Assembly: GCF_900155915.1 (NCBI RefSeq)
Contig: NZ_FTPO01000002.1
Location: 310,001-374,000, forward strand
Reading direction: 5' to 3'
DNA length: 64,000 nt
From: Microbacterium sp. RU33B
Lineage (GTDB): Bacteria; Actinomycetota; Actinomycetes; Actinomycetales; Microbacteriaceae
The position numbers and the translations under genes are program-made. The first letter of the stretch is position 1, and each line of letters starts with the position of its first letter. The notes under the pieces were generated by a model. The model was not told the origin of the DNA. It ran no database searches and was given only the letters and a program-made list of their open reading frames with translations. Below, piece by piece: positions 1 through 64,000 of the stretch.

Positions 1-2903
1 ATCGTCGCGAGCGCGGTCATGAGGATCGGGCGGAGGCGTCGCGCGCCGCCGGCGATCGTCGCGTCGTAGGCCGACAGGCCCTTCTCGCGGTACTGGTTCA
101 CGAGGTCGACGAGCACGATCGCGTTCGTGACGACGATGCCGATGAGCATCAGGACACCGATGAGCGAGGCGACGCCGAGGGGCACGCCCGTGATGATCTG
201 CAGCAGGATCGCTCCGGTCGCCGCGAAGGGCACCGAGATCAGCAGGAGGAGCGGCTGGCGGAGCGACTTGAAGGTCGCGACCATGACGATGTAGACGATC
301 AGGATCGCGGCGAGCATCGCGAGCCCGAGCTGCGCGAACGCGTCCTGCTGCTGGGTCACGACACCGCCGAGCTCGGCGTCTGCGCCCGTGGGCAGATCGA
401 CGTCGGCGAGCGCGGTCGTGACGGTGGCGGATGCCTCGTTCAGCGCGTCGCCGCTGGGCGTGACGGTGACGGTCGCGGTGCGCTGGCCGCGCTGCGTCGT
501 GATCGAGGTCGGGCCCTGGCTCTCCTCGACCGTCGCGACGGCATCGAGGCGGATCACACCGGTCGCGCTCGGGATCTCGAGCGCCCGGAGTTCGTCGATC
601 GTCGCGGGCACGGCGTCCTTCGCCAGGTACACCGTCAGTCCGGTGCCGTCGATCTCGACGGTGCCGATCGAGCGGGGCTGCATGGTGTTCGCGACGAGCG
701 CCCCGACGGCGACCTCCGAGAGGCCGAGCGAGGCGGCCGTGTCGCGATCCACGGTCACGGCGACGTACGGAAGGGATGCGGCGAGGTTCGAGGTGACCTG
801 GTCGAAGCCGTCCTGGCCATCGAGAGCCGTCACGACCAGGTCGGTCGCCTCCTGCAGGGTGGCGGCATCCGGTGCCGTGACATCGACTTCGATGTCGCTC
901 GATCCGAACCCTCCGCCACCGGCGGCCACCGTGATCGTGCCGACGTCGTCGAGGTCGGCGACGGCCTCCTGGACGGCGGTGCGCACGGCATCCTGATCGG
1001 CGTCGGGATCGGTCGTGATCGAGTACGTCACACCGCTTCCGCCGCCGGAGAACGCGTCGCGCAGGGCCGATCCGGACGAGCCGATCGAGGTCTGCACGCT
1101 CTCGATGCCCTCGATGTCGACGATGGCCGCTTCGACCTTCGCCGCGGCGGCGTCCTCGGCGTCGAGGCTCGCCGACGGGCCGACCTCCTGCGTCATCGTG
1201 AACGTGTTCTGGCCGGAGTCGCCGAGGAAGTTGAGCTTCATGAAGGGCGCGGCCGCAGCCGTGCCGGCGAGGACGAGCACGGCGAGGAGCAGCGTCACCC
1301 ACGAGTGCCTGAGCGTCCAGCGGAGGATCGGCAGGTACGAGCGCTGCAGTCGCGACGGGGGCGCGGCGGGGTCTTCCGGATCGATCTCCTGGCCGGCGTC
1401 GTCGAGCAGCGGCTTGCCGGGGCGGAGGAACCAGTAGGCCAGCACGGGCACGATCGTCAGCGCCACGAAGAGCGATGCGAGCATCGCGATCGTGACCGTG
1501 AGCGCGAACGGGCGGAACAGCTCGCCCGTGACGTCGCCGACGAACGCGATCGGAAGGAACACGGCCACGGTCGTGATGGTCGACGCGGTGATCGCGGCGG
1601 CGACCTCGCGCACGCCGAGCAGGATCGAGGCCTTCTTGTCGGCCGTGCCGACGTAGTGGCGCTTGATGTTCTCGATGACGACGATCGAGTCGTCGACGAC
1701 GCGTCCGATCGCGATCGTGAGCGCGCCGAGGGTGAGGATGTTGAGGGAGTAGCCGAACGCCTGGATGCCGACGAACGTGATGAGCACGCTCGTGGGGATG
1801 GAGATGGCGGTCACGAGCGTCGAGCGCACCGACATCAGGAAGATCAGGATCACGATGACCGCGAAGACGAGGCCGAGCAGGCCCTCCTGCGCGAGCGCCT
1901 CGATCGACTGCTCGATGAACGGCGCCTGGTCGAAGATGACCGTGAACTGCGCCTCCGACCCGATCGCGTCCTGAAGATCGGGGAGCGCTGCGGTGACGGC
2001 GCGCGACACGTCGACGGTGTTCGCGGCGGGAAGCTTCGTGACGGCGATCGTGACGGCCGGCTCGCCGTCGACGCGCGAGATCGAGGTCACGGGATCCTGC
2101 GCCTGGACGACCGCGGCGACGTCGCCGATCGTGACGGCACCGGCCTGGAACTGCGCGGCATCCGACGGCACGAGCGGGAGGGCGGCGAGCTCGTCGACCG
2201 AGGTGATCTTCGCGCCGGTCTGCACCGTGAGGGTCTGGTCGCCCTCGGTCACGGTGCCGCCGGGGAACAGCACGCCGTTCTGATCGAGCGCGTCGGTGAT
2301 CGCCTCCTGGGAGTAGCCCTTCTCGGCCAGCAGCGCCGGGTCGGGGGTGATCGTGATGCGCTGGCCGCGGCCTCCGACGATCTGCGCAGCGCCCACGCCG
2401 TCGATGTCTTCGATGTCGGGGATGGCGGAGGCCTCGAGCTGGGCCTGGATCGTCTCCTCGTCGTCGTAGCCCGTGACGGCGATCTGGATGACCGGCAGAT
2501 CGTCGATCGAGAACGACACCACGTTGGGCTCGACGCTCTCGGGCAGCGTGCTCTTGATGCGGTTGATCGCCTGCAGGATCTTCTGCTCGGCCGTCGCGAG
2601 GTCGGTGCCGTACGTGAAGGACGCCTGGATGATCGAGGCGTTCGTCGTGCTCGTGGCCGTCGTCGACTCGAGTCCGGGGATGCCCTGGATGGCGGTCTCG
2701 ATGGGCGTCGACACGTCGTTGTTCACGACATCCGGCGACGCACCGGGATAGGTCGTCACGACCGACAGCTGCGGGAACTCGATCGAGGGGATCAGCTCCT
2801 GCTTGAGGCTCGTGAGCGCGAGGCCGCCGAAGATGGCGGCGACGATGGTCACCAGGGCGATGAGGGCACGGTTCTTGAGACTCAGGACGGCGAGATTGAA
2901 CAC
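1..2903 (-). CDS. RND-family efflux transporter permease (partial, C-terminus beyond window)
   Basis: Proton-driven inner-membrane exporter of the AcrB/SwrC (HAE1) type. The visible 967 codons begin MFNLAVLSLKNRALIA, the usual first transmembrane helix, followed by a large porter domain, a block of helices near residues 330-480, a second porter domain and the start of the last helix block. The gene runs off the left edge, so roughly the last 60-90 residues of a typical ~1030-residue protein are missing. Start is GTG at 2903 with GAAGG about 6 bases upstream. No periplasmic adaptor gene lies beside it, as is usual in monoderm actinobacteria. A TetR gene lies 122 bases upstream on the same strand and is the likely regulator. 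Substrate cannot be read. Confidence 0.93.
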   Translation of the reverse strand, partial: MFNLAVLSLKNRALIALVTIVAAIFGGLALTSLKQELIPSIEFPQLSVVTTYPGASPDVVNNDVSTPIETAIQGIPGLESTTATSTTNASIIQASFTYGTDLATAEQKILQAINRIKSTLPESVEPNVVSFSIDDLPVIQIAVTGYDDEETIQAQLEASAIPDIEDIDGVGAAQIVGGRGQRITITPDPALLAEKGYSQEAITDALDQNGVLFPGGTVTEGDQTLTVQTGAKITSVDELAALPLVPSDAAQFQAGAVTIGDVAAVVQAQDPVTSISRVDGEPAVTIAVTKLPAANTVDVSRAVTAALPDLQDAIGSEAQFTVIFDQAPFIEQSIEALAQEGLLGLVFAVIVILIFLMSVRSTLVTAISIPTSVLITFVGIQAFGYSLNILTLGALTIAIGRVVDDSIVVIENIKRHYVGTADKKASILLGVREVAAAITASTITTVAVFLPIAFVGDVTGELFRPFALTVTIAMLASLFVALTIVPVLAYWFLRPGKPLLDDAGQEIDPEDPAAPPSRLQRSYLPILRWTLRHSWVTLLLAVLVLAGTAAAAPFMKLNFLGDSGQNTFTMTQEVGPSASLDAEDAAAAKVEAAIVDIEGIESVQTSIGSSGSALRDAFSGGGSGVTYSITTDPDADQDAVRTAVQEAVADLDDVGTITVAAGGGGFGSSDIEVDVTAPDAATLQEATDLVVTALDGQDGFDQVTSNLAASLPYVAVTVDRDTAASLGLSEVAVGALVANTMQPRSIGTVEIDGTGLTVYLAKDAVPATIDELRALEIPSATGVIRLDAVATVEESQGPTSITTQRGQRTATVTVTPSGDALNEASATVTTALADVDLPTGADAELGGVVTQQQDAFAQLGLAMLAAILIVYIVMVATFKSLRQPLLLLISVPFAATGAILLQIITGVPLGVASLIGVLMLIGIVVTNAIVLVDLVNQYREKGLSAYDATIAGGARRLRPILMTALAT

Positions 2904-3025
2904 GAGGGCCTTCGCAGGAGGAGGTGGGCGCCGCCGGGTTGCTGTGGGCGGTCGATACGCGGGTGTATCGGGTTCAGTATCCCATCGGGCATCCTGTGTT
3001 CTCGCCCGGAATCTCCGCGGAGTCG

Positions 3026-3649
3026 TCAGGTCGGCTGCAGTGCCGTGCGCAGAAGCGCGGGCGCGGCCTCCCGCAGCTCGTCGACCGCCGAGGCATCCCC
3101 CCGCAGGTAGCGGATGAGCGTGTTCTGGAACAGGCCGTCGAACAGGCCGTAGGCGAGTGTCGGAGCCAGCGCCGGTGCGCGACCTTCGAGCTCGGCGTAG
3201 CGCACCACCACCGCCCAGACCATGTCGTGCAGGAGGGCGTCGATCCGCACGATCGTGTCGCGGAACCCCTCCGTGAAGAGCGCCTGGTTGCGAAGGTCGT
3301 ACCAGAGACGATGCAGGGATGCCTCGTCGCGCATCGTCGTCGACATCTCGAGCCCGAAGCGCTCGGCGAACTCCTCGCTCGTCTGCGCCGTCTCGATGAT
3401 GGGGTCGTAACGCCGCGCGCACTCCGACTTGTAGTTCCACACCGCGAGGGCGACCAGGTCGTCCTTGTCGTCGAAGTAGTAGTGGAGCGATCCGTGGGAG
3501 AGCTCGGAATGCTGGGCGATGTCACGCATGCCCGTGCGGGCATATCCGCGTTCCGCGATCGCGGCGAGGGCGGAGGCGGCAAGCATCTGTCGGCGCTGAC
3601 CGAACTTGTCGACACTGGCTCGGTCCGCACGCTCCATCGCTGTGCTCAT
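3026..3649 (-). CDS. TetR/AcrR family transcriptional regulator
   Basis: 207-residue one-component repressor. The N-terminal helix-turn-helix is clear (about residues 20-65, with GMRDIAQHSELSHGSLHYYFDDKDDL, the classic TetR recognition-helix-YYF pattern). The C-terminal half is an all-helical ligand/dimer domain. I chose ATG 3649 because GGAGG lies about 10 bases upstream; the frame stays open for another 135 codons without coding character. It precedes the RND gene on the same strand with a 122-base gap, so it probably autoregulates and controls that exporter. Ligand unknown. Confidence 0.9.
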   Translation of the reverse strand: MSTAMERADRASVDKFGQRRQMLAASALAAIAERGYARTGMRDIAQHSELSHGSLHYYFDDKDDLVALAVWNYKSECARRYDPIIETAQTSEEFAERFGLEMSTTMRDEASLHRLWYDLRNQALFTEGFRDTIVRIDALLHDMVWAVVVRYAELEGRAPALAPTLAYGLFDGLFQNTLIRYLRGDASAVDELREAAPALLRTALQPT

Positions 3650-3724
3650 GATCCCCGCGACCTCCTCAGGGCGATGATACGCCCCCCGACCAGCAGATTT
3701 CATGATCTTCAGGTCACGATCAAG

Positions 3725-3748
3725 ACACTTGTCCAAAGAACACTTGTC
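3725..3748. promoter_or_regulatory. Candidate TetR operator, direct repeat of acacttgtc
   Basis: Two exact copies of the nonamer acacttgtc start at 3725 and 3740, 15 bases apart, in an AT-richer stretch (about 3700-3775) of the gap between the TetR gene and the rightward gene at 3933. Position suits an autoregulatory operator. TetR sites are usually palindromic, so the assignment is tentative. The rest of 3650-3932 shows nothing else I can name. Confidence 0.3.
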
Positions 3749-3932
3749 ATTCGTCCAGTTTTCTGATCTGCTGATCCCTGGCCATCGGACGGATGGCGCC
3801 GGACCGCGCATCGCGCACCGGCGCCGTGGGTCCGAATCCGTCGCCGGCTCCGGCCGGCGCGGCGGCGGGGCAGGCGTATCCGGGGGGACGACGCCGCCCC
3901 GCTGGATCCACATCCGCTCCGAAGGAGGACTG

Positions 3933-4334
3933 ATGCTGGTGAGAGACACTCCCGACACCGTGATCCCCGAGACGAGCGATGCGCGCCTGCTGAGTGCGTC
4001 GGGCGACCTCGCCGACGTGCTCTTCGCGCGGCGAGTGGACGCCACCCAGCGCACGCTGCTCGACTACGGCATCACGACGGGAGACGTCGTGGCCGCCCGG
4101 CTCTCCGATCGTGGCGAGGTGCTCGTGCTCGTGTTCGCCGCACGACGGCTCGGGGCCAGCGTCGCGCTCATCGACCCCGCCAAAGGGCCGGTCGCGACGA
4201 CGCGTGCCGTGCGCGCATCGGCAGCCGCGCTCCTGGTGGTCGATCGCGGCGTCGATCCCGCTCGGACGATCGCCCGCGGGCTCGTGGCGGTCGTCGCGAC
4301 GGTCGACCACGTGGTCCACGACGCCGCGGCCTGA
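3933..4334 (+). CDS. Orphan N-terminal-like fragment of an AMP-binding (acyl-CoA synthetase) domain
   Basis: 133-residue protein from ATG 3933, which has a strong GAAGGAGG site 5 bases upstream. The stretch DYGITTGDVVAARLSDRGEVLVLVFAARRLGASVALIDP looks like the early N-terminal lobe of ANL enzymes (pattern L..G...GD.VA......E......A..RLGA...L.P). It stops before the P-loop and adenylation motifs, so it cannot be a working ligase. The good ribosome site and intact frame argue it is translated. It may be a decayed remnant or a stand-alone accessory domain. It converges with the fluoride-channel pair, leaving 4 bases between stops. Homology reading is by eye. Confidence 0.5.
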   Translation: MLVRDTPDTVIPETSDARLLSASGDLADVLFARRVDATQRTLLDYGITTGDVVAARLSDRGEVLVLVFAARRLGASVALIDPAKGPVATTRAVRASAAALLVVDRGVDPARTIARGLVAVVATVDHVVHDAAA

Positions 4335-4338
4335 ACCG

Positions 4339-4716
4339 CTACGAGAAGAGCCGCCCGACGGCGAGCCCCACGGCTGCGGCCACGACCGCGAGCACGAGCG
4401 TCGCGATCAGATTCGCGGACGCCCACGACCGTCGCCCGCGCTGCGCGAGCAGCGCCGTCTCGACCGACACCGTGCTGAACGTCGTGTAGCCGCCCAGCAG
4501 CCCCGTGCCGACGACGACGATCCAGTCGCCGGCGAACGTCGAGGCGATTCCGGTCGCGAGCCCGAGCACGAACGAGCCGGACACGTTGACGAGCAGGATC
4601 CCCAGCGGAAAGGCATCCGTCCGCCCCCGCATCACGGTCGCGTCGACGACGTACCGAAGCCCCGCGCCGAGGCCTCCGGCGATCGCGACGGCGAGGAAGA
4701 GCGGCCAGCCGGTCAT
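4339..4716 (-). CDS. crcB: Fluoride channel subunit FluC/CrcB (second of pair)
   Basis: 125-residue, four-helix membrane protein of the Fluc family, which exports toxic F- through dual-topology dimers. Family marks seen: GGLGAGLRY in helix 1, LLVNVSGSFVLGL in helix 2 (the pore Asn) and GGYTTFSTVSVE in helix 3 (the phenylalanine/Ser-Thr track). It lies 13 bases downstream of a second, divergent-sequence paralogue on the same strand. Such pairs are known to assemble as heterodimers of fixed, opposite topology. Start ATG 4716 has GAGAGGA upstream. Confidence 0.93.
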   Translation of the reverse strand: MTGWPLFLAVAIAGGLGAGLRYVVDATVMRGRTDAFPLGILLVNVSGSFVLGLATGIASTFAGDWIVVVGTGLLGGYTTFSTVSVETALLAQRGRRSWASANLIATLVLAVVAAAVGLAVGRLFS

Positions 4717-4729
4717 CGCGTGCGTCCTC

Positions 4730-5152
4730 TCACTCGGCGTCCTCCGGAATCGCCGCGGGGGTGGCGCCCCCGCGTCCGACGCGCAGTCCGAGAGCGGCGC
4801 ACGCCACGCCGCCGACGACCGACACCGCGGCGAGCGCGAGGCCGACCAGGGGTGCGGCGGTGAAGACGTCGACGGTCTGCACGGCGAACGCGCTGTAGGT
4901 GGTGAACCCGCCGAGCACGCCGGTGCCGAGGAAGGCGCGCAGCCGTGGGCGGGTGTCGCCCAGGCGTGCCACGACGAGGCCGAGCGCGAACGAGCCGAGG
5001 AGGTTGACCGCGAGCGTCACCGACGGCACCGCGAGGGGGTGGGCGTCGGCGGCCCACGGCAGCACCACCGCGGCACGCAGGGCGACGCCGATCGTTCCGC
5101 CGGCGATCACCATCAGCAGCGACGGGATCGACACGGCGCGGACGGAAGGCAC
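4730..5152 (-). CDS. crcB: Fluoride channel subunit FluC/CrcB (first of pair)
   Basis: 140-residue Fluc-family membrane protein with GGTIGVALR, LAVNLLGSFALGL and GGFTTYSAFAVQT, i.e. the same pore positions as its partner at 4339-4716 with distinct flanks. Start is GTG 5152; a -10 hexamer TAGCCT (minus strand) ends 6 bases before it, so the mRNA is probably leaderless. That -10 includes the stop codon of the topoisomerase gene upstream. No fluoride riboswitch could fit in front of a leaderless start. Confidence 0.93.
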   Translation of the reverse strand: MPSVRAVSIPSLLMVIAGGTIGVALRAAVVLPWAADAHPLAVPSVTLAVNLLGSFALGLVVARLGDTRPRLRAFLGTGVLGGFTTYSAFAVQTVDVFTAAPLVGLALAAVSVVGGVACAALGLRVGRGGATPAAIPEDAE

Positions 5153-5158
5153 GGCGTC

Positions 5159-5164
5159 AGGCTA
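5159..5164 (-). promoter_or_regulatory. -10 hexamer TAGCCT, leaderless promoter of fluoride channel pair
   Basis: Six bases separate the hexamer from GTG 5152. It overlaps the stop codon of the preceding gene. Confidence 0.5.
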
Positions 5165-6133
5165 CGCCGATCCCTTTCTGAGCAGCGCGCGGATCGCGGA
5201 CTCCGGCGAGACCCCGAGTTCCAGGAGTCGGCCTTTCTCGTATCTGGCGAACACCCGCGGGTCGATGTACGAGCTCCGCGCGACGGCCGGCGTGTTGCCG
5301 AGGGCCTCCGCCGTCGCCTGCACCGCGAGGTTCTCGGCGCGCTTGCGGTCGCGCGCCGTGTCGACGGTGCCGATCCGCGCCAGCGCCTCCGCCGCCAGGA
5401 TCGTGCCGCGGAGGGTGCGGAAGTCCTTCGCCGTGAAGGTCCCTCCGGTGAGGGCCCGGATGTGCGCGTTGACGTCGCCCGGCGAGAGCGCGGAGCGTCG
5501 ACGGCCCTTGTCGTAGGCCAGCAGCGGAGACCCCCGGCGTCCCGCCGCAAGGAGCTCGATCGCGGCGGCGAGGTCGGCGTCGTCCACCTCGAGGAAGGCG
5601 CGCTTCCCGCTCTTGGCCGGGAAGGACAGGGTGATGACGGATGCCTCCACCACGGCGTCCCGTCGCTGCAGCGTGGTGAGACCGCGGCTGCCGTGGCGTT
5701 CCAGGTAGCGCGACGATCCCATGCGGGGCGCCGCCTGGTCGAGCAGGCGGAACGCCGCGGAGAGCACGCGCTCCCGATCGAGCTCTGCGCGGCGGAGCCC
5801 CGTCGTCACCTTCCCGCGGGCACGGGGCAGGGCCTCGGCGAGCTGCAGCGCCCGCGCGAACTTCCCCCGGTCGCGTCGGGCCCGCCAGCCCGCGTGGTAC
5901 AGGTACTGCTTCCTGCCCGCCTCGTCGGTTCCGACCGCCTGGATATGCCCCTGGGGATCGCGCGCGATCCACACGTCGACCCACGCGGGCGGGATCACGA
6001 GGTCGTGGATGCGTTCGCGATCTTCGTCCGACGCCGCCTGCCCGCGGGCGTCGACGTAGCGGAAGCCTGCTCCCGCGCGAAGGCGGCGGAAGCCGGGGTC
6101 GTCGCCCGGCCGCACACGCACGAGACCGGCCAT
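5162..6133 (-). CDS. DNA topoisomerase IB
   Basis: 323-residue bacterial/poxvirus-like type IB topoisomerase, which nicks one strand through a 3'-phosphotyrosine and relaxes supercoils of both signs without ATP. An N-terminal domain (about 20-75, with IHDLVIPPAWVDVWI) is followed by the catalytic domain. It holds DKGRRRSALSPGDVNAHIR, the KDFRTLRGT block with catalytic arginines, and ARSSYIDPRV, in which Tyr289 is the expected nucleophile. Start ATG 6133 has TAGCGT 6 bases upstream (leaderless). It is accessory to gyrase and scattered across bacteria; the neighbours give no further clue. Confidence 0.93.
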   Translation of the reverse strand: MAGLVRVRPGDDPGFRRLRAGAGFRYVDARGQAASDEDRERIHDLVIPPAWVDVWIARDPQGHIQAVGTDEAGRKQYLYHAGWRARRDRGKFARALQLAEALPRARGKVTTGLRRAELDRERVLSAAFRLLDQAAPRMGSSRYLERHGSRGLTTLQRRDAVVEASVITLSFPAKSGKRAFLEVDDADLAAAIELLAAGRRGSPLLAYDKGRRRSALSPGDVNAHIRALTGGTFTAKDFRTLRGTILAAEALARIGTVDTARDRKRAENLAVQATAEALGNTPAVARSSYIDPRVFARYEKGRLLELGVSPESAIRALLRKGSA

Positions 6134-6139
6134 CCCTGC

Positions 6140-6145
6140 ACGCTA
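6140..6145 (-). promoter_or_regulatory. -10 hexamer TAGCGT, leaderless promoter of topoisomerase IB
   Basis: Six bases before ATG 6133 on the minus strand. Confidence 0.5.
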
Positions 6146-6303
6146 CGCCGTGCAAGTTCACGGAAAGTGGGGCTTGACAGCCGGTATCACCGTCGCCAAG
6201 GGCCCGTCAACCCCCCGCGAAGGGCCCCTCGATCGTGCCAACGTGGAAGCACTGCCCGAGAGGCACGCCGCCCCACCCCGGCGGCCAAGACTAGGAGGCC
6301 CCC

Positions 6304-6468
6304 TTGAACATCGCCCTCATCATCATCATCGTCGTCGCCGTCGTGCTCGCCATCGTCGGCGGGCTGAACGCCGCACTCAACTGGCTGCTGTGGGTCGCGC
6401 TCGTCGTGGCCGTCATCGCCCTCATCGCCTTCCTCTTCCGGGTCATCAGCGGTCGCAACCGCACCTGA
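6304..6468 (+). CDS. Small hydrophobic membrane protein (54 aa)
   Basis: Reading from TTG 6304 gives MNIALIIIIVVAVVLAIVGGLNAALNW and ends ISGRNRT: two transmembrane segments with a positively charged C-terminus. AGGAGG sits 5-6 bases before the TTG, which decides the start. A TTGACA -35-like hexamer lies at 6174-6179, with no convincing -10 paired to it. A strong hairpin terminator follows the stop. I do not recognise a named function. Similar two-helix peptides are often membrane-stress proteins. Confidence 0.7.
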   Translation: MNIALIIIIVVAVVLAIVGGLNAALNWLLWVALVVAVIALIAFLFRVISGRNRT

Positions 6469-6480
6469 TCTTCGAAGAGA

Positions 6481-6514
6481 CGGATGCCCCGGCCCCTCAG
6501 GGTCGGGGCATCCG
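6481..6514. terminator. Intrinsic terminator (bidirectional) between small membrane protein and MerR gene
   Basis: An 11-bp perfect stem pairs cggatgccccg (6481-6491) with cggggcatccg (6504-6514) around a 12-base loop, followed by tggttt. It serves the rightward gene and probably also the leftward MerR gene, which ends at 6528. Confidence 0.75.
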
Positions 6515-6527
6515 TGGTTTCCGCGCC

Positions 6528-7286
6528 CTACATGCGGGTCGCGGCGTACACCCGCAGCGCATCGCGCACGAACTCGGCGCCCTTCGGGCCGCCGTAGTTC
6601 TTCGCGAAGCGCGGATCCGCGACGTACATGTCGCCGATGGAGGCGACGTACGCCTTCGCGTCGTCGCCCGGCTCAGCTGCGGGCGTGCCCGGGATGCCGG
6701 TCAGCCACTCGACGTGCCGCCCGGCCAGCGCCTGCGCCTCCTCGGAATCCGGCGCGATCCCGGCATCCGCCGCGACGATCCAGTCCGAGTGGAGGTCGGC
6801 GACGCGCCCCCTGAACGCCGACTGCGCGTCGGCGTCCATCGACCGCCACCACGCGTCGCTCCGCGCGTACGTGTCGGCGCCCCAGCGCTGTTCGACCTCG
6901 TCCCGGTACTGCGTGTGGTCGAAGCCGTCGAACATCTTCTCTGCCATGAGTCGTTCACCTCCTCTCATCGCCTCGATGGTGGACTCGACCGCCGCGATCT
7001 GCCGCGACAGCCGGTGCTGCTCCTCGCGCAGCCACGAGAGGTGGCCGACGAGCGCGCGCTCCTCCGAGGTCTCGCGAGCGAGCACCTCGGAGATCTGCGA
7101 GAGGCCCAGCCCGAGGTCCCGCAGCAGCAGGATGCGCTGCAGCCGCACCAGGGACGCCTCGTCGTAGTGGCGGTATCCGTTCGGGCCGATGCTCGACGGC
7201 GCGAGCAGTCCGACCTCGCCGTAATGGCGCAGGGTTCTGCTCGTCGTGCCGGCGATCTTCGCGATCTGCTGGATCGACCACTCCAT
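6528..7286 (-). CDS. MerR family regulator with TipAS ligand-binding domain
   Basis: 252 residues. The N-terminal winged helix is MerR-type (IQQIAKIAGTTSRTLRHYGEVGLL then NGYRHYDEASLVRLQRI). A dimerisation helix spans about 75-110. The C-terminal ~130 residues resemble the TipAS antibiotic-binding domain (MFDGFDHTQYRDEVEQRWG; YGGPKGAEFVRDAL). TipA-class proteins bind thiopeptide and other drugs and activate their own promoters. Start ATG 7286 has AGGAGG 7 bases upstream. A dyad fitting a MerR operator lies just upstream (7324-7338). An internal start, as used for TipAS, is possible at the Met near residue 117. Confidence 0.9.
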   Translation of the reverse strand: MEWSIQQIAKIAGTTSRTLRHYGEVGLLAPSSIGPNGYRHYDEASLVRLQRILLLRDLGLGLSQISEVLARETSEERALVGHLSWLREEQHRLSRQIAAVESTIEAMRGGERLMAEKMFDGFDHTQYRDEVEQRWGADTYARSDAWWRSMDADAQSAFRGRVADLHSDWIVAADAGIAPDSEEAQALAGRHVEWLTGIPGTPAAEPGDDAKAYVASIGDMYVADPRFAKNYGGPKGAEFVRDALRVYAATRM

Positions 7287-7323
7287 GTCGGCTCCTCCTC
7301 TCGTGTGAGCACCACGCTAAAGG

Positions 7324-7338
7324 TTGACGTGGCGTCAA
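7324..7338 (-). promoter_or_regulatory. MerR/TipA operator dyad TTGACG-TGG-CGTCAA
   Basis: Perfect 6-bp arms separated by 3 bases, 38 bases upstream of the MerR start. On the minus strand the arm reads TTGACG, a good -35, as expected for a MerR protein acting on a long-spacer promoter. Confidence 0.6.
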
Positions 7339-7374
7339 GGTCAAGGCGGATTCCTGGGAGTTGGGCGACATGGC

Positions 7375-7427
7375 TTGACTAACTCGCGATATATCGTGTT
7401 ACTCTCATCACATCACGATATATCGCG
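7375..7427 (+). promoter_or_regulatory. Promoter and twin PadR operators of DUF4097-padR operon
   Basis: TTGACT at 7375-7380 is a good -35; a weak -10 lies at 7398-7405. Two inverted copies of CACGATATATCGCG, one in the spacer (7385-7398) and one downstream (7414-7427), share the palindromic core CGATATATCG. The layout suits repression by the PadR protein encoded at the end of the operon. The identical 14-mer recurs at 10314-10327. Confidence 0.75.
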
Positions 7428-7465
7428 AAACGACCCTCAACAGAACCCGACAGGGAGAAGGAACA

Positions 7466-8308
7466 ATGACTCTCGAGAAGTGGATCATCCACCCCGGCGA
7501 GACCCGCGTCATCGACGTGGAGGCCGTCCGGACCCTGAAGGTGGGCCTCGTCGGCGGCCAGATCGACGTCGTCGCCCATGACGAACCCGGCGCCCGCATC
7601 GAAGTGCACGGCGTCACCGTCAAGGACCTCCGCATCGAGGTGTCCGGCGACGTCGTGGAGATCGACCACCCGCAGCTGCGCTGGGACAACTTCCTCGAGG
7701 TGTTCCGCAACTTCGGCGCCGGCGGCCCCAAGGCCGAGATCAGCGTCGCGGTCCCCCGCTCCGTCGCCCTCACCCTGGGCGTCGTCTCGGCCAGCGCCCT
7801 GGTGGCAGGCCTGTCGACCGACGCGAAGCTCAACACCGTCTCGGGCGACATCCTGGTCGACGGCCTCCGCGGCGACCTGTCGGTCAACGCCGTCTCGGGC
7901 GACGTGCAGGTGCGCGGTCTCGAAGGCGCCCTGAGCGCCAACAGCGTCTCGGGCGATGTCGCGGCCACCGGCACGATCCGCAAGGCGACGATCGACACGG
8001 TCTCCGGGGCGATGCTCGTCGATTCGAGCGGCCCCATCGCCACCGTCAACCTGAACACCGTCTCCGGCGGCTCGACGATCCGCCTCGACGAGGGCTTCCC
8101 CGCAAACTACGTCACCCGCAGCGTGAGCGGACGCGTGCAGATCGACGGCGTCAAGCGCTCGACCTCGACGCCGACGAACTACGTCGACTCCGTCGGCGAG
8201 CTGAGCGGCATGTTCGCCGACGTGCGCGCGAACTCCGTGTCGGGAGACATCACCGTGCTCCGCCGCCCCGTCGCCGCCGCCCCGGTCGTGGAAGAGGGGG
8301 AATGGTGA
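7466..8308 (+). CDS. DUF4097 family beta-strand repeat protein
   Basis: 280-residue protein dominated by beta-helix-like repeats in which VSGD/VSG recurs about every 17-25 residues from residue 125 on (NTVSGD, NAVSGD, NSVSGD, DTVSGA, NTVSGG, RSVSGR, NSVSGD). This is the hallmark of the adhesin-like DUF4097 family. No signal peptide or transmembrane segment is visible, so it is probably cytosolic or membrane-peripheral. Start ATG 7466 has GGGAGAAGGA upstream. The stop overlaps the start of the padR gene by 7 bases, so the two are coupled. Such pairs occur in many actinobacteria and Firmicutes; the molecular role is unknown. Confidence 0.88.
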   Translation: MTLEKWIIHPGETRVIDVEAVRTLKVGLVGGQIDVVAHDEPGARIEVHGVTVKDLRIEVSGDVVEIDHPQLRWDNFLEVFRNFGAGGPKAEISVAVPRSVALTLGVVSASALVAGLSTDAKLNTVSGDILVDGLRGDLSVNAVSGDVQVRGLEGALSANSVSGDVAATGTIRKATIDTVSGAMLVDSSGPIATVNLNTVSGGSTIRLDEGFPANYVTRSVSGRVQIDGVKRSTSTPTNYVDSVGELSGMFADVRANSVSGDITVLRRPVAAAPVVEEGEW

Positions 8309-8922
8309 TGAGTCCCGTCTTCTCGCACGGCGACCTCCGCCTGTACCTGCTGAACCTGCTCGACGAGGGCCCGCGGCACGGGTACGACATCATGCAGGCC
8401 CTGTCGGACCGCACCGGCGGCACGTACACGCCCAGCGCCGGAACGATCTACCCCCGCCTCGCCAAGCTCGAGGAGGAAGGGCTCGTCACCAAGTCCATCG
8501 ACGGGCGGAAGACCGTCTACGAGATCACCGAGGCCGGCCGTGCCGAAGTCGCCTCGCGGGCGGGCGACCTCGAAGGCATCGAAGCGGGGCTCACCGACAG
8601 CGTGCGCCTCATCGCCGACGAGGTCCGCGGAAGCGTGCGCGAGGCGATGAAGAGCCTCCGCGCCGATCTGGCTGCGGCGACGCGCGACGAGCGTGCGGCC
8701 GCCGCCTCCGCTCCTCCGCCGGGCGACGACCCCCGGGTGCAGAGTCGCGAGCAGATGCACCGCGCCGAGGCATCCATCGCCGAGTTCCGCGCACAGGTCC
8801 GCAGCGACCTCCGCACGCACCTCGCGCGCGGAGGCGAGCTGGCGGCCTCGGTCGTCGACGACCTCACCGGTGCGCTCGACGAGGCTTCGCGCAACCTCAC
8901 CCGGATGCTGCGCGGCGGCTGA
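8302..8922 (+). CDS. PadR family transcriptional regulator
   Basis: 206 residues with an N-terminal PadR winged helix (LRLYLLNLLDEGPRHGYDIMQAL; GTIYPRLAKLEEEGLV). The long charged helical C-terminus (about 95-205) probably dimerises. It overlaps the DUF4097 gene by 7 bases. Its likely operator, CACGATATATCGCG, sits twice before that operon and once before the PGPGW-protein gene at 10300, so it probably represses both loci and itself. A 12-bp hairpin terminator follows. Confidence 0.92.
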   Translation: MVMSPVFSHGDLRLYLLNLLDEGPRHGYDIMQALSDRTGGTYTPSAGTIYPRLAKLEEEGLVTKSIDGRKTVYEITEAGRAEVASRAGDLEGIEAGLTDSVRLIADEVRGSVREAMKSLRADLAAATRDERAAAASAPPPGDDPRVQSREQMHRAEASIAEFRAQVRSDLRTHLARGGELAASVVDDLTGALDEASRNLTRMLRGG

Positions 8923-8949
8923 TCGGGTCGGAGACCGGAGGAGATTCCA

Positions 8950-8990
8950 GGACGACACGCCCTCGGCCGCGGCCGGACGGCGTGTCGTCC
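8950..8990 (+). terminator. Intrinsic terminator after padR
   Basis: Perfect 12-bp stem: ggacgacacgcc (8950-8961) with ggcgtgtcgtcc (8979-8990). The 17-base loop itself contains ggccgcggcc. It may also serve the leftward USP gene ending at 9034. Confidence 0.7.
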
Positions 8991-9033
8991 TACATCTTCG
9001 ACGGCGTCGCGCGGCACATCGGCCGCGACGGCG

Positions 9034-9570
9034 TCAGACGGGCCAGATCTCCTCGTCGTCCGGCACGGGCTCGCCGAGCGGGACGACCAGGATCGGCCGG
9101 TGCTGGCGATGCGCGAGGCGCGCGGCGACGGAGCCCGTGAAGAACTCGCGGATCGACTCGCCGATCCCGCGGCGGCGCGTCCCCACGACGAGGAGTCTCG
9201 CGTCAAGCTGCTCGGCGAGGTGCTTCATCGCGAGGGCGGGGTCGCCCACGAGCTGCCGCACGCTCCACTCGACCTCGACGCCGTCGAGGGTCGCGGCCGT
9301 CTCCGCCTTCACGGCGGCGAGATCGCTCTCCCCGGCCGCGATGTTCATGTCGATCGGAGCGGAGTGGACGTATCCGTCGGGGTCTTCGTAGGTGACGAAG
9401 CGCGACACGTCGACGTGCACCACGAGAAGCGGCACCCGCAGGAGCTTCGCGTACCTCGCGGCTTCTCTCACGACGCGGGACGGCAGCTTCGGCACGACCC
9501 CGACGATCACCGCACCGTGCGCCGCATCCTTCGCGCCCGCGTCCGTGACCTCGAATGCCTCATCCGACAT
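9034..9570 (-). CDS. Universal stress protein (UspA family)
   Basis: 178-residue single Usp domain. The Rossmann-like fold starts AVIVGVVPKLPSRVVREAARYAKLLRVPLLVVHVD and ends with the nucleotide-binding pattern VVGTRRRGIGESIREFFTGSVAARLAHRQHRPILVVP (G-x2-G-x9-GSV). ATP binding is therefore expected. Start ATG 9570 has GAGGGG upstream; the frame is open further but the extension has no Usp character. It is divergent from the DUF3073 gene, the two sharing a 160-base AT-richer promoter region (9571-9730). Confidence 0.9.
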   Translation of the reverse strand: MSDEAFEVTDAGAKDAAHGAVIVGVVPKLPSRVVREAARYAKLLRVPLLVVHVDVSRFVTYEDPDGYVHSAPIDMNIAAGESDLAAVKAETAATLDGVEVEWSVRQLVGDPALAMKHLAEQLDARLLVVGTRRRGIGESIREFFTGSVAARLAHRQHRPILVVPLGEPVPDDEEIWPV

Positions 9571-9730
9571 GGATCGCCCCTCTCGCCCCGGTGCGGAGCC
9601 GCCGGCGCCCGGAAGCTCCGTGTTATTCTGAATGCTACTCTTACCGGCTACAGCCGGATATTGATTGCCCGGGCTTCGGACAGCGGAATGCCCGCAGTCA
9701 GCCCGCGACTCAGAAATGAGGGGGTCTCGC

Positions 9731-9931
9731 ATGGGGCGTGGCCGTCAAAAGGCGAAGCACACCAAGATCGCGCGCGAACTCAAGTACGACACGTACAGCG
9801 TGAACTACTCCGCGCTCGAGCGTGAGCTCGGCCACCCGTCCGACGATCAGTACGTCGACAAGTGGGCCGACCAGTACGACGAGGGCGAAGACGAAGGCGG
9901 ACGCAAGTCCGAGGTCGAGTCCGCTCGATAA
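9731..9931 (+). CDS. DUF3073 domain-containing protein
   Basis: 66-residue, charged, conserved actinobacterial protein. It starts MGRGRQKAKHTKIARELKYDTYSVNYSALERELG, the invariant head of the family, and ends in an acidic tail. Start ATG 9731 has GAGGGGG about 8 bases upstream. Function unknown; the lysine/arginine-rich N-terminus followed by an acidic tail suggests nucleic-acid or ribosome contact, which is only a guess. Confidence 0.88.
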   Translation: MGRGRQKAKHTKIARELKYDTYSVNYSALERELGHPSDDQYVDKWADQYDEGEDEGGRKSEVESAR

Positions 9932-9934
9932 GCC

Positions 9935-10300
9935 CTACGCGGCGGAGTTCCGTGCGTCCGCGCGCGCAGCGCGGCGGGCTCGCCACCAGGTCCAGAACCG
10001 GTCGAGCTGACGCTTGAGCCACTGCGCGACGCGACGGGCCCAGTGGAACTCGGTGCCCAGCACCGCGAGGCCGAGGAACACGACGAGCCAGCCGGGCCCT
10101 GGGAGGGGCACCAGCAGCAGGCCGCCGACGGTGAGCACTCCGCCGAAGACGCCCACCGCTGCGCGGTAGGCGACGTCGAGACGCGGATGCCGGGCCACCC
10201 ACGCGCGCACGGAGCGCAGCACGCGGCGGATCGGACGGTCGGGACGCTCCCCCTCCGCGATCTCGGCGCGGACGGTGCGTTCCAGGGAAGCATCGGACAT
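9935..10300 (-). CDS. PGPGW-motif transmembrane protein (TIGR02611-like)
   Basis: 121 residues with a charged N-terminus, then two hydrophobic segments around the signature LLLVPLPGPGWLVVFLGLAVLG (about residues 58-80), then an Arg/Trp-rich cytoplasmic tail. The family is found across actinobacteria and its function is unknown. The start has a leaderless -10 (TAGGTT, 6 bases away) abutting a copy of the PadR operator found before DUF4097-padR, so I infer co-regulation with that operon. It converges with DUF3073, with a 3-base gap. Confidence 0.87.
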   Translation of the reverse strand: MSDASLERTVRAEIAEGERPDRPIRRVLRSVRAWVARHPRLDVAYRAAVGVFGGVLTVGGLLLVPLPGPGWLVVFLGLAVLGTEFHWARRVAQWLKRQLDRFWTWWRARRAARADARNSAA

Positions 10301-10306
10301 GTGCCG

Positions 10307-10327
10307 AACCTAACACGATATATCGCG
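10307..10327 (-). promoter_or_regulatory. Leaderless promoter with PadR operator before PGPGW gene
   Basis: The -10 hexamer TAGGTT (minus strand, 10307-10312) is 6 bases from ATG 10300. CACGATATATCGCG at 10314-10327 lies in the -10/-35 spacer and is identical over 14 bases to the operator at 7414-7427. Confidence 0.7.
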
Positions 10328-10350
10328 ATGAAGCTGTGAGCTTTCCCGGA

Positions 10351-11577
10351 TCACCAGGAGCCGTGACGGCTCTCCCACTCGTCCTCGACCGTGCGGCGGC
10401 GGGCTGCGACGATCCCCGCCGGCACGGCGGCGCTCACCACCACGGCCAGCACCACGAGCGGCCCCGTCCACGACCCCGTGGCGTCGTACAGGATGCCGAC
10501 GGAGACCGGGAACACCGCCACGATGGCGTAGCCGATGCTCTGCACGAAGCCGCTGAGCGCGACCGCGCCCTCGTGGGTGCGGGAACGGAGCCCGAGCAGC
10601 ACGAGCGTCAACGGGAAGAGCAGCGGGCTGAGCCCGAGGAGCGCGACCCACAGCCACGTCGCCGTGGCGGGTGCGACGAGGAGCCCACCGACGCCCGCCA
10701 GCCCCGTCACGACCGACACCGCGAACAGCGCCCTCGTGGCGTGGAACCGCGCGACCAGGATCGGGACGACGAGCGAGGCGGGCAGCCCCATCGCCGCGAA
10801 GAGCGACAGGAGCGCGCCCGCCTGCGCCGGGGTCACGCCCGCGATCTCCACGAGGATCTGCGGCAGCCACGCGAACGAGACGTAGGCCAGCGTCCCCGAG
10901 ACGGTGAAGGCGACGACCAGGGCCCACGCGAGCGGAAGGCGCCACATCCGTCCGAAGACCGCGGCGTTCGCCCCTTCGAGTCGGCCGTCGTCCGAGTTCC
11001 GCGTCCGTACGAGGAGCGCGATCCACGGGATCATCGCCGCGAGGGAGAACACCGCCCACATGCCCAGCGACGCACGCCAGCTCACGGCATCGGCTACCGG
11101 CACGGCCACGAGCGCAGGCAGGAACGTCGACACGGCGAGCAGCATCGAGTAGAGGGTCGTGACGAGGCCGACGCGGTCGGGGAAGTACGTGCGCACGAGG
11201 GGCGGCAGCAGCACGTTGCCGATGCCGACGGCGGCGAAGATGATCGCGGTCGAGCCCAGCAGGGTCAGTCCGGAGGAGGAGAAGCCACGCGCGATGAGTC
11301 CGACGGCGGCCACGGCCATCGCGATCACCGCGAGCCGCTCGAGACCGAGACGGCGCTCGAGCTGCGGTGTGAGCAGCCCGAAGACCGCGTAGCAGACGGG
11401 CGGCGCGGTGCCGATGAGCCCCACGATCGCCGGTGAGAGGGCGAAGTCGCGGTCGATGTGGTCGATGACGGGCGAGAGGGATGCCACGGCCGAACGCAGC
11501 GAGAACGCGAACAGCACGATGCCCAGCAGGGCCAGGGTGCGCCCGCGCCACAGCGGAAGCGGTGCGGCGGAGCTCAT
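10351..11577 (-). CDS. MFS transporter, CynX/NimT family
   Basis: 408-residue, 12-helix major facilitator protein. The first helix reads LALLGIVLFAFSLRSAVASLSPVIDHI and continues SPAIVGLIGTAPPVCYAVFGLLTPQLERRLG, as in CynX (cyanate), NimT (2-nitroimidazole) and related carriers. Substrate cannot be told. Start ATG 11577 is preceded by TAGGCT at 6 bases (leaderless). It stands alone between the PadR-linked gene and purF. Confidence 0.88.
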   Translation of the reverse strand: MSSAAPLPLWRGRTLALLGIVLFAFSLRSAVASLSPVIDHIDRDFALSPAIVGLIGTAPPVCYAVFGLLTPQLERRLGLERLAVIAMAVAAVGLIARGFSSSGLTLLGSTAIIFAAVGIGNVLLPPLVRTYFPDRVGLVTTLYSMLLAVSTFLPALVAVPVADAVSWRASLGMWAVFSLAAMIPWIALLVRTRNSDDGRLEGANAAVFGRMWRLPLAWALVVAFTVSGTLAYVSFAWLPQILVEIAGVTPAQAGALLSLFAAMGLPASLVVPILVARFHATRALFAVSVVTGLAGVGGLLVAPATATWLWVALLGLSPLLFPLTLVLLGLRSRTHEGAVALSGFVQSIGYAIVAVFPVSVGILYDATGSWTGPLVVLAVVVSAAVPAGIVAARRRTVEDEWESRHGSW

Positions 11578-11583
11578 CAGGTC

Positions 11584-11589
11584 AGCCTA
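11584..11589 (-). promoter_or_regulatory. -10 hexamer TAGGCT, leaderless promoter of MFS gene
   Basis: Six bases before ATG 11577. Confidence 0.5.
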
Positions 11590-11614
11590 GGGGCGAGGAT
11601 CCCGCCCCGGTGGG

Positions 11615-13078
11615 TCACGACTCCTGCGAGCCCTCGACCCATGCCAGATACTCGTCCGACACCGTCCCCGTCACATAGCGGCCGTCGAAGCAGCTCATGT
11701 CGAGGTCTTCGACATCCGGCGACCCCTCGAGGATCGCGGCCTTCAGGTCGCTGACCTCCTGATACACCAGGTAGTCGGCCCCCAGCTCCTCGGCGATCTC
11801 CGGGATCGTCCGACCGTGGGCCACGAGCTCCTGGCGGGAGGGCATGTTGATGCCGTACACGTGGGGGAAGCGCACCGGCGGCGCGGCGGAGGCGAACGTG
11901 ACCGACTTGGCCCCGGCATCCCGCGCCATCTGGATGATCTCCTTGGAGGTCGTCCCGCGCACGATCGAGTCGTCGATCAGGAGCACGTTCTTGCCCTTGA
12001 ACTCGCTCGACATCGCGTTGAGCTTCTGGCGCACGCTCTTCTTGCGCACCGCCTGGCCCGGCATGATGAACGTGCGGCCGACGTAGCGGTTCTTGTAGAA
12101 GCCCTCGCGGTACTCGAGGCCGAGCTTGCGGGCCACCTGCATCGCGGCGGGGCGCGACGAGTCGGGGATCGGCATCACGACGTCGATCGACCCGGCCGGG
12201 GTGTACTTCGCGATCGTGTCGGCGAGCCGCTCGCCCATCCGCAGTCGCGCTTCGTACACCGAGATGCCGTTCATGATCGAGTCGGGGCGCGCGAGGTACA
12301 CGTACTCGAACGAGCACGGCGTGAGCTGCGGTGCCTCGGCGCACTGCTTCGTGTGCAGGTGCCCTTCGAGGTCGATGAACACCGCTTCGCCCGGCTCGAC
12401 GTCGCGCACGACCTCGAAGCCCGCGTTCTCGAGGATGAGCGACTCGGATCCGACGATCCACTCGTAGCCGCCCTCGTCCGACACGCGCGTGCCGATGATG
12501 AGGGGACGGATGCCGAACGGGTCGCGGAAGGCCAGGAGACCGTAGCCCGCGATGAGCGCGATGGTCGCGTACGACCCCTCGACGCGCTCGTGCACGCGGC
12601 TCACCGCCTGGAACACCTCGTCGGGGCCGAGCTCGAGGCCCGAGATCGAGGACTGCAGCTCATTGGCGAGCACGTTCACGAGCAGCTCGGTGTCGGACGT
12701 CGTGTTGAGGTGGCGCCGGTCCTTGTGGAACAGCTCCTGGGTGAGCTCGCGGGTGTTGGTGAGGTTGCCGTTGTGCACGAGGACGATGCCGTACGGCGCG
12801 TTCACGTAGAACGGCTGCGCCTCCTCCTCGTTCGACGCGGTCCCCTTGGTGGCGTAGCGCACGTGGCCGAGGCCGATCTCGCCGAGGAGGGCCCGCATGT
12901 CGCGGGTGCGGAAGGCCTCGCGCACCTGGCCCTTCGCCTTCGCGATGTGGAAGATGCCGCTGCGCTCGGCGGTCGCGATGCCCGTGGAGTCCTGGCCGCG
13001 GTGCTGCAGCAGCAGCAGGGCGTCGTAGATCTCCTGGTTGACGGGGCCCCGTCCGACCATTCCGACGATTCCGCACAT
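11615..13078 (-). CDS. purF: Amidophosphoribosyltransferase
   Basis: 487-residue first enzyme of de novo purine synthesis: PRPP plus glutamine gives 5-phosphoribosylamine. The N-terminal Ntn glutaminase begins MCGIVGMVG with Cys2 as nucleophile; LLLQHRGQDSTG and VRYATKG follow. The PRPP-binding loop VLLIDDSIVRGTTS lies at about residues 365-378. It ends the purM-purF pair, with 33 bases between purM and purF on the same strand, so the two are probably co-transcribed. No feedback riboswitch is visible. Confidence 0.97.
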   Translation of the reverse strand: MCGIVGMVGRGPVNQEIYDALLLLQHRGQDSTGIATAERSGIFHIAKAKGQVREAFRTRDMRALLGEIGLGHVRYATKGTASNEEEAQPFYVNAPYGIVLVHNGNLTNTRELTQELFHKDRRHLNTTSDTELLVNVLANELQSSISGLELGPDEVFQAVSRVHERVEGSYATIALIAGYGLLAFRDPFGIRPLIIGTRVSDEGGYEWIVGSESLILENAGFEVVRDVEPGEAVFIDLEGHLHTKQCAEAPQLTPCSFEYVYLARPDSIMNGISVYEARLRMGERLADTIAKYTPAGSIDVVMPIPDSSRPAAMQVARKLGLEYREGFYKNRYVGRTFIMPGQAVRKKSVRQKLNAMSSEFKGKNVLLIDDSIVRGTTSKEIIQMARDAGAKSVTFASAAPPVRFPHVYGINMPSRQELVAHGRTIPEIAEELGADYLVYQEVSDLKAAILEGSPDVEDLDMSCFDGRYVTGTVSDEYLAWVEGSQES

Positions 13079-13111
13079 GGGTGTTGCTCGCTCCGTCTGT
13101 CTCGTGGGGTC

Positions 13112-14242
13112 TCAGTGGGAGTGGACGTCGCTGAACGAGCCGACCAGGCGCACGGCGCCGCCGTCGACGCCCTTGGCGCCCTGCTCGAACTCGCCGGCGG
13201 GACGCGCGCCGGAACGCACGACGCCGACCTGCCAGGCGGCGATGCCGTCTTCGGCGAGCGCCGAGATCGCGGCATCCGCCTTCTCGGGCGACACGACCGC
13301 GATGAAGCCGATGCCGAGGTTCCAGGTGCCCTCGGTGCTCTCCAGCGTCAGATCGCCGAGATCGGCGAGCACCCGGAACACCGGAGGCGGCGACCACGTG
13401 GAGCGCTCGACCTCCACCCAGGTGTCCTGCGGGATGACGCGCGCCAGGTTGGCCGCGATGCCCCCGCCGGTGACGTGGCTGAGGGAGTGCACGTCGTCGC
13501 CGAGCTGGGCGAGGAGGCGCAGGAGCGGACGCGTGTAGAGCCGGGTCGGCTCGAGGAGGGCCTCGCCCCACGTCGTCCCGAACTCCGCGGCGTGGTTGGC
13601 GTAGGGGATGCCCGCGCCGGTGACGATGTGCCGCACGAGCGAGTAGCCGTTGGAGTGCAGGCCGCTGGAGGCCAGCGCCAGCACGACGTCGCCGTCGTGC
13701 ACGCGGTCGGCCCCGAGGATGCGGGAGGCCTCGACGACTCCGGTCGCCGCCCCCGCGACGTCGTAGTCGTTGATGCCGAGCAGACCGGGATGCTCCGCCG
13801 TCTCGCCGCCCACGAGGGCGGTGCCCGTCTCCGCGCAGCCGGCGGCGATGCCGCGTACGATGTCGGCGATGCGCTCGGGGAAGACCTTGCCGCACGCGAT
13901 GTAGTCCGTCATGAAGAGCGGCTTCGCCCCCACGACGACGATGTCGTCGACGACCATTCCGACCAGGTCGAGACCGATCGTGTCGTGCTTGTCGATGGCC
14001 TGCGCGATGGCGACCTTCGTGCCGACGCCGTCGGTGCTGCTGGCCAGGAGCGGACGCTCGTACGAGGTCAGCGCGGAGGCGTCGAAGAGACCGGCGAAGC
14101 CGCCCACGCCTCCCAGCACCTCCTGCCCGTGCGTGCGCCGGACGGCGGATTTCATCAGCTCGACCGCGAGGTCGCCGGCCGCCGTGTCGACACCGGCCTG
14201 CTGATAGGGATTCACCGGGGCTTCGGGGGAGTCTGCGGCCAC
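13112..14242 (-). CDS. purM: Phosphoribosylformylglycinamidine cyclo-ligase (AIR synthetase)
   Basis: 376 residues; ATP-dependent ring closure of FGAM to AIR, fifth step of purine synthesis. Typical blocks: YQQAGVDTAAGDLAVELMK, LLASSTDGVGTKVAIA, GMVVDDIVVVGAKPLFMTDYIACGK, GGETAEHPGL and LSHVTGGGIAANLARVIP. Start is GTG 14242 with TAGGCT 6 bases upstream. It is divergent from the small gene at 14333 and followed by purF. Confidence 0.97.
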   Translation of the reverse strand: MAADSPEAPVNPYQQAGVDTAAGDLAVELMKSAVRRTHGQEVLGGVGGFAGLFDASALTSYERPLLASSTDGVGTKVAIAQAIDKHDTIGLDLVGMVVDDIVVVGAKPLFMTDYIACGKVFPERIADIVRGIAAGCAETGTALVGGETAEHPGLLGINDYDVAGAATGVVEASRILGADRVHDGDVVLALASSGLHSNGYSLVRHIVTGAGIPYANHAAEFGTTWGEALLEPTRLYTRPLLRLLAQLGDDVHSLSHVTGGGIAANLARVIPQDTWVEVERSTWSPPPVFRVLADLGDLTLESTEGTWNLGIGFIAVVSPEKADAAISALAEDGIAAWQVGVVRSGARPAGEFEQGAKGVDGGAVRLVGSFSDVHSH

Positions 14243-14248
14243 GGCAAC

Positions 14249-14254
14249 AGCCTA
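14249..14254 (-). promoter_or_regulatory. -10 hexamer TAGGCT, leaderless promoter of purM-purF
   Basis: Six bases before GTG 14242. Confidence 0.5.
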
Positions 14255-14319
14255 CCGGCGGGCCGGGGCGGCGGATGCCCCGGCTCCGGCCGCTCCGCCG
14301 CGCCCGACGATCGCGGACC

Positions 14320-14325
14320 TACAAT
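14320..14325 (+). promoter_or_regulatory. -10 hexamer TACAAT, leaderless promoter
   Basis: Seven bases before ATG 14333. It decides that start over the in-frame ATG 14324, which lies inside the -10. Confidence 0.55.
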
Positions 14326-14332
14326 GAACGGC

Positions 14333-14944
14333 ATGGGCGGCACAGGAGCACCGGAGTGGGTGATCCGCGAGGACGCGGGTCAGCCGGTGCTGGTCGCCCT
14401 CTACCTGCGACAGGTGCTCGGCATCCGCTCCCCCGATGAGCTGCCGCACCTGCGCGGCATCCCGCCGCGGGTCAACGACCGCAGCGACGATGCGCAGGCG
14501 CTCCTCGAACGGCAGTGGCGGGAGTACTGGGCGATGACGGTCGAGCCCACGGCGCACCCGTCGCCGGTGCCCCTCGACCTCGTCGACGGCTTCCAGACGC
14601 TCGTCGCCCTTCCGACGACGGGCTCGGAGACGCTGATCGCCGCGATCACGCCGCACGCGGCCGAGGCCGTGGAGTTCGCCCGGCATGCGCACGAGCGGTA
14701 CCGCAGCGACGCCGCCGCCAAGCCCGGCGTCTCGTACCGCGCCTACGCCGGGGCCATCGCCGAGCACGAGCGGCGGGTGGGCCGGCGGGCGCACTCGTTC
14801 GAGCTCAACGTCCAGGTGCTGCCGCTGTCCCAGCGCGGAGTGTGGTGGATCGGATCGCTCACGATCGCTGTGACCGACGGCTTGCGCGGGGATGTCGCGG
14901 CCTTCGACACCGCGATCCACCCGATCATCGCCGAGCTCGCCTGA
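14333..14944 (+). CDS. Conserved hypothetical protein next to purM
   Basis: 203 residues, soluble, with mixed alpha/beta character. I recognise no catalytic motif. Visible: WVIREDAGQPVLVALYLRQVLGI near the start, a central helix-rich part, and a C-terminal pair of strands WWIGSLTIAVTDGLRGD. Start ATG 14333 fits the leaderless geometry (TACAAT 7 bases upstream). It is divergent from purM and converges with the small membrane gene at 14957-15331. Function unknown. Confidence 0.7.
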   Translation: MGGTGAPEWVIREDAGQPVLVALYLRQVLGIRSPDELPHLRGIPPRVNDRSDDAQALLERQWREYWAMTVEPTAHPSPVPLDLVDGFQTLVALPTTGSETLIAAITPHAAEAVEFARHAHERYRSDAAAKPGVSYRAYAGAIAEHERRVGRRAHSFELNVQVLPLSQRGVWWIGSLTIAVTDGLRGDVAAFDTAIHPIIAELA

Positions 14945-14956
14945 GGTCTGCCCGGC

Positions 14957-15331
14957 TCAGGGCTCGAGGTGCACGGTCTCGCGATCGACCGTGACGTCGC
15001 GCGTCTTGCGGCTCATCACGCGGTCGAGCACGAGGGCGAGCACGCCGAAGACGAGGATGCCGACCGAGATGCAGATCAGGGCGAGGAATCCGAAGACCTG
15101 CCCCTGCGAATAGACCATCCCCGTGTTCGGGCTCTCGAAGAGGGAGCCCGTGAACGAGAACGTGAGGATCATCGCGGCGATGATGCCGAGCGCGCCCCCC
15201 ACGCTGAGGAACACGCCGTACTTGGGGGCGCGGCGCACCTGGAGCGTCTCGATGTGGTCCTCCACGACGCGCCGAGGGGCGGCGGATGCCGCGGCATCCG
15301 GTTCGGGAGGGGTGAGCGCCTGGTCGGCCAT
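14957..15331 (-). CDS. Two-helix conserved membrane protein
   Basis: 124 residues: a disordered Pro/Ala N-terminus (1-30), a KYGVFLSVGGALGIIAAMILTFSF helix (about 37-60), a second helix AFGFLALICISVG-like segment (about 80-105) and a charged tail. This actinobacterial family commonly sits near pur genes; no function is known to me. Start ATG 15331 has GGAGG 4 bases upstream and also GACAAT 6 bases away. Confidence 0.72.
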   Translation of the reverse strand: MADQALTPPEPDAAASAAPRRVVEDHIETLQVRRAPKYGVFLSVGGALGIIAAMILTFSFTGSLFESPNTGMVYSQGQVFGFLALICISVGILVFGVLALVLDRVMSRKTRDVTVDRETVHLEP

Positions 15332-15379
15332 GCCTCCATTGTCTCACCGTCCCGACATCCGCGGCCCGTCTCCGCGTTT

Positions 15380-15434
15380 GGTGTCCCAGTACGTGCGGGT
15401 GCATCGCCCGTACACCCACGTGAAGTGGGACACC
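15380..15434. repeat. REP-like intergenic dyad
   Basis: The arms ggtgtccca (15380-15388) and tgggacacc (15426-15434) are perfect inverted repeats. Inside, cgtgcgggtg and cacccacg pair imperfectly, so the element is two inverted ~22-base copies starting GGTGTCCCA. It fills the gap between two leftward genes and could terminate or be a repetitive extragenic palindrome. Confidence 0.5.
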
Positions 15435-15456
15435 GACCTGGGGCGTCGCCAGGACG

Positions 15457-15813
15457 TCAGGGCCTGAGAGGGAGGAGGTCCGACAGGTCGGAGCGCACCC
15501 CCGAGGCCACGATGCGCCCGGAGGCGGCGGCATCCGCCCACTGCTCGACACCCGTCGCGACGGCGATCCACGTGCGGGCGTCGGTCTCCACGACGTTGGG
15601 CGGTGTGCCCCGCGTGTGCCGCGGACCCTCCACCACCTGCACGGCGCCGAACGGCGGCACGCGCATCTCGACGGAGTTGCCCGGCGCCTTCTCGGCGAGG
15701 AGCTGCAGGAGGTAGCGCACGGCGGTCGCGAGGTCGGTGCGGGCGGGGGCGTCGGATGCCGCGACTGCGGCGAGCGCGGCGCGCCCCGCGTCGGTCGTGA
15801 TCTTCTTCGGCAT
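15457..15813 (-). CDS. Sterol carrier family (SCP2-like) protein
   Basis: 118 residues, matching the short actinobacterial sterol-carrier-like proteins: an N-terminal helix (TDLATAVRYLLQLLAEKAPG) then VEMRVPPFGAVQVVEGPRHTRGTPPNVVETDARTWIAVATG, the core of the SCP2 fold. The ligand is unknown; in bacteria the family is often loosely tied to purine-locus genes. Start ATG 15813 has TAACGT 6 bases upstream. It is divergent from purD across 87 bases. Confidence 0.75.
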   Translation of the reverse strand: MPKKITTDAGRAALAAVAASDAPARTDLATAVRYLLQLLAEKAPGNSVEMRVPPFGAVQVVEGPRHTRGTPPNVVETDARTWIAVATGVEQWADAAASGRIVASGVRSDLSDLLPLRP

Positions 15814-15819
15814 GCGCCC

Positions 15820-15825
15820 ACGTTA
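15820..15825 (-). promoter_or_regulatory. -10 hexamer TAACGT, leaderless promoter of SCP2-like gene
   Basis: Six bases before ATG 15813. Confidence 0.5.
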
Positions 15826-15888
15826 CGCCCGCCTTCCGGACCTGCCGGCGCCGGATCTGCTGCACCCTCGGCGCCGAACGCCCCCGGA

Positions 15889-15894
15889 TAGGCT
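15889..15894 (+). promoter_or_regulatory. -10 hexamer TAGGCT, leaderless promoter of purD
   Basis: Six bases before GTG 15901. Confidence 0.55.
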
Positions 15895-15900
15895 GGTCGC

Positions 15901-17172
15901 GTGAGAATCCTCGTCCTCGGCTCGGGCGCACGCGAGCACGCCATCATCCTCTCGCTCCTCTCGGAGGAGGCGGGGCACGAGATCTTCGCCGCACCGGGCA
16001 ATGCGGGCATCGCGCAGGACGCGATCATCGTCTATCTCGACGCGAACGATCCGGTCGCCGTGACGGCCTACGCCAATACGCAGAACATCCACCTGGTCGT
16101 CATCGGACCCGAGGCGCCCCTGGTGGCCGGTGTGGCCGACGCGCTGCGATCCCGCGGCATCCCCGTCTTCGGACCCGGGAAGGCCGCCGCTCAGCTGGAG
16201 GGATCGAAGGCGTTCGCGAAGCGCATCATGGAGGCCGCGGGCGTCCCCACCGGACGCGCCGCCCGCGCCGTGTCGCGCGCCGAGGTCGAGGCGGCGATCG
16301 ACGAGTTCGGCGCCCCCTACGTCGTGAAGGCCGACGGCCTCGCGGCGGGCAAGGGCGTCATCGTCACGACCGATCGCGACGAGGCGCTGGCCCACGCCGA
16401 CACGTACCTCCCCCACGGCGCCGTCCTCGTCGAGGAGTTCCTCTCCGGCCCCGAGGTCTCGCTCTTCTTCCTCAGCGACGGCGACCACGTGCTGCCCCTC
16501 AGCCCCGCGCAGGACTTCAAGCGCCTGCGCGACGGCGATGCCGGCCCCAACACGGGCGGCATGGGCGCGTACTCGCCGCTGCCCTGGCTGCTCGAGCGCT
16601 TCGGCGGCGAGGACGCGTTCGTCGACCTCGTCACGCGCGACGTCGCCGAGCCCGTCATCCGCCAGCTCGACGCCGAGGGCACGCCCTTCATCGGCCTGCT
16701 GTACGCCGGACTCATCCTCACCGACGACGGCGTCAAGGTCATCGAGTTCAACGCGCGCTTCGGCGACCCGGAGACGCAGGTCGTGCTGCCGCGGCTGGTC
16801 GACCCGCTCTCCGAACTGCTGCTCGCCGCCGCGTCGGGGCACCTCGAGGATCTGGCGCGCCCCGCGTTCGCCGATGCCGTCGCGGTGACGGTCGTGCTGG
16901 CGAGCGAGGGCTATCCGCAGGCCCCGATCACGGGCCGCGCGCTGACGGGGCTGGATGCCGCGGCCGCCGTCGACGGCGTGCACCTCGCCCACGCCGCCAC
17001 CGCCGGATCGGACGACGCTCTCGTCGCGACGGGTGGCCGGGTGCTCAACGTCGTCGGCCTGGGCACGACGTTCGCCGAGGCCCGCGAGCGCACCTACCGC
17101 GCGCTGGACGCCATCGGCCTCGAGGGCGGGCAGTTCCGCACCGACATCGCCGCCGGCGTCGTCGAGGGCTGA
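15901..17172 (+). CDS. purD: Phosphoribosylamine-glycine ligase (GAR synthetase)
   Basis: 423-residue ATP-grasp enzyme joining phosphoribosylamine and glycine. It begins [15 protein letters not shown]. Then come [35 protein letters not shown], the ATP-grasp lysine region [17 protein letters not shown], and [17 protein letters not shown] with the Mg2+ ligands. Start GTG 15901 is leaderless. It is separate from purM-purF, on the opposite strand. Confidence 0.97.
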
Positions 17173-17208
17173 CGCGCGCGGGAGGCGCTCACCGTGACCG
17201 CGGACCGG

Positions 17209-17712
17209 CTACGGCTGGACCACCCGCAGCCAGGCGCGGTCGATACCGTCGGTGTCGGTGAACGACAGCTGCACGACCCCGGCGTAGCCCGCCGTGGAGC
17301 CGACGCTGCTCGTCATCGGGGCGCCGCACTCGATCGTCCCCTCGACCAGCACGCGACCGGCATCGGCGGGGTCGGCGGTCGTCAGCGAATAGTCCGCGCG
17401 CGTGCCGAGGCACTCGCCTTCGATCGAGAACGGCCGGTCGGCGACCATGATCCCGGGACCCGCGACCGACGAGCTCGACGAGGGTGTGGAGAGCCGATCG
17501 CTCACGGCGGAGGCGATCTCGCCTGCGACGGGCTCGGTGGGGATGTCGATCGTGGCGCTCGGCGACGGGGCGGCGGATGCCTCCGCCGTCGGCGTTCTCG
17601 GCGGCGCCGAGGTCTCCGACCGGGTGTCCGTGGCGGCGGTGCAGCCCAGGAGCACGAGGGCGGAGGCGGCGGAGATGACGGCAGTGGCGACGAGTCGGCG
17701 TGACGATCTCAT
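17209..17712 (-). CDS. Putative lipoprotein
   Basis: 167 residues with a lipoprotein signal peptide: MRSSRRLVATAVISAASALVLLGC, lipobox LLGC with Cys24 as the acylated residue. A Ser/Pro/Thr-rich linker (25-60) and a small beta-rich domain with two more cysteines (in GECLGTR and IECGAP) that may form a disulfide follow. No family recognised. Start ATG 17712 has TAGCGT 6 bases upstream. Its stop converges with purD at 37 bases. Confidence 0.75.
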   Translation of the reverse strand: MRSSRRLVATAVISAASALVLLGCTAATDTRSETSAPPRTPTAEASAAPSPSATIDIPTEPVAGEIASAVSDRLSTPSSSSSVAGPGIMVADRPFSIEGECLGTRADYSLTTADPADAGRVLVEGTIECGAPMTSSVGSTAGYAGVVQLSFTDTDGIDRAWLRVVQP

Positions 17713-17718
17713 GCCTCC

Positions 17719-17724
17719 ACGCTA
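17719..17724 (-). promoter_or_regulatory. -10 hexamer TAGCGT, leaderless promoter of lipoprotein gene
   Basis: Six bases before ATG 17712. Confidence 0.5.
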
Positions 17725-17787
17725 GGCACGGCGTCCGGCCACGTCCCGGCCTTCCGCGGCGGCGACCGCTCGGCTACCCTCAGCGCG

Positions 17788-19350
17788 TCAGTGGCCGACC
17801 GCCGCGGCGGGCTCGGACCAGTCCGACGTGGCCGATTGCGGCGGACGCCGCAGGAACAGCACCGCGACGACGCCCACGAGCATCACGGCGGCGGGCAGGA
17901 GCGTGGCCTGGGCCATGGCCGTGGCGAATCCGTCGGCGATGGCCGGAGGGAGCTGCCCGCCCCCGAACCCGGCGTCCGCATCGGAGGCGCCGGGCAGGTT
18001 CGCCTCGAGCCGTCCCTGCATGAAGGCGGCGATCGCGGCCGAGCCCAGCACCGATCCGATCGTGCGCGTCGTGTTGTAGATGCCGGCGCCCGCGCCGGCC
18101 TGGCGCGGCTGGAGGTTGCGGGTCGCGGTGGTCGCGAGCGGACCCCACATTCCGGCGTTGCCGACGCCCATGAGGAAGGACGGGAGCAGGAACATCCAGA
18201 TGGGCGTGTCGGGATGCATCAGCGCGGCGTACCAGACGAGCGAGATCGACACGAGCAGCAGGCCCGGCACCAGCAGGAAGCGCGGGTCGGTGCGATCGAG
18301 CAGTTTCCCCGCGAGCGGCGACAGGATGCCCGCCGCCAGCGCCATCGGAACGAGCAGCAGCGCCGCATCGGTCGGGGTGAGTCCCCGCGCGAGCTGCAGG
18401 AAGAACATGAGCGGCAGCGACATGCTCGTGACGGTGAAGCCGACGGTGGCGATGCCGAGGTTCGCGATGGAGAAGTTGCGGTCGCGGAACAGATCGAGGG
18501 GCACGAGCGCCTCGCTCTTCGTCTTCGCCTGCTGCCAGACGAACACGGCCATCGTCAGGACGCCGAGGGCGATCATCGCCCACACCCACACGGCCCAGTC
18601 GAACTTCTCGCCCTCCTGCAGGCCGAAGACGATGAGGAACAGACCGATGGCGCTCAGGAAGACGCCCAGCATGTCGAAGCGGTGCGGGTGCGTCTCGAGC
18701 TTCGGCACGAGCATCCAGGCCAGCACGAAGCCGACGACGCCGACGGGGAGGTTCACGAAGAAGATCCACTCCCAGCCGAGGCTGTCCACGAGCAGGCCTC
18801 CGGCGAGCGGGCCCACGAGCATCGCCACGCCGGAGGTGGCCCCCCACAGGCCCATCGCCGCCCCGCGGCGGTTCGGCGGGAACGTGCGCGTGATGACGGC
18901 CATCGTCTGGGGCGTCATGAGGGCGGCGCCGAGGCCCTGGACCGCGCGGAACGCGATGAGCATCTCCAGCGTGCCCGACAGTCCGCAGCCGAGCGAGGCG
19001 AACGTGAAGACCGCGAGGCCGATGAGGTAGATGTTCTTTGGCCCGAAGCGGTCACCGAGCCTGCCCGTGATGAGCAGCGGCACGGCGTAGGCGAGCAGGT
19101 ACGCCGAGGTGACCCACACGACGTTGTCGAGGTTGTTGGTGTCGGGATCGAGCGCCGCCTTGATCGCGGGATTGGCCACCGACACGATCGTCGTGTCGAC
19201 GAGGATCATGAAGAAGCCGATGACGAGCGCCCAGAGCGCAGGCCACGGGCTGCGCGCGGGGGGATTCGGGACGGATGCCGGGGCGTTCCGACGCGCGGCA
19301 CGGGTGGGCGCCGCTGTCGCGGGCCCTGAGCTTGTCGAAGGGTCGGTCAT
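17788..19350 (-). CDS. DHA2/EmrB-QacA type MFS drug exporter
   Basis: 520-residue, 14-helix drug:proton antiporter. Helix 1 carries FFMILVDTTIVSVANPAIKAAL (family motif D1); then WVTSAYLLAYAVPLLITGRLGDRFGPKNIYL (motif A), a GLGAALMTPQTMAVITRTFPP block and GPLAGGLLVDSLGWEWIFFVNLPVG (motif C). ATG 19350 overlaps the stop of the padR gene (ATGA), so translation is coupled and the start is secure. The N-terminal cytoplasmic tail includes a palindromic repeat (19324-19342) that encodes PSTSSG. The PadR protein upstream is the likely repressor. Confidence 0.93.
   Translation of the reverse strand: MTDPSTSSGPATAAPTRAARRNAPASVPNPPARSPWPALWALVIGFFMILVDTTIVSVANPAIKAALDPDTNNLDNVVWVTSAYLLAYAVPLLITGRLGDRFGPKNIYLIGLAVFTFASLGCGLSGTLEMLIAFRAVQGLGAALMTPQTMAVITRTFPPNRRGAAMGLWGATSGVAMLVGPLAGGLLVDSLGWEWIFFVNLPVGVVGFVLAWMLVPKLETHPHRFDMLGVFLSAIGLFLIVFGLQEGEKFDWAVWVWAMIALGVLTMAVFVWQQAKTKSEALVPLDLFRDRNFSIANLGIATVGFTVTSMSLPLMFFLQLARGLTPTDAALLLVPMALAAGILSPLAGKLLDRTDPRFLLVPGLLLVSISLVWYAALMHPDTPIWMFLLPSFLMGVGNAGMWGPLATTATRNLQPRQAGAGAGIYNTTRTIGSVLGSAAIAAFMQGRLEANLPGASDADAGFGGGQLPPAIADGFATAMAQATLLPAAVMLVGVVAVLFLRRPPQSATSDWSEPAAAVGH
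19324..19342 (-). repeat. REP sequence (cctgagcttgtcgaaggg type) inside exporter coding start
   Basis: Exact copy of the widespread bacterial repeat ccctgagcttgtcgaaggg, here translated as part of the exporter N-terminus. Degenerate relatives lie at 21348-21366 and 31111-31132. Confidence 0.6.
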
Positions 19351-19970
19351 GATCGTGCGGCCTCTCTCTGTGCCAGATAGCGTTCGGAACGGGGAGCGGT
19401 CTTGCCGCCCCATTCGAAGTCGTGTCGCTCGAGGCGCTCGATGAGCGCGTCCAGCCAGTCGAGCTCGGCCTGGGCGAGCGCGGCTTCGCGCTCGATCTCG
19501 ACGAGGAACTGCTCGGGGACGTCCTTCGCGAGCGCGGACAGGCGTCCGTCGCGATGCCGCACGTGCGACGCCTCGAGGGCGACCCGCCGTTCGCGCAGCA
19601 GGGCGATGACCTCGTCTCGCTCGAGGTTGTGCGACTCCGCGAGCGCGATGCGGAACTCCACAGGGTGGTCGATGCGCGGCAGCTCGCGGCGCACCCAGTC
19701 GCCGACGGCGGCGGCTCCGGCATCCGTCTGCGTGTAGGTGGTGCGCTCCGGCCGGTTGCCCTCGCGAGCGACGCCGACCTCGGCGAGCAGTCCGGCCCGT
19801 TCCAGGCGCGCGACGGTGTGGTAGAACGTGCCGTTCGTGAGGGCGACGAGCCGGTCGTCCTGCCGCTGGCGCATGAGGCGGATCATCTCGTAGGGGTGCA
19901 TGTCGTCTTCGGCGAGCAGCGCGAGGATCATGACCCCGAGGGGGGTGAGCCGTGCGGCGGCGTCCGTCAT
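19347..19970 (-). CDS. PadR family transcriptional regulator of the drug exporter
   Basis: 207 residues. PadR-N winged helix (LGVMILALLAEDDMHPYEMIRLMRQR; GTFYHTVARLERAGLLAEVGV; RTTYTQTDAGAAAVGDWVRREL) followed by the Vir-C-like helical domain (FRIALAESHNLERDEVIALLRERRVALE), so the AcrR/LmrR-like class that binds planar drugs. It overlaps the exporter gene by 4 bases, and a perfect operator dyad covers its -10 upstream. Start ATG 19970. Confidence 0.93.
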   Translation of the reverse strand: MTDAAARLTPLGVMILALLAEDDMHPYEMIRLMRQRQDDRLVALTNGTFYHTVARLERAGLLAEVGVAREGNRPERTTYTQTDAGAAAVGDWVRRELPRIDHPVEFRIALAESHNLERDEVIALLRERRVALEASHVRHRDGRLSALAKDVPEQFLVEIEREAALAQAELDWLDALIERLERHDFEWGGKTAPRSERYLAQREAARS

Positions 19971-19989
19971 TCGATTACTCCGTGTCGAT

Positions 19990-20007
19990 TAGTCCAGATG
20001 GACTATA
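19990..20007 (-). promoter_or_regulatory. PadR operator TAGTCCA-GA-TGGACTA with overlapping -10 TATAGT
   Basis: Perfect 7-bp arms at 19990-19996 and 19999-20005. The minus-strand -10 TATAGT (20002-20007) of the padR-exporter operon overlaps one arm, so the bound repressor should block initiation. Confidence 0.7.
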
Positions 20008-20028
20008 CACTCTGTCGCACGCCGGGAC

Positions 20029-20034
20029 TAGCGT
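20029..20034 (+). promoter_or_regulatory. -10 hexamer TAGCGT, leaderless promoter
   Basis: Seven bases before ATG 20042 (TfoX-like gene). Confidence 0.5.
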
Positions 20035-20041
20035 GGCCCCC

Positions 20042-20380
20042 ATGAAGGACGAGGCTGCGCACGCACGGGCCCACGCGATCTTCGACCCCATCGCCGTCGA
20101 CCTCCTGCGCCGGGAGGGCGTCGACATCGGTCCGATGTTCGGCAGCGAGGGTCTGCGCATCCGCGGCAAGGTGTTCGCGTTCGCAGGGTTCGACGCGTCG
20201 CTCATCGTCAAGCTGCCGCGCGAGCGGATCGACGCCCTCGAGGCCGAGGGCACCGCGGAGCGCATGGTGATGCGCGATCGCCCCATGAAGGAGTGGGCGC
20301 TGGTCGGGCCGGATGCCGCGGAGCACTGGCGCCCGCTCGTCGAGGAGGCGTTCGTCTTCGTCGACGGCATCACGCCCTGA
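20042..20380 (+). CDS. TfoX/Sxy N-terminal domain protein
   Basis: 112 residues matching the short TfoX-N family: a helix, then VDIGPMFGSEGLRIRGKVFAFAGFDASLIVKLP, then a C-terminal PMKEWALVGPDAAEHWRPLVEEAFVFV. The family is related to the competence regulator Sxy, but single-domain actinobacterial forms have no defined role. ATG 20042 is leaderless. purC follows after 18 bases with its own -10, so the two may be transcribed together or separately. Confidence 0.85.
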   Translation: MKDEAAHARAHAIFDPIAVDLLRREGVDIGPMFGSEGLRIRGKVFAFAGFDASLIVKLPRERIDALEAEGTAERMVMRDRPMKEWALVGPDAAEHWRPLVEEAFVFVDGITP

Positions 20381-20386
20381 GCCTGG

Positions 20387-20392
20387 GATGAT
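20387..20392 (+). promoter_or_regulatory. -10 hexamer GATGAT, leaderless promoter of purC
   Basis: Six bases before GTG 20399; weaker match than the neighbours. Confidence 0.4.
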
Positions 20393-20398
20393 GGCTGG

Positions 20399-21343
20399 GT
20401 GAGCTCCCCCGAAGACCTGCCCGGCTGGCGACACGTCTACTCCGGCAAGGTGCGCGACCTGTTCGTGCCCGACGCATCGACGGGCCCCGTCCACGACGAC
20501 GGCGCCCTCGAGGGGCGGATGCTGGTCGTCGCGAGCGATCGGGTCAGCGCGTTCGACCACGTGCTGTCGCCCGGCATCCCGGGCAAGGGCACGCTGCTCA
20601 CCACGCTGAGCCTCTGGTGGTTCGACCGGCTCGCCGGCGGCGACGGAGGGCGCGGCATCCCGAACCATCTCGCCGCGACGGCCGTGCTCGCCGGCGACGA
20701 CCGCGTCGATCTGATCCCGGATGCCGTGGCCGGGCGCGCGATGGTGGTGCGCAACCTCGACATGCTGCCCGTCGAGTGCGTCGTGCGCGGCTATCTCACC
20801 GGATCGGGATGGCTCGAGTACGTCGACAACGGGACCGTGTGCGGCATCCGCCTCCCCGAGGGCCTGCGCAACGGCGATCGGCTGCCGGCGCCGATCTTCA
20901 CCCCCGCCTACAAGGCGCCCCTCGGCGAGCACGACGAGAACATCTCGTTCGAGCAGACGGTCGAGCTCGTGGGAGCGGAGCGCGCCGAGCAGCTGCGCGA
21001 CGTGTCTCTCGAGATCTACGAGCGGGCCGCGCGCACCGCCGAGCAGCACGGCGTGATCCTGGCCGACACCAAGTTCGAGTTCGGCACCGACGACGCGGGC
21101 GTGCTGACGCTCGCCGACGAAGTTCTCACGAGTGATTCGTCTCGCTACTGGGATGCCGAGGCCTGGCGTGCCGGCACCACCCCCGACGAGCGGATGGCGA
21201 GCTTCGACAAGCAGATCGTGCGGGACTGGCTCGCGGCGAACTGGGACAAGCAGGGAACCCCTCCCGAGCTTCCGACGGAGATCGTCGAGCGGACGGCGGC
21301 CCGCTACCGCGAACTCCTGGAGCTGCTCACCTCCGGCGCGTAG
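20399..21343 (+). CDS. purC: SAICAR synthetase
   Basis: 314 residues; ATP-dependent ligation of aspartate to CAIR. Marks seen: YSGKVRDLF at the start, VASDRVSAFDHVLSPGIPGKGTLLTTLSLWWF, the substrate block VECVVRGYLTGSGWLEY, and LADTKFEFG followed by DEVLTSDSSRYW near the end. The single-domain form of usual length. Start GTG 20399. Confidence 0.97.
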   Translation: MSSPEDLPGWRHVYSGKVRDLFVPDASTGPVHDDGALEGRMLVVASDRVSAFDHVLSPGIPGKGTLLTTLSLWWFDRLAGGDGGRGIPNHLAATAVLAGDDRVDLIPDAVAGRAMVVRNLDMLPVECVVRGYLTGSGWLEYVDNGTVCGIRLPEGLRNGDRLPAPIFTPAYKAPLGEHDENISFEQTVELVGAERAEQLRDVSLEIYERAARTAEQHGVILADTKFEFGTDDAGVLTLADEVLTSDSSRYWDAEAWRAGTTPDERMASFDKQIVRDWLAANWDKQGTPPELPTEIVERTAARYRELLELLTSGA

Positions 21344-21347
21344 GGCT

Positions 21348-21366
21348 CCCCGAGCCTGTCCAAGGG
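21348..21366. repeat. Degenerate REP copy (ccccgagcctgtccaaggg)
   Basis: Variant of the cctgagcttgtcgaaggg repeat, 5 bases after the purC stop; a weak hairpin at best. Confidence 0.4.
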
Positions 21367-21427
21367 CTCTCAGCGAACTCCCAGATAAGCTGGCGGGCGG
21401 ATCGACCCCCACGCGAGGAGCAACACC

Positions 21428-22747
21428 ATGCCCATCTGGCGCCTACACGGCAACGGCCGCACGCTCGCCCCCGGCGAGGTGGTGAAGCCCGACGAGCGCC
21501 TCGGCTGGCCGGCGACGATCGCGATCGGCGTGCAGCACGTCGTCGCCATGTTCGGTGCGACCTTCCTGGTGCCGGCGATCACGGGGTTCCCGGTCTCGAC
21601 GACGCTCCTCTTCTCCGGCATCGGCACCCTGCTGTTCCTCGTCATCACGAAGAACAAGCTCCCCAGCTACCTCGGATCGTCCTTCGCGTTCATCGCCCCC
21701 GTCACGGCGGCCACCGCGAGCGCGGGCACCGGCTCGGCCCTCGCGGGCATCGTCGCGGTGGGCATCCTGCTCGCCGCGGTCGGCTTCGTCGTGCAGTTCG
21801 CCGGCCTCGGCTGGATCGACAAGCTGATGCCCCCCGTCGTCGCGGGAGCCATCGTGGCGCTCATCGGCTTCAACCTCGCGCCCGTCGCGTGGGCGAACTT
21901 CCAGGTGCAGCCGCTCACCGCGAGCATCACGCTGGCGGCCGTCATCCTGTTCGCCGTCCTCTTCCGCGGATTCCTCGGACGCATCTCGATCTTCCTCGGC
22001 GTGATCGTCGGCTACGTCGTGGCCGCCCTCAGCGGGGAGATCGACTACTCGAAGGTCGAAGCGGCGGACTGGATCGGGCTCCCGACGTTCGAGCTCGCGG
22101 ACTTCGCCTCCCCCGGAACGTGGAGCGCGATCGCGATGTTCCTCCCCGTGGTCCTCGTGCTCGTCGCCGAGAACGTCGGCCACGTGCGCGGCGTCGCGAC
22201 GATGACGGATGCCTCGGTCAACCAGCACACCGGTCGCGCACTCATCGCGGACGGCGCCGCCACGACGCTCGCCGGCTTCTTCGGCGGGTCGGGCACGACG
22301 ACGTACGGCGAGAACATCGGCGTGATGGCCGCGACGCGTGTGTACTCGACCGCCGCGTACTGGGTGGCCGGCATCACCGCCGTGCTGCTGTCGCTGTCCC
22401 CCAAGGTCGGCGAGGTCTTCAACTCGATCCCCGCGGGCGTGCTCGGCGGGGTGACGACGGCGCTGTACGGCCTGATCGGCATCATCGGCATCAAGATCTG
22501 GGTCGACAACCGCGTCGACTTCTCGCGTCCGGTCAACCAGTACACCGCGGCCGTCGCGCTGGTCATCGCCATCGCCGGCTTCCAGATGCAGTGGGGCGAC
22601 TTCCAGCTCGGCGCGATCGTGCTCGGTGCGGCCGCCGCACTCGTGATCTACCACGTGGGCAACGCGATCGCCCGGGCCCGCAGGACCGGCGCCGACGACG
22701 GCGGTCCGCTGCCCGTCATCGGCCCGCTCGGCGGCGACCCGCAGTAG
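21428..22747 (+). CDS. NCS2 family uracil/nucleobase permease
   Basis: 439-residue, 14-helix nucleobase:H+ symporter of the UraA branch: LGWPATIAIGVQHVVAMFGATFLVPAITGFPVSTTLLFSGIGTLLF, then NVGHVRGVATMTDASVN with the substrate-binding Glu-like region and GGSGTTTYGENIGVMAATRVYS, a UraA hallmark. Uracil is the likeliest substrate. Start ATG 21428 has GGAG 9 bases upstream. It follows purC at 84 bases and differs from the xanthine-type NCS2 permease at 54298. Confidence 0.9.
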   Translation: MPIWRLHGNGRTLAPGEVVKPDERLGWPATIAIGVQHVVAMFGATFLVPAITGFPVSTTLLFSGIGTLLFLVITKNKLPSYLGSSFAFIAPVTAATASAGTGSALAGIVAVGILLAAVGFVVQFAGLGWIDKLMPPVVAGAIVALIGFNLAPVAWANFQVQPLTASITLAAVILFAVLFRGFLGRISIFLGVIVGYVVAALSGEIDYSKVEAADWIGLPTFELADFASPGTWSAIAMFLPVVLVLVAENVGHVRGVATMTDASVNQHTGRALIADGAATTLAGFFGGSGTTTYGENIGVMAATRVYSTAAYWVAGITAVLLSLSPKVGEVFNSIPAGVLGGVTTALYGLIGIIGIKIWVDNRVDFSRPVNQYTAAVALVIAIAGFQMQWGDFQLGAIVLGAAAALVIYHVGNAIARARRTGADDGGPLPVIGPLGGDPQ

Positions 22748-22854
22748 CCGCGAGGGCCCGACGCGGCATCCGCTCTCCGTCCGCGCCCGCGAAGCGCTGC
22801 GGCGCGCACCCGTGCCCGGGAATGGCGACGCGACGGCGGAGGTTGTGGTGTCGC

Positions 22855-23736
22855 ATGAGTGATGCATCCCCGGCCGCAGACCGCCTCGCCGCGGACACGG
22901 CGATGGGCGCGGTCACGCTGCTCGTGGGCGATCTCGACGCGATGACGGCGTACTACCGCGACGTCGTCACGCTGAGCGTGCTGTCGGCCGAGGGCGACAC
23001 GGTCACCCTCGGCCGCGCGGGGCGCCCCCTCGTCGTCCTCCGCCACGAGCCGGCGCTGCGACACGCGCCCGGCGGGTCGGCCGGCCTGTTCCACACGGCG
23101 ATCCTGTTCGAGACGCAGGCCGCGCTGGCCGCGGCCCTGTACTCGGTCGCCCGACGCGCACCGGGCACCTTCACCGGAAGCGCCGACCACCTTGTGAGCC
23201 GGGCGTTCTACTTCACCGATCCGGAGGGCAACGGCATCGAGCTGTACTGGGACCGCGCTCGCACCGCCTGGTCGTGGACGCACGGCCAGGTGGAGATGGC
23301 GACGCTGCACCTCGACCCGAACGCCTTCCTCGACGAGCACCTCTCCGACGACGTCCTCGCCGGCGGTACGGCGCAGGAGGCGGCATCCATCGGCCACGTG
23401 CACCTGTCGGTGGGCGACGTCGCGACAGCGCGCGCGTTCTATGTCGACGCGCTCGGGTTCGACACGACCGCCGAGCTCGGCAACACCGCCCTGTTCGTGA
23501 GTGCGGGCGGCTACCACCACCACATGGCGATGAACGTGTGGAACTCGCGCGGCGCAGGGCCCCGGATGCCTGCCCTCGGCCTCGGCCGCGTCGACCTCAC
23601 CCTGCCGGACGCCGACGGACTCGGAGCCCTCGGTGAGCGCCTGAAGCACCACGGATTCGCCGTGCGCGACGACGGGCGCACCCTCGCATTCGACGATCCC
23701 TGGCGCAACGCGATCCTCGCGACCGCGGCATCCTGA
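22855..23736 (+). CDS. VOC superfamily protein, CatE-like (two glyoxalase domains)
   Basis: 293 residues with two vicinal-oxygen-chelate domains. The first (about 15-135) has VTLLVGDLDAMTAYYRDVVTLSVL, LFHTAILFE and FTDPEGNGIELYWD; the second (about 180-285) has IGHVHLSVGDVATARAFYVDALGF and YHHHMAMNVW. His and Glu metal ligands of extradiol dioxygenases/glyoxalases are therefore present. Similar to B. subtilis CatE (catechol 2,3-dioxygenase), but the substrate is unproven. Start ATG 22855 has GGAGG 12 bases upstream. The last codons and stop are duplicated just downstream (tandem repeat). Confidence 0.85.
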   Translation: MSDASPAADRLAADTAMGAVTLLVGDLDAMTAYYRDVVTLSVLSAEGDTVTLGRAGRPLVVLRHEPALRHAPGGSAGLFHTAILFETQAALAAALYSVARRAPGTFTGSADHLVSRAFYFTDPEGNGIELYWDRARTAWSWTHGQVEMATLHLDPNAFLDEHLSDDVLAGGTAQEAASIGHVHLSVGDVATARAFYVDALGFDTTAELGNTALFVSAGGYHHHMAMNVWNSRGAGPRMPALGLGRVDLTLPDADGLGALGERLKHHGFAVRDDGRTLAFDDPWRNAILATAAS

Positions 23737-23751
23737 GCCGCGGCATCCTGA
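23723..23751 (+). repeat. Tandem 15-base duplication spanning a stop codon
   Basis: ccgcggcatcctga occurs at 23723-23736 (the end and stop of the VOC gene) and again at 23738-23751, separated by one g. Confidence 0.7.
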
Positions 23752-23761
23752 ACCGCGCGGG

Positions 23762-23983
23762 TCAGCTCCCGAAGCTCGCGGTCACCGCCGCACGCGAGGC
23801 GTCTTCGCTCGTGAGCACACCGCCATTGGCCACGTGATCGGCCGCGATCTCCGTGAAGACGATCCGCACGTCCTGTGCGCGCGCCCCGAGCTCGGCGACG
23901 GCCACCTCGGTCACGCGCTCGGCGAAGGCCCGCCGCTGATCGGTGGTGCGACCCGTCAGCAGCTCGACGGTGATGTTGGGCAT
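23762..23983 (-). CDS. 4-oxalocrotonate tautomerase family protein
   Basis: 73 residues starting MPNITVELLTGRTTDQRRAFAERVTEVAVAELG. After Met removal the catalytic Pro1 is N-terminal, which fixes the start at 23983; a GGAGG lies just upstream. Tautomerases of this size form hexamers and interconvert enol/keto acids in aromatic degradation, which would fit the adjacent CatE-like gene. The two converge with a 25-base gap. Confidence 0.85.
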   Translation of the reverse strand: MPNITVELLTGRTTDQRRAFAERVTEVAVAELGARAQDVRIVFTEIAADHVANGGVLTSEDASRAAVTASFGS

Positions 23984-24063
23984 GCGTCCTCCTCGGTCCG
24001 ACTGTGTCGGCCCCAGGCTATCGATCCCGCCGGATGCCACGGCGAGTCGGCGGACGTGGAGGG

Positions 24064-25080
24064 TCAGGCCGAGTCGCGCACCACGAGCTCGGTGTCGAGG
24101 ATCGTGACGTGGCGCGGCGACTGCCCCGCCAGCAGACCCAGCAGTGTCGACGCCATCCGCTCGCCCTGGAGGAACGACGGCTGGCGCATCGTGGTGAGCT
24201 GAGGGCGCACCGTCGTGGCCACCGGGGAGTCGTCGAAACCCATGATCGCGATGTCGTCGGGCACCCGGAGCCCTGCGCGGGCGAGCACCTGCAGGGCACC
24301 GCGGGCCATGAGGTCGCTGGCCGCGAAGATCGCCTCGGGGAGCTCGCCGCCGCGATCGAGGATCCGCTGCATCGCCGCGGCGCCGCCGTCGGCGGTGAAG
24401 CCGCCCTCTTCGACATCGCTCTCGGGGAGCCCGGCGGCGCTCATGGCCTCGCGGTATCCCTGCAGCCGGTCGAGCCCTGCCGGCATCGTGAGCGGACCCG
24501 TGATCGAGGCGATCCGCCGGTGCCCGCGTCCGATCAGGTACTGCGTGGCCAGCCGCCCGCCCTCGACGTTGTCGACGTCGACGTAGTAGTCGCGTTCGCG
24601 CTCACGCGCCGGGCGACCGCCGTACACGACCGGCACCGCGGCGGCGATGCGGTCGATGTAGGTGTCGCTCGTGTGGTGCGAGACGATGAACGCACCGTCG
24701 ACGGCGCCGGAGCGGATGTACGACGTGGTCTTGTCGCCCGGGTCGTCGCTCGCGATGAAGAGGTTCAGCACGTAGTCCGAGCGACCGAGTTCGGCGTTGA
24801 TGCCCGACACGATGGCCGCGAAGAAGGGGTCGCCGAAGAACCGCGTGGTGTCTTCGGGCACGATGAGCGCCAGGGCGTGCGTCTGCCGGCTCGCGAGCGA
24901 GCGGGCAGCGCGGTTGGGCACGTAGTTCAAGGCGGCGATCGCGCGCTGGACCGACTCGAGGGCCGCGGGGCTCACGGCCGTCGAGCCGTTCACGACGCGC
25001 GACACGGTCGATCGCGAGACCCCCGCAGCAGCGGCGACCTCCTCGATCGTGACGGTGTCACGCAGCGCGTCGATGCTCAT
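24064..25080 (-). CDS. LacI family repressor, CebR-like
   Basis: 338 residues. The N-terminal LacI HTH (VTIEEVAAAAGVSRSTVSRVVNGSTAVSPAALESVQRAIAALNYVPNRAARSL) is followed by a periplasmic-binding-like sensor domain with VYGGRP, GHRRIASITGPL and FDDSPVATTVRPQLTTMRQP. It is the last gene after bglB (20-base gap). The three TGGGAGCGCTCCCA-like boxes upstream of the operon match the operator known for CebR/CelR, whose inducers are cellobiose or cello-oligosaccharides. It therefore most likely represses this operon. Confidence 0.9.
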   Translation of the reverse strand: MSIDALRDTVTIEEVAAAAGVSRSTVSRVVNGSTAVSPAALESVQRAIAALNYVPNRAARSLASRQTHALALIVPEDTTRFFGDPFFAAIVSGINAELGRSDYVLNLFIASDDPGDKTTSYIRSGAVDGAFIVSHHTSDTYIDRIAAAVPVVYGGRPARERERDYYVDVDNVEGGRLATQYLIGRGHRRIASITGPLTMPAGLDRLQGYREAMSAAGLPESDVEEGGFTADGGAAAMQRILDRGGELPEAIFAASDLMARGALQVLARAGLRVPDDIAIMGFDDSPVATTVRPQLTTMRQPSFLQGERMASTLLGLLAGQSPRHVTILDTELVVRDSA

Positions 25081-25100
25081 CCGATGATTCTCTCCGAAGT

Positions 25101-26600
25101 TCAGCTCAGGGCGCCGACCGGCGCGGGGTTCAGCGATCGGTCGGCGATGATGCGCATGTACTCGCGGCCGCTGTCCTTGATCGAACGCTGCTGGGTGTCG
25201 TAGTCGACGCGGATGATGCCGAAGCGCTTCTCGTACCCCCAGGCCCACTCGAAGTTGTCGAGCATCGACCAGTAGAAGTAGCCCCGCACGTCGACGCCGG
25301 CCTCGGCTGCGTCGAGCGTAGCGCCGAGGTGCGCGCGCAGGAACTCCGTGCGCTCCTCGTCGTGTACGCGGGGTTCTCCGTCGTCGATGACGAGTTCGTC
25401 GTCGTACGCGGCACCGTTCTCGGTGACGTAGAGGACCGTGCCGGCGGGCTCGGCGTACTCGTTCCAGACACGCGTGAGGAGGCGGGTCAGCCCTTCGGAC
25501 TGCACCTCCCAGTTCATGTTGGTGCGGGCGAGTCCGCGCTCGTTGGAGTGACCGCTGCCCGCCGGGAACGGAGACCGACCCGGCCGGTCGGTGGGGGCGT
25601 CGCCGCCCTTCACGGGCACCGCGGGCGCCTCTGCGCTCACCAGGTCGCCGTGGTAGTAGTTCACGCCGAGCGCGTCGATGTGCGTGGAGATGGCCTCGAG
25701 ATCGCCGGGGAGGATCGCCGCTTCGAGGGCGGCGACGGCTGCGGCATCCACGGCACGGATGTCTTCGACGATGTCGGCGGGGTACTCGCCCCGGAACACC
25801 GGGTCGAGGAACCAGCGGTTGTGCTGGCCGTCGAGGCGCCGCGCGGCGTCGACATCGGCCGGGTTCGCCGGATCCTTCGGGTCGGCGACCGTGAAGTTGA
25901 GCGTGATGCCGAGATCGAGCGAGGAGTCGCGGGCGCGCAGCTCGCGCACGGTCTGGCCGTGGCCGAGCAGCAGGTGGTGCGCCGCGAGGAGGCCCTCCTC
26001 GACGCTGTAGTGGCCCGGTGCGTGCAGACCCGCGGTGTAGCTGAGGAACGACGAGCACCACGGCTCGTTCAGCGTCGTCCACACCTTCACGCGATCGCCG
26101 AGCGCGTCGTGCATGTCGAGCGCGTACTCGGTGAACAGGTCGGAGGTGGCCCGGTTGGTCCAGCCCCCCTTCTCCTGCAGCGCCTGCGGGAGATCCCAGT
26201 GGTACAGCGTCAGCCACGGCAGGATGTCGGCCTCGAGCAGCTCGTCGACGAGGCGGCTGTAGAAGTCGACGCCCTTCGGGTTGAGCGCCCCGCCGTCGGG
26301 CCGCACGCGCGACCACGACGTCGAGAAGCGGTACGTCTGCAGCCCCATCGACCTCATGAGAGCGACGTCGTCGCGGTAGAGGTGGTAGTGGTTGCACGCG
26401 ACATCGCCGTTGTCGGCGTTGATCACCGCACCGGGCACACGGGAGAAGGCATCCCAGATCGAATCCCGGCGGCCGTCCTCGTGGGCGGCGCCCTCGATCT
26501 GGTACGCGGCGGTGGCCGCTCCGAACAGGAAGTCGGCGGGGAAGGGGCGGGGGGCGTGCGACTGCATGAGCGCAGATTCCTGACTGTGTGTGGTGCTCAT
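25101..26600 (-). CDS. GH1 beta-glucosidase
   Basis: 499 residues, glycoside hydrolase family 1 TIM barrel. N-terminal FLFGAATAAYQIEGA; acid/base Glu179 in TTLNEPW; nucleophile Glu394 in YVTENGAAYDDE. No signal peptide, so it acts in the cytosol on imported cello-oligosaccharides, like BglC of streptomycetes. It starts 7 bases after the stop of the upstream permease gene; the in-frame ATG 12 codons later is an alternative start. Part of the cebEFG-bglB-cebR operon. Confidence 0.94.
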   Translation of the reverse strand: MSTTHSQESALMQSHAPRPFPADFLFGAATAAYQIEGAAHEDGRRDSIWDAFSRVPGAVINADNGDVACNHYHLYRDDVALMRSMGLQTYRFSTSWSRVRPDGGALNPKGVDFYSRLVDELLEADILPWLTLYHWDLPQALQEKGGWTNRATSDLFTEYALDMHDALGDRVKVWTTLNEPWCSSFLSYTAGLHAPGHYSVEEGLLAAHHLLLGHGQTVRELRARDSSLDLGITLNFTVADPKDPANPADVDAARRLDGQHNRWFLDPVFRGEYPADIVEDIRAVDAAAVAALEAAILPGDLEAISTHIDALGVNYYHGDLVSAEAPAVPVKGGDAPTDRPGRSPFPAGSGHSNERGLARTNMNWEVQSEGLTRLLTRVWNEYAEPAGTVLYVTENGAAYDDELVIDDGEPRVHDEERTEFLRAHLGATLDAAEAGVDVRGYFYWSMLDNFEWAWGYEKRFGIIRVDYDTQQRSIKDSGREYMRIIADRSLNPAPVGALS

Positions 26601-26607
26601 CTCGGCA

Positions 26608-27522
26608 TCAGCCCTTGACGGCGCCGGCCATGATGCCGCTCACCAGCTGCTTGCCGGCGAAGGCGAAGAGCAGGAGGAGCGGGATGGTCGCCAGCAGCAC
26701 GCCGGCGAGCACGATGGAGTAGTCGACGAAGTAGTTCGCCTGCAGCAGCGAGAGCGCGACGGGGAGGGTCGGGCTCTGGCGGTCGAGCACGATGAAGGGC
26801 CAGAAGAACTGGTTCCACGCGCCGACGAACGTGAACAGGAAGAGCATCGCGGCGGCCGGTCGCGCCGCGACGGCGCCGACCGTCCAGAACGTGCGGATCA
26901 TGGACGCCCCGTCGACGCGGGCCGCCTCGATGAGCTCGTCGGGGACCGACTGCTGGAGGTACTGCGTCATCCAGAACACGCCGAACGCGCTGGTGAGGGC
27001 CGGGACGATGACCGCGCCGATGTTGCCCGTCCAGCCGAGATCGGCGAACAGGATGTACAGCGGCACGACGCCGAGCTGCATCGGCACCGCCATGGTCGCC
27101 ACGACGAAGGCCAGCAGCCACTTGCCGCCGCGGAAGCGGAGCTTGGCGAAGGCCCAGCCCGCGAGCGTGGAGAACAGGACGACGGATGCCGCGATCACGG
27201 TCGAGCTGAAGATCGAGTTCCACAGCGCGAGCCAGAAGTTGACGGCGGGATCGTTCATCACCGACAGCGCGTTGGGGATGAAGTTGCCCCCGGGCAGCCA
27301 CGACATGTCGGGGTCATTGATCGTCGAGGAGTCCCCCGAGCCGATCAGGAACGACCAGTAGTAGGGGAAGATCGCCGACACGGCGACGACGCCCAGGCCC
27401 ATGTAGACCCAGAACCCGGCGCGGACGCCGCGGATCTTGGTGGTGCGCGCGCCCCGACGGCTGCGCTTGGCGTTCGGAATGCCCTCCTCGACGATCGCGA
27501 GGGGCGGTGTGCTGATGCTCAT
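26608..27522 (-). CDS. Sugar ABC transporter permease, CebG-like
   Basis: 304-residue MalG-type inner-membrane subunit. Six helices; the first reads GFWVYMGLGVVAVSAIFPYYWSFLIG, and the EAA loop EAARVDGASMIRTFWTVGAVAARPAA contacts the ATPase. ATG 27522 overlaps the stop of the partner permease (ATGA). No ATPase gene is in the operon, as in Streptomyces ceb operons, where the shared ATPase MsiK serves several importers; I infer the same here. Confidence 0.92.
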   Translation of the reverse strand: MSISTPPLAIVEEGIPNAKRSRRGARTTKIRGVRAGFWVYMGLGVVAVSAIFPYYWSFLIGSGDSSTINDPDMSWLPGGNFIPNALSVMNDPAVNFWLALWNSIFSSTVIAASVVLFSTLAGWAFAKLRFRGGKWLLAFVVATMAVPMQLGVVPLYILFADLGWTGNIGAVIVPALTSAFGVFWMTQYLQQSVPDELIEAARVDGASMIRTFWTVGAVAARPAAAMLFLFTFVGAWNQFFWPFIVLDRQSPTLPVALSLLQANYFVDYSIVLAGVLLATIPLLLLFAFAGKQLVSGIMAGAVKG

Positions 27523-28547
27523 CGCTGGACTCCCTTCCGTGTGCGGCGGGGCGCGGTGACGCCGCGTCCGCCCTCGTCGCGCACGAGGCGCCGCGTGATG
27601 AGCAGGTTGATGAGCCCGATCACGACGATGATGATGAACAGGATCCAGGCCAGCGCTGCGGCTCGACCGAAGTTGAACTCGCCCCAGCCGATGTTGTACA
27701 GGTACAGCGTGATCGTCAGCCACTGCTGGGCGGAACCGCCCTGGCCCGTGTTGTCGAACATGCGCGGCTCGTCGAAGATCTGCAGACCGCCGATGGTCGA
27801 GGTGATGATGACGAAGATGAGCGTGGGGCGCAGCGACGGGAGCGTGATGCTCCAGAACTGCCGGAAGGCGTTCGCGCCGTCGACGGTGGCGGCCTCGTAG
27901 TACTCGCGCGGGACGGCCTGCATGGCGGCCAGAAGGATCAGCGCGTTGTACCCGGTCCAGCGGAAGTTGACCATCGTCGCGATGGCGATGTGGCTCCAGA
28001 ACGGGTCCTTGTGCCACGGGATCGGGCTGAGGCCGATGTTGCTGAGGATGTTGTTCACGAGACCGTAGTTGTCTCCGAACATGTTGCTGAAGATCAGGGC
28101 GACGGCGACCGGTGCCATGACGAAGGGCAGCAGGACGCTCATGCGCCAGAACGTCTTGGCGCGGATGTTGCGGTCGAGCATGGCGGCGATGAAGATCGCG
28201 AGCACCAGCTGGGGCACCGAGGACAGCAGGAAGATGCTGAAGGTGTTGCGCAGCGCGGTCCAGAACTTCGGGTCGTTCAGGATCCAGATGTACTGCTCGA
28301 ATCCGACGAATTCGCCGGAGTTGCGCACGAGGTCCCATTCCTGGAACGAGATCGCGGCGGTGAAGACGATGGGGAACAGGCCCACGATCGCGAACAGGAT
28401 GAAGAACGGCGCGATGTAGACGTAGGGGGAGTACTTCAGATCCCAGCGGCTCACCTTGTTGCGGAAGGAGAGGGCGGGTCTCGGCTGCTCCGGGGAAGGA
28501 GCGCGCCGGCTGGATGAGGCGCTGGCGCGGGTGTCGGTCGCAGTCAC
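27519..28547 (-). CDS. Sugar ABC transporter permease, CebF-like
   Basis: 342-residue MalF-type permease with a cytoplasmic N-terminus of about 40 residues, first helix YVYIAPFFILFAIVGLFPIVFTAAISF and EAA loop YEAATVDGANAFRQFWSITLPSLRPT. Partner of the subunit that overlaps its 3' end by 4 bases. It lies 88 bases downstream of the binding-protein gene, across a long hairpin. Confidence 0.93.
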   Translation of the reverse strand: MTATDTRASASSSRRAPSPEQPRPALSFRNKVSRWDLKYSPYVYIAPFFILFAIVGLFPIVFTAAISFQEWDLVRNSGEFVGFEQYIWILNDPKFWTALRNTFSIFLLSSVPQLVLAIFIAAMLDRNIRAKTFWRMSVLLPFVMAPVAVALIFSNMFGDNYGLVNNILSNIGLSPIPWHKDPFWSHIAIATMVNFRWTGYNALILLAAMQAVPREYYEAATVDGANAFRQFWSITLPSLRPTLIFVIITSTIGGLQIFDEPRMFDNTGQGGSAQQWLTITLYLYNIGWGEFNFGRAAALAWILFIIIVVIGLINLLITRRLVRDEGGRGVTAPRRTRKGVQR

Positions 28548-28588
28548 GATGGGCTCCGTATCGGCGGGGTGGACGAGGGTGGAATCAA

Positions 28589-28625
28589 CGATGCGGGCCG
28601 CGCCGCCGGGGCGCGGCCCGCATCG
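28589..28625 (-). terminator. Intercistronic hairpin between binding-protein and permease genes
   Basis: Perfect 16-bp stem: cgatgcgggccgcgcc (28589-28604) with its complement at 28610-28625 and a 5-base loop, 11 bases past the cebE stop. No T-run follows. Likely a partial terminator or mRNA stabiliser that keeps binding-protein levels above permease levels. Confidence 0.75.
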
Positions 28626-28635
28626 CTGTCAGGGA

Positions 28636-29913
28636 TCAGAAGGCCGAGACCTCAGCGACCCACGTCTCCCACGACGTCTTCTGGTCCTCGACACCATCGA
28701 ACACGCGGTTCACCGCGTTCTGGAGGGCATCGTGGTACTTGAAGTAGTTCGCGTCCTTGTACGGCGTGACCGTGATGGCCTCGGACCGCTCGGCGAAGAT
28801 CTGACCGGTCGGCGCGTTGTTGAAGAACTCGTTCGTCGAGTCGGTGATCGCGGGGTCGCTCTGGGCCTCGATCGCGCTCGGGAACTGTCCGGCGTTGACG
28901 AACGTCTTGGCCTGCTGCTCGGGAGCGGTCAGCCAGTCGGCGAGCGCGAGCGCCGCCTCGACGTTCTTGCCGTTCTCGGGAACGGTCAGGTACGAGCCGC
29001 CCCAGTTGGCGCCGCCGTTCGGGAAGACGTTGGCGACCTCCCAGCCGGTGACGTCGGGAGCGTTGCCCGAGATGATGCCGAGCATCCAGCCGGGGCAGAG
29101 CATCGTGGCGAACTCGCCGTTGGCCATCGACGCGTTCCAGTCGTCGCTCCACTGGCCCGAGTACGCGGCGTTGGGCACGGCGCGCTCGACGACGAGGTTG
29201 TAGGCCTCTTCGATCTCGGGGTTCTCGGTGGCGATGACGGTGCCGTCGGGCTCCGTGTACGTGTACTCCATCTGGTTCACGATGCCCTGGAGCACCGAGT
29301 TGGCCGCGTCGATCATCGGCTTGCCGGTGGCGGCCTTGTACTTGTCGGCCACGTCGAAGAAGTTGCCCCAGTCGCCGTCGAACAGCGTGGCGACCTCGTC
29401 GGGGGTCGAGGGGAGGCCTGCGGCGGCGAACAGGTCGGCGCGGTAGCAGATGGCCTGCGGTCCGATGTCGGTGCCGAAGCCTACGAGGCGTCCGTCTCCG
29501 TCGGTGGCGCCGGCTTCCTTCCAGTCGAGCCAGCGGCCCTTGGCGCTTTCGGGAACCTCGGCGAGGAGGTCGGAGTACTGCATCGCCTCGGCGAACCAGT
29601 CGATCTCGACGGCCTCGATGTCGGCGAGGCCTTCCTTGCCGAGCTTCTGGAAGAAGTTCGCACGGGCGTCGCCGGACTCGGCCGCCTTGTTGTGGACGAT
29701 CTTCACGTTCGGGTTCTCGTCCATGTACTCCTGGAGGAGTTCATCGGTGTAGCCGAAGTTGTTGAAGGTGGCCAGCGTCAGCGTGATCTCGCCGTCGCCA
29801 CCGCCTTCCGTGCTGGTGCCGCCGCCACCACCGGCGCAGCCGGCGAGGATGATCGCGGAGGTTGTTGCGACGCCGGCCACGAGGCCGATGCGACGCAGTG
29901 CGCGTGAATTCAC
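28636..29913 (-). CDS. Sugar-binding lipoprotein, CebE-like
   Basis: 425-residue extracellular solute-binding protein (family 1). The signal peptide runs MNSRALRRIGLVAGVATTSAIILAGC, with the lipid-attachment Cys in ILAGC, then a Gly/Ser linker. The mature domain starts ITLTLATFNNFGYTDELLQEYM. Start is GTG 29913 because AAAGGAG lies 5 bases upstream. First gene of the operon; three CebR-like boxes lie 67-135 bases upstream. Cellobiose or cello-oligosaccharide is the inferred ligand. Confidence 0.92.
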   Translation of the reverse strand: MNSRALRRIGLVAGVATTSAIILAGCAGGGGGTSTEGGGDGEITLTLATFNNFGYTDELLQEYMDENPNVKIVHNKAAESGDARANFFQKLGKEGLADIEAVEIDWFAEAMQYSDLLAEVPESAKGRWLDWKEAGATDGDGRLVGFGTDIGPQAICYRADLFAAAGLPSTPDEVATLFDGDWGNFFDVADKYKAATGKPMIDAANSVLQGIVNQMEYTYTEPDGTVIATENPEIEEAYNLVVERAVPNAAYSGQWSDDWNASMANGEFATMLCPGWMLGIISGNAPDVTGWEVANVFPNGGANWGGSYLTVPENGKNVEAALALADWLTAPEQQAKTFVNAGQFPSAIEAQSDPAITDSTNEFFNNAPTGQIFAERSEAITVTPYKDANYFKYHDALQNAVNRVFDGVEDQKTSWETWVAEVSAF

Positions 29914-29979
29914 GTTCACTCCTTTGTGTGATTGATTCGGGTCGTGCAAGTGCGTGGATCGCGTCCTGTCCCGGGGGGA

Positions 29980-30048
29980 TGGGAGCGCTCTCACCGAACG
30001 CACATGACGCTATGGGATCGCTCCCACGATGTCAAGAGAGCGCTCCCA
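29980..30048 (-). promoter_or_regulatory. Three CebR-type operator boxes
   Basis: Boxes at 29980-29993 (TGGGAGCGCTCTCA), 30013-30026 (TGGGATCGCTCCCA) and 30035-30048 (AGAGAGCGCTCCCA) match the TGGGAGCGCTCCCA operator of actinobacterial CebR/CelR with 1, 1 and 2 mismatches. Starts are 33 and 22 bases apart, i.e. about 3 and 2 helical turns, so repressors would sit on one face. Confidence 0.85.
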
Positions 30049-30157
30049 AAGGGCCGGTCACGGTTTGATCACAGCATCCGCCGCCCGCGGACGGAGCGCG
30101 GGGCGCGCGCGCTCTAGACTGGGACGGCACACCCACCAGCGACATCCGGAGCCTCGA

Positions 30158-30402
30158 ATGCCCACCATCGTCGTCGACGTCATGCCCAAGGCCGAGCTGC
30201 TGGACCCGCAGGGGAAGGCCGTGTCCGGAGCACTCTCCCGGATGGGCGTGGACTCCTTCGCCGGCGTCCGCATCGGCAAGCGCTTCGAGCTCACCGTCGA
30301 GGGCGAGGTCGACGATGCGCTCCTGACCCAGGTGCGCCAGCTCGCCGACGACGTCCTCTCCAACTCGGTGATCGAAGACGTCGTCTCGATCGAGGTCGTC
30401 GA

Positions 30403-30406
<4 letters not shown>
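30158..30406 (+). CDS. purS: FGAM synthase subunit PurS
   Basis: 82-residue small subunit of the three-part formylglycinamidine ribonucleotide synthase (PurSQL). Sequence [44 protein letters not shown] is characteristic. It dimerises and bridges PurQ and PurL. Start ATG 30158 has CCGGAG upstream. The stop overlaps the purQ start (GTGA). purL does not follow and is not in the window. Confidence 0.96.
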
Positions 30407-31110
<704 letters not shown>

Positions 31111-31132
31111 CCCTTCGACGAGTTCAGGGACC
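31111..31132. repeat. Degenerate REP copy (cccttcgacgagttcaggga)
   Basis: Reverse-orientation variant of the cctgagcttgtcgaaggg repeat directly after the purQ stop. With the following cctgtcctgaggg it can form only a weak hairpin between convergent genes. Confidence 0.45.
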
Positions 31133-31151
31133 TGTCCTGAGGGCCACGGGG

Positions 31152-31583
31152 TCAGACTGTGCCTGCGGGCGGCCAGACGCCGATGATGAGGGCCATGACG
31201 ACGACGGTCACGAGCTCGTGCGCGATGTTCATCGTGGTCAGCTGGGACGGCCGGCCCTCGAAGACGTCGTGCGTGATGAAGCGGGCGGCGGTGAACCCTC
31301 CCCACAGCGTCACACCCGTGACGATCGCCGAGATGAGGTAGCCGCCACCGTAGAAGTGCCAGGCGATCGCGGTCGATCCCGCGAGCACCCAGGCCGTGAG
31401 GAAGCTCACCACGACAGTGACCATGATCGGCAGGACGGCGCTCGAGTTCGCGGTGCGATCGACCCGCGCCAGCTTCTCCCACCTCGTGCCGAACACCTTC
31501 GGCGAGTACCAGACGGTGCCGACGACCATGCTCGACAGCGTCGCGAGCAGCACCGCCCAGTAGTTGATCTCGGGAATCCCCAT
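31152..31583 (-). CDS. DUF1761 membrane protein
   Basis: 143 residues, four predicted helices. Begins NYWAVLLATLSSMVVGTVWYSPKVFGTRWEKL, the DUF1761 signature (helix followed by WYSP.FG..W), then two helices and HELVTVVVMALIIGVW. Function unknown in the family. Start ATG 31583 has GGGGAGG 6 bases upstream; a TAGCCT -10 lies at 31611-31616, so this mRNA has a short leader. Divergent from the dehydrogenase gene. Confidence 0.85.
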   Translation of the reverse strand: MGIPEINYWAVLLATLSSMVVGTVWYSPKVFGTRWEKLARVDRTANSSAVLPIMVTVVVSFLTAWVLAGSTAIAWHFYGGGYLISAIVTGVTLWGGFTAARFITHDVFEGRPSQLTTMNIAHELVTVVVMALIIGVWPPAGTV

Positions 31584-31655
31584 GATCGCCTCCCCTTCGT
31601 TTCGAGCGCGAGGCTACTCCTGCCGTCGCTCTGCCGGGTGGCGGCGCGCACCGGG

Positions 31656-31661
31656 TAGCGT
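31656..31661 (+). promoter_or_regulatory. -10 hexamer TAGCGT, leaderless promoter
   Basis: Six bases before GTG 31668. Confidence 0.55.
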
Positions 31662-31667
31662 CGAACC

Positions 31668-32588
31668 GTGACCTTCGTGCTCTCCGTGCCCGCCCAGACC
31701 CTCGCCGACGACCTCGCCGACCTGACCGATCGCATCGAGATCGTCGAATGGCGGATGGACTCGCCCGCCCCCCGCGCGCGCATCGACATCGTGGTCCCGC
31801 CGTACATGAACGCGGGCAAGATCTTCCCCCTGCTCGACGGGCTCGAGACCGGCCTCGTGCAGGGTCAGTCGATCGGATACGAGGGCATCTCCGACGCGCT
31901 GCCTGCGGGGCACCGCTTCGCCAACGCGTCGTCGGTCCACGAGACCTCGACCGCGGAGCTCGCCGTCGCCCTGACGCTCGCGGTGCAGCGTCACCTGCCG
32001 GGCTTCGTCCGCGCGCAGGATGAGGGCGAATGGACGTCGGTCTTCGCGGAGAGCCTCGCCGACCGCCGCGTGCTGCTGGTCGGGTACGGCGGGATCGGCA
32101 AGGCGGTCGCCGCCCGCCTGGCCCCCTTCGAAGTCACCCTGCGCGCGGTCGCCTCACGGGCGCGCGTCGAAGACGGGATGCCGGTCCACGCCGTGTCGGA
32201 GCTGCCCGAGCTCCTCCCCGAGACCGACATCGTCATCCTGAGCCTTCCGGGCGGCGAGGAGACGCGGCACATCGTCGACGACGCGTTCCTGTCGGCGCTC
32301 CCCGACGGCGCGCTCATCGTCAACGTCGGCCGCGGCCCGCTCATCGACACCGACGCGCTCGTGCGGCATGCCGAGGCGGGGCGCATCCGCGCCGGGCTCG
32401 ACGTGACCGACCCCGAGCCGCTGCCGTCCGATCACCCGCTGTGGAGCGCCCCCGGCATCCTGATCTCCCCTCACGTGGGCGGAGCGTCGACCGCGATGCG
32501 CCCCCGCATCGCGGCGCTCGTCCGTCGCCAGGTCGAACGGATGCTCGCCGGAGAAGAGCCCGTCAACGTGGTGGTCGACAAGCGCTGA
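31668..32588 (+). CDS. D-2-hydroxyacid dehydrogenase (phosphoglycerate-dehydrogenase-like)
   Basis: 306 residues. NAD-binding fold with VLLVGYGGIGKAVAARLAPFEVTLRAVASRAR (about 123-155) and the catalytic signature LIVNVGRGPLIDTDALVRHAEAGRIRAGLDVTDPEPL (Arg and Glu in place), then the His region ISPHVGGAS. Reduces a 2-keto acid with NAD(P)H; glyoxylate or hydroxypyruvate reductase activity is plausible. Because the purine pathway nearby consumes glyoxylate, a glyoxylate link is possible but unproven. GTG 31668 is leaderless. Confidence 0.9.
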   Translation: MTFVLSVPAQTLADDLADLTDRIEIVEWRMDSPAPRARIDIVVPPYMNAGKIFPLLDGLETGLVQGQSIGYEGISDALPAGHRFANASSVHETSTAELAVALTLAVQRHLPGFVRAQDEGEWTSVFAESLADRRVLLVGYGGIGKAVAARLAPFEVTLRAVASRARVEDGMPVHAVSELPELLPETDIVILSLPGGEETRHIVDDAFLSALPDGALIVNVGRGPLIDTDALVRHAEAGRIRAGLDVTDPEPLPSDHPLWSAPGILISPHVGGASTAMRPRIAALVRRQVERMLAGEEPVNVVVDKR

Positions 32589-32598
32589 GCGCCCGCGG

Positions 32599-33168
32599 TC
32601 ACCGGGTGTCGATGTCGGCGCCCGACCACAGGTCGGAGCACTCGACACGCGTCGCCCCGTGCGCGGCCAGGTAGCGACCCGCGCCACGGTCTCCCGTCGA
32701 CTCGGCTGCCACGGCGCCCCAGTGGTCTCGACCGATCAGGACCGGATGCCCCGGAACGCCCGCGTAGACGGCCTGCACGAGGGCATCCGCCCGTGACGAC
32801 GTCGCGGCGAGGATGCGTGCCACCGCCGAGGCGGGGAGGTCGGGGGTGTCGACGGGCACGATCACGACCGCCTGCGCGCCACCCTCGTCGGCGTGTGCGA
32901 GGCCGGCGCGCAGCGACTCCGACACGCCCTCCGCCCATCGCGCGGCGACGATGCTCTCGACCCCGCGGGGGACGAACGCGGTCGCCGTCGCTGCGGCGGC
33001 GCCGAGCACGACCACGACGCGGGTGCATCCGCCGCCCTCCAGCGCCTCGACGGCACGGGCGATCCACGGCTCGCCGTCCGCCGTGCGGGCCAGGGCCTTG
33101 GGCGAGCCGAATCGCGATCCGGCTCCCGCCGCGAGGACGACGCCGAGCACCGAGCCATCCATGGTCAC
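32599..33168 (-). CDS. MobA/MocA-like nucleotidyltransferase
   Basis: 189 residues, GT-A fold of molybdenum-cofactor nucleotidyltransferases: LGVVLAAGAGSRFGSPKAL (NTP-binding loop), VDTPDLPASAVARIL, and GHPVLIGRDHW. MocA attaches CMP to molybdopterin for xanthine-dehydrogenase-family enzymes. The gene is divergent from xdhC and the hydroxylase genes, so cofactor maturation for that enzyme is the natural reading. Start is GTG 33168 or ATG 33162; a TACGCT hexamer at 33172-33177 fits neither perfectly. Confidence 0.85.
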   Translation of the reverse strand: MTMDGSVLGVVLAAGAGSRFGSPKALARTADGEPWIARAVEALEGGGCTRVVVVLGAAAATATAFVPRGVESIVAARWAEGVSESLRAGLAHADEGGAQAVVIVPVDTPDLPASAVARILAATSSRADALVQAVYAGVPGHPVLIGRDHWGAVAAESTGDRGAGRYLAAHGATRVECSDLWSGADIDTR

Positions 33169-33200
33169 GACAGCGTAGCAACGGCGTAACGTGCTCGACC

Positions 33201-33206
33201 TAGCAT
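33201..33206 (+). promoter_or_regulatory. -10 hexamer TAGCAT, leaderless promoter of xdhC operon
   Basis: Six bases before ATG 33213, favouring that start over the in-frame GTG 33207. Confidence 0.55.
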
Positions 33207-33212
33207 GTGAGG

Positions 33213-34268
33213 ATGCTCGAACTCGCGACCGATCTGCTCCCGCTCCTTCGCAACGGGGAGTCGGTCGCGGTCGCGACGGTCACCCGGGTCGCCCGCAGCG
33301 CACCGCGCGGGGCCGGAGCGGCGATGGCGCTCACGCAGGACGGCCGCGTGATCGGGTCGATCTCCGGCGGATGCGTCGAGGGCGACACCGTGCTGCTGCT
33401 CCGCCACGCTCTGACCACGGGAGAGGGCGCGACGGGGCGGTTCGGATTCACGGATGAGCAGGCGCATGCCGCGGGCCTCGCGTGCGGAGGCTCGGTCGAC
33501 GTGGTCGTGTCGGTCGTGCGCCCGGACTCGCTCGCGGTCGCGGCGATGGAGCGGACCGCCCGCGGCGAGTCGGCGACCCTCGGAATCGTCGCCGCCGGCC
33601 CGGATGCCGGGCGGGTCGTCGCCATCGGATCGGGGAGCGAGACGCACATGCTCGACGCGGCATACGACGGACACGACGTCCTGGCGGTCGTGTCGGAACG
33701 GACGCCGCGGCTCCTCGTCTTCGGCGCGGGCGAGCACGCCGCCGCGCTGTGCCGGGTGGGCGCGGCATCCGGATTCTCCGTCACCGTGTGCGATCCCTGG
33801 TCGCTCCTGCTCACCGCGGAGCGCTTCCCCGACGCCGACCTGCTCGTCGAGGAGTACCCGCACCTCTTCCTCGACGCGCTCGACCCCGACGCTCTCGACG
33901 AGCGCACGGCGATCTGCGTCCTCACACACGACGAGCGCCTCGACGTGCCCGCGCTGCGGACCGCCCTGAGCCTCCCCGTGGGGTTCGTCGGTGCGATGGG
34001 CGCCCGCTCCACCGTCGACCGTCGCGCCGCTCTCCTGCGGCAGGCCGGGGTCGACGATGCGGCCCTCGCACGCCTGCACTCGCCGATCGGACTCGATCTG
34101 GGCGGGGCGAGTCCGGCGCACACGGCCCTCGCGATCCTCGCCGAGATCGTCGCCTCCCGTCACGGCGCGACGGGACTGCCCCTGCGGGACCTCGCCGGTC
34201 CGGTGCACGCCGGCAGGGCGTCGACGACGGATGCCGCGGCATCCTGCACGATCGCGGGCGTGCGGTGA
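33213..34268 (+). CDS. XdhC/CoxI family Moco-insertion chaperone
   Basis: 351 residues. N-terminal XdhC/CoxI domain (AVATVTRVARSAPRGAGAAMALTQDGRVIGSISGGCVEGDTV) and C-terminal Rossmann domain (RLLVFGAGEHAAALCRVGAASGFSVTVCDPW; VGFVGAMGARSTVDRRAALLRQAG). XdhC binds and sulfurates molybdenum cofactor and loads it into xanthine dehydrogenase. First gene of the hydroxylase set; the FAD-subunit gene follows at 45 bases. Confidence 0.92.
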   Translation: MLELATDLLPLLRNGESVAVATVTRVARSAPRGAGAAMALTQDGRVIGSISGGCVEGDTVLLLRHALTTGEGATGRFGFTDEQAHAAGLACGGSVDVVVSVVRPDSLAVAAMERTARGESATLGIVAAGPDAGRVVAIGSGSETHMLDAAYDGHDVLAVVSERTPRLLVFGAGEHAAALCRVGAASGFSVTVCDPWSLLLTAERFPDADLLVEEYPHLFLDALDPDALDERTAICVLTHDERLDVPALRTALSLPVGFVGAMGARSTVDRRAALLRQAGVDDAALARLHSPIGLDLGGASPAHTALAILAEIVASRHGATGLPLRDLAGPVHAGRASTTDAAASCTIAGVR

Positions 34269-34313
34269 TCCGCGAGGGCGTCGGGCGCGCGGTCCGCGGG
34301 GAGCGCCGCTGAC

Positions 34314-35138
34314 ATGGACATCACCACCGTCTCCCACTACCGCCGCGCGCGCACCCGCGACGACCTCGCACTGGCGCCCGGCGAGGTGATCCTCGCGGGC
34401 GGCACGTGGCTCATGAGCGAGCCGCAGCCGGGAACGACCGGCTTCGTCGACGTGACGACGATGGGCTGGCCCGACATCGAGATCGCCGCCGGCGGGCTGC
34501 GCATCGGCGCGACCTGCACGATCGCGACGCTCGTGGCGTGGTCGCGGGGCGCCCACGAGATCCCGGTGCCGGAGGCGTGGGACGCCGTGGCCATGATCCC
34601 GGATGCCGCGAACGCCCTGCTCGCGTCGTTCAAGATCTGGAACACCGCGACGGTGGGCGGCAACGTGTGCCAGTCGTTCGCCGCCGGCGCCCTGATCTCG
34701 CTCGCGGTCGCCCTCGACGGCGTCGCCCGCGTCTGGCAGCCCGACGGAGGCGAACGCGTGCTCCCCGTCGCCGAGCTGATCACGGGCAACGCCGAGAACG
34801 CCCTCCTGCCGGGCGAGGTGCTGCGGTCGGTGGAGCTCCCGGCGCACGCGCTGGAATCGCGCGTGCTGCTGCGCAAGATCGCGCTCGCCGAGCTCGGACG
34901 CTCGGGCGCGGTGGTGACCGGTCGCGTCGACGGCGACGCAGCGGCCGTGTTCACCGTGACCGCGGCCACGCTCCGCCCGGTCGTGCTGCGCTTCGCGTCG
35001 CTCCCGGATGCCGCCTCCCTCGCCGCCGCGGTGGGCGACGCTCCCGGCTTCTACACCGATTCGCTCGGCGCGGCCGACTGGCGGCGCGGCGTGAGCATCG
35101 AGCTCGCCGAGCGCATCAGGACGGAGCTGGCGGCATGA
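34314..35138 (+). CDS. FAD-binding subunit of xanthine dehydrogenase-type hydroxylase
   Basis: 274 residues, the XdhB/CoxM-type flavin subunit: an N-terminal VILAGGTWLM FAD loop, then ATCTIATLVAW, NTATVGGNVCQSFAAGALISLAVALDGVARVW and a C-terminal CO-dehydrogenase-flavoprotein domain with LRKIALAELGRSGAVVTG. Passes electrons from the Fe-S clusters to NAD+ or another acceptor. Its stop overlaps the next gene (ATGA), so the two subunits are made together. Confidence 0.9.
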   Translation: MDITTVSHYRRARTRDDLALAPGEVILAGGTWLMSEPQPGTTGFVDVTTMGWPDIEIAAGGLRIGATCTIATLVAWSRGAHEIPVPEAWDAVAMIPDAANALLASFKIWNTATVGGNVCQSFAAGALISLAVALDGVARVWQPDGGERVLPVAELITGNAENALLPGEVLRSVELPAHALESRVLLRKIALAELGRSGAVVTGRVDGDAAAVFTVTAATLRPVVLRFASLPDAASLAAAVGDAPGFYTDSLGAADWRRGVSIELAERIRTELAA

Positions 35139-37888
35139 GGATGCGGGTGAACGGCGCGCCGGTGGAGGCCGAGCCCCGTGCGGGCCAGTGCCTGCGCACC
35201 CTCCTGCGGGAGAACGGCCACACCGAGGTCAAGAAGGGGTGCGACGCGGGCGACTGCGGCGCGTGCGCCGTACTCGTCGACGGCGTGCCCGTGCATTCGT
35301 GCATCGTTCCCGCCATGAGGCTCGAGGGAGCCGAAGTGACGACGGCCGCCGGCCTCGCCGACGGCGACGACCTGCACCCGGTGCAGGAGGCGCTGATCGA
35401 GCACTTCGGCTTCCAGTGCGGATTCTGCACCCCGGGCATGAGCGTGACGGCATCGACACTGTGCGCCGACGACCTCGACGATCTCGATCGCCGCATGAAG
35501 GGGAGCCTCTGCCGCTGCACGGGGTACCGCCCGGCCCGGGAGGCGATCCGCGAGGCGGTCCTCGGTCCCGTGCGCGAGACCGGCCGGGGAGCGACGGCGG
35601 ACGAAGGAGTCGGCGCGTCGGCGAAGCCCCCGGCGGGCCGCCGCGTCGTGCAGGGGCGCGAGCCCTACACGTTCGACGATCCGGTGGAGGGGGCCCTCGT
35701 GCTCCGCGTGGCCGGATCACCGCATCCGCACGCGCGCATCGTGCGCATCGACACCACCGCCGCCCGCGCCGTACCGGGCGTGGTCGCCGTCTTCACGCAC
35801 GAGGACGCCCCCGCGAAGCGGTACTCGAGCGGGCGCCACGAGCATCGGGAGGACGATCCCGACGACACCCTGCTGCTCGACGATGTCGTGCGCTTCGTCG
35901 GCCAGCGCGTCGCGGCCGTCGTCGCCGAGACCGCCGGCGCGGCCGAAGAGGCGTGCCGCCTGCTGGAGGTGGAGTACGAGATCCTCCCCGCCGTGTTCGA
36001 CGCCGAGGAGGCGCGCCGCTCCGGGGCTCCGCTGCTGCATCCCGACCGCACTCCCGATGAGCGCGTCGGCGACGCGGCACGCAACGTCGTGGCGACGCTG
36101 CGCGAGCGCACCGGCGGCGACGCCGACGAGGCCCTGCGGGCGAGCGCGGTCTCGGTGACCGGCACGTGGCGGACGGGGCGCGTCGTGCACGCACAGCTCG
36201 AGACGCACGGCTCCGTGGGCTGGCTCGACGACGACGGACGTCTCGTCATCCGCTCCTCCACGCAGGTGCCGTTCCTCACGCGCGACGAGCTCGCCCACGT
36301 GTTCGACCTCGACCCCGACCGCGTGCGCGTCGTGACCGCCCGGGTCGGCGGCGGCTTCGGGGGCAAGCAGGAGATGTTCACCGAAGACCTGGTCGCCCTC
36401 GCCGTGCTCCGCACCGGGCGCCCGGTGGCGTACGAGTTCAGCCGCACCGACGAGTTCCAGCGGGCCACCGTGCGGCATCCGATGCGGGTGACCGTGACGC
36501 TCGGCGCCACCGCCGAAGGGGTGCTCACCGCGATGAAGCTCGACGTGCTGAGCGACACGGGCGCGTACGGCAACCACGCGATCGGCGTGATGTTCCACGG
36601 CTGCGCCGAGTCGACGACGGTGTACCGCTGCCCCGTGCGCAGCATCGACGCCGAGGCGGTCTACACGAACACCGTGCCGTCCGGGGCCTTCCGCGGATAC
36701 GGGCTCGGTCAGGTCATGCTCGGCGTGGAGTCCGCGATGGACCTGCTCGCACAGGAGCTCGGCATCGATCCTTTCGAGCTGCGGCGCATCAACGCCGTGC
36801 GCGACGGCGATCCCTTCCACCCCGAGGAGACGCCGGACGACGACGAGTACGAGGAGGATCTGGTGTGGGGCAGCTACGGCCTCGACCAGTGCCTCGATCT
36901 GGCCCAGGATGCGCTGCGCCGCGGCAACGGCGTCGCCGCCCCCGACGGCTGGCGCGTCGGCGAAGGCATGGCCGTGGCCATGATCGCCACGATGGCGCCG
37001 GGCGGCCATCACGCCCACACGACCGCCACGCTGCGCCCCGACGGCACCTTCCTGCTGGCGGCGGGCACCCCCGAGTTCGGCAGCGGTACCACGACCGTGC
37101 ACCGCCAGATCGCGGCATCCGTGCTGTCGGCATCGTTCGACCGTCTCGACCTGTGGCATTCCGACACCGACGCGGTGGCGCACGACACCGGCAACTTCGC
37201 CTCCGCGGGCATCACCGTCGCGGGCAAGGCCCTCCACGCCGCGTGCGTCCAGCTGCGACACCGGATGCTTGCCCTGGCCGCCGAGCTCACCGGCACCCGG
37301 CCGGAGCAGGCGGTCCTCGGCTCAGACGGCGTGCAGACCCCGAGGGGACTCGTCGGGTTCGACCGGATCGTGGCGGCCGCCCCCGCCGACGAGTGCTCGC
37401 CGGAGGGCCTCGTGGCGCGGGGCAGCGAGCACGGGGCGCGCCGATCGCTCGCGTTCAACGTGCACGCCGTGCGCGTCGCGGTCGAGGAGTCGACCGGGAC
37501 CGTGCGTGTGCTGCAGTCGGTGCACGCGGCCGACGCGGGCTTCGTGATGAACCCCGCCCAGTGCATCGGGCAGATAGAGGGCGGCGTCGCGCAGGGCTAC
37601 GGCAGCGCGCTCTACGAGGAGGTGCTCCTCGAGGAGGGGCGCGTGACCAACCCGGTCTTCCGGCTCTACCGCGTGCCGCAGTTCGCCGACATCCCCGAGA
37701 CCGAAGTGCTCTTCGCCGACACCTCCGACGCCCTCGGTCCGTTCGGCGCGAAGTCGATGAGCGAGTCGCCGTACAACCCCGTCGCCCCGGCGGTCGGCAA
37801 CGCGATCGCCCGCGCCCTGGGATCGCGCCCGTTCGAGCAGCCCTTCACGCGCGAGCGCGTGTGGCGCCTCGCGCAGAGCGCCGGCTGA
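35135..37888 (+). CDS. Fused 2Fe-2S / molybdopterin subunit of xanthine dehydrogenase-type hydroxylase
   Basis: 917 residues combining two normally separate subunits. Residues 1-150 are the iron-sulfur part: plant-type 2Fe-2S ligands Cys36, 41, 44, 56 and the second cluster Cys95, 98, 126, 128 (QCGFC...LCRC). After a linker (about 155-178) comes the large molybdopterin domain, with VGGGFGGKQEMF, PSGAFRGYGLGQVMLGVESAMD and MSESPYNPVAPAVGNAI at the active-site Glu. It has no CO-dehydrogenase active-loop signature. Given the uricase, HIU hydrolase and guanine deaminase downstream, xanthine or hypoxanthine is the inferred substrate. A nicotinate-like hydroxylase is the main alternative. Confidence 0.9.
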   Translation: MRMRVNGAPVEAEPRAGQCLRTLLRENGHTEVKKGCDAGDCGACAVLVDGVPVHSCIVPAMRLEGAEVTTAAGLADGDDLHPVQEALIEHFGFQCGFCTPGMSVTASTLCADDLDDLDRRMKGSLCRCTGYRPAREAIREAVLGPVRETGRGATADEGVGASAKPPAGRRVVQGREPYTFDDPVEGALVLRVAGSPHPHARIVRIDTTAARAVPGVVAVFTHEDAPAKRYSSGRHEHREDDPDDTLLLDDVVRFVGQRVAAVVAETAGAAEEACRLLEVEYEILPAVFDAEEARRSGAPLLHPDRTPDERVGDAARNVVATLRERTGGDADEALRASAVSVTGTWRTGRVVHAQLETHGSVGWLDDDGRLVIRSSTQVPFLTRDELAHVFDLDPDRVRVVTARVGGGFGGKQEMFTEDLVALAVLRTGRPVAYEFSRTDEFQRATVRHPMRVTVTLGATAEGVLTAMKLDVLSDTGAYGNHAIGVMFHGCAESTTVYRCPVRSIDAEAVYTNTVPSGAFRGYGLGQVMLGVESAMDLLAQELGIDPFELRRINAVRDGDPFHPEETPDDDEYEEDLVWGSYGLDQCLDLAQDALRRGNGVAAPDGWRVGEGMAVAMIATMAPGGHHAHTTATLRPDGTFLLAAGTPEFGSGTTTVHRQIAASVLSASFDRLDLWHSDTDAVAHDTGNFASAGITVAGKALHAACVQLRHRMLALAAELTGTRPEQAVLGSDGVQTPRGLVGFDRIVAAAPADECSPEGLVARGSEHGARRSLAFNVHAVRVAVEESTGTVRVLQSVHAADAGFVMNPAQCIGQIEGGVAQGYGSALYEEVLLEEGRVTNPVFRLYRVPQFADIPETEVLFADTSDALGPFGAKSMSESPYNPVAPAVGNAIARALGSRPFEQPFTRERVWRLAQSAG

Positions 37889-37997
37889 GCCGACCCCCTT
37901 CCCGCGACACGTCACGCGAAGGAAACACATCGACTCCCGTGCTGAAACGTGCGAGGAATAGCGTCGCCCTGATCACACTCCCCTCGAAGGGCACCCG

Positions 37998-39107
37998 ATG
38001 GAAAACCACAGCACCCCGGCGCGCCGTCGCCGCATCCGATCCGCCTCGCTCATCGGCCTCGCCGCGGCCGCCGCGCTCGTCCTCTCGGCCTGCGCGGGCG
38101 GCACCACGCCCAGCGCGACCACCGGCGAGGGAGAGTCCGCATCGCTCGGCGAGATCAGCGTCCAGTACTCCTGGATCAAGAACGAGGAGTTCGCGGGCGA
38201 GTTCTACGCCTACGAGAACGGCTACTACGACGAGGCCGGATTCTCCGAGGTCACCGGCATCGCCGGCCCCGACACGGGCGTGGCGAAGCTGCTGTCGGGC
38301 ACCGTGCAGTTCGCGCTCAGCGACGCCGCATCGGTCGGGGCCGCGGTGGCCGAGCAGGACGCGCCGCTGAAGATCATCGGAGCGACGTTCCAGAAGAACC
38401 CGTTCACGATCCTGTCGCTCGCCGACGGCGCCGACATCGCCACCCCGGAAGACCTCAAGGGCAAGAAGATCGGCGTGCAGGACTCCAACGCATCGGTCTT
38501 CGCCGCGCTCCTCGCCGCGAACGGCATCGACGCGAGCGAGCTCGAGATCGTGCCGGTGGACTTCGACCCGACTCCGCTCATCAACGGCGAGGTCGACGGA
38601 TTCATGGCCTACCTCACGAACGAGGCGATCACGGTCGAGATGGCCGGATACCCGGTGACCAACCTCGCCTACGCGGAGAACGGCCTGCCGTACGTCGCCG
38701 AGACGTTCACCGTGACCGACCAGTACCTCGCGGAGAACAAGGAGCTCATCAAGGCCTTCCTGATCGCCGAGATCAAGGGCTGGACCGACACGTTCACGCA
38801 GTCCTCCGAAGACACCGTCGCGCTGGTGACCGAGTACTACAACGAGTCGGCCGCCGCCGGCGACCTGACGTTCGGCGAGCTCGACCCCGAGAAGGTCGCC
38901 GCAGGCCTCGCGGCGCAGGCCCTGCTGATCTCCACCGAGGAGACCGAGGCGAACGGACTGTTCACGATCTCCGACGAGCTCAAGGAGCAGACGCTCGCAT
39001 CGCTGGCCACCTCCGGCTGGGAGATCTCGGCCGACCAGCTCTTCGACACGACGATCATCGACGAGATCTACGAGGAGTTCCCCGAGCTCAAGGCCTACCT
39101 CCCGTAG
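37998..39107 (+). CDS. ABC importer substrate-binding lipoprotein (SsuA/THI5-like)
   Basis: 369 residues with a lipoprotein signal ([18 protein letters not shown], Cys in LSAC) and an NMT1/THI5-like domain: [30 protein letters not shown], then [25 protein letters not shown]. That class binds sulfonates, taurine, nitrate or pyrimidine precursors. Start ATG 37998 has GAAGGG upstream; a TAGCGT hexamer near 37958 may be its own -10. Position directly after the purine hydroxylase suggests a purine-derived or related N-heterocyclic ligand, which is inference only. Confidence 0.88.
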
Positions 39108-39112
39108 GGATC

Positions 39113-39934
39113 ATGACCATCTCGTCGAACGTGGATGCCGGTGCCCGCACGGGCACCGGCATCCAGATCACCGGAGTCTCCAAGTCGTTCGCGCTGCGCG
39201 GCGGCACGTCCCTCCTCGCGCTGCAGGACACCGACCTCCACACCGAGAAGGGCTCGTTCCTGGCCCTGCTCGGACCGTCGGGCTGCGGCAAGTCCACGAT
39301 CCTGCGGATCCTCGCCGCCCTCGAGCATCCGACGACCGGCACCGCCTTCGTCGACGGCGAGACCCCCGACCAGATGCGGTCGGGCAGTGAGCTCGGAATC
39401 GCCTTCCAGGACCACGCCCTGCTCCCCTGGCGCAGCGTGCGCAAGAACATCGAGCTGCAGTTCGAGGTCGCCGGGCGACGCGTCGACAAGGACTACGTCG
39501 ACGAGCTCATCTCGCTCGTGGGGCTGAAGGACTTCGCGAACGCGAAGCCCGCCCAGCTGTCGGGCGGGATGCGCCAGCGGGCGTCGATCGCCCGCGCGCT
39601 CGTGCTCAAGCCCTCGGTCCTCCTGCTCGACGAGCCGTTCGGCGCGCTCGACGACATGACCCGCCAGAACCTCAACCTCGAGCTGCTGCGCATCTGGACG
39701 GAGAAGCCGGCGACGACCCTGCTGGTGACCCACGGCATCAGCGAGGCGATCTTCCTCGCCGACCGCGTCGCCGTCATGTCTCCGAGGCCCGGACGCATCA
39801 AGGAGATCATCGAGATCGACCTGCCGCGTCCCCGGACTCCCGACATGATGCGCACGCCCGAGTTCCACGCGTACGTCGACCGGGCATCCGAGCTGCTGTT
39901 CGGCTCGGACGGACGCGCGGAAGCGGAGGCGTGA
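39113..39934 (+). CDS. ABC importer ATP-binding protein (SsuB/TauB-like)
   Basis: 273 residues. Walker [11 protein letters not shown]-loop [10 protein letters not shown], signature LSGGMRQR, Walker [13 protein letters not shown] and switch His in [15 protein letters not shown]. Belongs to the nitrate/sulfonate/taurine subfamily. Starts 5 bases after the binding-protein stop; the permease start follows directly on its stop. Confidence 0.93.
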
Positions 39935-40741
39935 ATGGCCCGCGTGCGCGTCCCCACCTGGGCGGCCGGATTCATCGGCGCCGCCGTGCTGATCCTGGCG
40001 TGGTGGCTGTTCTCCCTGACGGCCTTCCAGGTGCAGGCGGGGACGAGCTTCACCCCGGTGCCCTCGCCCTGGGCCGTGTTCGCCTGGCTGTTCGTCGACG
40101 GCAACATCGCGGGGGCGTGGGGCGTCTTCCAGCCGACGATCACGGCCGCCGCGATCGGCTACCTGTGGGGCAACGGCATCGCGCTCGTGCTCGCCTCCTT
40201 CGTTCTCGTGTTCCCGAAGACCGAGACCGTGATCACCCAGATCGCCGTCGTCAGCTACTGCCTGCCGATCGTGGCGGTCGGCGGCATCTCGGTCGTCGTC
40301 CTCGGCGGCGCGAAGTCGCCGGGTGATCCGTCGGCGACGGCCATCTTCCTCTCCGCCCTCGTGTGCGTGTTCACGACGGTCGTCGGGGCGATCCTCGGCT
40401 TCAAATCCGCCGACCGGTCGTCGCTCGACGTGGTGCGCGTCTTCGGCGGGAGCTCCTGGACGCAGCTGCGCAAGGTGCGGCTCATCGCAGCCCTCCCCGC
40501 CATCCTGAACGCCCTGCAGATCGCCGTGCCGACGGCCTTCCTCGGGGCGGTGCTGGGCGAGTACCTGGGCGCGGTCACCGCGGGGGTCGGCCCCACCCTC
40601 ATCCGCCTGCAGGGTCAGCTGGATGCCGCGGGCGTCTGGTCGGTCTTCCTGCTGTGCGCCGTGTTCGCGCTCGTCGCCTACGGCCTCGTCGGGCTCGTCG
40701 TGCGCTTCGTCACGCCCTGGGTCTCGGGGAGCGCGTCATGA
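39935..40741 (+). CDS. ABC importer permease (SsuC/TauC-like), first
   Basis: 268 residues, six helices, BPD-transp-1 fold with the loop VVRVFGGSSWTQLRKVRLIAALPAILNALQIAVPTAFLGAVLGEYLG contacting the ATPase. First of two distinct permeases, so the importer is probably a heterodimer rather than the usual SsuC homodimer. It overlaps the second permease by ATGA. Confidence 0.9.
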   Translation: MARVRVPTWAAGFIGAAVLILAWWLFSLTAFQVQAGTSFTPVPSPWAVFAWLFVDGNIAGAWGVFQPTITAAAIGYLWGNGIALVLASFVLVFPKTETVITQIAVVSYCLPIVAVGGISVVVLGGAKSPGDPSATAIFLSALVCVFTTVVGAILGFKSADRSSLDVVRVFGGSSWTQLRKVRLIAALPAILNALQIAVPTAFLGAVLGEYLGAVTAGVGPTLIRLQGQLDAAGVWSVFLLCAVFALVAYGLVGLVVRFVTPWVSGSAS

Positions 40742-41643
40742 CGGAGAAGATCGTCGACACGGCGAATCCGCCTGCGCCCGTCACCGGGAAGCTCGCGCTG
40801 TCGGCCGATCCGGCGGCGCAGGCGAGCCTGGCCGCGGACCGCCGCCGCGCCGTGCGCCGCACGATCGGCCGTTCGCTCGGAAACGCGGCGATCACGTTCG
40901 CCGTCGTGCTCCTGCTGTGGCAGGCCATCATCAGCTTCAGCGGCATCTCGCCGTTCGTGGCGAAGGGACCGCTCGACGTGTGGGCGTTCCTGTTCACCGA
41001 CGAGGATGCCGCCGCGCACCGGGCCGCCATGGCGCCCCTCGTCGGCCAGACGCTCATCGACTCGGCGATCGGCTTCGTGTTCGGCATGATCGCCGCGGTC
41101 GTGCTCGCGGTGCTGTTCAGCCTGTCGAAGTCCGTCGAGGCCGGCGTCATGCCCCTCGTGCTGCTCCTGCGCACGATCCCGCTCGTGTCGATCGCGCCCG
41201 TCATCATCCTCATCACGGGCCGGGGGACCGTGGCATCCGTCGCCGTCATCGGCACGATCGTGGTGCTGTTCCCGGCGCTCGCCAGCATCCTGTTCGGCCT
41301 CAGCCGCGCCAGCAGGCAGAGCATCGACGTCGTGCACGTGTTCGGCGGCGGGCGACTCACCGCCCTGCGCAAGGTCAGCATCCCCGGCGCCGGCCCGTCG
41401 CTCTTCGCCGCGGCGCGCGTGTCGGTGCCCGGCGCGGTCACGGGCGCGCTCCTGGCCGAGTGGCTCTCGACCGGCCAGGGCATCGGCGGGGCGATCCTGA
41501 AGTTCAACGCGCAGGCGCAGTTCGCGCAGCTGTGGACCTCGATCGCCCTCATCACCCTGATCACGCTGCTGCTCTACAACTTCGTGCAGATCGTCGAGAA
41601 CATCGTCCTGGTGCGCATGGGCATGTCGACGTCGCACCGCTGA
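40738..41643 (+). CDS. ABC importer permease (SsuC/TauC-like), second
   Basis: 301 residues with a 40-residue cytoplasmic N-terminus, helices from NAAITFAVVLLLWQAIISF, and the coupling loop VVHVFGGGRLTALRKVSIPGAGPSLFAAARVSVPGAVTGALLAEWL. ATG 40738 overlaps the stop of the first permease. Last gene of the rightward hydroxylase/transporter series; a hairpin shared with the convergent allC gene covers its stop. Confidence 0.9.
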   Translation: MTEKIVDTANPPAPVTGKLALSADPAAQASLAADRRRAVRRTIGRSLGNAAITFAVVLLLWQAIISFSGISPFVAKGPLDVWAFLFTDEDAAAHRAAMAPLVGQTLIDSAIGFVFGMIAAVVLAVLFSLSKSVEAGVMPLVLLLRTIPLVSIAPVIILITGRGTVASVAVIGTIVVLFPALASILFGLSRASRQSIDVVHVFGGGRLTALRKVSIPGAGPSLFAAARVSVPGAVTGALLAEWLSTGQGIGGAILKFNAQAQFAQLWTSIALITLITLLLYNFVQIVENIVLVRMGMSTSHR

Positions 41644-41697
41644 CCGCCCCCGCCCTCTCCCTGCTGACGCCGAAACAGGGGCGGGCGGGTCAGCGGT
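41636..41697. terminator. Bidirectional terminator spanning both stop codons of convergent operons
   Basis: accgctgacc (41636-41645) pairs perfectly with ggtcagcggt (41688-41697), extended by a GC-rich, slightly offset stem (gcccccgccc with ggggcgggcg). The arms contain the TGA of the ABC permease and the TGA of the amidohydrolase. Confidence 0.7.
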
Positions 41698-42985
41698 CGG
41701 CGGCGAGCTGGAGCACCGCTTCGGCGAGAGCCCGGATGCCGAGCGCGACGTCGGCGCTCGACACCGACTCGTCGGGGTGGTGGCTCACCCCATCGGGGTT
41801 GCGGAGGAACAGCATCCCGATGTCGGTGATCGCGCCGAGCGCCATGCCGTCGTGACCCGCACGGCTGAAGATGACGGCAGGATCGTCGGCGCCGGGCGGG
41901 AGGGTGGCCAGGATGCCTTCGCGCACGATGTCCTGGAAGAGGGGCGCGCAGTGCGCGGCCGGCGCGCTGTGCACTTCGCGGGCGCGCCAGCGGAGGCCGC
42001 GACGACCCATGATCATGTCGAGGTCGTTCGTGATCGCCCCCCACACCCGGTCGCGCTCGCCGTCGAACTCGCCGCGGAGGTCGAGGCTGAAGCGCACCTC
42101 GCCCGGCACGACGTTCACCGCGCCCGGGAAGGCCTCGAACTGCCCGACCGTGCCGATGATGTGGTGCTCTGCGCGGCAGATGCGCTCCACGGCGAGCGCC
42201 GCCTCGCTCGCGCCCAGCAGCGCGTCGCGTCGCATGTCGTAGGGCGTGCCGCCCGCGTGCCGGGCTTCCCCCTCGACCTCGAGCTGGAATCGGCGGGCGC
42301 TCGCGATGGACGAGACCACCGCGAGCGATTCGCCGCGGCGGTCGAGCTCGGGACCCTGCTCGATGTGGGCCTCGAGATAGCCGACGAGCTCATCGGGATG
42401 CCGGGCCGCTTCGCCGATGCGCGCCGGATCGAGGCCGAACTCGAGGAAGGCCCGCCGCAGGGTGACGTCGTCGGCGTCGACGAGGTCCCACCAGTCCTCG
42501 TCCCACGTGCCGGCGACGGCACTGGAGCCGAGCAGCGCCTTGCCGAACCGGGTGCCCTCCTCGTCGGAGAACGCCACGACCTCGAGTGCGAACGGGAACG
42601 GCGAGAACGATGCGTCGTCGGCGCGACGACGGAGCAGGCGCACGACCTCCAGGCCCATGAGCACGCCCACGATGCCGTCGAAGCGTCCGGCGTCGAGCAC
42701 GGTGTCCAGGTGCGAGCCGAGCATCAGCGCGGGCGCCTCGCGGGTCTGCGCGGGGTCGAGCCGGCCCAGCTGGTTGCCTGCGGCGTCCTGCCAGGTGCGC
42801 ATGCCGATCTCGCGCATCCACTCGGCTGCGAGCCGGTTGACCCTCGCGTGCTCGGGAGACAGGTACACGCGCTCGATCTCGCCGGGCGTCGCCGTGACGC
42901 GCGCGAGCTCGTCGCAGCGGGCCATCACGCGTCGTGCGGCCGCCGCGATCGCGTCGGGCGATGCGTCGAGCAGGGGGGATGCCAC
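41690..42985 (-). CDS. allC: Allantoate amidohydrolase (M20, Zn/Mn-dependent)
   Basis: 431 residues of the AllC/HyuC/beta-ureidopropionase group. Metal ligands in LGSHLDTVLDAGRFDGIVGVL and VVAFSDEEGTRFG, substrate residues in LEAHIEQGPEL and SRAGHDGMALG. Allantoate is hydrolysed to ureidoglycine, CO2 and ammonia; the neighbours (allantoinase, ureidoglycine aminotransferase) support this over an N-carbamoyl amino acid hydrolase. It is the last gene of the leftward operon, 3 bases after the aminotransferase. Confidence 0.9.
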   Translation of the reverse strand: MASPLLDASPDAIAAAARRVMARCDELARVTATPGEIERVYLSPEHARVNRLAAEWMREIGMRTWQDAAGNQLGRLDPAQTREAPALMLGSHLDTVLDAGRFDGIVGVLMGLEVVRLLRRRADDASFSPFPFALEVVAFSDEEGTRFGKALLGSSAVAGTWDEDWWDLVDADDVTLRRAFLEFGLDPARIGEAARHPDELVGYLEAHIEQGPELDRRGESLAVVSSIASARRFQLEVEGEARHAGGTPYDMRRDALLGASEAALAVERICRAEHHIIGTVGQFEAFPGAVNVVPGEVRFSLDLRGEFDGERDRVWGAITNDLDMIMGRRGLRWRAREVHSAPAAHCAPLFQDIVREGILATLPPGADDPAVIFSRAGHDGMALGAITDIGMLFLRNPDGVSHHPDESVSSADVALGIRALAEAVLQLAADR

Positions 42986-42988
42986 GCC

Positions 42989-44251
42989 TCAGGCCTCCTC
43001 GCTGCCGTCGCCCGCCGGCGCGGAGGACACCGCGAAGACATCGGCCGCGGCCTCGACGCCACCGCCGACCGGAACGGCCGCGCCGAAGCGGCGCAGCACG
43101 GCTTCGAGGGCGACGAGGGTCGTGAGCACGGCGTCCTTGCGGGCGTTGTAGCCCATCGTCCCGATGCGCCATACGCGGCCGTGGAGCGGCCCGAACGACG
43201 TGCCGATCTCGATGCCGAAGTCCTCCAGCATCGCCTGGCGGGCCGCATCCCCGGGCACGCCGCCCGGGATCTCGACGGCGACGACGTTGCTCATCTTGTG
43301 CGCGAGATCGCCGAACGTGGCGAGCCCCATGCCCTGCACGCCGGCGAGCATCGCGGCGCCCGCCACCCGGTGACGCTCGATGACGGCATCCCGCCCCTCG
43401 AGCAGCAGCACGCGCGCGCACTCGCGCGCGGCGTACAGCATCGACGTCGCCTCGGTGTGGTGGTTGAGGCGGCGCGGACCCCAGTAGTCGAGGATCATGC
43501 CGAGGTCGAAGTAGTTCGAGCGCACGAAGTCGGCCGCCGACGGATCGCCGGGTTCGCGGATGCCGGCCTCCACCTTCTTGCGGGACTGCACGACCTCCAC
43601 CGCTCGGGGCGAGAGTGTGAGCGGCGCCGACCCCGAGGGTCCGCCGAGGCACTTCTGCAGTCCGGCCGTCGCGGCATCCAGTCCCCAGGCATCCGCCTCG
43701 AACGCGTTGCCGCCGAGTGAGGCCGTGGCGTCGCTGTAGAACAGCACGCCGTGCCGGGCGCACACCTCCCCGATCTCCTCGAGCGGCTGGAGCATCGTGG
43801 TCGACGTGTCGCCCTGCACGAGTGCGAGCAGCGTCGGCTTCACGCGGACGATCGCCTCCTCGATCACGGATGCCGGGAACACCTGCCCCCACTCCGTCTC
43901 GATGGTGTGCACCTCGGCCATCGCGCGTTCGGCGATCTCGGCGAGCAGGTGGCCGAAGCGTCCGAAGACGGGGACGAGCACCCGGTCGCCCGGGCGCACG
44001 AGCGAGATGATGGCGGCCTCGATGCCGGCACGCGACGTGCCGTCGACGAGCACGGTCGCCTCGTTGCCGGTGGCCCACACCGCACGGTAGAGCTCCTGCG
44101 TCTCGGACATCGCACCCGTCATGAACGGGTCGTACTGGCCGACGAGCGGCGCCGACATGGCACGGAGAACGCTCGGATACGCGCCGATCGGACCGGGGCC
44201 CATGAGCAGGCGGGCAGGCGGGTCGATGGGCCCGGGGAGGGTGGTCGGCAT
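42989..44251 (-). CDS. pucG: (S)-ureidoglycine-glyoxylate aminotransferase, PucG-like
   Basis: 420 residues, class V PLP aminotransferase of the alanine-glyoxylate type: LLMGPGPIGAYPSVLRAM at the start, EATVLVDGTSRAGIEAAI, SDATASLGGNAFEADAWGLD, and Lys200 in GLQKCLGGPSGSAPL as the Schiff-base lysine. In B. subtilis PucG converts ureidoglycine plus glyoxylate to oxalurate plus glycine. Placement between allC and the amidase fusion fits that role; serine/alanine-glyoxylate transamination is the alternative. Its ATG shares one base with the upstream stop (TGATG). Confidence 0.87.
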   Translation of the reverse strand: MPTTLPGPIDPPARLLMGPGPIGAYPSVLRAMSAPLVGQYDPFMTGAMSETQELYRAVWATGNEATVLVDGTSRAGIEAAIISLVRPGDRVLVPVFGRFGHLLAEIAERAMAEVHTIETEWGQVFPASVIEEAIVRVKPTLLALVQGDTSTTMLQPLEEIGEVCARHGVLFYSDATASLGGNAFEADAWGLDAATAGLQKCLGGPSGSAPLTLSPRAVEVVQSRKKVEAGIREPGDPSAADFVRSNYFDLGMILDYWGPRRLNHHTEATSMLYAARECARVLLLEGRDAVIERHRVAGAAMLAGVQGMGLATFGDLAHKMSNVVAVEIPGGVPGDAARQAMLEDFGIEIGTSFGPLHGRVWRIGTMGYNARKDAVLTTLVALEAVLRRFGAAVPVGGGVEAAADVFAVSSAPAGDGSEEA

Positions 44252-45858
44252 CAGGACTCCGATCGATCGGCGACGAGGGCGGCGAGGCGTCGCGCGAGGC
44301 GGACGAGGGCGATGTCGGTGCCGGCGCGCGAGACCAGGCACACGCCCACCGGCGCGGATCCGCGCGACGCCGCGACGCTCAGCAGCGGCACCGACACGGC
44401 GGGAAGGCCCGCGATGGCGGCGGGGGTGGTCATGCGCAGCGTGGCCTGCCGGACGGCGTCGACGCGCTCGCCCCGCGCGGTGCGCAGCGGAGCGGGGCCG
44501 GGAACGGTCGGCAGGATGAGCACGGCGTCGCGGACGAACCCGGTGAGCTGCTCGCGGAGCGGATCGAGGGCGTCGCGGGCGGCGGCCTCCTGCGGCGCGG
44601 TGACGGCGGCGGCGAGCCGGAAGCGCTCGGCGACGGCGGGTCCGACCGCGCCGGGGTGCTCGCGCAGCCAGGCGCCGTTGTTGCGCCACGCCTCGGCGGC
44701 CTGCACCGTGCGGAAGGGCTCGTAGTACGCGTCGAGGTCTCCCAGCGAAATCCGCGTGAGGCGCGGGGCGTCGTCGCGCGCTGCGAGCCGCGTCAGCAGC
44801 GCGTCGAACGCCGCCCGGGTCGCCGGCTCGCACGCGGCGAGCGCCTCGTCGGGCACGAGGAGGCGCCACGGCAGGTCGGTCGCGGACTCGCCGAGGACGC
44901 TCTCGGTCGAATCCGACCCGTCGTAGCTGAGGCACCAGTCCACGACGCGCTGCAGCGTCGCGCCGTCGCGGGTGAGCCACCCGACCGTGTCGAAGCTCTG
45001 CGCGAGCGGCAGCAGGCCCTGGCGCGGCACGAGGCCGTGCGTCGTGCGCAGACCCCACAGGCCCTGATACGACGCGGGCACCCGCACCGACCCGGCGGTG
45101 TCGGTCGCGAGGGCGACGTCGGCCTGCCCGGCGGCGACGGCGGATGCCGGTCCGCTCGACGAGCCGCCGGGGAGCGCGCCGGGCACGGCTCCATTCGGAG
45201 GAGTCCCGTAGTGCACGTTGTCGCCGGCGATCGAGTACGCGAACTCGTCGGTGCGGGCGATGCCGCGCAGCGAGGCTCCGCCTCGCAGCAGGTCGCTGAC
45301 GGCCGGCGCGGTCGTGGTCTCGGCCCGAGCGGAGTCGAGATACGCCGGGTTGCCGGCGCCGATGCGGTAGCCCTTGATCGCGAAGACATCCTTCACCGCC
45401 ACGGTCAGGCCCGCCAGCGGTCCCTCCCACGCGCCCTGCCACAGCGGGTCGCCCACCGTCCGCCACACCGACCGGTCGAACGCGGCGGCCCGCGGAGTGA
45501 CGTGTGCGGCCGTGATGAGCCAGCGCCCGTCGATCCGCTGCCAGAGCTGGGTCTGCAGTCCGGTGCCGCCGCCGGCGTAGCGCGACACCGACACGAGCAG
45601 CGCGGCATCCGGTCCGAGCGGACGGTACTCGACGCGCTCGATGCTCCGCGACGGCACTCCGCCGCGCAGGCCGCGGAACGCGCTGATCGCATCGTGGCCG
45701 ACGAGGAGCCCGGCGGCATCGCCGCGCAGGGTCTGCGGTCCGGGCGCGAAGAACGCGTCGAGGGTGTCGACGTCGTTCGAGAGGATCGCGCGCTCGTAGT
45801 CGTCGAACGCCGTGAACAGGTCGGCGGGGATGCCGTCGGGGATGCCGTGCTCAGTCAC
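44251..45858 (-). CDS. AtzH-like domain fused to amidase-signature hydrolase (candidate oxalurate hydrolase)
   Basis: 535 residues. Residues 10-125 are an AtzH/HpxZ-like (DUF3225, SnoaL-fold) domain: DDYERAILSNDVDTLDAFF, GLQTQLWQRIDGRWLITAAHV. Residues 145-535 are an amidase-signature enzyme with the full Lys-cisSer-Ser triad: Lys156, Ser233 (GGSSSG) and Ser257 (DTAGSVRVPAS). In Klebsiella hpx clusters, HpxZ (DUF3225) and the amidase HpxY are separate proteins tied to oxalurate use; in cyanuric acid degradation AtzH and AtzE are the relatives. No AtzG/HpxX partner is seen. Start GTG 45858 overlaps the upstream stop by 8 bases. Substrate is inferred from its neighbour PucG. Confidence 0.85.
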   Translation of the reverse strand: MTEHGIPDGIPADLFTAFDDYERAILSNDVDTLDAFFAPGPQTLRGDAAGLLVGHDAISAFRGLRGGVPSRSIERVEYRPLGPDAALLVSVSRYAGGGTGLQTQLWQRIDGRWLITAAHVTPRAAAFDRSVWRTVGDPLWQGAWEGPLAGLTVAVKDVFAIKGYRIGAGNPAYLDSARAETTTAPAVSDLLRGGASLRGIARTDEFAYSIAGDNVHYGTPPNGAVPGALPGGSSSGPASAVAAGQADVALATDTAGSVRVPASYQGLWGLRTTHGLVPRQGLLPLAQSFDTVGWLTRDGATLQRVVDWCLSYDGSDSTESVLGESATDLPWRLLVPDEALAACEPATRAAFDALLTRLAARDDAPRLTRISLGDLDAYYEPFRTVQAAEAWRNNGAWLREHPGAVGPAVAERFRLAAAVTAPQEAAARDALDPLREQLTGFVRDAVLILPTVPGPAPLRTARGERVDAVRQATLRMTTPAAIAGLPAVSVPLLSVAASRGSAPVGVCLVSRAGTDIALVRLARRLAALVADRSES

Positions 45859-46942
45859 GGTCGACCCCCGCGAAGTCGGCCTCGCGGATACGGGCGTGCA
45901 CGCCGCACACGATGTCGACCACCTGGGAGATGTCGAAGTCTGTGGCCGCCGACAGATACGCATAGGCGAGGTGCTCGTCCATGCCGTAGCGCGCCTGCAG
46001 GAGGTCGAGCGCCGCGCGGACGCACCTCCTCATCGCCTCGCCGAGGTCGGGGTCGAGGCCGGTGGGCACGAGGTACTCGTCGGTGCGCACCAGAGGTCCG
46101 AGCACGTCGCCGAACTCGGCGAGCGCCTCGGTTCGCGGCACGACCTCGAAGCGGAGGGTCGCGCGCAGCGACGCCTCCAGCGCCGTGAGGGCGACCTCTC
46201 CGTCGCCCTGGGCGAAGTGCGGATCGCCGACGTACGCGAGGGCGCCGGCCACCTGAACGGGCAGGTACAGCGCGCTCCCCTCGACGAGCAGCTTGATGTC
46301 GATGTTCCCGCCGTGCGCGCCGGGCGGCACCGAGTGCGGCCGCTCGGATCCGGCGACCGCCACCCCCATCGTGCCGAGGAACGGCGCGAGCGGGAACTCC
46401 ACCACCCGGTCGCCGCCCTCGACGACCGGGAGCACTCCCACGACCTCCCCGCCGCGCTCCTCGACGGGCGTGAAGACGCTGACGGTGCGCCCCGACCGCG
46501 GCAGCACCCCCACCAGCGCGCCCTTGCCGTGCCGGTTCGAGATCACGCCGTACGGCACCCGCGGCTCGAGCCGCACGACGGTGATCTTCAGCAGGTCGCC
46601 GGGCGCGGCATCCGTCACGTGCACCGGGCCCGTGACGACGTGCGGTCCGTCGCCGGCCGGGTCGCGCGAGAGGGCGGCCGCGATCTCGATCGCGTCGGCG
46701 AGCACGTGGTCTGCCGGGACGCCGTGCGCACCGAAGAAGGCGGCCGGATCCTTCCCCTGGTCCTCCAGGATGCCCTCGTGGCTCACGGTGTCGATCGTCA
46801 CGGTGTCGCCGGAGGCGATCGTCAGCACCGGCGCATCGTCGGCGCACGGCAGACGTCCCCACAGGACGGTCGCGGGCGAGGCCGGGAGGTAGTGGTCGCC
46901 CGCGACGGCTCCGATGCCGGGCTGCAGGATGGTGGGGGTCAT
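45851..46942 (-). CDS. Acetamidase/formamidase family protein
   Basis: 363 residues, FmdA/AmdA family: WGRLPCADDAPVLTIASGDTVTIDTVSHEGI at the start, TGPVHVTDAAPGDLLKITVVRLEP, GGNIDIKLLVEGSALYLPVQVAGALAYVGDPHFAQGDGEV in the core (family hallmark metal-site region). These Zn enzymes hydrolyse short amides. In this operon, between allantoinase and the amidase fusion, oxamate or another terminal amide of purine breakdown is a reasonable guess; formamide is the alternative. Starts 33 bases after allantoinase. Confidence 0.87.
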   Translation of the reverse strand: MTPTILQPGIGAVAGDHYLPASPATVLWGRLPCADDAPVLTIASGDTVTIDTVSHEGILEDQGKDPAAFFGAHGVPADHVLADAIEIAAALSRDPAGDGPHVVTGPVHVTDAAPGDLLKITVVRLEPRVPYGVISNRHGKGALVGVLPRSGRTVSVFTPVEERGGEVVGVLPVVEGGDRVVEFPLAPFLGTMGVAVAGSERPHSVPPGAHGGNIDIKLLVEGSALYLPVQVAGALAYVGDPHFAQGDGEVALTALEASLRATLRFEVVPRTEALAEFGDVLGPLVRTDEYLVPTGLDPDLGEAMRRCVRAALDLLQARYGMDEHLAYAYLSAATDFDISQVVDIVCGVHARIREADFAGVDRD

Positions 46943-46975
46943 GTTCTCAGTGAATCCGATCGTCGGGCGATCCGC

Positions 46976-48352
46976 TCACACCGCGGCGCGGACGGGAGCG
47001 GAGAGGAGGCGTCCGGTGGCGGGACCGCGGAACCACGGCGCCTCGCCGGCGCCGCCCTCGCTGGCGTCGAAGACGGACTGGCCGTGCAGCCACGTGCGAC
47101 GCACGCGCCCGGCGAATTCGCGGCCGTCGTAGGCCGTGATCGGGTTGCGGTGCCGCAGGCGTCGCGCATCGACCGTCATCGCATCATCCAGGCCGAACAC
47201 CGTGAGGTGCGCCGGCGCGCCGACCGCGATGACCCCGGCGCCGTCGAGCCCCGCGACGCGGGCCGGCCCGGTGGTGAACAGCGGCACGATCACCTCGAGC
47301 GGGATGCCGCGTCGCCGCGCCTCGGTCCACACCGCGGAGAACCCCACCTGCAGACCGGCGATCCCACCCCACGCGAGGCCGAAGTCGCCGTCGCCGGTCG
47401 TCTTCAGATCGACCGTGCTCGGAGAGTGGTCGGTGACGATCGCGTCGATCGTGCCGTCGAGGATGCCGCCCCACAGCAGGTCGCGGTTGGAGGCCTCGCG
47501 GATCGGCGGGCAGCATTTGAACTCGCTCGCCCCGTCGGGGATCTCCTCCGCGGCGATCGTCAGGTAGTGCGGGCAGGTCTCGACGGTGAGGGCGACCCCG
47601 TCGGCCTTCGCCGCGGCGATCGCGGGGAGCGCACGGGCATCGCTCAGATGCAGGATGTGGGCGCGGGCGCCGGTGCGCCGCGCCGCGTCGATCACGGCGT
47701 CGATCGCCGACTGCTCGCTGGCCGCGGGGCGCGACGCCAGGAAGGCATCGTAGGAGCGCCCCAGCGGTCCGTCGGCCGCCAGGAGCGCCGGGTCTTCGGC
47801 GTGCACGATGAGTCGGGAGCCGAGCGCGGCGATCTCGGTCATCGCGGCGAGGAGCTGCGCGCGGTCGAGGTGCGGGAACTCGTCCACGCCGGACGGCGAG
47901 AGGAAGCACTTGAACCCGAAGACGCCGGCCGCGTGGAGAGGGGCGAGGGCGCCGAGGTTGTCGGGCACGGCCCCGCCCCAGAATCCGACGTCGACGAAGG
48001 CCGACGGCGCGGCCGCCGCCTTCTTGATCGCGAGCGCCTCGGCCGTGGTGGTCGGCGGCAGGGAGTTGAGCGGCATGTCGACGATGGTGGTCACCCCGCC
48101 GGCCGCCGCGGCGAGCGTCGCCGAGGTGAACCCCTCCCACTCCGTGCGGCCCGGCTCGTTGACGTGCACGTGGGAGTCGACGAGCCCGGGGAGCAGAACG
48201 GCGTCGTCGGGCACCACGACCGCCCGACGCGCGGCGCCCGACACGGGGCCGACCGCGACGACCACCCCGTCCTCGACGCGGATCTGCGCGGGCTGGAACC
48301 GCCCGTCGATCCACGCACGTGCGGCCCGTACGGTCAGTGACGATCGCGACAC
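46976..48352 (-). CDS. allB: Allantoinase
   Basis: 458-residue cyclic amidohydrolase. LLPGLVDSHVHVNEPGRTEWEGF carries the HxH metal motif with the NEPGR.EWEG signature specific to allantoinases. Further: GFKCFLSPSGVDEFPHLD with the bridging lysine, IVHAEDPALL, AHILHLSDARALPAI and VTDHSPS with the catalytic Asp. Opens (S)-allantoin to allantoate. 178 bases separate it from the racemase gene upstream; they hold a large inverted repeat. Confidence 0.95.
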   Translation of the reverse strand: MSRSSLTVRAARAWIDGRFQPAQIRVEDGVVVAVGPVSGAARRAVVVPDDAVLLPGLVDSHVHVNEPGRTEWEGFTSATLAAAAGGVTTIVDMPLNSLPPTTTAEALAIKKAAAAPSAFVDVGFWGGAVPDNLGALAPLHAAGVFGFKCFLSPSGVDEFPHLDRAQLLAAMTEIAALGSRLIVHAEDPALLAADGPLGRSYDAFLASRPAASEQSAIDAVIDAARRTGARAHILHLSDARALPAIAAAKADGVALTVETCPHYLTIAAEEIPDGASEFKCCPPIREASNRDLLWGGILDGTIDAIVTDHSPSTVDLKTTGDGDFGLAWGGIAGLQVGFSAVWTEARRRGIPLEVIVPLFTTGPARVAGLDGAGVIAVGAPAHLTVFGLDDAMTVDARRLRHRNPITAYDGREFAGRVRRTWLHGQSVFDASEGGAGEAPWFRGPATGRLLSAPVRAAV

Positions 48353-48450
48353 ATCGACTCCTTGCTCGGATGCTCAGCCTGACGCATGCGGGTGACGGGT
48401 CCGTGACCACGCGTTTCCGGGGTGTGAACGGTGCCGCCCCTGCCCGCCCG

Positions 48451-48540
48451 CGGTGCGTGACTCCGCAAGAACGCCGACGGCTCGGCGGGTCGGGCGGGCG
48501 ACACGCGGCGCGCACGCCGTTCCTGAGGAGTCACGCACCG
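48451..48540. repeat. 90-base inverted-repeat element before allantoinase
   Basis: Terminal 14-bp perfect inverted repeats: cggtgcgtgactcc (48451-48464) and ggagtcacgcaccg (48527-48540). Extended arms match at about 23 of 26 positions. The right arm overlaps the last codons and stop of the racemase gene. REP- or MITE-like, or a terminator splitting the operon. Confidence 0.6.
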
Positions 48541-49256
48541 GCGAACCCCGCCAGCGCCGCACGCCGCGGCGGCAGCGCGTACTCGTCGCGCTTGCTCGTG
48601 CCCACGCCCATCCGCACCATCGCCGTCGCCAGGCCCACGGCTGCGCCGACGCCGTCGATCACCGGGACGCCCACCCGCACCGCCAGGGTCTGGCAGAGAT
48701 CCGTCATTCCGGCGCAGCCCAGCACGATGACATCCGCTCCGCCGGCGACGGCCTCGGCGCACAGCCGGGCGATCGTCTCGAACGACGCCGACGACGTGTC
48801 CTCGAGGTCGAGCACCGGGATGCCCGACCCGGCAAGCGAGGCGCAGGCCCGCGTCATCCCGTAGCGCTCGAGCAGGTCCTGCGCCCGCCCGAGCGTGCGG
48901 GTGAGGGTCGTGACGACGCCGAACGACCGCCCCGACAGGGTCGCGACGTGCATCGCGGCCTCGGCGATGCCGATCACGGGCACGTCGACGAGTTCGCGGG
49001 CCGCGTCCAGACCCGGATCGCCGAAGCACGCGATCACGTAGGCGTCGCTCCCGCCCGCAAGGAGGTCGCGCTCGACCAGGTCGAGCACCGCTGCGGCCGC
49101 GAACACCTCGTCGACGTGGCTCTCGATCGCGTCGGGTCCGGCATCCGGGCACACCGCGCTGATCTCGACGTCGGGTCCGGCCACCTCCCGGGCGGCGGCC
49201 GCGACCTTCGCGGTCATCGCCCGGGAGGTGTTCGGGTTGAGGAGCGTGATCCTCAC
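48531..49256 (-). CDS. Asp/Glu/hydantoin racemase family, probable allantoin racemase
   Basis: 241 residues. Begins MRITLLNPNTSRAMTAKVAAAAREV; the two catalytic cysteines are Cys77 (VIACFGDPGLDAAREL) and Cys181 (VIVLGCAGMTDL). Members interconvert hydantoin or allantoin enantiomers without cofactor; HpxA in Klebsiella is the allantoin racemase. Placement after an NCS1 permease and before allantoinase supports allantoin. GTG 49256 overlaps the permease stop (GTGA). Confidence 0.88.
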   Translation of the reverse strand: MRITLLNPNTSRAMTAKVAAAAREVAGPDVEISAVCPDAGPDAIESHVDEVFAAAAVLDLVERDLLAGGSDAYVIACFGDPGLDAARELVDVPVIGIAEAAMHVATLSGRSFGVVTTLTRTLGRAQDLLERYGMTRACASLAGSGIPVLDLEDTSSASFETIARLCAEAVAGGADVIVLGCAGMTDLCQTLAVRVGVPVIDGVGAAVGLATAMVRMGVGTSKRDEYALPPRRAALAGFAGA

Positions 49257-50905
49257 GCCTTCTCCTGCGTCACGACGGGGATCTCGGCCGAGATCGGCGA
49301 CGGCTCGGAGGCGGGGGTCGCCGCCGCGCCGTCGAGGGTGCCGTCGGAGATCCCGTCGGTCTCGCCCTCGAACGTGGGCACCTGCGGGTCGAGCTTCTCG
49401 AACAGCACGAACAGCCCGTAGCCGAGGGCGCACCCGATGAACCACGTGAAGTTGCCGATCCACGACATGTCGAACAGTCCCATGTCGGCGAAGGTCTTCG
49501 GCAGCACCGCGAGCAGGATCGTCGGGATCCCCGCCCACAGCAGCGTCTTCATGGCGTTGGGGTTGTAGCCGTTCTTGTACCAGTACGGACCGGTCTCCGA
49601 CATCGTGAACATCTCGTCGGTCTTGATGCGCTGGCGGGCGGCGACGTAGTAGCCCGCGATCAGCAGGCCGAACAGGGGCCCGATGAGGGCGGCCAGCACG
49701 CCGAGCGAGTAGTGGATGGCCGTCGCGTTCGAATACCAGTTCCACGGCAGCAGGAACACCGAGCCGACCGCGGCGATCATGCCGCCCATGCGCCACGAGA
49801 TCTTCTGCGGCGCGACGTTGGAGAAGTCGAAGGCCGGCGAGATGAAGTTGGCCACGATGTTGATGCCCACCGTCGCCGTGACGAACGTCAGGCCGCCGAG
49901 CAGGATCGCGAACGGGGTGTCGATCGCCTCGACCGTGTGGATGGGATCGAGGATGAGCTCGCCGAACACCGGCAGCGTGGCGGCCGCAGTGAGCACGGTG
50001 AGGATCGAGAAGAACAGGAAGTTGACCGGGAGACCCCAGAAGTTGCCCTTCTTCACCGCCGCGAACGACTTCCCGTAGCGCGCGAAGTCGCCGAAGTTCA
50101 GCATGGGCCCGGAGAAGTAGGCCACCACGATGCCGACGGCCATCGCCATGAGCCCGATCGTGCCCCAGAAGTCGTGCGGAGCCTGGTTCGGGTCGGAGAG
50201 GTTGAAGTCGATGTTCTCCCACCCCGCCTGCGACACGAGGTAGACCGCGAGGGCGATCATGACGACGTAGACCGCCGGTCCCGCCCAGTCGATGAAGCGC
50301 CGGATGACCTCCATGCCGTTCCAGAACAGCGCGACCTGGGCGACCCAGAGGATCGCGTACGAGATCCAGCCGAGGGCCGAGAGCCCCAGGAATCCGACAT
50401 CGAGCAGCGCCTCGGAGCCGGGGATGAACTTCAGGAAGATGATGTTGAGCGACTGCGCGGCGAGGAACGTCTGCACGCCGTACCAGGCGATCGCGATGAT
50501 GCCCCGGATGATGGCGGGGATGTTGGCGCCCTTGACGCCGAAGATCGCGCGGTTGACGACCGGGTAGGGCACCCCGGTCTTCTGGCTCGGCTTGGCGACG
50601 AGGTTCGTGAACACCTGCACGATCACGATGCCGACGATCAGCGCGACGAGCACCTGCCACGCCGCGATGCCGAGGGCGAACAGCGAGCCTGCGGTCACAT
50701 AGCCGCCGACCGAGTGCACGTCCGACATCCAGAACGCGAAGATGTTGTACCAGGTCCACTTCTGCTTCTTCAGCGGAGCGAGGTCTTCGTTGGCGAGCCG
50801 GGGATCGTACTCCGGCTTCATGTTGCCGCCGCCGACCGGGTGACCGGCGGCCTCGACGATGTCGTGCGGACCCGTGAGGTCCGCGGGGGCGGGTGTGGTT
50901 GTCAT
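49253..50905 (-). CDS. NCS1 family permease, allantoin/hydantoin type (PucI-like)
   Basis: 550 residues, 12 helices in the LeuT fold: LAPLKKQKWTWYNIFAFWMSDVHSVGGYVTAGSLFALG (helix 1 with the NCS1 signature), NLVAKPSQKTGVPYPVVNRAIFGVKGANIPAIIRG, GPMLNFGDFARYGKS. Sodium- or proton-coupled uptake of allantoin, hydantoin or purines. First gene of the leftward catabolic operon and divergent from the cupin regulator, sharing a 186-base region with two operators. Confidence 0.92.
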   Translation of the reverse strand: MTTTPAPADLTGPHDIVEAAGHPVGGGNMKPEYDPRLANEDLAPLKKQKWTWYNIFAFWMSDVHSVGGYVTAGSLFALGIAAWQVLVALIVGIVIVQVFTNLVAKPSQKTGVPYPVVNRAIFGVKGANIPAIIRGIIAIAWYGVQTFLAAQSLNIIFLKFIPGSEALLDVGFLGLSALGWISYAILWVAQVALFWNGMEVIRRFIDWAGPAVYVVMIALAVYLVSQAGWENIDFNLSDPNQAPHDFWGTIGLMAMAVGIVVAYFSGPMLNFGDFARYGKSFAAVKKGNFWGLPVNFLFFSILTVLTAAATLPVFGELILDPIHTVEAIDTPFAILLGGLTFVTATVGINIVANFISPAFDFSNVAPQKISWRMGGMIAAVGSVFLLPWNWYSNATAIHYSLGVLAALIGPLFGLLIAGYYVAARQRIKTDEMFTMSETGPYWYKNGYNPNAMKTLLWAGIPTILLAVLPKTFADMGLFDMSWIGNFTWFIGCALGYGLFVLFEKLDPQVPTFEGETDGISDGTLDGAAATPASEPSPISAEIPVVTQEKA

Positions 50906-50996
50906 GGCAGTACCTTCCAGGTGGGGAGCCGAACGGCTCCTCGGGTCATGGGATGGAAGACCTCGACGTGGAGTCCGCGGCCTGGTGGTGCTTGAT

Positions 50997-51066
50997 GTGA
51001 AGCTATTGGTTCACCTTCGCGTGCGGATTTCTGCCGTGTAACGCCTGTGTGAAGTTCCCCCTTCAC
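50997..51066. promoter_or_regulatory. Twin GTGAA-N8-TTCAC operators between NCS1 operon and XRE-cupin gene
   Basis: Two 18-base dyads with identical arms and spacing: 50997-51014 and 51049-51066, starts 52 bases apart (about 5 turns). The right one covers the -35 of the regulator gene (-10 at 51080-51085). The left one overlaps a possible minus-strand -10 (AATAGCT) of the permease operon. The likely binder is the adjacent XRE-cupin protein. Confidence 0.65.
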
Positions 51067-51079
51067 GATTCGCGTCTCT

Positions 51080-51085
51080 TATGAT
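51080..51085 (+). promoter_or_regulatory. -10 hexamer TATGAT, leaderless promoter of XRE-cupin gene
   Basis: Six bases before ATG 51092. Confidence 0.55.
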
Positions 51086-51091
51086 CGGGAC

Positions 51092-51706
51092 ATGCCCGAA
51101 GCCGTCGCCGAGCCCGCCCGCCTGGACGCCTCGGGCGACGTCGGCGCACGCCTGCGCGAACTGCGCAAGCAGCAGGGGATGCCGGGTCGGGCCCTCGCCG
51201 ACAAGCTCGGCATCTCGGCGAGCGCCGTGTCGCAGATCGAGCGCGGCGTGCTGCAGCCCAGCGTGTCGCGCCTCATCGCGATCACCGACGCGCTCGGCGT
51301 CCCCCTCGCCGCCGTCTTCGACGCGCGCGCCGACCCCGTCGCCGAGGCCCAGGCGGCGGCCGGCGGCTTCGCGTTGCAGCGGGCGGATCACTCCTCGGCC
51401 GTCGTGCTCGACAGCGGCATCACGTTCCGTCGCCTGTCGCCCGGGCGCACGCCGGGCGTCGACTACTTCGAATCGACCTATCCGCCCGGCGCCACCGCGC
51501 ACGCCGAGACGGAGCTGTTCACGCACGACGGCTACGAGGTGGGCACGATGATCTCCGGCGAGCTGACGATCGACTTCGACGACGAGCGCGTCGTCCTGCG
51601 GCCCGGCGACGCGATCAGCTTCCCGTGCTCGCATCCGCATCGCATCCACAACACCGGCTCCGAGGACGCCGTCGCGCAGTGGCTCATCGTGCACGCCGAC
51701 CGCTGA
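51092..51706 (+). CDS. XRE-family regulator with cupin sensor domain
   Basis: 204 residues. HTH (about 18-72): VGARLRELRKQQGMPGRALADKLGISASAVSQIERGVLQPSVSRLIAITDALGVPLAAVF. Cupin-2 domain (about 125-200): YPPGATAHAETELFTHDGYEVGTMISGELTIDFDDERVVLRPGDAISFPCSHPHRIHNTG. Such proteins often control catabolic operons and sense a small metabolite in the cupin. Leaderless ATG 51092. Divergent from the allantoin operon and upstream of the uricase genes, so it probably governs both sides. Confidence 0.92.
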   Translation: MPEAVAEPARLDASGDVGARLRELRKQQGMPGRALADKLGISASAVSQIERGVLQPSVSRLIAITDALGVPLAAVFDARADPVAEAQAAAGGFALQRADHSSAVVLDSGITFRRLSPGRTPGVDYFESTYPPGATAHAETELFTHDGYEVGTMISGELTIDFDDERVVLRPGDAISFPCSHPHRIHNTGSEDAVAQWLIVHADR

Positions 51707-51745
51707 TCGTGCCCACACCGTAATCCCGGGGAAATCCGCCGGGGC

Positions 51746-51751
51746 TAGCCT
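51746..51751 (+). promoter_or_regulatory. -10 hexamer TAGCCT, leaderless promoter of OHCU decarboxylase operon
   Basis: Six bases before ATG 51758. Confidence 0.55.
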
Positions 51752-51757
51752 CGCCCC

Positions 51758-52279
51758 ATGGACCTCGCGGAGTTCAACGCGCTGACGGATGCCGAGGCAT
51801 CGGCCGTCGTCGGCGTCTGGGCGGCCGTCCCGGCGTGGGTGGACGCCCTCGTGACCGCGCGCCCGTACGCGAGCGTCGCAGACCTCGACGCCGCCGCCCG
51901 GCGCGGCGCCGCGCAGTGGACGCGGGCCGACCTCGATACCGCCCTCGCTCGCCATCCGCGCATCGGCGACACCCCCGCCGGCGCCGGCGCGGAGGCCGCG
52001 GCGTCGCGCTCCGAACAGGCGTCGATGGGCTCCGCCGCGCGCGGGGTCGCCGCCCGGATCGCCGCGGGCAATGCCCGCTACGAGGAGCGCTTCGGCCGCG
52101 TCTTCCTCATCCGCGCCGCCGGCCGCTCGCCCGAGGAGATGCTGGCGGAGCTCGAGAGGCGCCTGGGCAACGACGCCGACGACGAGGCATCCGAGTCCCT
52201 CGACCAGCTCGCCCAGATCGCGCTCCTGCGACTGCGCACGACCGTCACCGACGACACCCCCGATCGGAGCTCCCCATGA
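51758..52279 (+). CDS. uraD: OHCU decarboxylase
   Basis: 173 residues; decarboxylates 2-oxo-4-hydroxy-4-carboxy-5-ureidoimidazoline to (S)-allantoin. Catalytic His66 in ALARHPRIG; the SRSEQASM block and ERFGRVFLIRAAGRSPEEMLAELERRLGND follow the family. ATG 51758 is leaderless; the stop overlaps the HIU hydrolase start (ATGA). Three genes in reverse biochemical order: OHCU decarboxylase, HIU hydrolase, uricase. Confidence 0.94.
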   Translation: MDLAEFNALTDAEASAVVGVWAAVPAWVDALVTARPYASVADLDAAARRGAAQWTRADLDTALARHPRIGDTPAGAGAEAAASRSEQASMGSAARGVAARIAAGNARYEERFGRVFLIRAAGRSPEEMLAELERRLGNDADDEASESLDQLAQIALLRLRTTVTDDTPDRSSP

Positions 52280-52635
52280 GCCACATCACGACGCACATCC
52301 TCGACGCCTCCACGGGCCGGCCCGCGAGCGACGTCGGAGTCGTGCTGTCCGCCATCACGGGCGTCTCGGCCCTGGCCGAGACCCCCGGCGCGGTGCTCGC
52401 GCACGGCACGACCGATACCGACGGCCGACTCGCGATCGGGCCGGACGCCCTCGACCCCGGCGACTACTCGCTCACGTTCCTCACCGGCGAGTACTTCGCC
52501 CGGACGGGGACGCGCACCTTCCACCCCTTCATCTCCGTGACGTTCAGCGTCGACGTCGCGGACGGCTCGCCGCAGCACCTCCATGTGCCGCTGCTGCTCA
52601 GCCCGTTCGCGTATTCGACCTACAGAGGGAGCTAG
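52276..52635 (+). CDS. uraH: 5-hydroxyisourate hydrolase
   Basis: 119-residue transthyretin-related protein that opens 5-hydroxyisourate to OHCU. N-terminal HITTHILDASTGRPA (active-site His), C-terminal QHLHVPLLLSPFAYSTYRGS with the diagnostic YRGS end. Forms a tetramer in known relatives. Overlaps the decarboxylase gene by 4 bases; uricase starts 2 bases after its stop. Confidence 0.96.
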   Translation: MSHITTHILDASTGRPASDVGVVLSAITGVSALAETPGAVLAHGTTDTDGRLAIGPDALDPGDYSLTFLTGEYFARTGTRTFHPFISVTFSVDVADGSPQHLHVPLLLSPFAYSTYRGS

Positions 52636-52637
52636 CC

Positions 52638-53549
52638 ATGGTGGACGTCCGTCTCGGCGCCAACAAGTACGGCAAGGCCGAGAACCGGGTCGTGCGCATC
52701 GTGCGCGACACGGCCCGGCACGAGATCATCGACCTCAACGTGACCTCGCAGCTGCGGGGCGCGGCGCTGGCCGACTCGTACCTGCTGGGCGACAACGCGC
52801 TCGTCGTGGCGACCGACACGCAGAAGAACACGGCGTTCGCGTTCGCCAAGGAGCACGGCATCCCGTCGCCCGAGGAGTATCTCCTGAAGCTCTCGGAGCA
52901 CTTCGTCGGCTCGTTCGACTGGATCGACGGCGGGCTCTGGCAGGCCGAGCAGTACGAGTGGGATCGCATCGTCGCGGACGGAGCACCGCACGACCACTCG
53001 TTCGTGCGCCGGGGCCAGGGCACACGGCTGGCGGCGGTGCAGGTCGTCGACGGCGCCACGCACGTCACGGGCGGCGTCACCGACCTGACGGTGCTCAAAT
53101 CGACCGGCAGCGCGTTCGCGGGATTCCCCCGCGACGCGTACACGACGCTCGTCGAGACCGACGACCGCATCATGGCCACCTCGATCACCGGCCGGTGGCG
53201 GTTCCTGCCGTCGGCCGTCGAGGCGGGCATCGACTACAACGCTCTCTACGACGAGGTCTGCGCCGTGCTGCTGTCGACGTTCGCGACGGTGCACTCCCTG
53301 GCGCTTCAGCAGACCCTCTTCGCGATGGGCAAGGCGGCGATCGAGGCGCGCCCCGAGATCGCCGAGGTGAAGTTCGCGATGCCCAACAAGCATCACTTCG
53401 TCTACGACCTCGCCCCCTTCGGCCTGGAGAATCCGGGTGAGGTGTTCATCGCGGCGGACCGACCGTACGGACTCATCGAGGGCACCGTGGTGCGCGCAGG
53501 GGTCGACAGCGCTCCGGATGCCTGGCTCGACATCCCGTCGTCGATCTGA
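52638..53549 (+). CDS. Urate oxidase (uricase)
   Basis: 303-residue cofactor-free T-fold enzyme: urate plus O2 to 5-hydroxyisourate and H2O2. Catalytic Lys13 (NKYGKAENRV) and Thr59 (VVATDTQKNT) are both present; LTVLKSTGSAFAGFPRD and KFAMPNKHHFVYDL are family blocks. Single-domain form, unlike B. subtilis PucL, where the decarboxylase is fused. GGAG lies 10-12 bases before ATG 52638. No catalase is in the window to remove the peroxide. Confidence 0.97.
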   Translation: MVDVRLGANKYGKAENRVVRIVRDTARHEIIDLNVTSQLRGAALADSYLLGDNALVVATDTQKNTAFAFAKEHGIPSPEEYLLKLSEHFVGSFDWIDGGLWQAEQYEWDRIVADGAPHDHSFVRRGQGTRLAAVQVVDGATHVTGGVTDLTVLKSTGSAFAGFPRDAYTTLVETDDRIMATSITGRWRFLPSAVEAGIDYNALYDEVCAVLLSTFATVHSLALQQTLFAMGKAAIEARPEIAEVKFAMPNKHHFVYDLAPFGLENPGEVFIAADRPYGLIEGTVVRAGVDSAPDAWLDIPSSI

Positions 53550-53567
53550 GTCGCCCGCTCCTCGAAC

Positions 53568-53573
53568 TACGCT
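53568..53573 (+). promoter_or_regulatory. -10 hexamer TACGCT, leaderless promoter of cyclophilin lipoprotein
   Basis: Six bases before ATG 53580. Confidence 0.5.
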
Positions 53574-53579
53574 GGTCGG

Positions 53580-54239
53580 ATGCGCGCACACCTCGCTTCG
53601 ATCTCCCTCCTCGTCCTCGGTCTCGGCCTGGTCTCCGGGTGCGCCACGAGCACTCCGGCGGAGGTTCCGGATGCCACGACCGCGCCGTCGGGCGCCTGCG
53701 CCTACGCCGAGGCTCCCGGAGCCGTCCGCGACGTGACGCCGCCGCCGGCCGAGCCCGAGGTCTCGGGCACCGTGACCGCCGTCATGACCACGTCGGCGGG
53801 TGAGATCCCGCTCACCCTCGACGCCGACGCGACGCCGTGCACGGTCGGCAGCTTCGTGTCGCTCGCCGAGCAGGGCTACTTCGACGACACCGAATGCCAC
53901 CGGCTGACGACCTCCGACATCTTCGTGCTGCAGTGCGGCGACCCGTCGGCGACGGGCATGGGCGGCCCGGGCTACCGGTTCGGCGATGAGCTCTCCGGGT
54001 CGGAGACCTACCCCGCGGGCACGCTGGCCATGGCCAACGCCGGCCCCGACACGAACGGCTCGCAGTTCTTCCTCGTGTACGAGGACACGCAGCTCCCGCC
54101 GTCGTTCACGGTCTTCGGGCAGATGGACGCCGCGGGCCTCGACGTCGTGCGCGCGATCGCGGATGCCGGCGTCGAGGGCGGCGCGGGCGGCGGAGCACCC
54201 GCCACCCCCGTCGTGATCGACGCAGTCACGATCGGCTGA
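53580..54239 (+). CDS. Cyclophilin-type peptidyl-prolyl isomerase lipoprotein
   Basis: 219 residues. Lipoprotein signal ending LVSGC (Cys21), linker to about 60, then a cyclophilin domain: VTAVMTTSAGEIPLTLDADATPCTVGSFVSLAEQGYFDDTECHRL, then LAMANAGPDTNGSQFFLVYEDTQLPPSFTVFGQM. The usual catalytic F.R is represented by CHRL. Probably assists folding outside the membrane. Unrelated to the purine genes around it. Confidence 0.93.
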   Translation: MRAHLASISLLVLGLGLVSGCATSTPAEVPDATTAPSGACAYAEAPGAVRDVTPPPAEPEVSGTVTAVMTTSAGEIPLTLDADATPCTVGSFVSLAEQGYFDDTECHRLTTSDIFVLQCGDPSATGMGGPGYRFGDELSGSETYPAGTLAMANAGPDTNGSQFFLVYEDTQLPPSFTVFGQMDAAGLDVVRAIADAGVEGGAGGGAPATPVVIDAVTIG

Positions 54240-54250
54240 TCCGGCCCTTG

Positions 54251-54287
54251 GGTGGGGACGCCCGGATCGGGCCCGGGCATCCCCACC
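54251..54287. terminator. Bidirectional intrinsic terminator
   Basis: ggtggggacgcccgg (54251-54265) pairs with the complementary run at 54272-54287 with one G-U/mismatch, between convergent cyclophilin and NCS2 permease genes; followed by acaccttct. Confidence 0.75.
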
Positions 54288-54297
54288 ACACCTTCTC

Positions 54298-55803
54298 CTA
54301 GCCCTTTCCGGGCTCGGTGGTCTTCTTCTCGTCGAGCACGACGGTGTCGATGAGCCCGGTGCCCTCGGCCTCGGGGTGCACGAGCGCGGCCGCCGCCGGG
54401 CCGCGCACGGCGTCGGAGGCGCCGATCGCAGGATCGTCCGCGTGCTCGCGTCGCATCTCCTCGGTGTTGAGCAGCAGGTTCAGCAGGATCGCCACGATGG
54501 CGCCCGCGCTGATGCCCGAGTCGAAGATCAGCTGGAACCAGTCCGGGAACCGGTCGTAGATCGTCGGCGTGACCGTGGGCAGGAGGGCGACGCCGACCGA
54601 GATCGCGACGATCAGCACGTTCTTGTTGTTGAACCGCACCTTCGCGAGCGTGCGGATGCCGGAGGCGGCCACCATGCCGAACAGGGCGATCCCGGCCCCT
54701 CCCAGCACCGCGCGCGGCACCCCCTCGACGATCGCCGAGATCTTGGGGATGAGGCCGAGGACCACCAGGATCACCCCCGCCATCGTCGCGACGTACCTCG
54801 AGCGCACACCGGTGAGCGAGACCAGCCCCACGTTCTGGGCGAATGCCGTGTAGGGGAACGTGTTGAAGACACCGCCGAGCACGGTGCCCAGACCGTCGGC
54901 GCGGAGGCCGTCGGCGAGCTGACGACGCGTCACGGGCTTGTCGACGATCTCTCCGACGGCGATCATGTCGCCGGTGGTCTCGGTCATGATCACGATGCCG
55001 ACGATGATCATCGACACGATCGAGGCGAGCTCGAAGGTGGGCAGCCCGAAGTGGAACGGCGTGACGAAGGCGAACCATCCGGCGTCGCCGACACCGGTCC
55101 AGTCGACCATCCCGGGCACGAACAGTGCGGCGATCGTGCCGAACACGAGACCCAGCAGCACCGAGACCCGTGCGAGCGCGGCCGGGGCGAAGCGCTCGAC
55201 GAGCACGATGAACAGGAGCGTGCCGAACGCGAAGGCGACGTTGATCGGCGGTGCACCGGGCTCTTCGGGCGTCGTGCCGCTGACGATCCATCCCGCGGCC
55301 ACACGCATGAGCGACAGGCCGATGATCAGGATGACCGTCCCCGTCACGATCGGGGGGAAGAACCTCAGCAGCTGCGCGAAGAAGGGCGCGATCAGCACCA
55401 TGAACAGACCGCACGCGATCACCGAACCGAAGATCGCCGTGATGCCGTGCTGCGTCCCGATGGCGATCATCGGTCCGACTGCGGCGAAGGTGACGCCCTG
55501 CATGAGCGGGAGCCGCACACCGAAGCGCCAGAACCCGACCGACTGCACGATCGTCGCCACCCCGGCGATGAACAGGTCGGCGCTGATGAGGAAGGCGAGG
55601 TCGCCGGCGGAGTAGCCCAGCGCCCCGCCCACGATGAGCGGCACCGCCACGGCGCCCGCATAGAGCGCGAGCACGTGCTGCAGGCCGAGGGGGAAGAGCC
55701 GGGCGAGCGGAGGGATGCCGTCGACGGAGTTGTCCGCCTTGCGCGCGGCCCGCTTCGCCGCCTTGTCGGCGGCGTCCTGCGCCGCGCGTTCCGTCGTGGT
55801 CAT
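54298..55803 (-). CDS. NCS2 family xanthine/urate-type permease
   Basis: 501 residues, 14 helices, xanthine/urate branch: LFPLGLQHVLALYAGAVAVPLIVGGALGYS, LPLMQGVTFAAVGPMIAIG, IMTETTGDMIAVGEIVDK (Glu in helix 8) and GVFNTFPYTAFAQNVGLVSLTGVRSRYV. Distinct from the UraA-like protein at 21428. ATG 55803 chosen because GGGAG precedes it and a Lys/Ala-rich cytoplasmic head follows. Divergent from guanine deaminase, so xanthine, guanine or urate uptake is likely. Confidence 0.92.
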   Translation of the reverse strand: MTTTERAAQDAADKAAKRAARKADNSVDGIPPLARLFPLGLQHVLALYAGAVAVPLIVGGALGYSAGDLAFLISADLFIAGVATIVQSVGFWRFGVRLPLMQGVTFAAVGPMIAIGTQHGITAIFGSVIACGLFMVLIAPFFAQLLRFFPPIVTGTVILIIGLSLMRVAAGWIVSGTTPEEPGAPPINVAFAFGTLLFIVLVERFAPAALARVSVLLGLVFGTIAALFVPGMVDWTGVGDAGWFAFVTPFHFGLPTFELASIVSMIIVGIVIMTETTGDMIAVGEIVDKPVTRRQLADGLRADGLGTVLGGVFNTFPYTAFAQNVGLVSLTGVRSRYVATMAGVILVVLGLIPKISAIVEGVPRAVLGGAGIALFGMVAASGIRTLAKVRFNNKNVLIVAISVGVALLPTVTPTIYDRFPDWFQLIFDSGISAGAIVAILLNLLLNTEEMRREHADDPAIGASDAVRGPAAAALVHPEAEGTGLIDTVVLDEKKTTEPGKG

Positions 55804-56008
55804 CGGCTCTCCCTGCTCTCGGGAGGCGGCGCCGGTGCGGGCATCCGCCTCGTCGCTACCGTGGAGACTAGAAGGACAGACCGCGTGCCCGCGAGGCATC
55901 CGGCCCACCTGTCGCAGAGGATTAACCGTCACGTCACATGTCGGCAATCCACTTCTTCGACACTCGACACGTCGGCTCGCTACCGCGATCGGCCGGAGAG
56001 GCGCACGC

Positions 56009-57406
56009 ATGACGATCTACCGCGGCCACCTCGTGCACATCGCCGGCGCCCCGTCGCTCCCGCGTTCGCGCGATCATCTCGTCTCGGAGCCGGACGGCGC
56101 GCTCGTCGTCGACGCCGCCGGGAGGGTCGCCTACGCGGGGTCGTGGGCCGACGTGCCCGCAGCCTTCGCGCGCGACACGGTGATCCGCACCGGCGGGTGC
56201 CTCCTCCCGGGGTTCGTCGACACGCACCTGCACTTCCCGCAGACCTTCACGACCGATGCGTTCGGCGGCGGACAGCTGCTGGAGTGGCTGGAGCACTGCG
56301 TGTTCCCCGCCGAGTCACGGCTGAGCGACGCGGCCTACGCCGATGTCGTCGCGCGGGCGTTCGTGCGCCGTCGTGTGGCCGTGGGCACCACCGCCGCGCT
56401 CGTGTTCGGCTCCGCCTTCCCCGCCGCGCAGGACGCGCTGTTCGGGCGGACGCTGGAGGCCGGTCTGCGCATCGTGAGCGGCCGGGGCATCCAGACGGTC
56501 GGATCGCCCTCCGCCGCCGCCCTCCTGACCGGCGAGGACGAGGCGATCGCGCTGACCCGCGACGAGATCGACCGCTGGCACGGCGTCGAGGCGAGCGGTC
56601 GTGCGGTCGAGGCGCGACGGGCCCTCGCCCAGGTCGCCGTCGTGCCGCGGTTCAGCCTCTCCGTCACCACCGAGACCCTGCGCCGACTCGGCGATCTCTA
56701 CGGCGAGGTGCGCGCGGAGGGGGTCTATTTCCACTCCCACCTCAACGAGAACGACCGCCCCGACGACGGCGAGATCGCCGCGGTGCGAGACGTCTTCGGG
56801 GTGCGCGACTACCTCGACACGTACGACGGTCTCTTCCTGACCGGTTCGCAGCGCGGCGGGGAGACCCTCCTCGGGCGCCGCAGCATCCTGGCCCACGCCG
56901 TGCACACGCACGACCGCGAGCTCGGGCGCCTCGCCGAGACCGGGTCCTCGATCGCGCACTGCCCGACGTCGCAGCAGTTCCTCGGCAGCGGCACGATGCC
57001 GTGGCGGCGCACGGTGCGCTCGGGCGTGACGATCGCGATGGGCTCCGACATCGGCGCGGGCGACGAGTGGCTGATCCCGCGTGTGCTCAACGACGCGTTC
57101 AAGGTGCACATGAGCGAGGAGGGCCTGCTCGCCACGGCCATCGATCCCGCACAGCTGCTGTTCCTGGGCACCCTCGCGGGGGCTCGCGCGCTCGATCAGG
57201 AGGACGTGTTCGGCAACTTCGACGTCGGGAAGGAGGCCGACTTCGTGATCGTCGACCCGACGCGACAGGACGGCTTCGCCGAGACGCTGTCGTTCGCGGC
57301 CGAGCAGGGCCCGGAGGCGCACCTGTTCACGCTGCTCATGGGGATGCGCGAGGCATCCGTCGCCGCCGTCCACGTGCGCGGACGGCGGGTCGCCGGGCCC
57401 GAGTGA
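56009..57406 (+). CDS. guaD: Guanine deaminase
   Basis: 465-residue amidohydrolase: guanine to xanthine plus ammonia. YRGHLVHIAGAPS at the start, Zn motif GFVDTHLHFPQT, HSHLNEN, LAHAVHTHDRELGRLAETGSSIAHCPTSQQFLGSG and MGSDIGAGDEW, all typical of GuaD. ATG 56009 has GGAGAGG 9 bases upstream. The divergent 205-base region to the NCS2 gene holds no operator I can name. Feeds the xanthine hydroxylase and uricase genes. Confidence 0.95.
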   Translation: MTIYRGHLVHIAGAPSLPRSRDHLVSEPDGALVVDAAGRVAYAGSWADVPAAFARDTVIRTGGCLLPGFVDTHLHFPQTFTTDAFGGGQLLEWLEHCVFPAESRLSDAAYADVVARAFVRRRVAVGTTAALVFGSAFPAAQDALFGRTLEAGLRIVSGRGIQTVGSPSAAALLTGEDEAIALTRDEIDRWHGVEASGRAVEARRALAQVAVVPRFSLSVTTETLRRLGDLYGEVRAEGVYFHSHLNENDRPDDGEIAAVRDVFGVRDYLDTYDGLFLTGSQRGGETLLGRRSILAHAVHTHDRELGRLAETGSSIAHCPTSQQFLGSGTMPWRRTVRSGVTIAMGSDIGAGDEWLIPRVLNDAFKVHMSEEGLLATAIDPAQLLFLGTLAGARALDQEDVFGNFDVGKEADFVIVDPTRQDGFAETLSFAAEQGPEAHLFTLLMGMREASVAAVHVRGRRVAGPE

Positions 57407-57412
57407 TCCGGG

Positions 57413-57931
57413 TCAGACCTCGAACAGCGCGTGCACGTCGCCCACGACGTCGCGCCCGCCCAGGGCGCACAGCTCCATCAGCACGCTCGTGCCGATGACG
57501 ACGCCGCCGAGCGCCGGGACGAGTTCGTGGGCGGCCTGGATCGTGCCGCCCGTGGCGAGGATGTCGTCGACCAGCAGCACCCGCGTGCCGGGGGTCATGT
57601 CGTCGTGCGCCTCGATCGTGGCCGTGCCGTACTCCAGCGCGTACGAGACGGATGCCGCGGGCCGGGGCAGCTTGCCCGCCTTGCGGATGGGCACCAGGCC
57701 CACCTGCGCCGCGGTGGCGACGGCGCCGGCCAGCAGGAAGCCGCGGGCCTCGATGCCGGCGACGACGTCGAACCGACCGGCGAACGGCTCGATCATGGCG
57801 TCGATCACCGCACGCAGGGCGGCGGCATCGACCAGCAGCGGTGTGATGTCGCGGAAGAGCACTCCCGGCTCCGGGTAATCGGGGATCGTCGTGATGAGCG
57901 ATTCGGCACGGGCGAGCTCGGCGTTCTGCAC
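57413..57931 (-). CDS. apt: Adenine phosphoribosyltransferase
   Basis: 172 residues; adenine plus PRPP to AMP. IPDYPEPGVLFRDITPLL at the N-terminus, VVAGIEARGFLLAGAVA, and the PRPP loop TRVLLVDDILATGGTI. GTG 57931 has TAGGGT at 6 bases (leaderless). Converges with guaD and diverges from the alpha-glucosidase gene. Confidence 0.96.
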   Translation of the reverse strand: MQNAELARAESLITTIPDYPEPGVLFRDITPLLVDAAALRAVIDAMIEPFAGRFDVVAGIEARGFLLAGAVATAAQVGLVPIRKAGKLPRPAASVSYALEYGTATIEAHDDMTPGTRVLLVDDILATGGTIQAAHELVPALGGVVIGTSVLMELCALGGRDVVGDVHALFEV

Positions 57932-57937
57932 GGGACC

Positions 57938-57943
57938 ACCCTA
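57938..57943 (-). promoter_or_regulatory. -10 hexamer TAGGGT, leaderless promoter of apt
   Basis: Six bases before GTG 57931. Confidence 0.5.
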
Positions 57944-57957
57944 CGCGGGCAGGTGCG

Positions 57958-57980
57958 ACTGCAAGCGCTTGCAGTACTCT
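57958..57980 (+). promoter_or_regulatory. LacI-type operator abutting leaderless -10 of alpha-glucosidase gene
   Basis: 18-bp perfect palindrome actgcaagc-gcttgcagt (57958-57975), sharing its last base with the -10 TACTCT (57975-57980), which is 6 bases before ATG 57987. The LacI-family gene 50 bases past the glucosidase is the likely repressor. Confidence 0.8.
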
Positions 57981-57986
57981 GGTCCG

Positions 57987-59678
57987 ATGGCTTCTCCCCT
58001 CGTCGTCGACCACGCCGCCCGCTCGGAGCAGGGCTCCGAATGGTGGCGCTCCGCCGTGATCTACCAGATCTATCCCCGGTCGTTCTCCGACAGCTCCGGT
58101 GACGGCATCGGCGACCTGCCCGGAGTGACCGAGCGCCTCGACGACCTCCGCCGGCTGGGCGTCGACGCCATCTGGCTCTCGCCGTTCATGCGCTCACCCC
58201 AGAAGGACGCCGGCTACGACGTCGCCGACTACTGCGACGTCGACCCGCTCTTCGGCACGCTCGCCGACTTCGACGACATGCTCGCCGCTGCGCACGCCCG
58301 CGGCATCCGGGTCATCGTCGACCTCGTCCCGAACCACTCGTCCGACCAGCACGTGTGGTTCCAGGAGGCCCTGGCCGCGGCTCCCGGGAGCGCCGAGCGC
58401 GCCCGCTACATGTTCCGCGAGGGCAAGGGCGCGCACGGCGAACTCCCCCCGAACAACTGGGAGTCCGTGTTCGGCGGCCCGGCGTGGACGCGGGTCATCG
58501 AGGCCGACGGCCGTCCGGGCCAGTGGTACCTGCACCTGTTCGACTCGTCGCAGCCCGACTTCGACTGGTCGAACCCGGTCGTGTGGGAGGAGTTCCGTCG
58601 CGTCCTGCGCTTCTGGCTCGACCGCGGGGTCGACGGCTTCCGCGTCGACGTCGCCCACGGGCTGATGAAGGAGGACGGGCTGCCCGACTACACGCCCGAC
58701 CCGGATGCCGGGTCGATGGGCGGCGACGCGGCATCCGTCCCCTACTGGGGCCAGCCCGAAGTGCACGCGGTGTACCGCGACTGGCGCAAGGTTCTCGCGG
58801 AGTACGACGGAGACCGGGCGCTGTGCGCCGAGGCGTGGCTGCCCACGATCGAGAAGACCGCGCTGTGGGTGCGCCACGACGAGATGCACCAGGCGTTCAA
58901 CTTCGAGTACCTCGAGACCGAGTGGGATGCCGCGAAGCTCCGCGCCGTGATCCAGGAGTCGCTGCGCGCGTACTCCGCCGTCGGCGCCCCGAGCACCTGG
59001 GTGCTGTCGAACCACGACGTCGTGCGCCACGCGTCGCGTCTCGCGCTGACGGCCGAGAACCCGCAGGGTCACGGCATCGGTCCGCACTCGCCGGGCCAGC
59101 CGATCCCCGAGGTGGGGCTGCGCCGTGCCCGCGCCGCCACGGCCCTCATGCTCGCGCTGCCGGGCTCGGCCTACCTGTATCAGGGCGAGGAACTCGGCCT
59201 TCCCGAGGCCATCGACATCCCCGACGAAGCCCGCCAGGATCCGACGTGGTTCCGCACCGACGGCGAGCGCTACGGCCGCGACGGATGCCGCGTGCCGCTC
59301 CCCTGGGTGGCGGATGCCCCGGCCTTCGGCTTCAGCCCGTCCGGCGCCTCGTGGCTGCCCCAGCCCGCCGAGTGGGCATCGCACGCCCGCGACGTGCAGG
59401 AGGCCGACGACGCCTCGACGCTCCGGCTCTACCAGCACCTGCTGGCAGTGCGCGCCGGCGAGCGGCTGGGCGAGGAGTCGGTCGCGCTCGAGTGGCTCGA
59501 CTGGGGCGTCGACGTCGTCGCGCTCCGACGCGGCGAGCGCCTGTTCGTCGCCGCCAACCTCGGCACGGAGCCGTTCGCCCTGCCCGTCGAGGGGTCGGTG
59601 CGGATCGTCGCGTCGAGCGCGCCCGTCGACGGCGTCTCCGTCGAGTCCGATACAACGGTATGGTTCGTGATCGACTGA
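57987..59678 (+). CDS. GH13 alpha-glucosidase (oligo-1,6-glucosidase/alpha-glucosidase type)
   Basis: 563 residues, glycoside hydrolase 13, cytosolic. VIYQIYPRSFSDSSGDGIGDLPGV (region I), DLVPNHSS, nucleophile Asp221 in GFRVDVAHGL, acid/base Glu282 in LCAEAWL, transition-state Asp344 in LSNHDVVRHASR. Val/Ala after the nucleophile (DVAHGL) favours an alpha-1,4-glucosidase over a 1,6-specific enzyme; this is not proof. No signal peptide or transporter gene beside it. Confidence 0.94.
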   Translation: MASPLVVDHAARSEQGSEWWRSAVIYQIYPRSFSDSSGDGIGDLPGVTERLDDLRRLGVDAIWLSPFMRSPQKDAGYDVADYCDVDPLFGTLADFDDMLAAAHARGIRVIVDLVPNHSSDQHVWFQEALAAAPGSAERARYMFREGKGAHGELPPNNWESVFGGPAWTRVIEADGRPGQWYLHLFDSSQPDFDWSNPVVWEEFRRVLRFWLDRGVDGFRVDVAHGLMKEDGLPDYTPDPDAGSMGGDAASVPYWGQPEVHAVYRDWRKVLAEYDGDRALCAEAWLPTIEKTALWVRHDEMHQAFNFEYLETEWDAAKLRAVIQESLRAYSAVGAPSTWVLSNHDVVRHASRLALTAENPQGHGIGPHSPGQPIPEVGLRRARAATALMLALPGSAYLYQGEELGLPEAIDIPDEARQDPTWFRTDGERYGRDGCRVPLPWVADAPAFGFSPSGASWLPQPAEWASHARDVQEADDASTLRLYQHLLAVRAGERLGEESVALEWLDWGVDVVALRRGERLFVAANLGTEPFALPVEGSVRIVASSAPVDGVSVESDTTVWFVID

Positions 59679-59727
59679 CATTCCCGCGGAAGCTCCGGCC
59701 TCCGCACCGAGACGAGGGCAGGACACC

Positions 59728-60747
59728 GTGGTCAGCATCGACGAGGTCGCCCGGCACGCGGGCGTGTCGACGGCGACCGTGTCGCGCGCGCTGAGTGGTC
59801 GGGGTCACGTCTCCGAGGCGACGCGCGCCCGCGTCGAGACCGCAGCGCAGGCGCTGGGGTACGTCGTCTCGGCGTCGGCATCCAGCCTCGCGTCGGGTCG
59901 CATGCGCAACGTGGGGGTGCTCGTGCCCTACCTCGACCGCTGGTTCTTCTCGACCGTGCTGAGCGGGGTCGCCTCCGCCCTCATGCGCCGCGGCTACGAC
60001 ATCACGCTGTACAACCTCACGGCCGACCACGACGCCCGCCGCAGCATCTTCGAGACCTTCCTGCGCCGCCAGCGCGTCGACGGCGTCATCGCGATCTCCA
60101 TCGAGCTCGGCCACGATGAGACCGACCGGCTGCTCGAGCTCGACATCCCGGTCATCGCGATCGGCGGACCGAATCCGCGCCTGACCACGCTCACCGTCGA
60201 CGACGTCGCGGTGGCCCGCCTGGCGACCGAGCACCTCCTCGCCCTCGGGCACCGCGAGATCGCGCACATCGGCGCCAGCCACGAGTACGACATCGACTTC
60301 CACATCCCCACGCACCGCCGTCAGGGGTTCGAGCAGGCGCTGGCGGATGCCGGGATCCCGGCGCGCACGTCGCTGTACGAAGCGGCGGACTTCACCGTCG
60401 CGGGCGGCTTCCGCGCCGCGAAGCAGCTCCTCGGCAGGCCGGGCGAACGCCCGACGGCGATCTTCGCCGCCTCCGACGAGATGGCGATCGGCGCGCTGCT
60501 GGCGGCGCGCGAGCTCGGCTACCGCGTGCCCGAGGATCTCTCGGTGGTCGGCATCGACGGCCACGAGCTGGGCGAGTTCTTCCGCCTCACCACGGTCGAC
60601 CAGTTCCCCCTCGGCCAGGGCGAGCGGGCCGCCGACGCGATCCTCGCGGAGCTCGAGGCGAAGGACGGCGGTGCACTCCCCGTGGCTCCCGGCTCGCTGC
60701 CGTACGACCTCATCGTGCGCGGGTCCACCGCCCGCCTCCACGGCTGA
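59728..60747 (+). CDS. LacI family regulator of alpha-glucosidase gene
   Basis: 339 residues. HTH VSIDEVARHAGVSTATVSRALSGRGHVSEATRARVETAAQALGYVVSASASSLASGR, then a sugar-sensing domain with PVIAIGGPN, LALGHREIAHIG and IFAASDEMAIGALLAARELGYRVPEDLSVVGIDGHELGEFF. GTG 59728 follows the glucosidase stop by 49 bases on the same strand. Likely binds the palindrome at 57958-57975 and is relieved by maltose or a related sugar. Confidence 0.92.
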   Translation: MVSIDEVARHAGVSTATVSRALSGRGHVSEATRARVETAAQALGYVVSASASSLASGRMRNVGVLVPYLDRWFFSTVLSGVASALMRRGYDITLYNLTADHDARRSIFETFLRRQRVDGVIAISIELGHDETDRLLELDIPVIAIGGPNPRLTTLTVDDVAVARLATEHLLALGHREIAHIGASHEYDIDFHIPTHRRQGFEQALADAGIPARTSLYEAADFTVAGGFRAAKQLLGRPGERPTAIFAASDEMAIGALLAARELGYRVPEDLSVVGIDGHELGEFFRLTTVDQFPLGQGERAADAILAELEAKDGGALPVAPGSLPYDLIVRGSTARLHG

Positions 60748-60774
60748 CCCGCTCGCCGGCGGCGGCGGCGCGGA

Positions 60775-60780
60775 TAGGCT
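60775..60780 (+). promoter_or_regulatory. -10 hexamer TAGGCT, leaderless promoter of M20 gene
   Basis: Six bases before ATG 60787. Confidence 0.55.
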
Positions 60781-60786
60781 CGGGTC

Positions 60787-62001
60787 ATGACGATCGACCT
60801 CGAGGCGCTGTACATCGACCTGCACCGGCATCCGGAGCTCTCGTTCCAGGAGACCCGCACGGCGGGGGTCATCGCGAAGCACCTCGCCGATCTCGGCATC
60901 GAGTTCGAGGAGGGCATCGGCAAGACCGGCATCGCCGCCGTCATCCGCAACGGAGACGGGCCCGTGGTCTGGCTCCGCGCCGACACCGACGGCCTGCCCG
61001 TGCCCGAGCAGACCGGGCTCGCCTACGCCAGCACCGCCCGCGGCACCGACCCGTCGGGCACCGACGTGCCGGTCATGCACGCGTGCGGGCACGACATGCA
61101 CGTGACCGCGATGCTGGGTGCGCTCGAGCGACTGGTGAACACCCGGAACGAATGGTCCGGAACGATCGTCGCCGTCTTCCAGCCGGCCGAGGAGTACGGC
61201 GCCGGCGCACAGGCCATGATCGCCGACGGCGTGCTCGAGCGGTTCCCGAAGCCCGACATCGTGCTCGGCCAGCACGTCACCCCGCTTCCGGCCGGCACCA
61301 TCGGCGTGCGCAGCGGCACGCAGATGGCGGCCTCCGACGGCCTCACCGTGACGCTCCTCGGGCGGGGCGGCCACGGCTCGCGCCCGCACTCGACGATCGA
61401 TCCCGTCGTCATGGCGGCCGCCACCGTCATGCGCCTGCAGACCATCGTCTCGCGCGAGGTCGACCCGCGGCACGTCGCCGTGGTCACGGTGGGCTCGATC
61501 CACGCCGGACTGAAGAACAACATCATCCCCGCCGAGGCGAAGCTCGAGCTCAGCCTCCGCTACCCCGACGACGAGGCCCGCGAGCGCGTGCTCGCCAAGG
61601 TCGAGCGCATCGTGCGCGCCGAGGCCCAGGCATCCGGTGCGGAGCAGGAGCCGGTCATCGTGACCGACCACACCCTCCCGCCGACCATCAACGACGTCGC
61701 GGCGACCGAGCGGCTCGTCACCGCGTTCGACCGCGCCTTCGGCGACGGCACCGTCATCGACCCCGGAATGTTCACCGGCTCGGAAGACGTGTCGTGGTTC
61801 GCACGCGAGTCCGGCGCACCGCTCGTCTACTGGTTCTGGGGCGGCGTCGACCCGGAGAAGTTCGCGGCGGCGACCGCCGCCGGGCGCGTGGAGGTCGACA
61901 TCCCGACCAACCACTCGCCGTTCTTCGCCCCGGTCATCCACCCGACCCTCGAACGGGGCGTCGACGCGCTCATCGTGGCGGCACGGGAGTTCCTCGACTG
62001 A
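60787..62001 (+). CDS. M20D family amidohydrolase (hippurate-hydrolase-like)
   Basis: 404 residues. LYIDLHRHPELSFQETRTAG at the start; metal ligands in MHACGHDMHVTAMLGA and QPAEEYGAGAQAM; FTGSEDVSWFARESGAPLVYWFWGG and NHSPFF near the end. Hydrolyses N-acyl amino acids in characterised relatives (hippurate, N-acetyl amino acids, IAA conjugates). Leaderless ATG 60787. Its last 32 bases overlap the convergent VanZ gene. Confidence 0.92.
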   Translation: MTIDLEALYIDLHRHPELSFQETRTAGVIAKHLADLGIEFEEGIGKTGIAAVIRNGDGPVVWLRADTDGLPVPEQTGLAYASTARGTDPSGTDVPVMHACGHDMHVTAMLGALERLVNTRNEWSGTIVAVFQPAEEYGAGAQAMIADGVLERFPKPDIVLGQHVTPLPAGTIGVRSGTQMAASDGLTVTLLGRGGHGSRPHSTIDPVVMAAATVMRLQTIVSREVDPRHVAVVTVGSIHAGLKNNIIPAEAKLELSLRYPDDEARERVLAKVERIVRAEAQASGAEQEPVIVTDHTLPPTINDVAATERLVTAFDRAFGDGTVIDPGMFTGSEDVSWFARESGAPLVYWFWGGVDPEKFAAATAAGRVEVDIPTNHSPFFAPVIHPTLERGVDALIVAAREFLD

Positions 62002-63046
62002 TCCCCCGGGCGTCGACCACGGCCTGGCCCGACAGCACTCCGGGGAGACCGCGGCCGTTCTTCGTGGTGAACAGCAGCACGATGCTCACGACGCCGAACA
62101 GCGTCACGAGGATCCCGCTCCAGTCGGGGACCAGCCCGAGCAGCAGATAGCCGCCGATTCCTCCGACGAAGCGCAGCGGACGCGCCACGGCGGCGGGCAG
62201 GGGTCCGCCGCGGTACCGCAGCTCGACCGCGAGATCGCCGATCGTGCCTCCCGTCACGAGCACGACCACCAGCCAGACCACGAGCGGAGCCGCCGCGGCG
62301 ACCGTCGCCGAGATGCGCCCGTCGAGCACGGCGTCGTGGTCGCCCACGACGTACTCCAGCCAGAGCTGCACGCCCACGCCGGCGGCGAGCGTCACGATCG
62401 TTGTGCCGAGCCAGTCGCAGAGCATCGCGACGAACCGGCGACCGCGGGTGACGGGCCGCGGGGCATCCGGATCGGCGACCGCCGAGTAGCCCCGGTGCCG
62501 TTTGGGCACGACGAATGCGACGAGCGAACCGAGCACCGCCCCCGTCGTGTTGGTGAGCATGTCGTCGACGTCGAACACGCGATAGGCGCAGGGATACAGG
62601 CCCCACACGCCCGTCAGCTGCGTCGTCTCGATGAACAGGGAGAGTCCGAGGCCCACCAGGAGAGCGGTCAGGATGCCGCGTCCGCCGAGCACCCGCAGGA
62701 AGAAGCCGAGCGGCAGGAACAGCAGCACGTTGAACAGCAGCTGCAGCACGGCGGGATCGGTGAGGGTGTTGCCGGGTCGCGCGACGGCGCCGCGGATGTC
62801 TTCGACGAACTCGAGCACGTTCAGGTTCGTTCCGACGCACCGGAGGGTGTCGGGGTCGGGCAGCGGGAGCAGGGTGTACGTCCAGATCGCGAGGAAGTAG
62901 ACGAGGAACGCCGCCCACAGCGCGAACCGCCCGAACGTGAGCGTTCCGCGCCGGCGATAGCTGACCGCGACGAACGGGACGAAGAGGACGAACCCGGCCG
63001 CCACCCCGAGGGCGATCGCCAGGACGCCCAGAGAGATCTGATCCAC
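61970..63046 (-). CDS. VanZ-like / RDD domain fusion membrane protein
   Basis: 358 residues. N-terminal VanZ-like half (about 1-185): four or five helices with IWTYTLLPLPDPDTLRC, FNVLLFLPLGFFLR, LFIETTQLTG and VFDVDDMLTNTTGAVLG, the diagnostic D-D-N pattern. C-terminal half (about 205-345) is RDD-like: GRRFVAMLCDWLGTTIVTL, TGGTIGDLAVELRY, LVPDWSGILVTLFGVVSIVLLFTTKNGRGLPGVLSG. Role unknown; VanZ proteins lower teicoplanin or lipoglycopeptide binding in some bacteria. GTG 63046 is leaderless. Confidence 0.87.
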   Translation of the reverse strand: MDQISLGVLAIALGVAAGFVLFVPFVAVSYRRRGTLTFGRFALWAAFLVYFLAIWTYTLLPLPDPDTLRCVGTNLNVLEFVEDIRGAVARPGNTLTDPAVLQLLFNVLLFLPLGFFLRVLGGRGILTALLVGLGLSLFIETTQLTGVWGLYPCAYRVFDVDDMLTNTTGAVLGSLVAFVVPKRHRGYSAVADPDAPRPVTRGRRFVAMLCDWLGTTIVTLAAGVGVQLWLEYVVGDHDAVLDGRISATVAAAAPLVVWLVVVLVTGGTIGDLAVELRYRGGPLPAAVARPLRFVGGIGGYLLLGLVPDWSGILVTLFGVVSIVLLFTTKNGRGLPGVLSGQAVVDARGISRGTPVPPR

Positions 63047-63052
63047 GCCCCG

Positions 63053-63124
63053 AGCCTAGGGGCGTAAGGATTTCGTGAGGATGTCGCGATCGATCCGTCC
63101 TCACGCTTTCCTTACGAGTAGCGT
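63053..63124. promoter_or_regulatory. Divergent leaderless promoters with symmetric four-box element
   Basis: Minus -10 TAGGCT (63053-63058, 6 bases to GTG 63046) and plus -10 TAGCGT (63119-63124, 8 bases to GTG 63133). Between them CGTAAGGA (63063-63070), CGTGAGGA (63074-63081), then their inverted complements TCCTCACG (63098-63105) and TCCTTACG (63109-63116). Each pair is a direct repeat with 11-base period, typical of OmpR/PhoB-type response-regulator sites near -35. Confidence 0.65.
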
Positions 63125-63132
63125 CGAACGCC

Positions 63133-64000
63133 GTGACAGACGAAAGCCCGGAATCGGTCGTCGAGACGCCGCTGGCGAAGCGGATCCTGATCGGCGATCC
63201 GCTCACGTCGGAGAAGCTCGACGATCAGCTGCTTCCCAAGAAGATGGCGCTGCCGATCTTCGCCTCCGACGCCCTCTCCTCGGTGGCCTACGCACCGCAG
63301 GAACTGCTCATGATCCTGCTCATCGGCGGCACGGCGTTCCTCGCGTTCAGTCCGTGGGTGGCCGTGGCCGTCGTCGTCGTGCTCTTCGTGGTCGTCGTCA
63401 GCTACCGCCAGCTCATCAAGGCCTACCCGTCCGGCGGCGGCGATTACGAGGTCGCGCGCACGAACCTCGGCGAGGTGCCCGGCGTCGTCGTGGCGTCGGC
63501 GCTGCTCGTCGACTACGTGCTGACCGTCGCCGTGTCGGTCGCCTCCGGTGTCGACAACATCATCTCCGCCGTCCCCGGGCTCAATCCGTTCCGCGTCGAG
63601 CTCGCGGTCGGCTTCGTCATCCTGATCATCATCGTCAATCTCCGCGGCGTCCGCGAAGCCTCCCTCGTCTTCGCGATCCCGACGTACCTCTTCATCGGGT
63701 CGGTCGCCGTCATGGTCGTCGTGGGCCTCGGCCGGTGGCTGCTGGGCGACACCCCCGTCGCCGAGAGCGCGCAGTACGCGGTGCAGGCCGAGAGCCTGTC
63801 GCAGGCCGCGGTCATCCTGCTCGTTCTGCGGGCGTTCTCCAGCGGATGCTCCGCCCTGACCGGCGTCGAAGCCGTCGCCAACGGCGTCCCCGCCTTCCGC
63901 AAGCCCAAGGTGCGCAACGCGCAGTCGACGCTGAGCCTCATGGGCATCATCGCGATCCTGCTGTTCTCGGGGCTCACGCTCCTCGCCCTGCTGGCGGGGG
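63133..64000 (+). CDS. KimA-like APC/KUP superfamily potassium transporter (partial, runs off window)
   Basis: First 289 residues visible. Cytoplasmic head ending LPKKMALPIFASDALSSVAYAPQELLMILLIGG, the start of helix 1 in KimA (YdaO) and related APC-fold transporters, then SYRQLIKAYPSGGGDYEVARTNLGEVPGVVVASALLVDYVLTVAVSVASGVDNI and helix FSSGCSALTGVEAVANGVPAFRKPK. KimA imports K+ with protons and is controlled by c-di-AMP in Firmicutes. An amino acid permease is the alternative. The 86-base upstream region is too short for a ydaO riboswitch. Confidence 0.85.
   Translation, partial: MTDESPESVVETPLAKRILIGDPLTSEKLDDQLLPKKMALPIFASDALSSVAYAPQELLMILLIGGTAFLAFSPWVAVAVVVVLFVVVVSYRQLIKAYPSGGGDYEVARTNLGEVPGVVVASALLVDYVLTVAVSVASGVDNIISAVPGLNPFRVELAVGFVILIIIVNLRGVREASLVFAIPTYLFIGSVAVMVVVGLGRWLLGDTPVAESAQYAVQAESLSQAAVILLVLRAFSSGCSALTGVEAVANGVPAFRKPKVRNAQSTLSLMGIIAILLFSGLTLLALLAG

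Follow-up and report, generated by a model that had tools for sequence, protein, structure and literature searches.

The 64,000-nucleotide stretch of the Microbacterium sp. RU33B genome analysed here (the window) carries near its end two divergent genes, coding for a KimA-like potassium transporter and for a membrane protein with a VanZ domain, which are separated by two pairs of repeated boxes (Table 1). A PDB search with the kimA product returned KimA (6s3k) as its sole match (E 2.4e-120, residues 16-647); this Bacillus subtilis protein belongs to the same transporter family. The RDD part of the second gene's name follows a first reading made without database searches (hereafter the sequence-only reading), and no Pfam RDD domain was found in its product at E 0.001.

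Table 1. Features of the region between vanZ-RDD and kimA and of the flanking genes (positions in the window).
Feature	Position	Strand	Remarks
vanZ-RDD membrane protein gene, divergent	61970..63046	-	PF04892 (VanZ); RDD part named in the sequence-only reading
-10 box of vanZ-RDD (TAGGCT), predicted, leaderless	63053..63058	-	sequence only
KdpE operator dimer 1 (putative)	63063..63081	+	CGTAAGGA-TTT-CGTGAGGA; half-sites 63063-63070, 63074-63081; oriented canonically for kimA; beginning 70 bp ahead of the kimA GTG (63133)
KdpE operator dimer 2 (putative)	63098..63116	-	TCCTCACG-CTT-TCCTTACG; inverted with respect to kimA (from -35 to -17); beginning 70 bp ahead of the vanZ GTG (63046)
-10 box of kimA (TAGCGT), predicted, leaderless	63119..63124	+	sequence; TANNNT kept there in both groups of operator-bearing kimA promoters
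kimA-like K+ transporter gene	63133..64000, runs past window end	+	693 aa; PF13520; PDB 6s3k

The half-sites follow the motif CGTRAGGA with an 11-bp period and form two dimers 16 bp apart, whose 19-nt arms are 84% complementary and make up a near-perfect dyad. The four boxes, one pair followed 16 bases on by its near-exact inverse, had been described in the sequence-only reading; both arms are found where it placed them, and they are the only strong matches in the window. With a matrix trained solely on sites located before kdp operons (the kdp-only matrix), dimer 1 scores 29.1 bits and dimer 2 29.2 bits, the next best site of the 64 kb reaching 9.6 bits. The two 19-bp arms are not due to chance. 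A search of the whole genome for TCCTNACG-N3-TCCTNACG, allowing one mismatch, gives three sites: the two arms, and a third lying 4 kb downstream in front of kdpFABCDE, on the far side of kimA, sufS and a SufU-like gene. Concerning a wider regulon in this genome, sites with 2 mismatches reach at most 10.8 bits with the kdp-only matrix. The direct repeat had also been assigned to the -35 of each promoter. The 11-base repeat was recovered, but its placement is not simply this one: with respect to kimA, the forward dimer begins at -70 and the inverted one occupies -35 to -17, in the interval between the -35 region and the -10-like TAGCGT. The -10 boxes and leaderless starts of both genes are predicted ones, and a sigma-70 consensus scan found no promoter.

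The last gene of the downstream kdpFABCDE operon codes for a KdpE with a receiver domain (PF00072) and a winged helix (PF00486), whose best PDB match is KdpE (4kny). Its best NCBIfam match is the KdpE model NF007820, at 232.7 bits and below the cut-off of 325; the KdpD of this genome likewise has the NCBIfam KdpD model as best match, with a score below the cut-off. The regions upstream of kimA and kdpA were taken from Microbacterium genomes. The operator is present in all 103 kdp upstream regions read, in a single orientation, with the consensus CGTANGGA-N3-CGTGAGGA; most of them add a weaker dimer 32 bp further upstream. A family-wide search recovered the same 19-mer at 30/30 kdp loci; these come almost entirely from other genera, with G034 belonging to Microbacterium. 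In a class-wide scan, only 5 of the 27 distant kdp loci attain 9.7 bits. In distant actinobacteria the second half-site shifts to CGTCAAG, i.e. toward the minimal KdpE site of M. smegmatis. This 22-bp site, CCGTAAAGAAACCATCAAGGCC, was defined at kdpFABC by gel shift and footprint (PMC5401905), and it fits the half-sites, spacing and orientation of the Microbacterium motif. Aligned in register, the two sequences share 10 of the 14 consensus positions, a score equalled by 4 of 20,000 shuffles, but the second half-site is CATCAAGG in M. smegmatis and CGTGAGGA in Microbacterium. The E. coli KdpE site (PMC3264566) is also made of two direct repeats bound by KdpE, 6 bp long with a 5-bp gap and hence of 11-bp period, whereas its AT-rich TTTATA/TTTACA boxes bear no evident sequence likeness to the Microbacterium motif. 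The four-box element is very probably a KdpE binding site, lying before a KimA-type transporter as it does before the Kdp pump. The binding pattern of the OmpR/PhoB family proposed in the sequence-only reading agrees with this assignment, KdpE being a protein of that family. In 149 Microbacterium genomes, 82 of the 86 exact matches to CGTANGGAN3CGTRAGGA are located at kimA, kdp or orphan kdpDE (the kdp match of G011 and the orphan kdpDE match of G014 were assigned by hand), and only one of the 37 genomes without detected KdpE carries such a match (G046, an 81% draft with kdpA).

When 112 kimA promoters were scored with the kdp-only matrix, the distribution was bimodal: 50 promoters reach at least 17.8 bits (boxed) and 62 at most 8.4 bits (unboxed), on a background where 99.9% of shuffled promoters remain below 9.7 bits and coding controls below 0.5. 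A forward dimer lies at -59 of kimA in 28 genomes, usually with another one at -91 (32 bp), and at -70 in 14 genomes, which is the arrangement of the window. Dimer start and -10 box are spaced by about 45 bp both before kdp and in the -59 set of kimA promoters; in the -70 set, to which the window belongs, the spacing is 56 bp, one 11-bp repeat longer. In two groups of species the operator keeps a constant position with respect to kimA, so the potassium transporter appears to be its target, and this part of the earlier proposal of a single regulator for the potassium transporter and the VanZ-like protein is supported.

The inverted dimer is present in 12 genomes, each time at the -35 of kimA, and its position from -35 to -17 is constant among them. 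Sites overlapping the promoter spacer are usually repressive, and dimer 2 might act as a brake, filled at high KdpE~P and limiting kimA. PhoB-type activators, however, also bind close to or over the -35, and we retain the brake as a tentative suggestion, with the balance leaning somewhat against it. Alternatively, a single KdpE operator could serve both genes, dimer 1 activating kimA and dimer 2 vanZ-RDD, so that the envelope protein and the K+ transporter would respond together. The dyad is indeed perfect in that each dimer starts at -70 of the GTG of one gene, and of the 24 boxed genomes with an adjacent vanZ, 19 have only 25-32 bp between the vanZ start and the box next to it; they fall into two groups with different box layouts. 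Yet a near-exact -70/-70 symmetry is seen only in the window's genome (G000) and, to a lesser degree, in G113, the vanZ start being more distant elsewhere; many boxed genomes with an adjacent vanZ have forward dimers only; and vanZ adjoins kimA in 24 of the 50 boxed genomes and in about 18 of the 62 unboxed ones. Moreover, two genomes (G012 and G131) keep the inverted dimer at the kimA -35 with an M20 hydrolase gene, not vanZ, upstream. Because the dimer is kept in these two genomes, vanZ was rejected as its reason, and its conservation places the second, inverted dimer with the kimA promoter in the species group of the window. The comparisons do not demonstrate the VanZ half of the proposed co-control, and we consider joint activation of both genes rather doubtful. 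From the 25-32 bp separating box and vanZ start, KdpE could nevertheless well affect vanZ.

Results concerning the distribution of KdpE indicate an association with the boxes. A KdpE orthologue (at least 75% identity) was found in 50/50 boxed kimA genomes compared to 40/62 unboxed ones (Fisher 3e-7, not corrected for kinship), 22 of the 62 thus being without it. Because 40 unboxed kimA genomes have KdpE, this regulator does not always control kimA. The kimA tree requires at least 10 changes of box state; a kinship-aware paired test restricted to well-supported branches had just 4 usable pairs, too few to give it power, with 1.2 agreeing and 0 disagreeing. Among kimA genomes without kdpA, KdpE was kept in 9/9 boxed compared to 2/13 unboxed genomes, namely G064, whose kdpA is cut at a contig end, and G123, a draft 88% complete. 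Counted by lineage according to our own reading of the tree, these proportions become 7/7 and 1/9 (p 0.0014). The sole exception is G123, in which full-length KdpDE coexist with an unboxed kimA, kdpFABC not being found in the 13 kb read. Genomes whose only KdpE is of a more distant type (66-71%) also have an unboxed kimA. Two genomes (G069 and G117) possess both KdpE types; in each, the near type adjoins a kimA that is boxed, and the more distant one accompanies kdpFABC elsewhere. As judged from these sequence comparisons, the motif is that of the kdp operator; many Microbacterium species have it at kimA with a fixed geometry, and every genome with it at kimA also encodes a KdpE orthologue.

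KdpE, MtrA and PhoP had been listed as candidates in the sequence-only reading. Regulators of the MtrA, PhoP and RegX3 types all use tandem-repeat sites with a period near 11 bp, and another member of the OmpR family could in principle bind the boxes. However, the other OmpR-type regulators (about 34-41% identical to KdpE) occur alike in boxed and unboxed genomes, and therefore cannot explain the box distribution; the same site is moreover present before every kdp operon read. Of these candidates KdpE was thus retained, the others were rejected as binders, and we regard their involvement as very improbable.

The inverted repeat could also be only an RNA hairpin or terminator, an alternative named beforehand, or kimA could be regulated by a c-di-AMP riboswitch. 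The strand carrying the repeat does fold well (-30.6 kcal/mol, z -3.0), but the search for a terminator-like site found none, the genes are divergent with the repeat upstream of both predicted starts, and the hairpin is absent from most related operators, which contain direct repeats only. In B. subtilis, c-di-AMP controls kimA expression through a riboswitch. Rfam gave zero matches up to E 1 in the region 62800-63400. Both the hairpin or terminator reading and riboswitch control were discarded on these grounds, and their probability seems close to negligible. For B. subtilis kimA, c-di-AMP is reported to control both expression and activity (PMC6579464); the kimA of the window differs in being apparently leaderless, in its putative KdpE operator and in the negative Rfam result for the same region.

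The fate of KdpD provides a further view on the KdpDE pair. About seven lineages have lost kdpFABC and kept the kimA box; all of them still have KdpDE, and in all but one the N-terminal domain of KdpD is gone. The KdpD match starts at residues 327-365 in seven genomes with a short protein (G010, G014, G068, G099, G147, G069 and G057, the kdpD of the last being broken up and possibly decaying) and at residue 224, with the Usp domain kept, in G017 and G095; G106 and G117 have a full-length KdpD. Over the genus, the N-terminal domain is present in nearly all genomes with kdpA, the exceptions (G046 and G104) both being fragmented assemblies, and just three genomes without kdpA possess it (G106, G123 and G132). 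Where kdpFABC was lost, kdpDE are found near kimA, and the old kdp box lies directly 5' of kdpD in G014, G017, G068 and G095. In G099, G147, G057 and G069, kdpD and kdpE directly follow kimA in an operon-like arrangement (kimA-kdpDE).

The N-terminal domain of KdpD is an atypical serine kinase, which inhibits KdpFABC by phosphorylating KdpB (PMC11018627). The tandem serine/histidine kinase described there is in line with the presence of this domain in nearly all Microbacterium with kdpA. That survey was, however, confined to species with Kdp(F)ABC, whereas pump-less genomes here keep KdpE with a KdpD mostly devoid of the N-terminal domain. We find it fairly likely that KdpDE in Microbacterium is a transferable module controlling kimA and kdpFABC, which after loss of KdpFABC is captured by kimA, KdpD shedding its KdpB-phosphorylating domain to become a plain histidine kinase. 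If true, such capture puts the tandem-kinase model of KdpD to an evolutionary test. The repeated losses of kdpFABC, in which KdpDE stayed and KdpD was trimmed, amount to natural experiments that bear on the reason for two kinase domains in KdpD.

The regulator of kimA would be KdpE, because the motif is shared with the kdp operator, the kdp-only matrix separates the kimA promoters, all boxed genomes have KdpE, KdpDE is retained after loss of kdpFABC, and the M. smegmatis site is in register. With high confidence, we propose that the element is a KdpE operator at which, at low K+, KdpE~P would bind and activate kimA together with kdpFABCDE. Under K+ limitation, KdpE would be phosphorylated by the kinase KdpD; KdpE~P would bind the 11-bp-period CGTRAGGA repeats as head-to-tail dimers and activate the apparently leaderless kimA promoter, along with the operon 4 kb downstream. 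The inverted dimer, overlapping the spacer between -35 and -10, may tune, limit or reinforce this transcription. In this scheme the direct binding, the K+ signal at kimA and the sign of the effect (activation, not repression) are inferred.

Two K+ uptake systems would thereby be tied to one sensor, and at the sequence level the KdpE operator provides a link between Microbacteriaceae and the site mapped by experiment in mycobacteria. In M. smegmatis, the KdpE site is known at kdpFABC alone and a kimA target is unreported (PMC5401905). No earlier report of KdpE control of kimA was found in the open-access papers searched; as far as these papers go, this is a known regulator with a known operator at a target that had no earlier report. 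Four exact operator matches are located away from kimA and kdp (G063:C11:1351516, G063:C11:1538841, G065:C5:116820 and G019:C9:41773) and are possible further KdpE targets.
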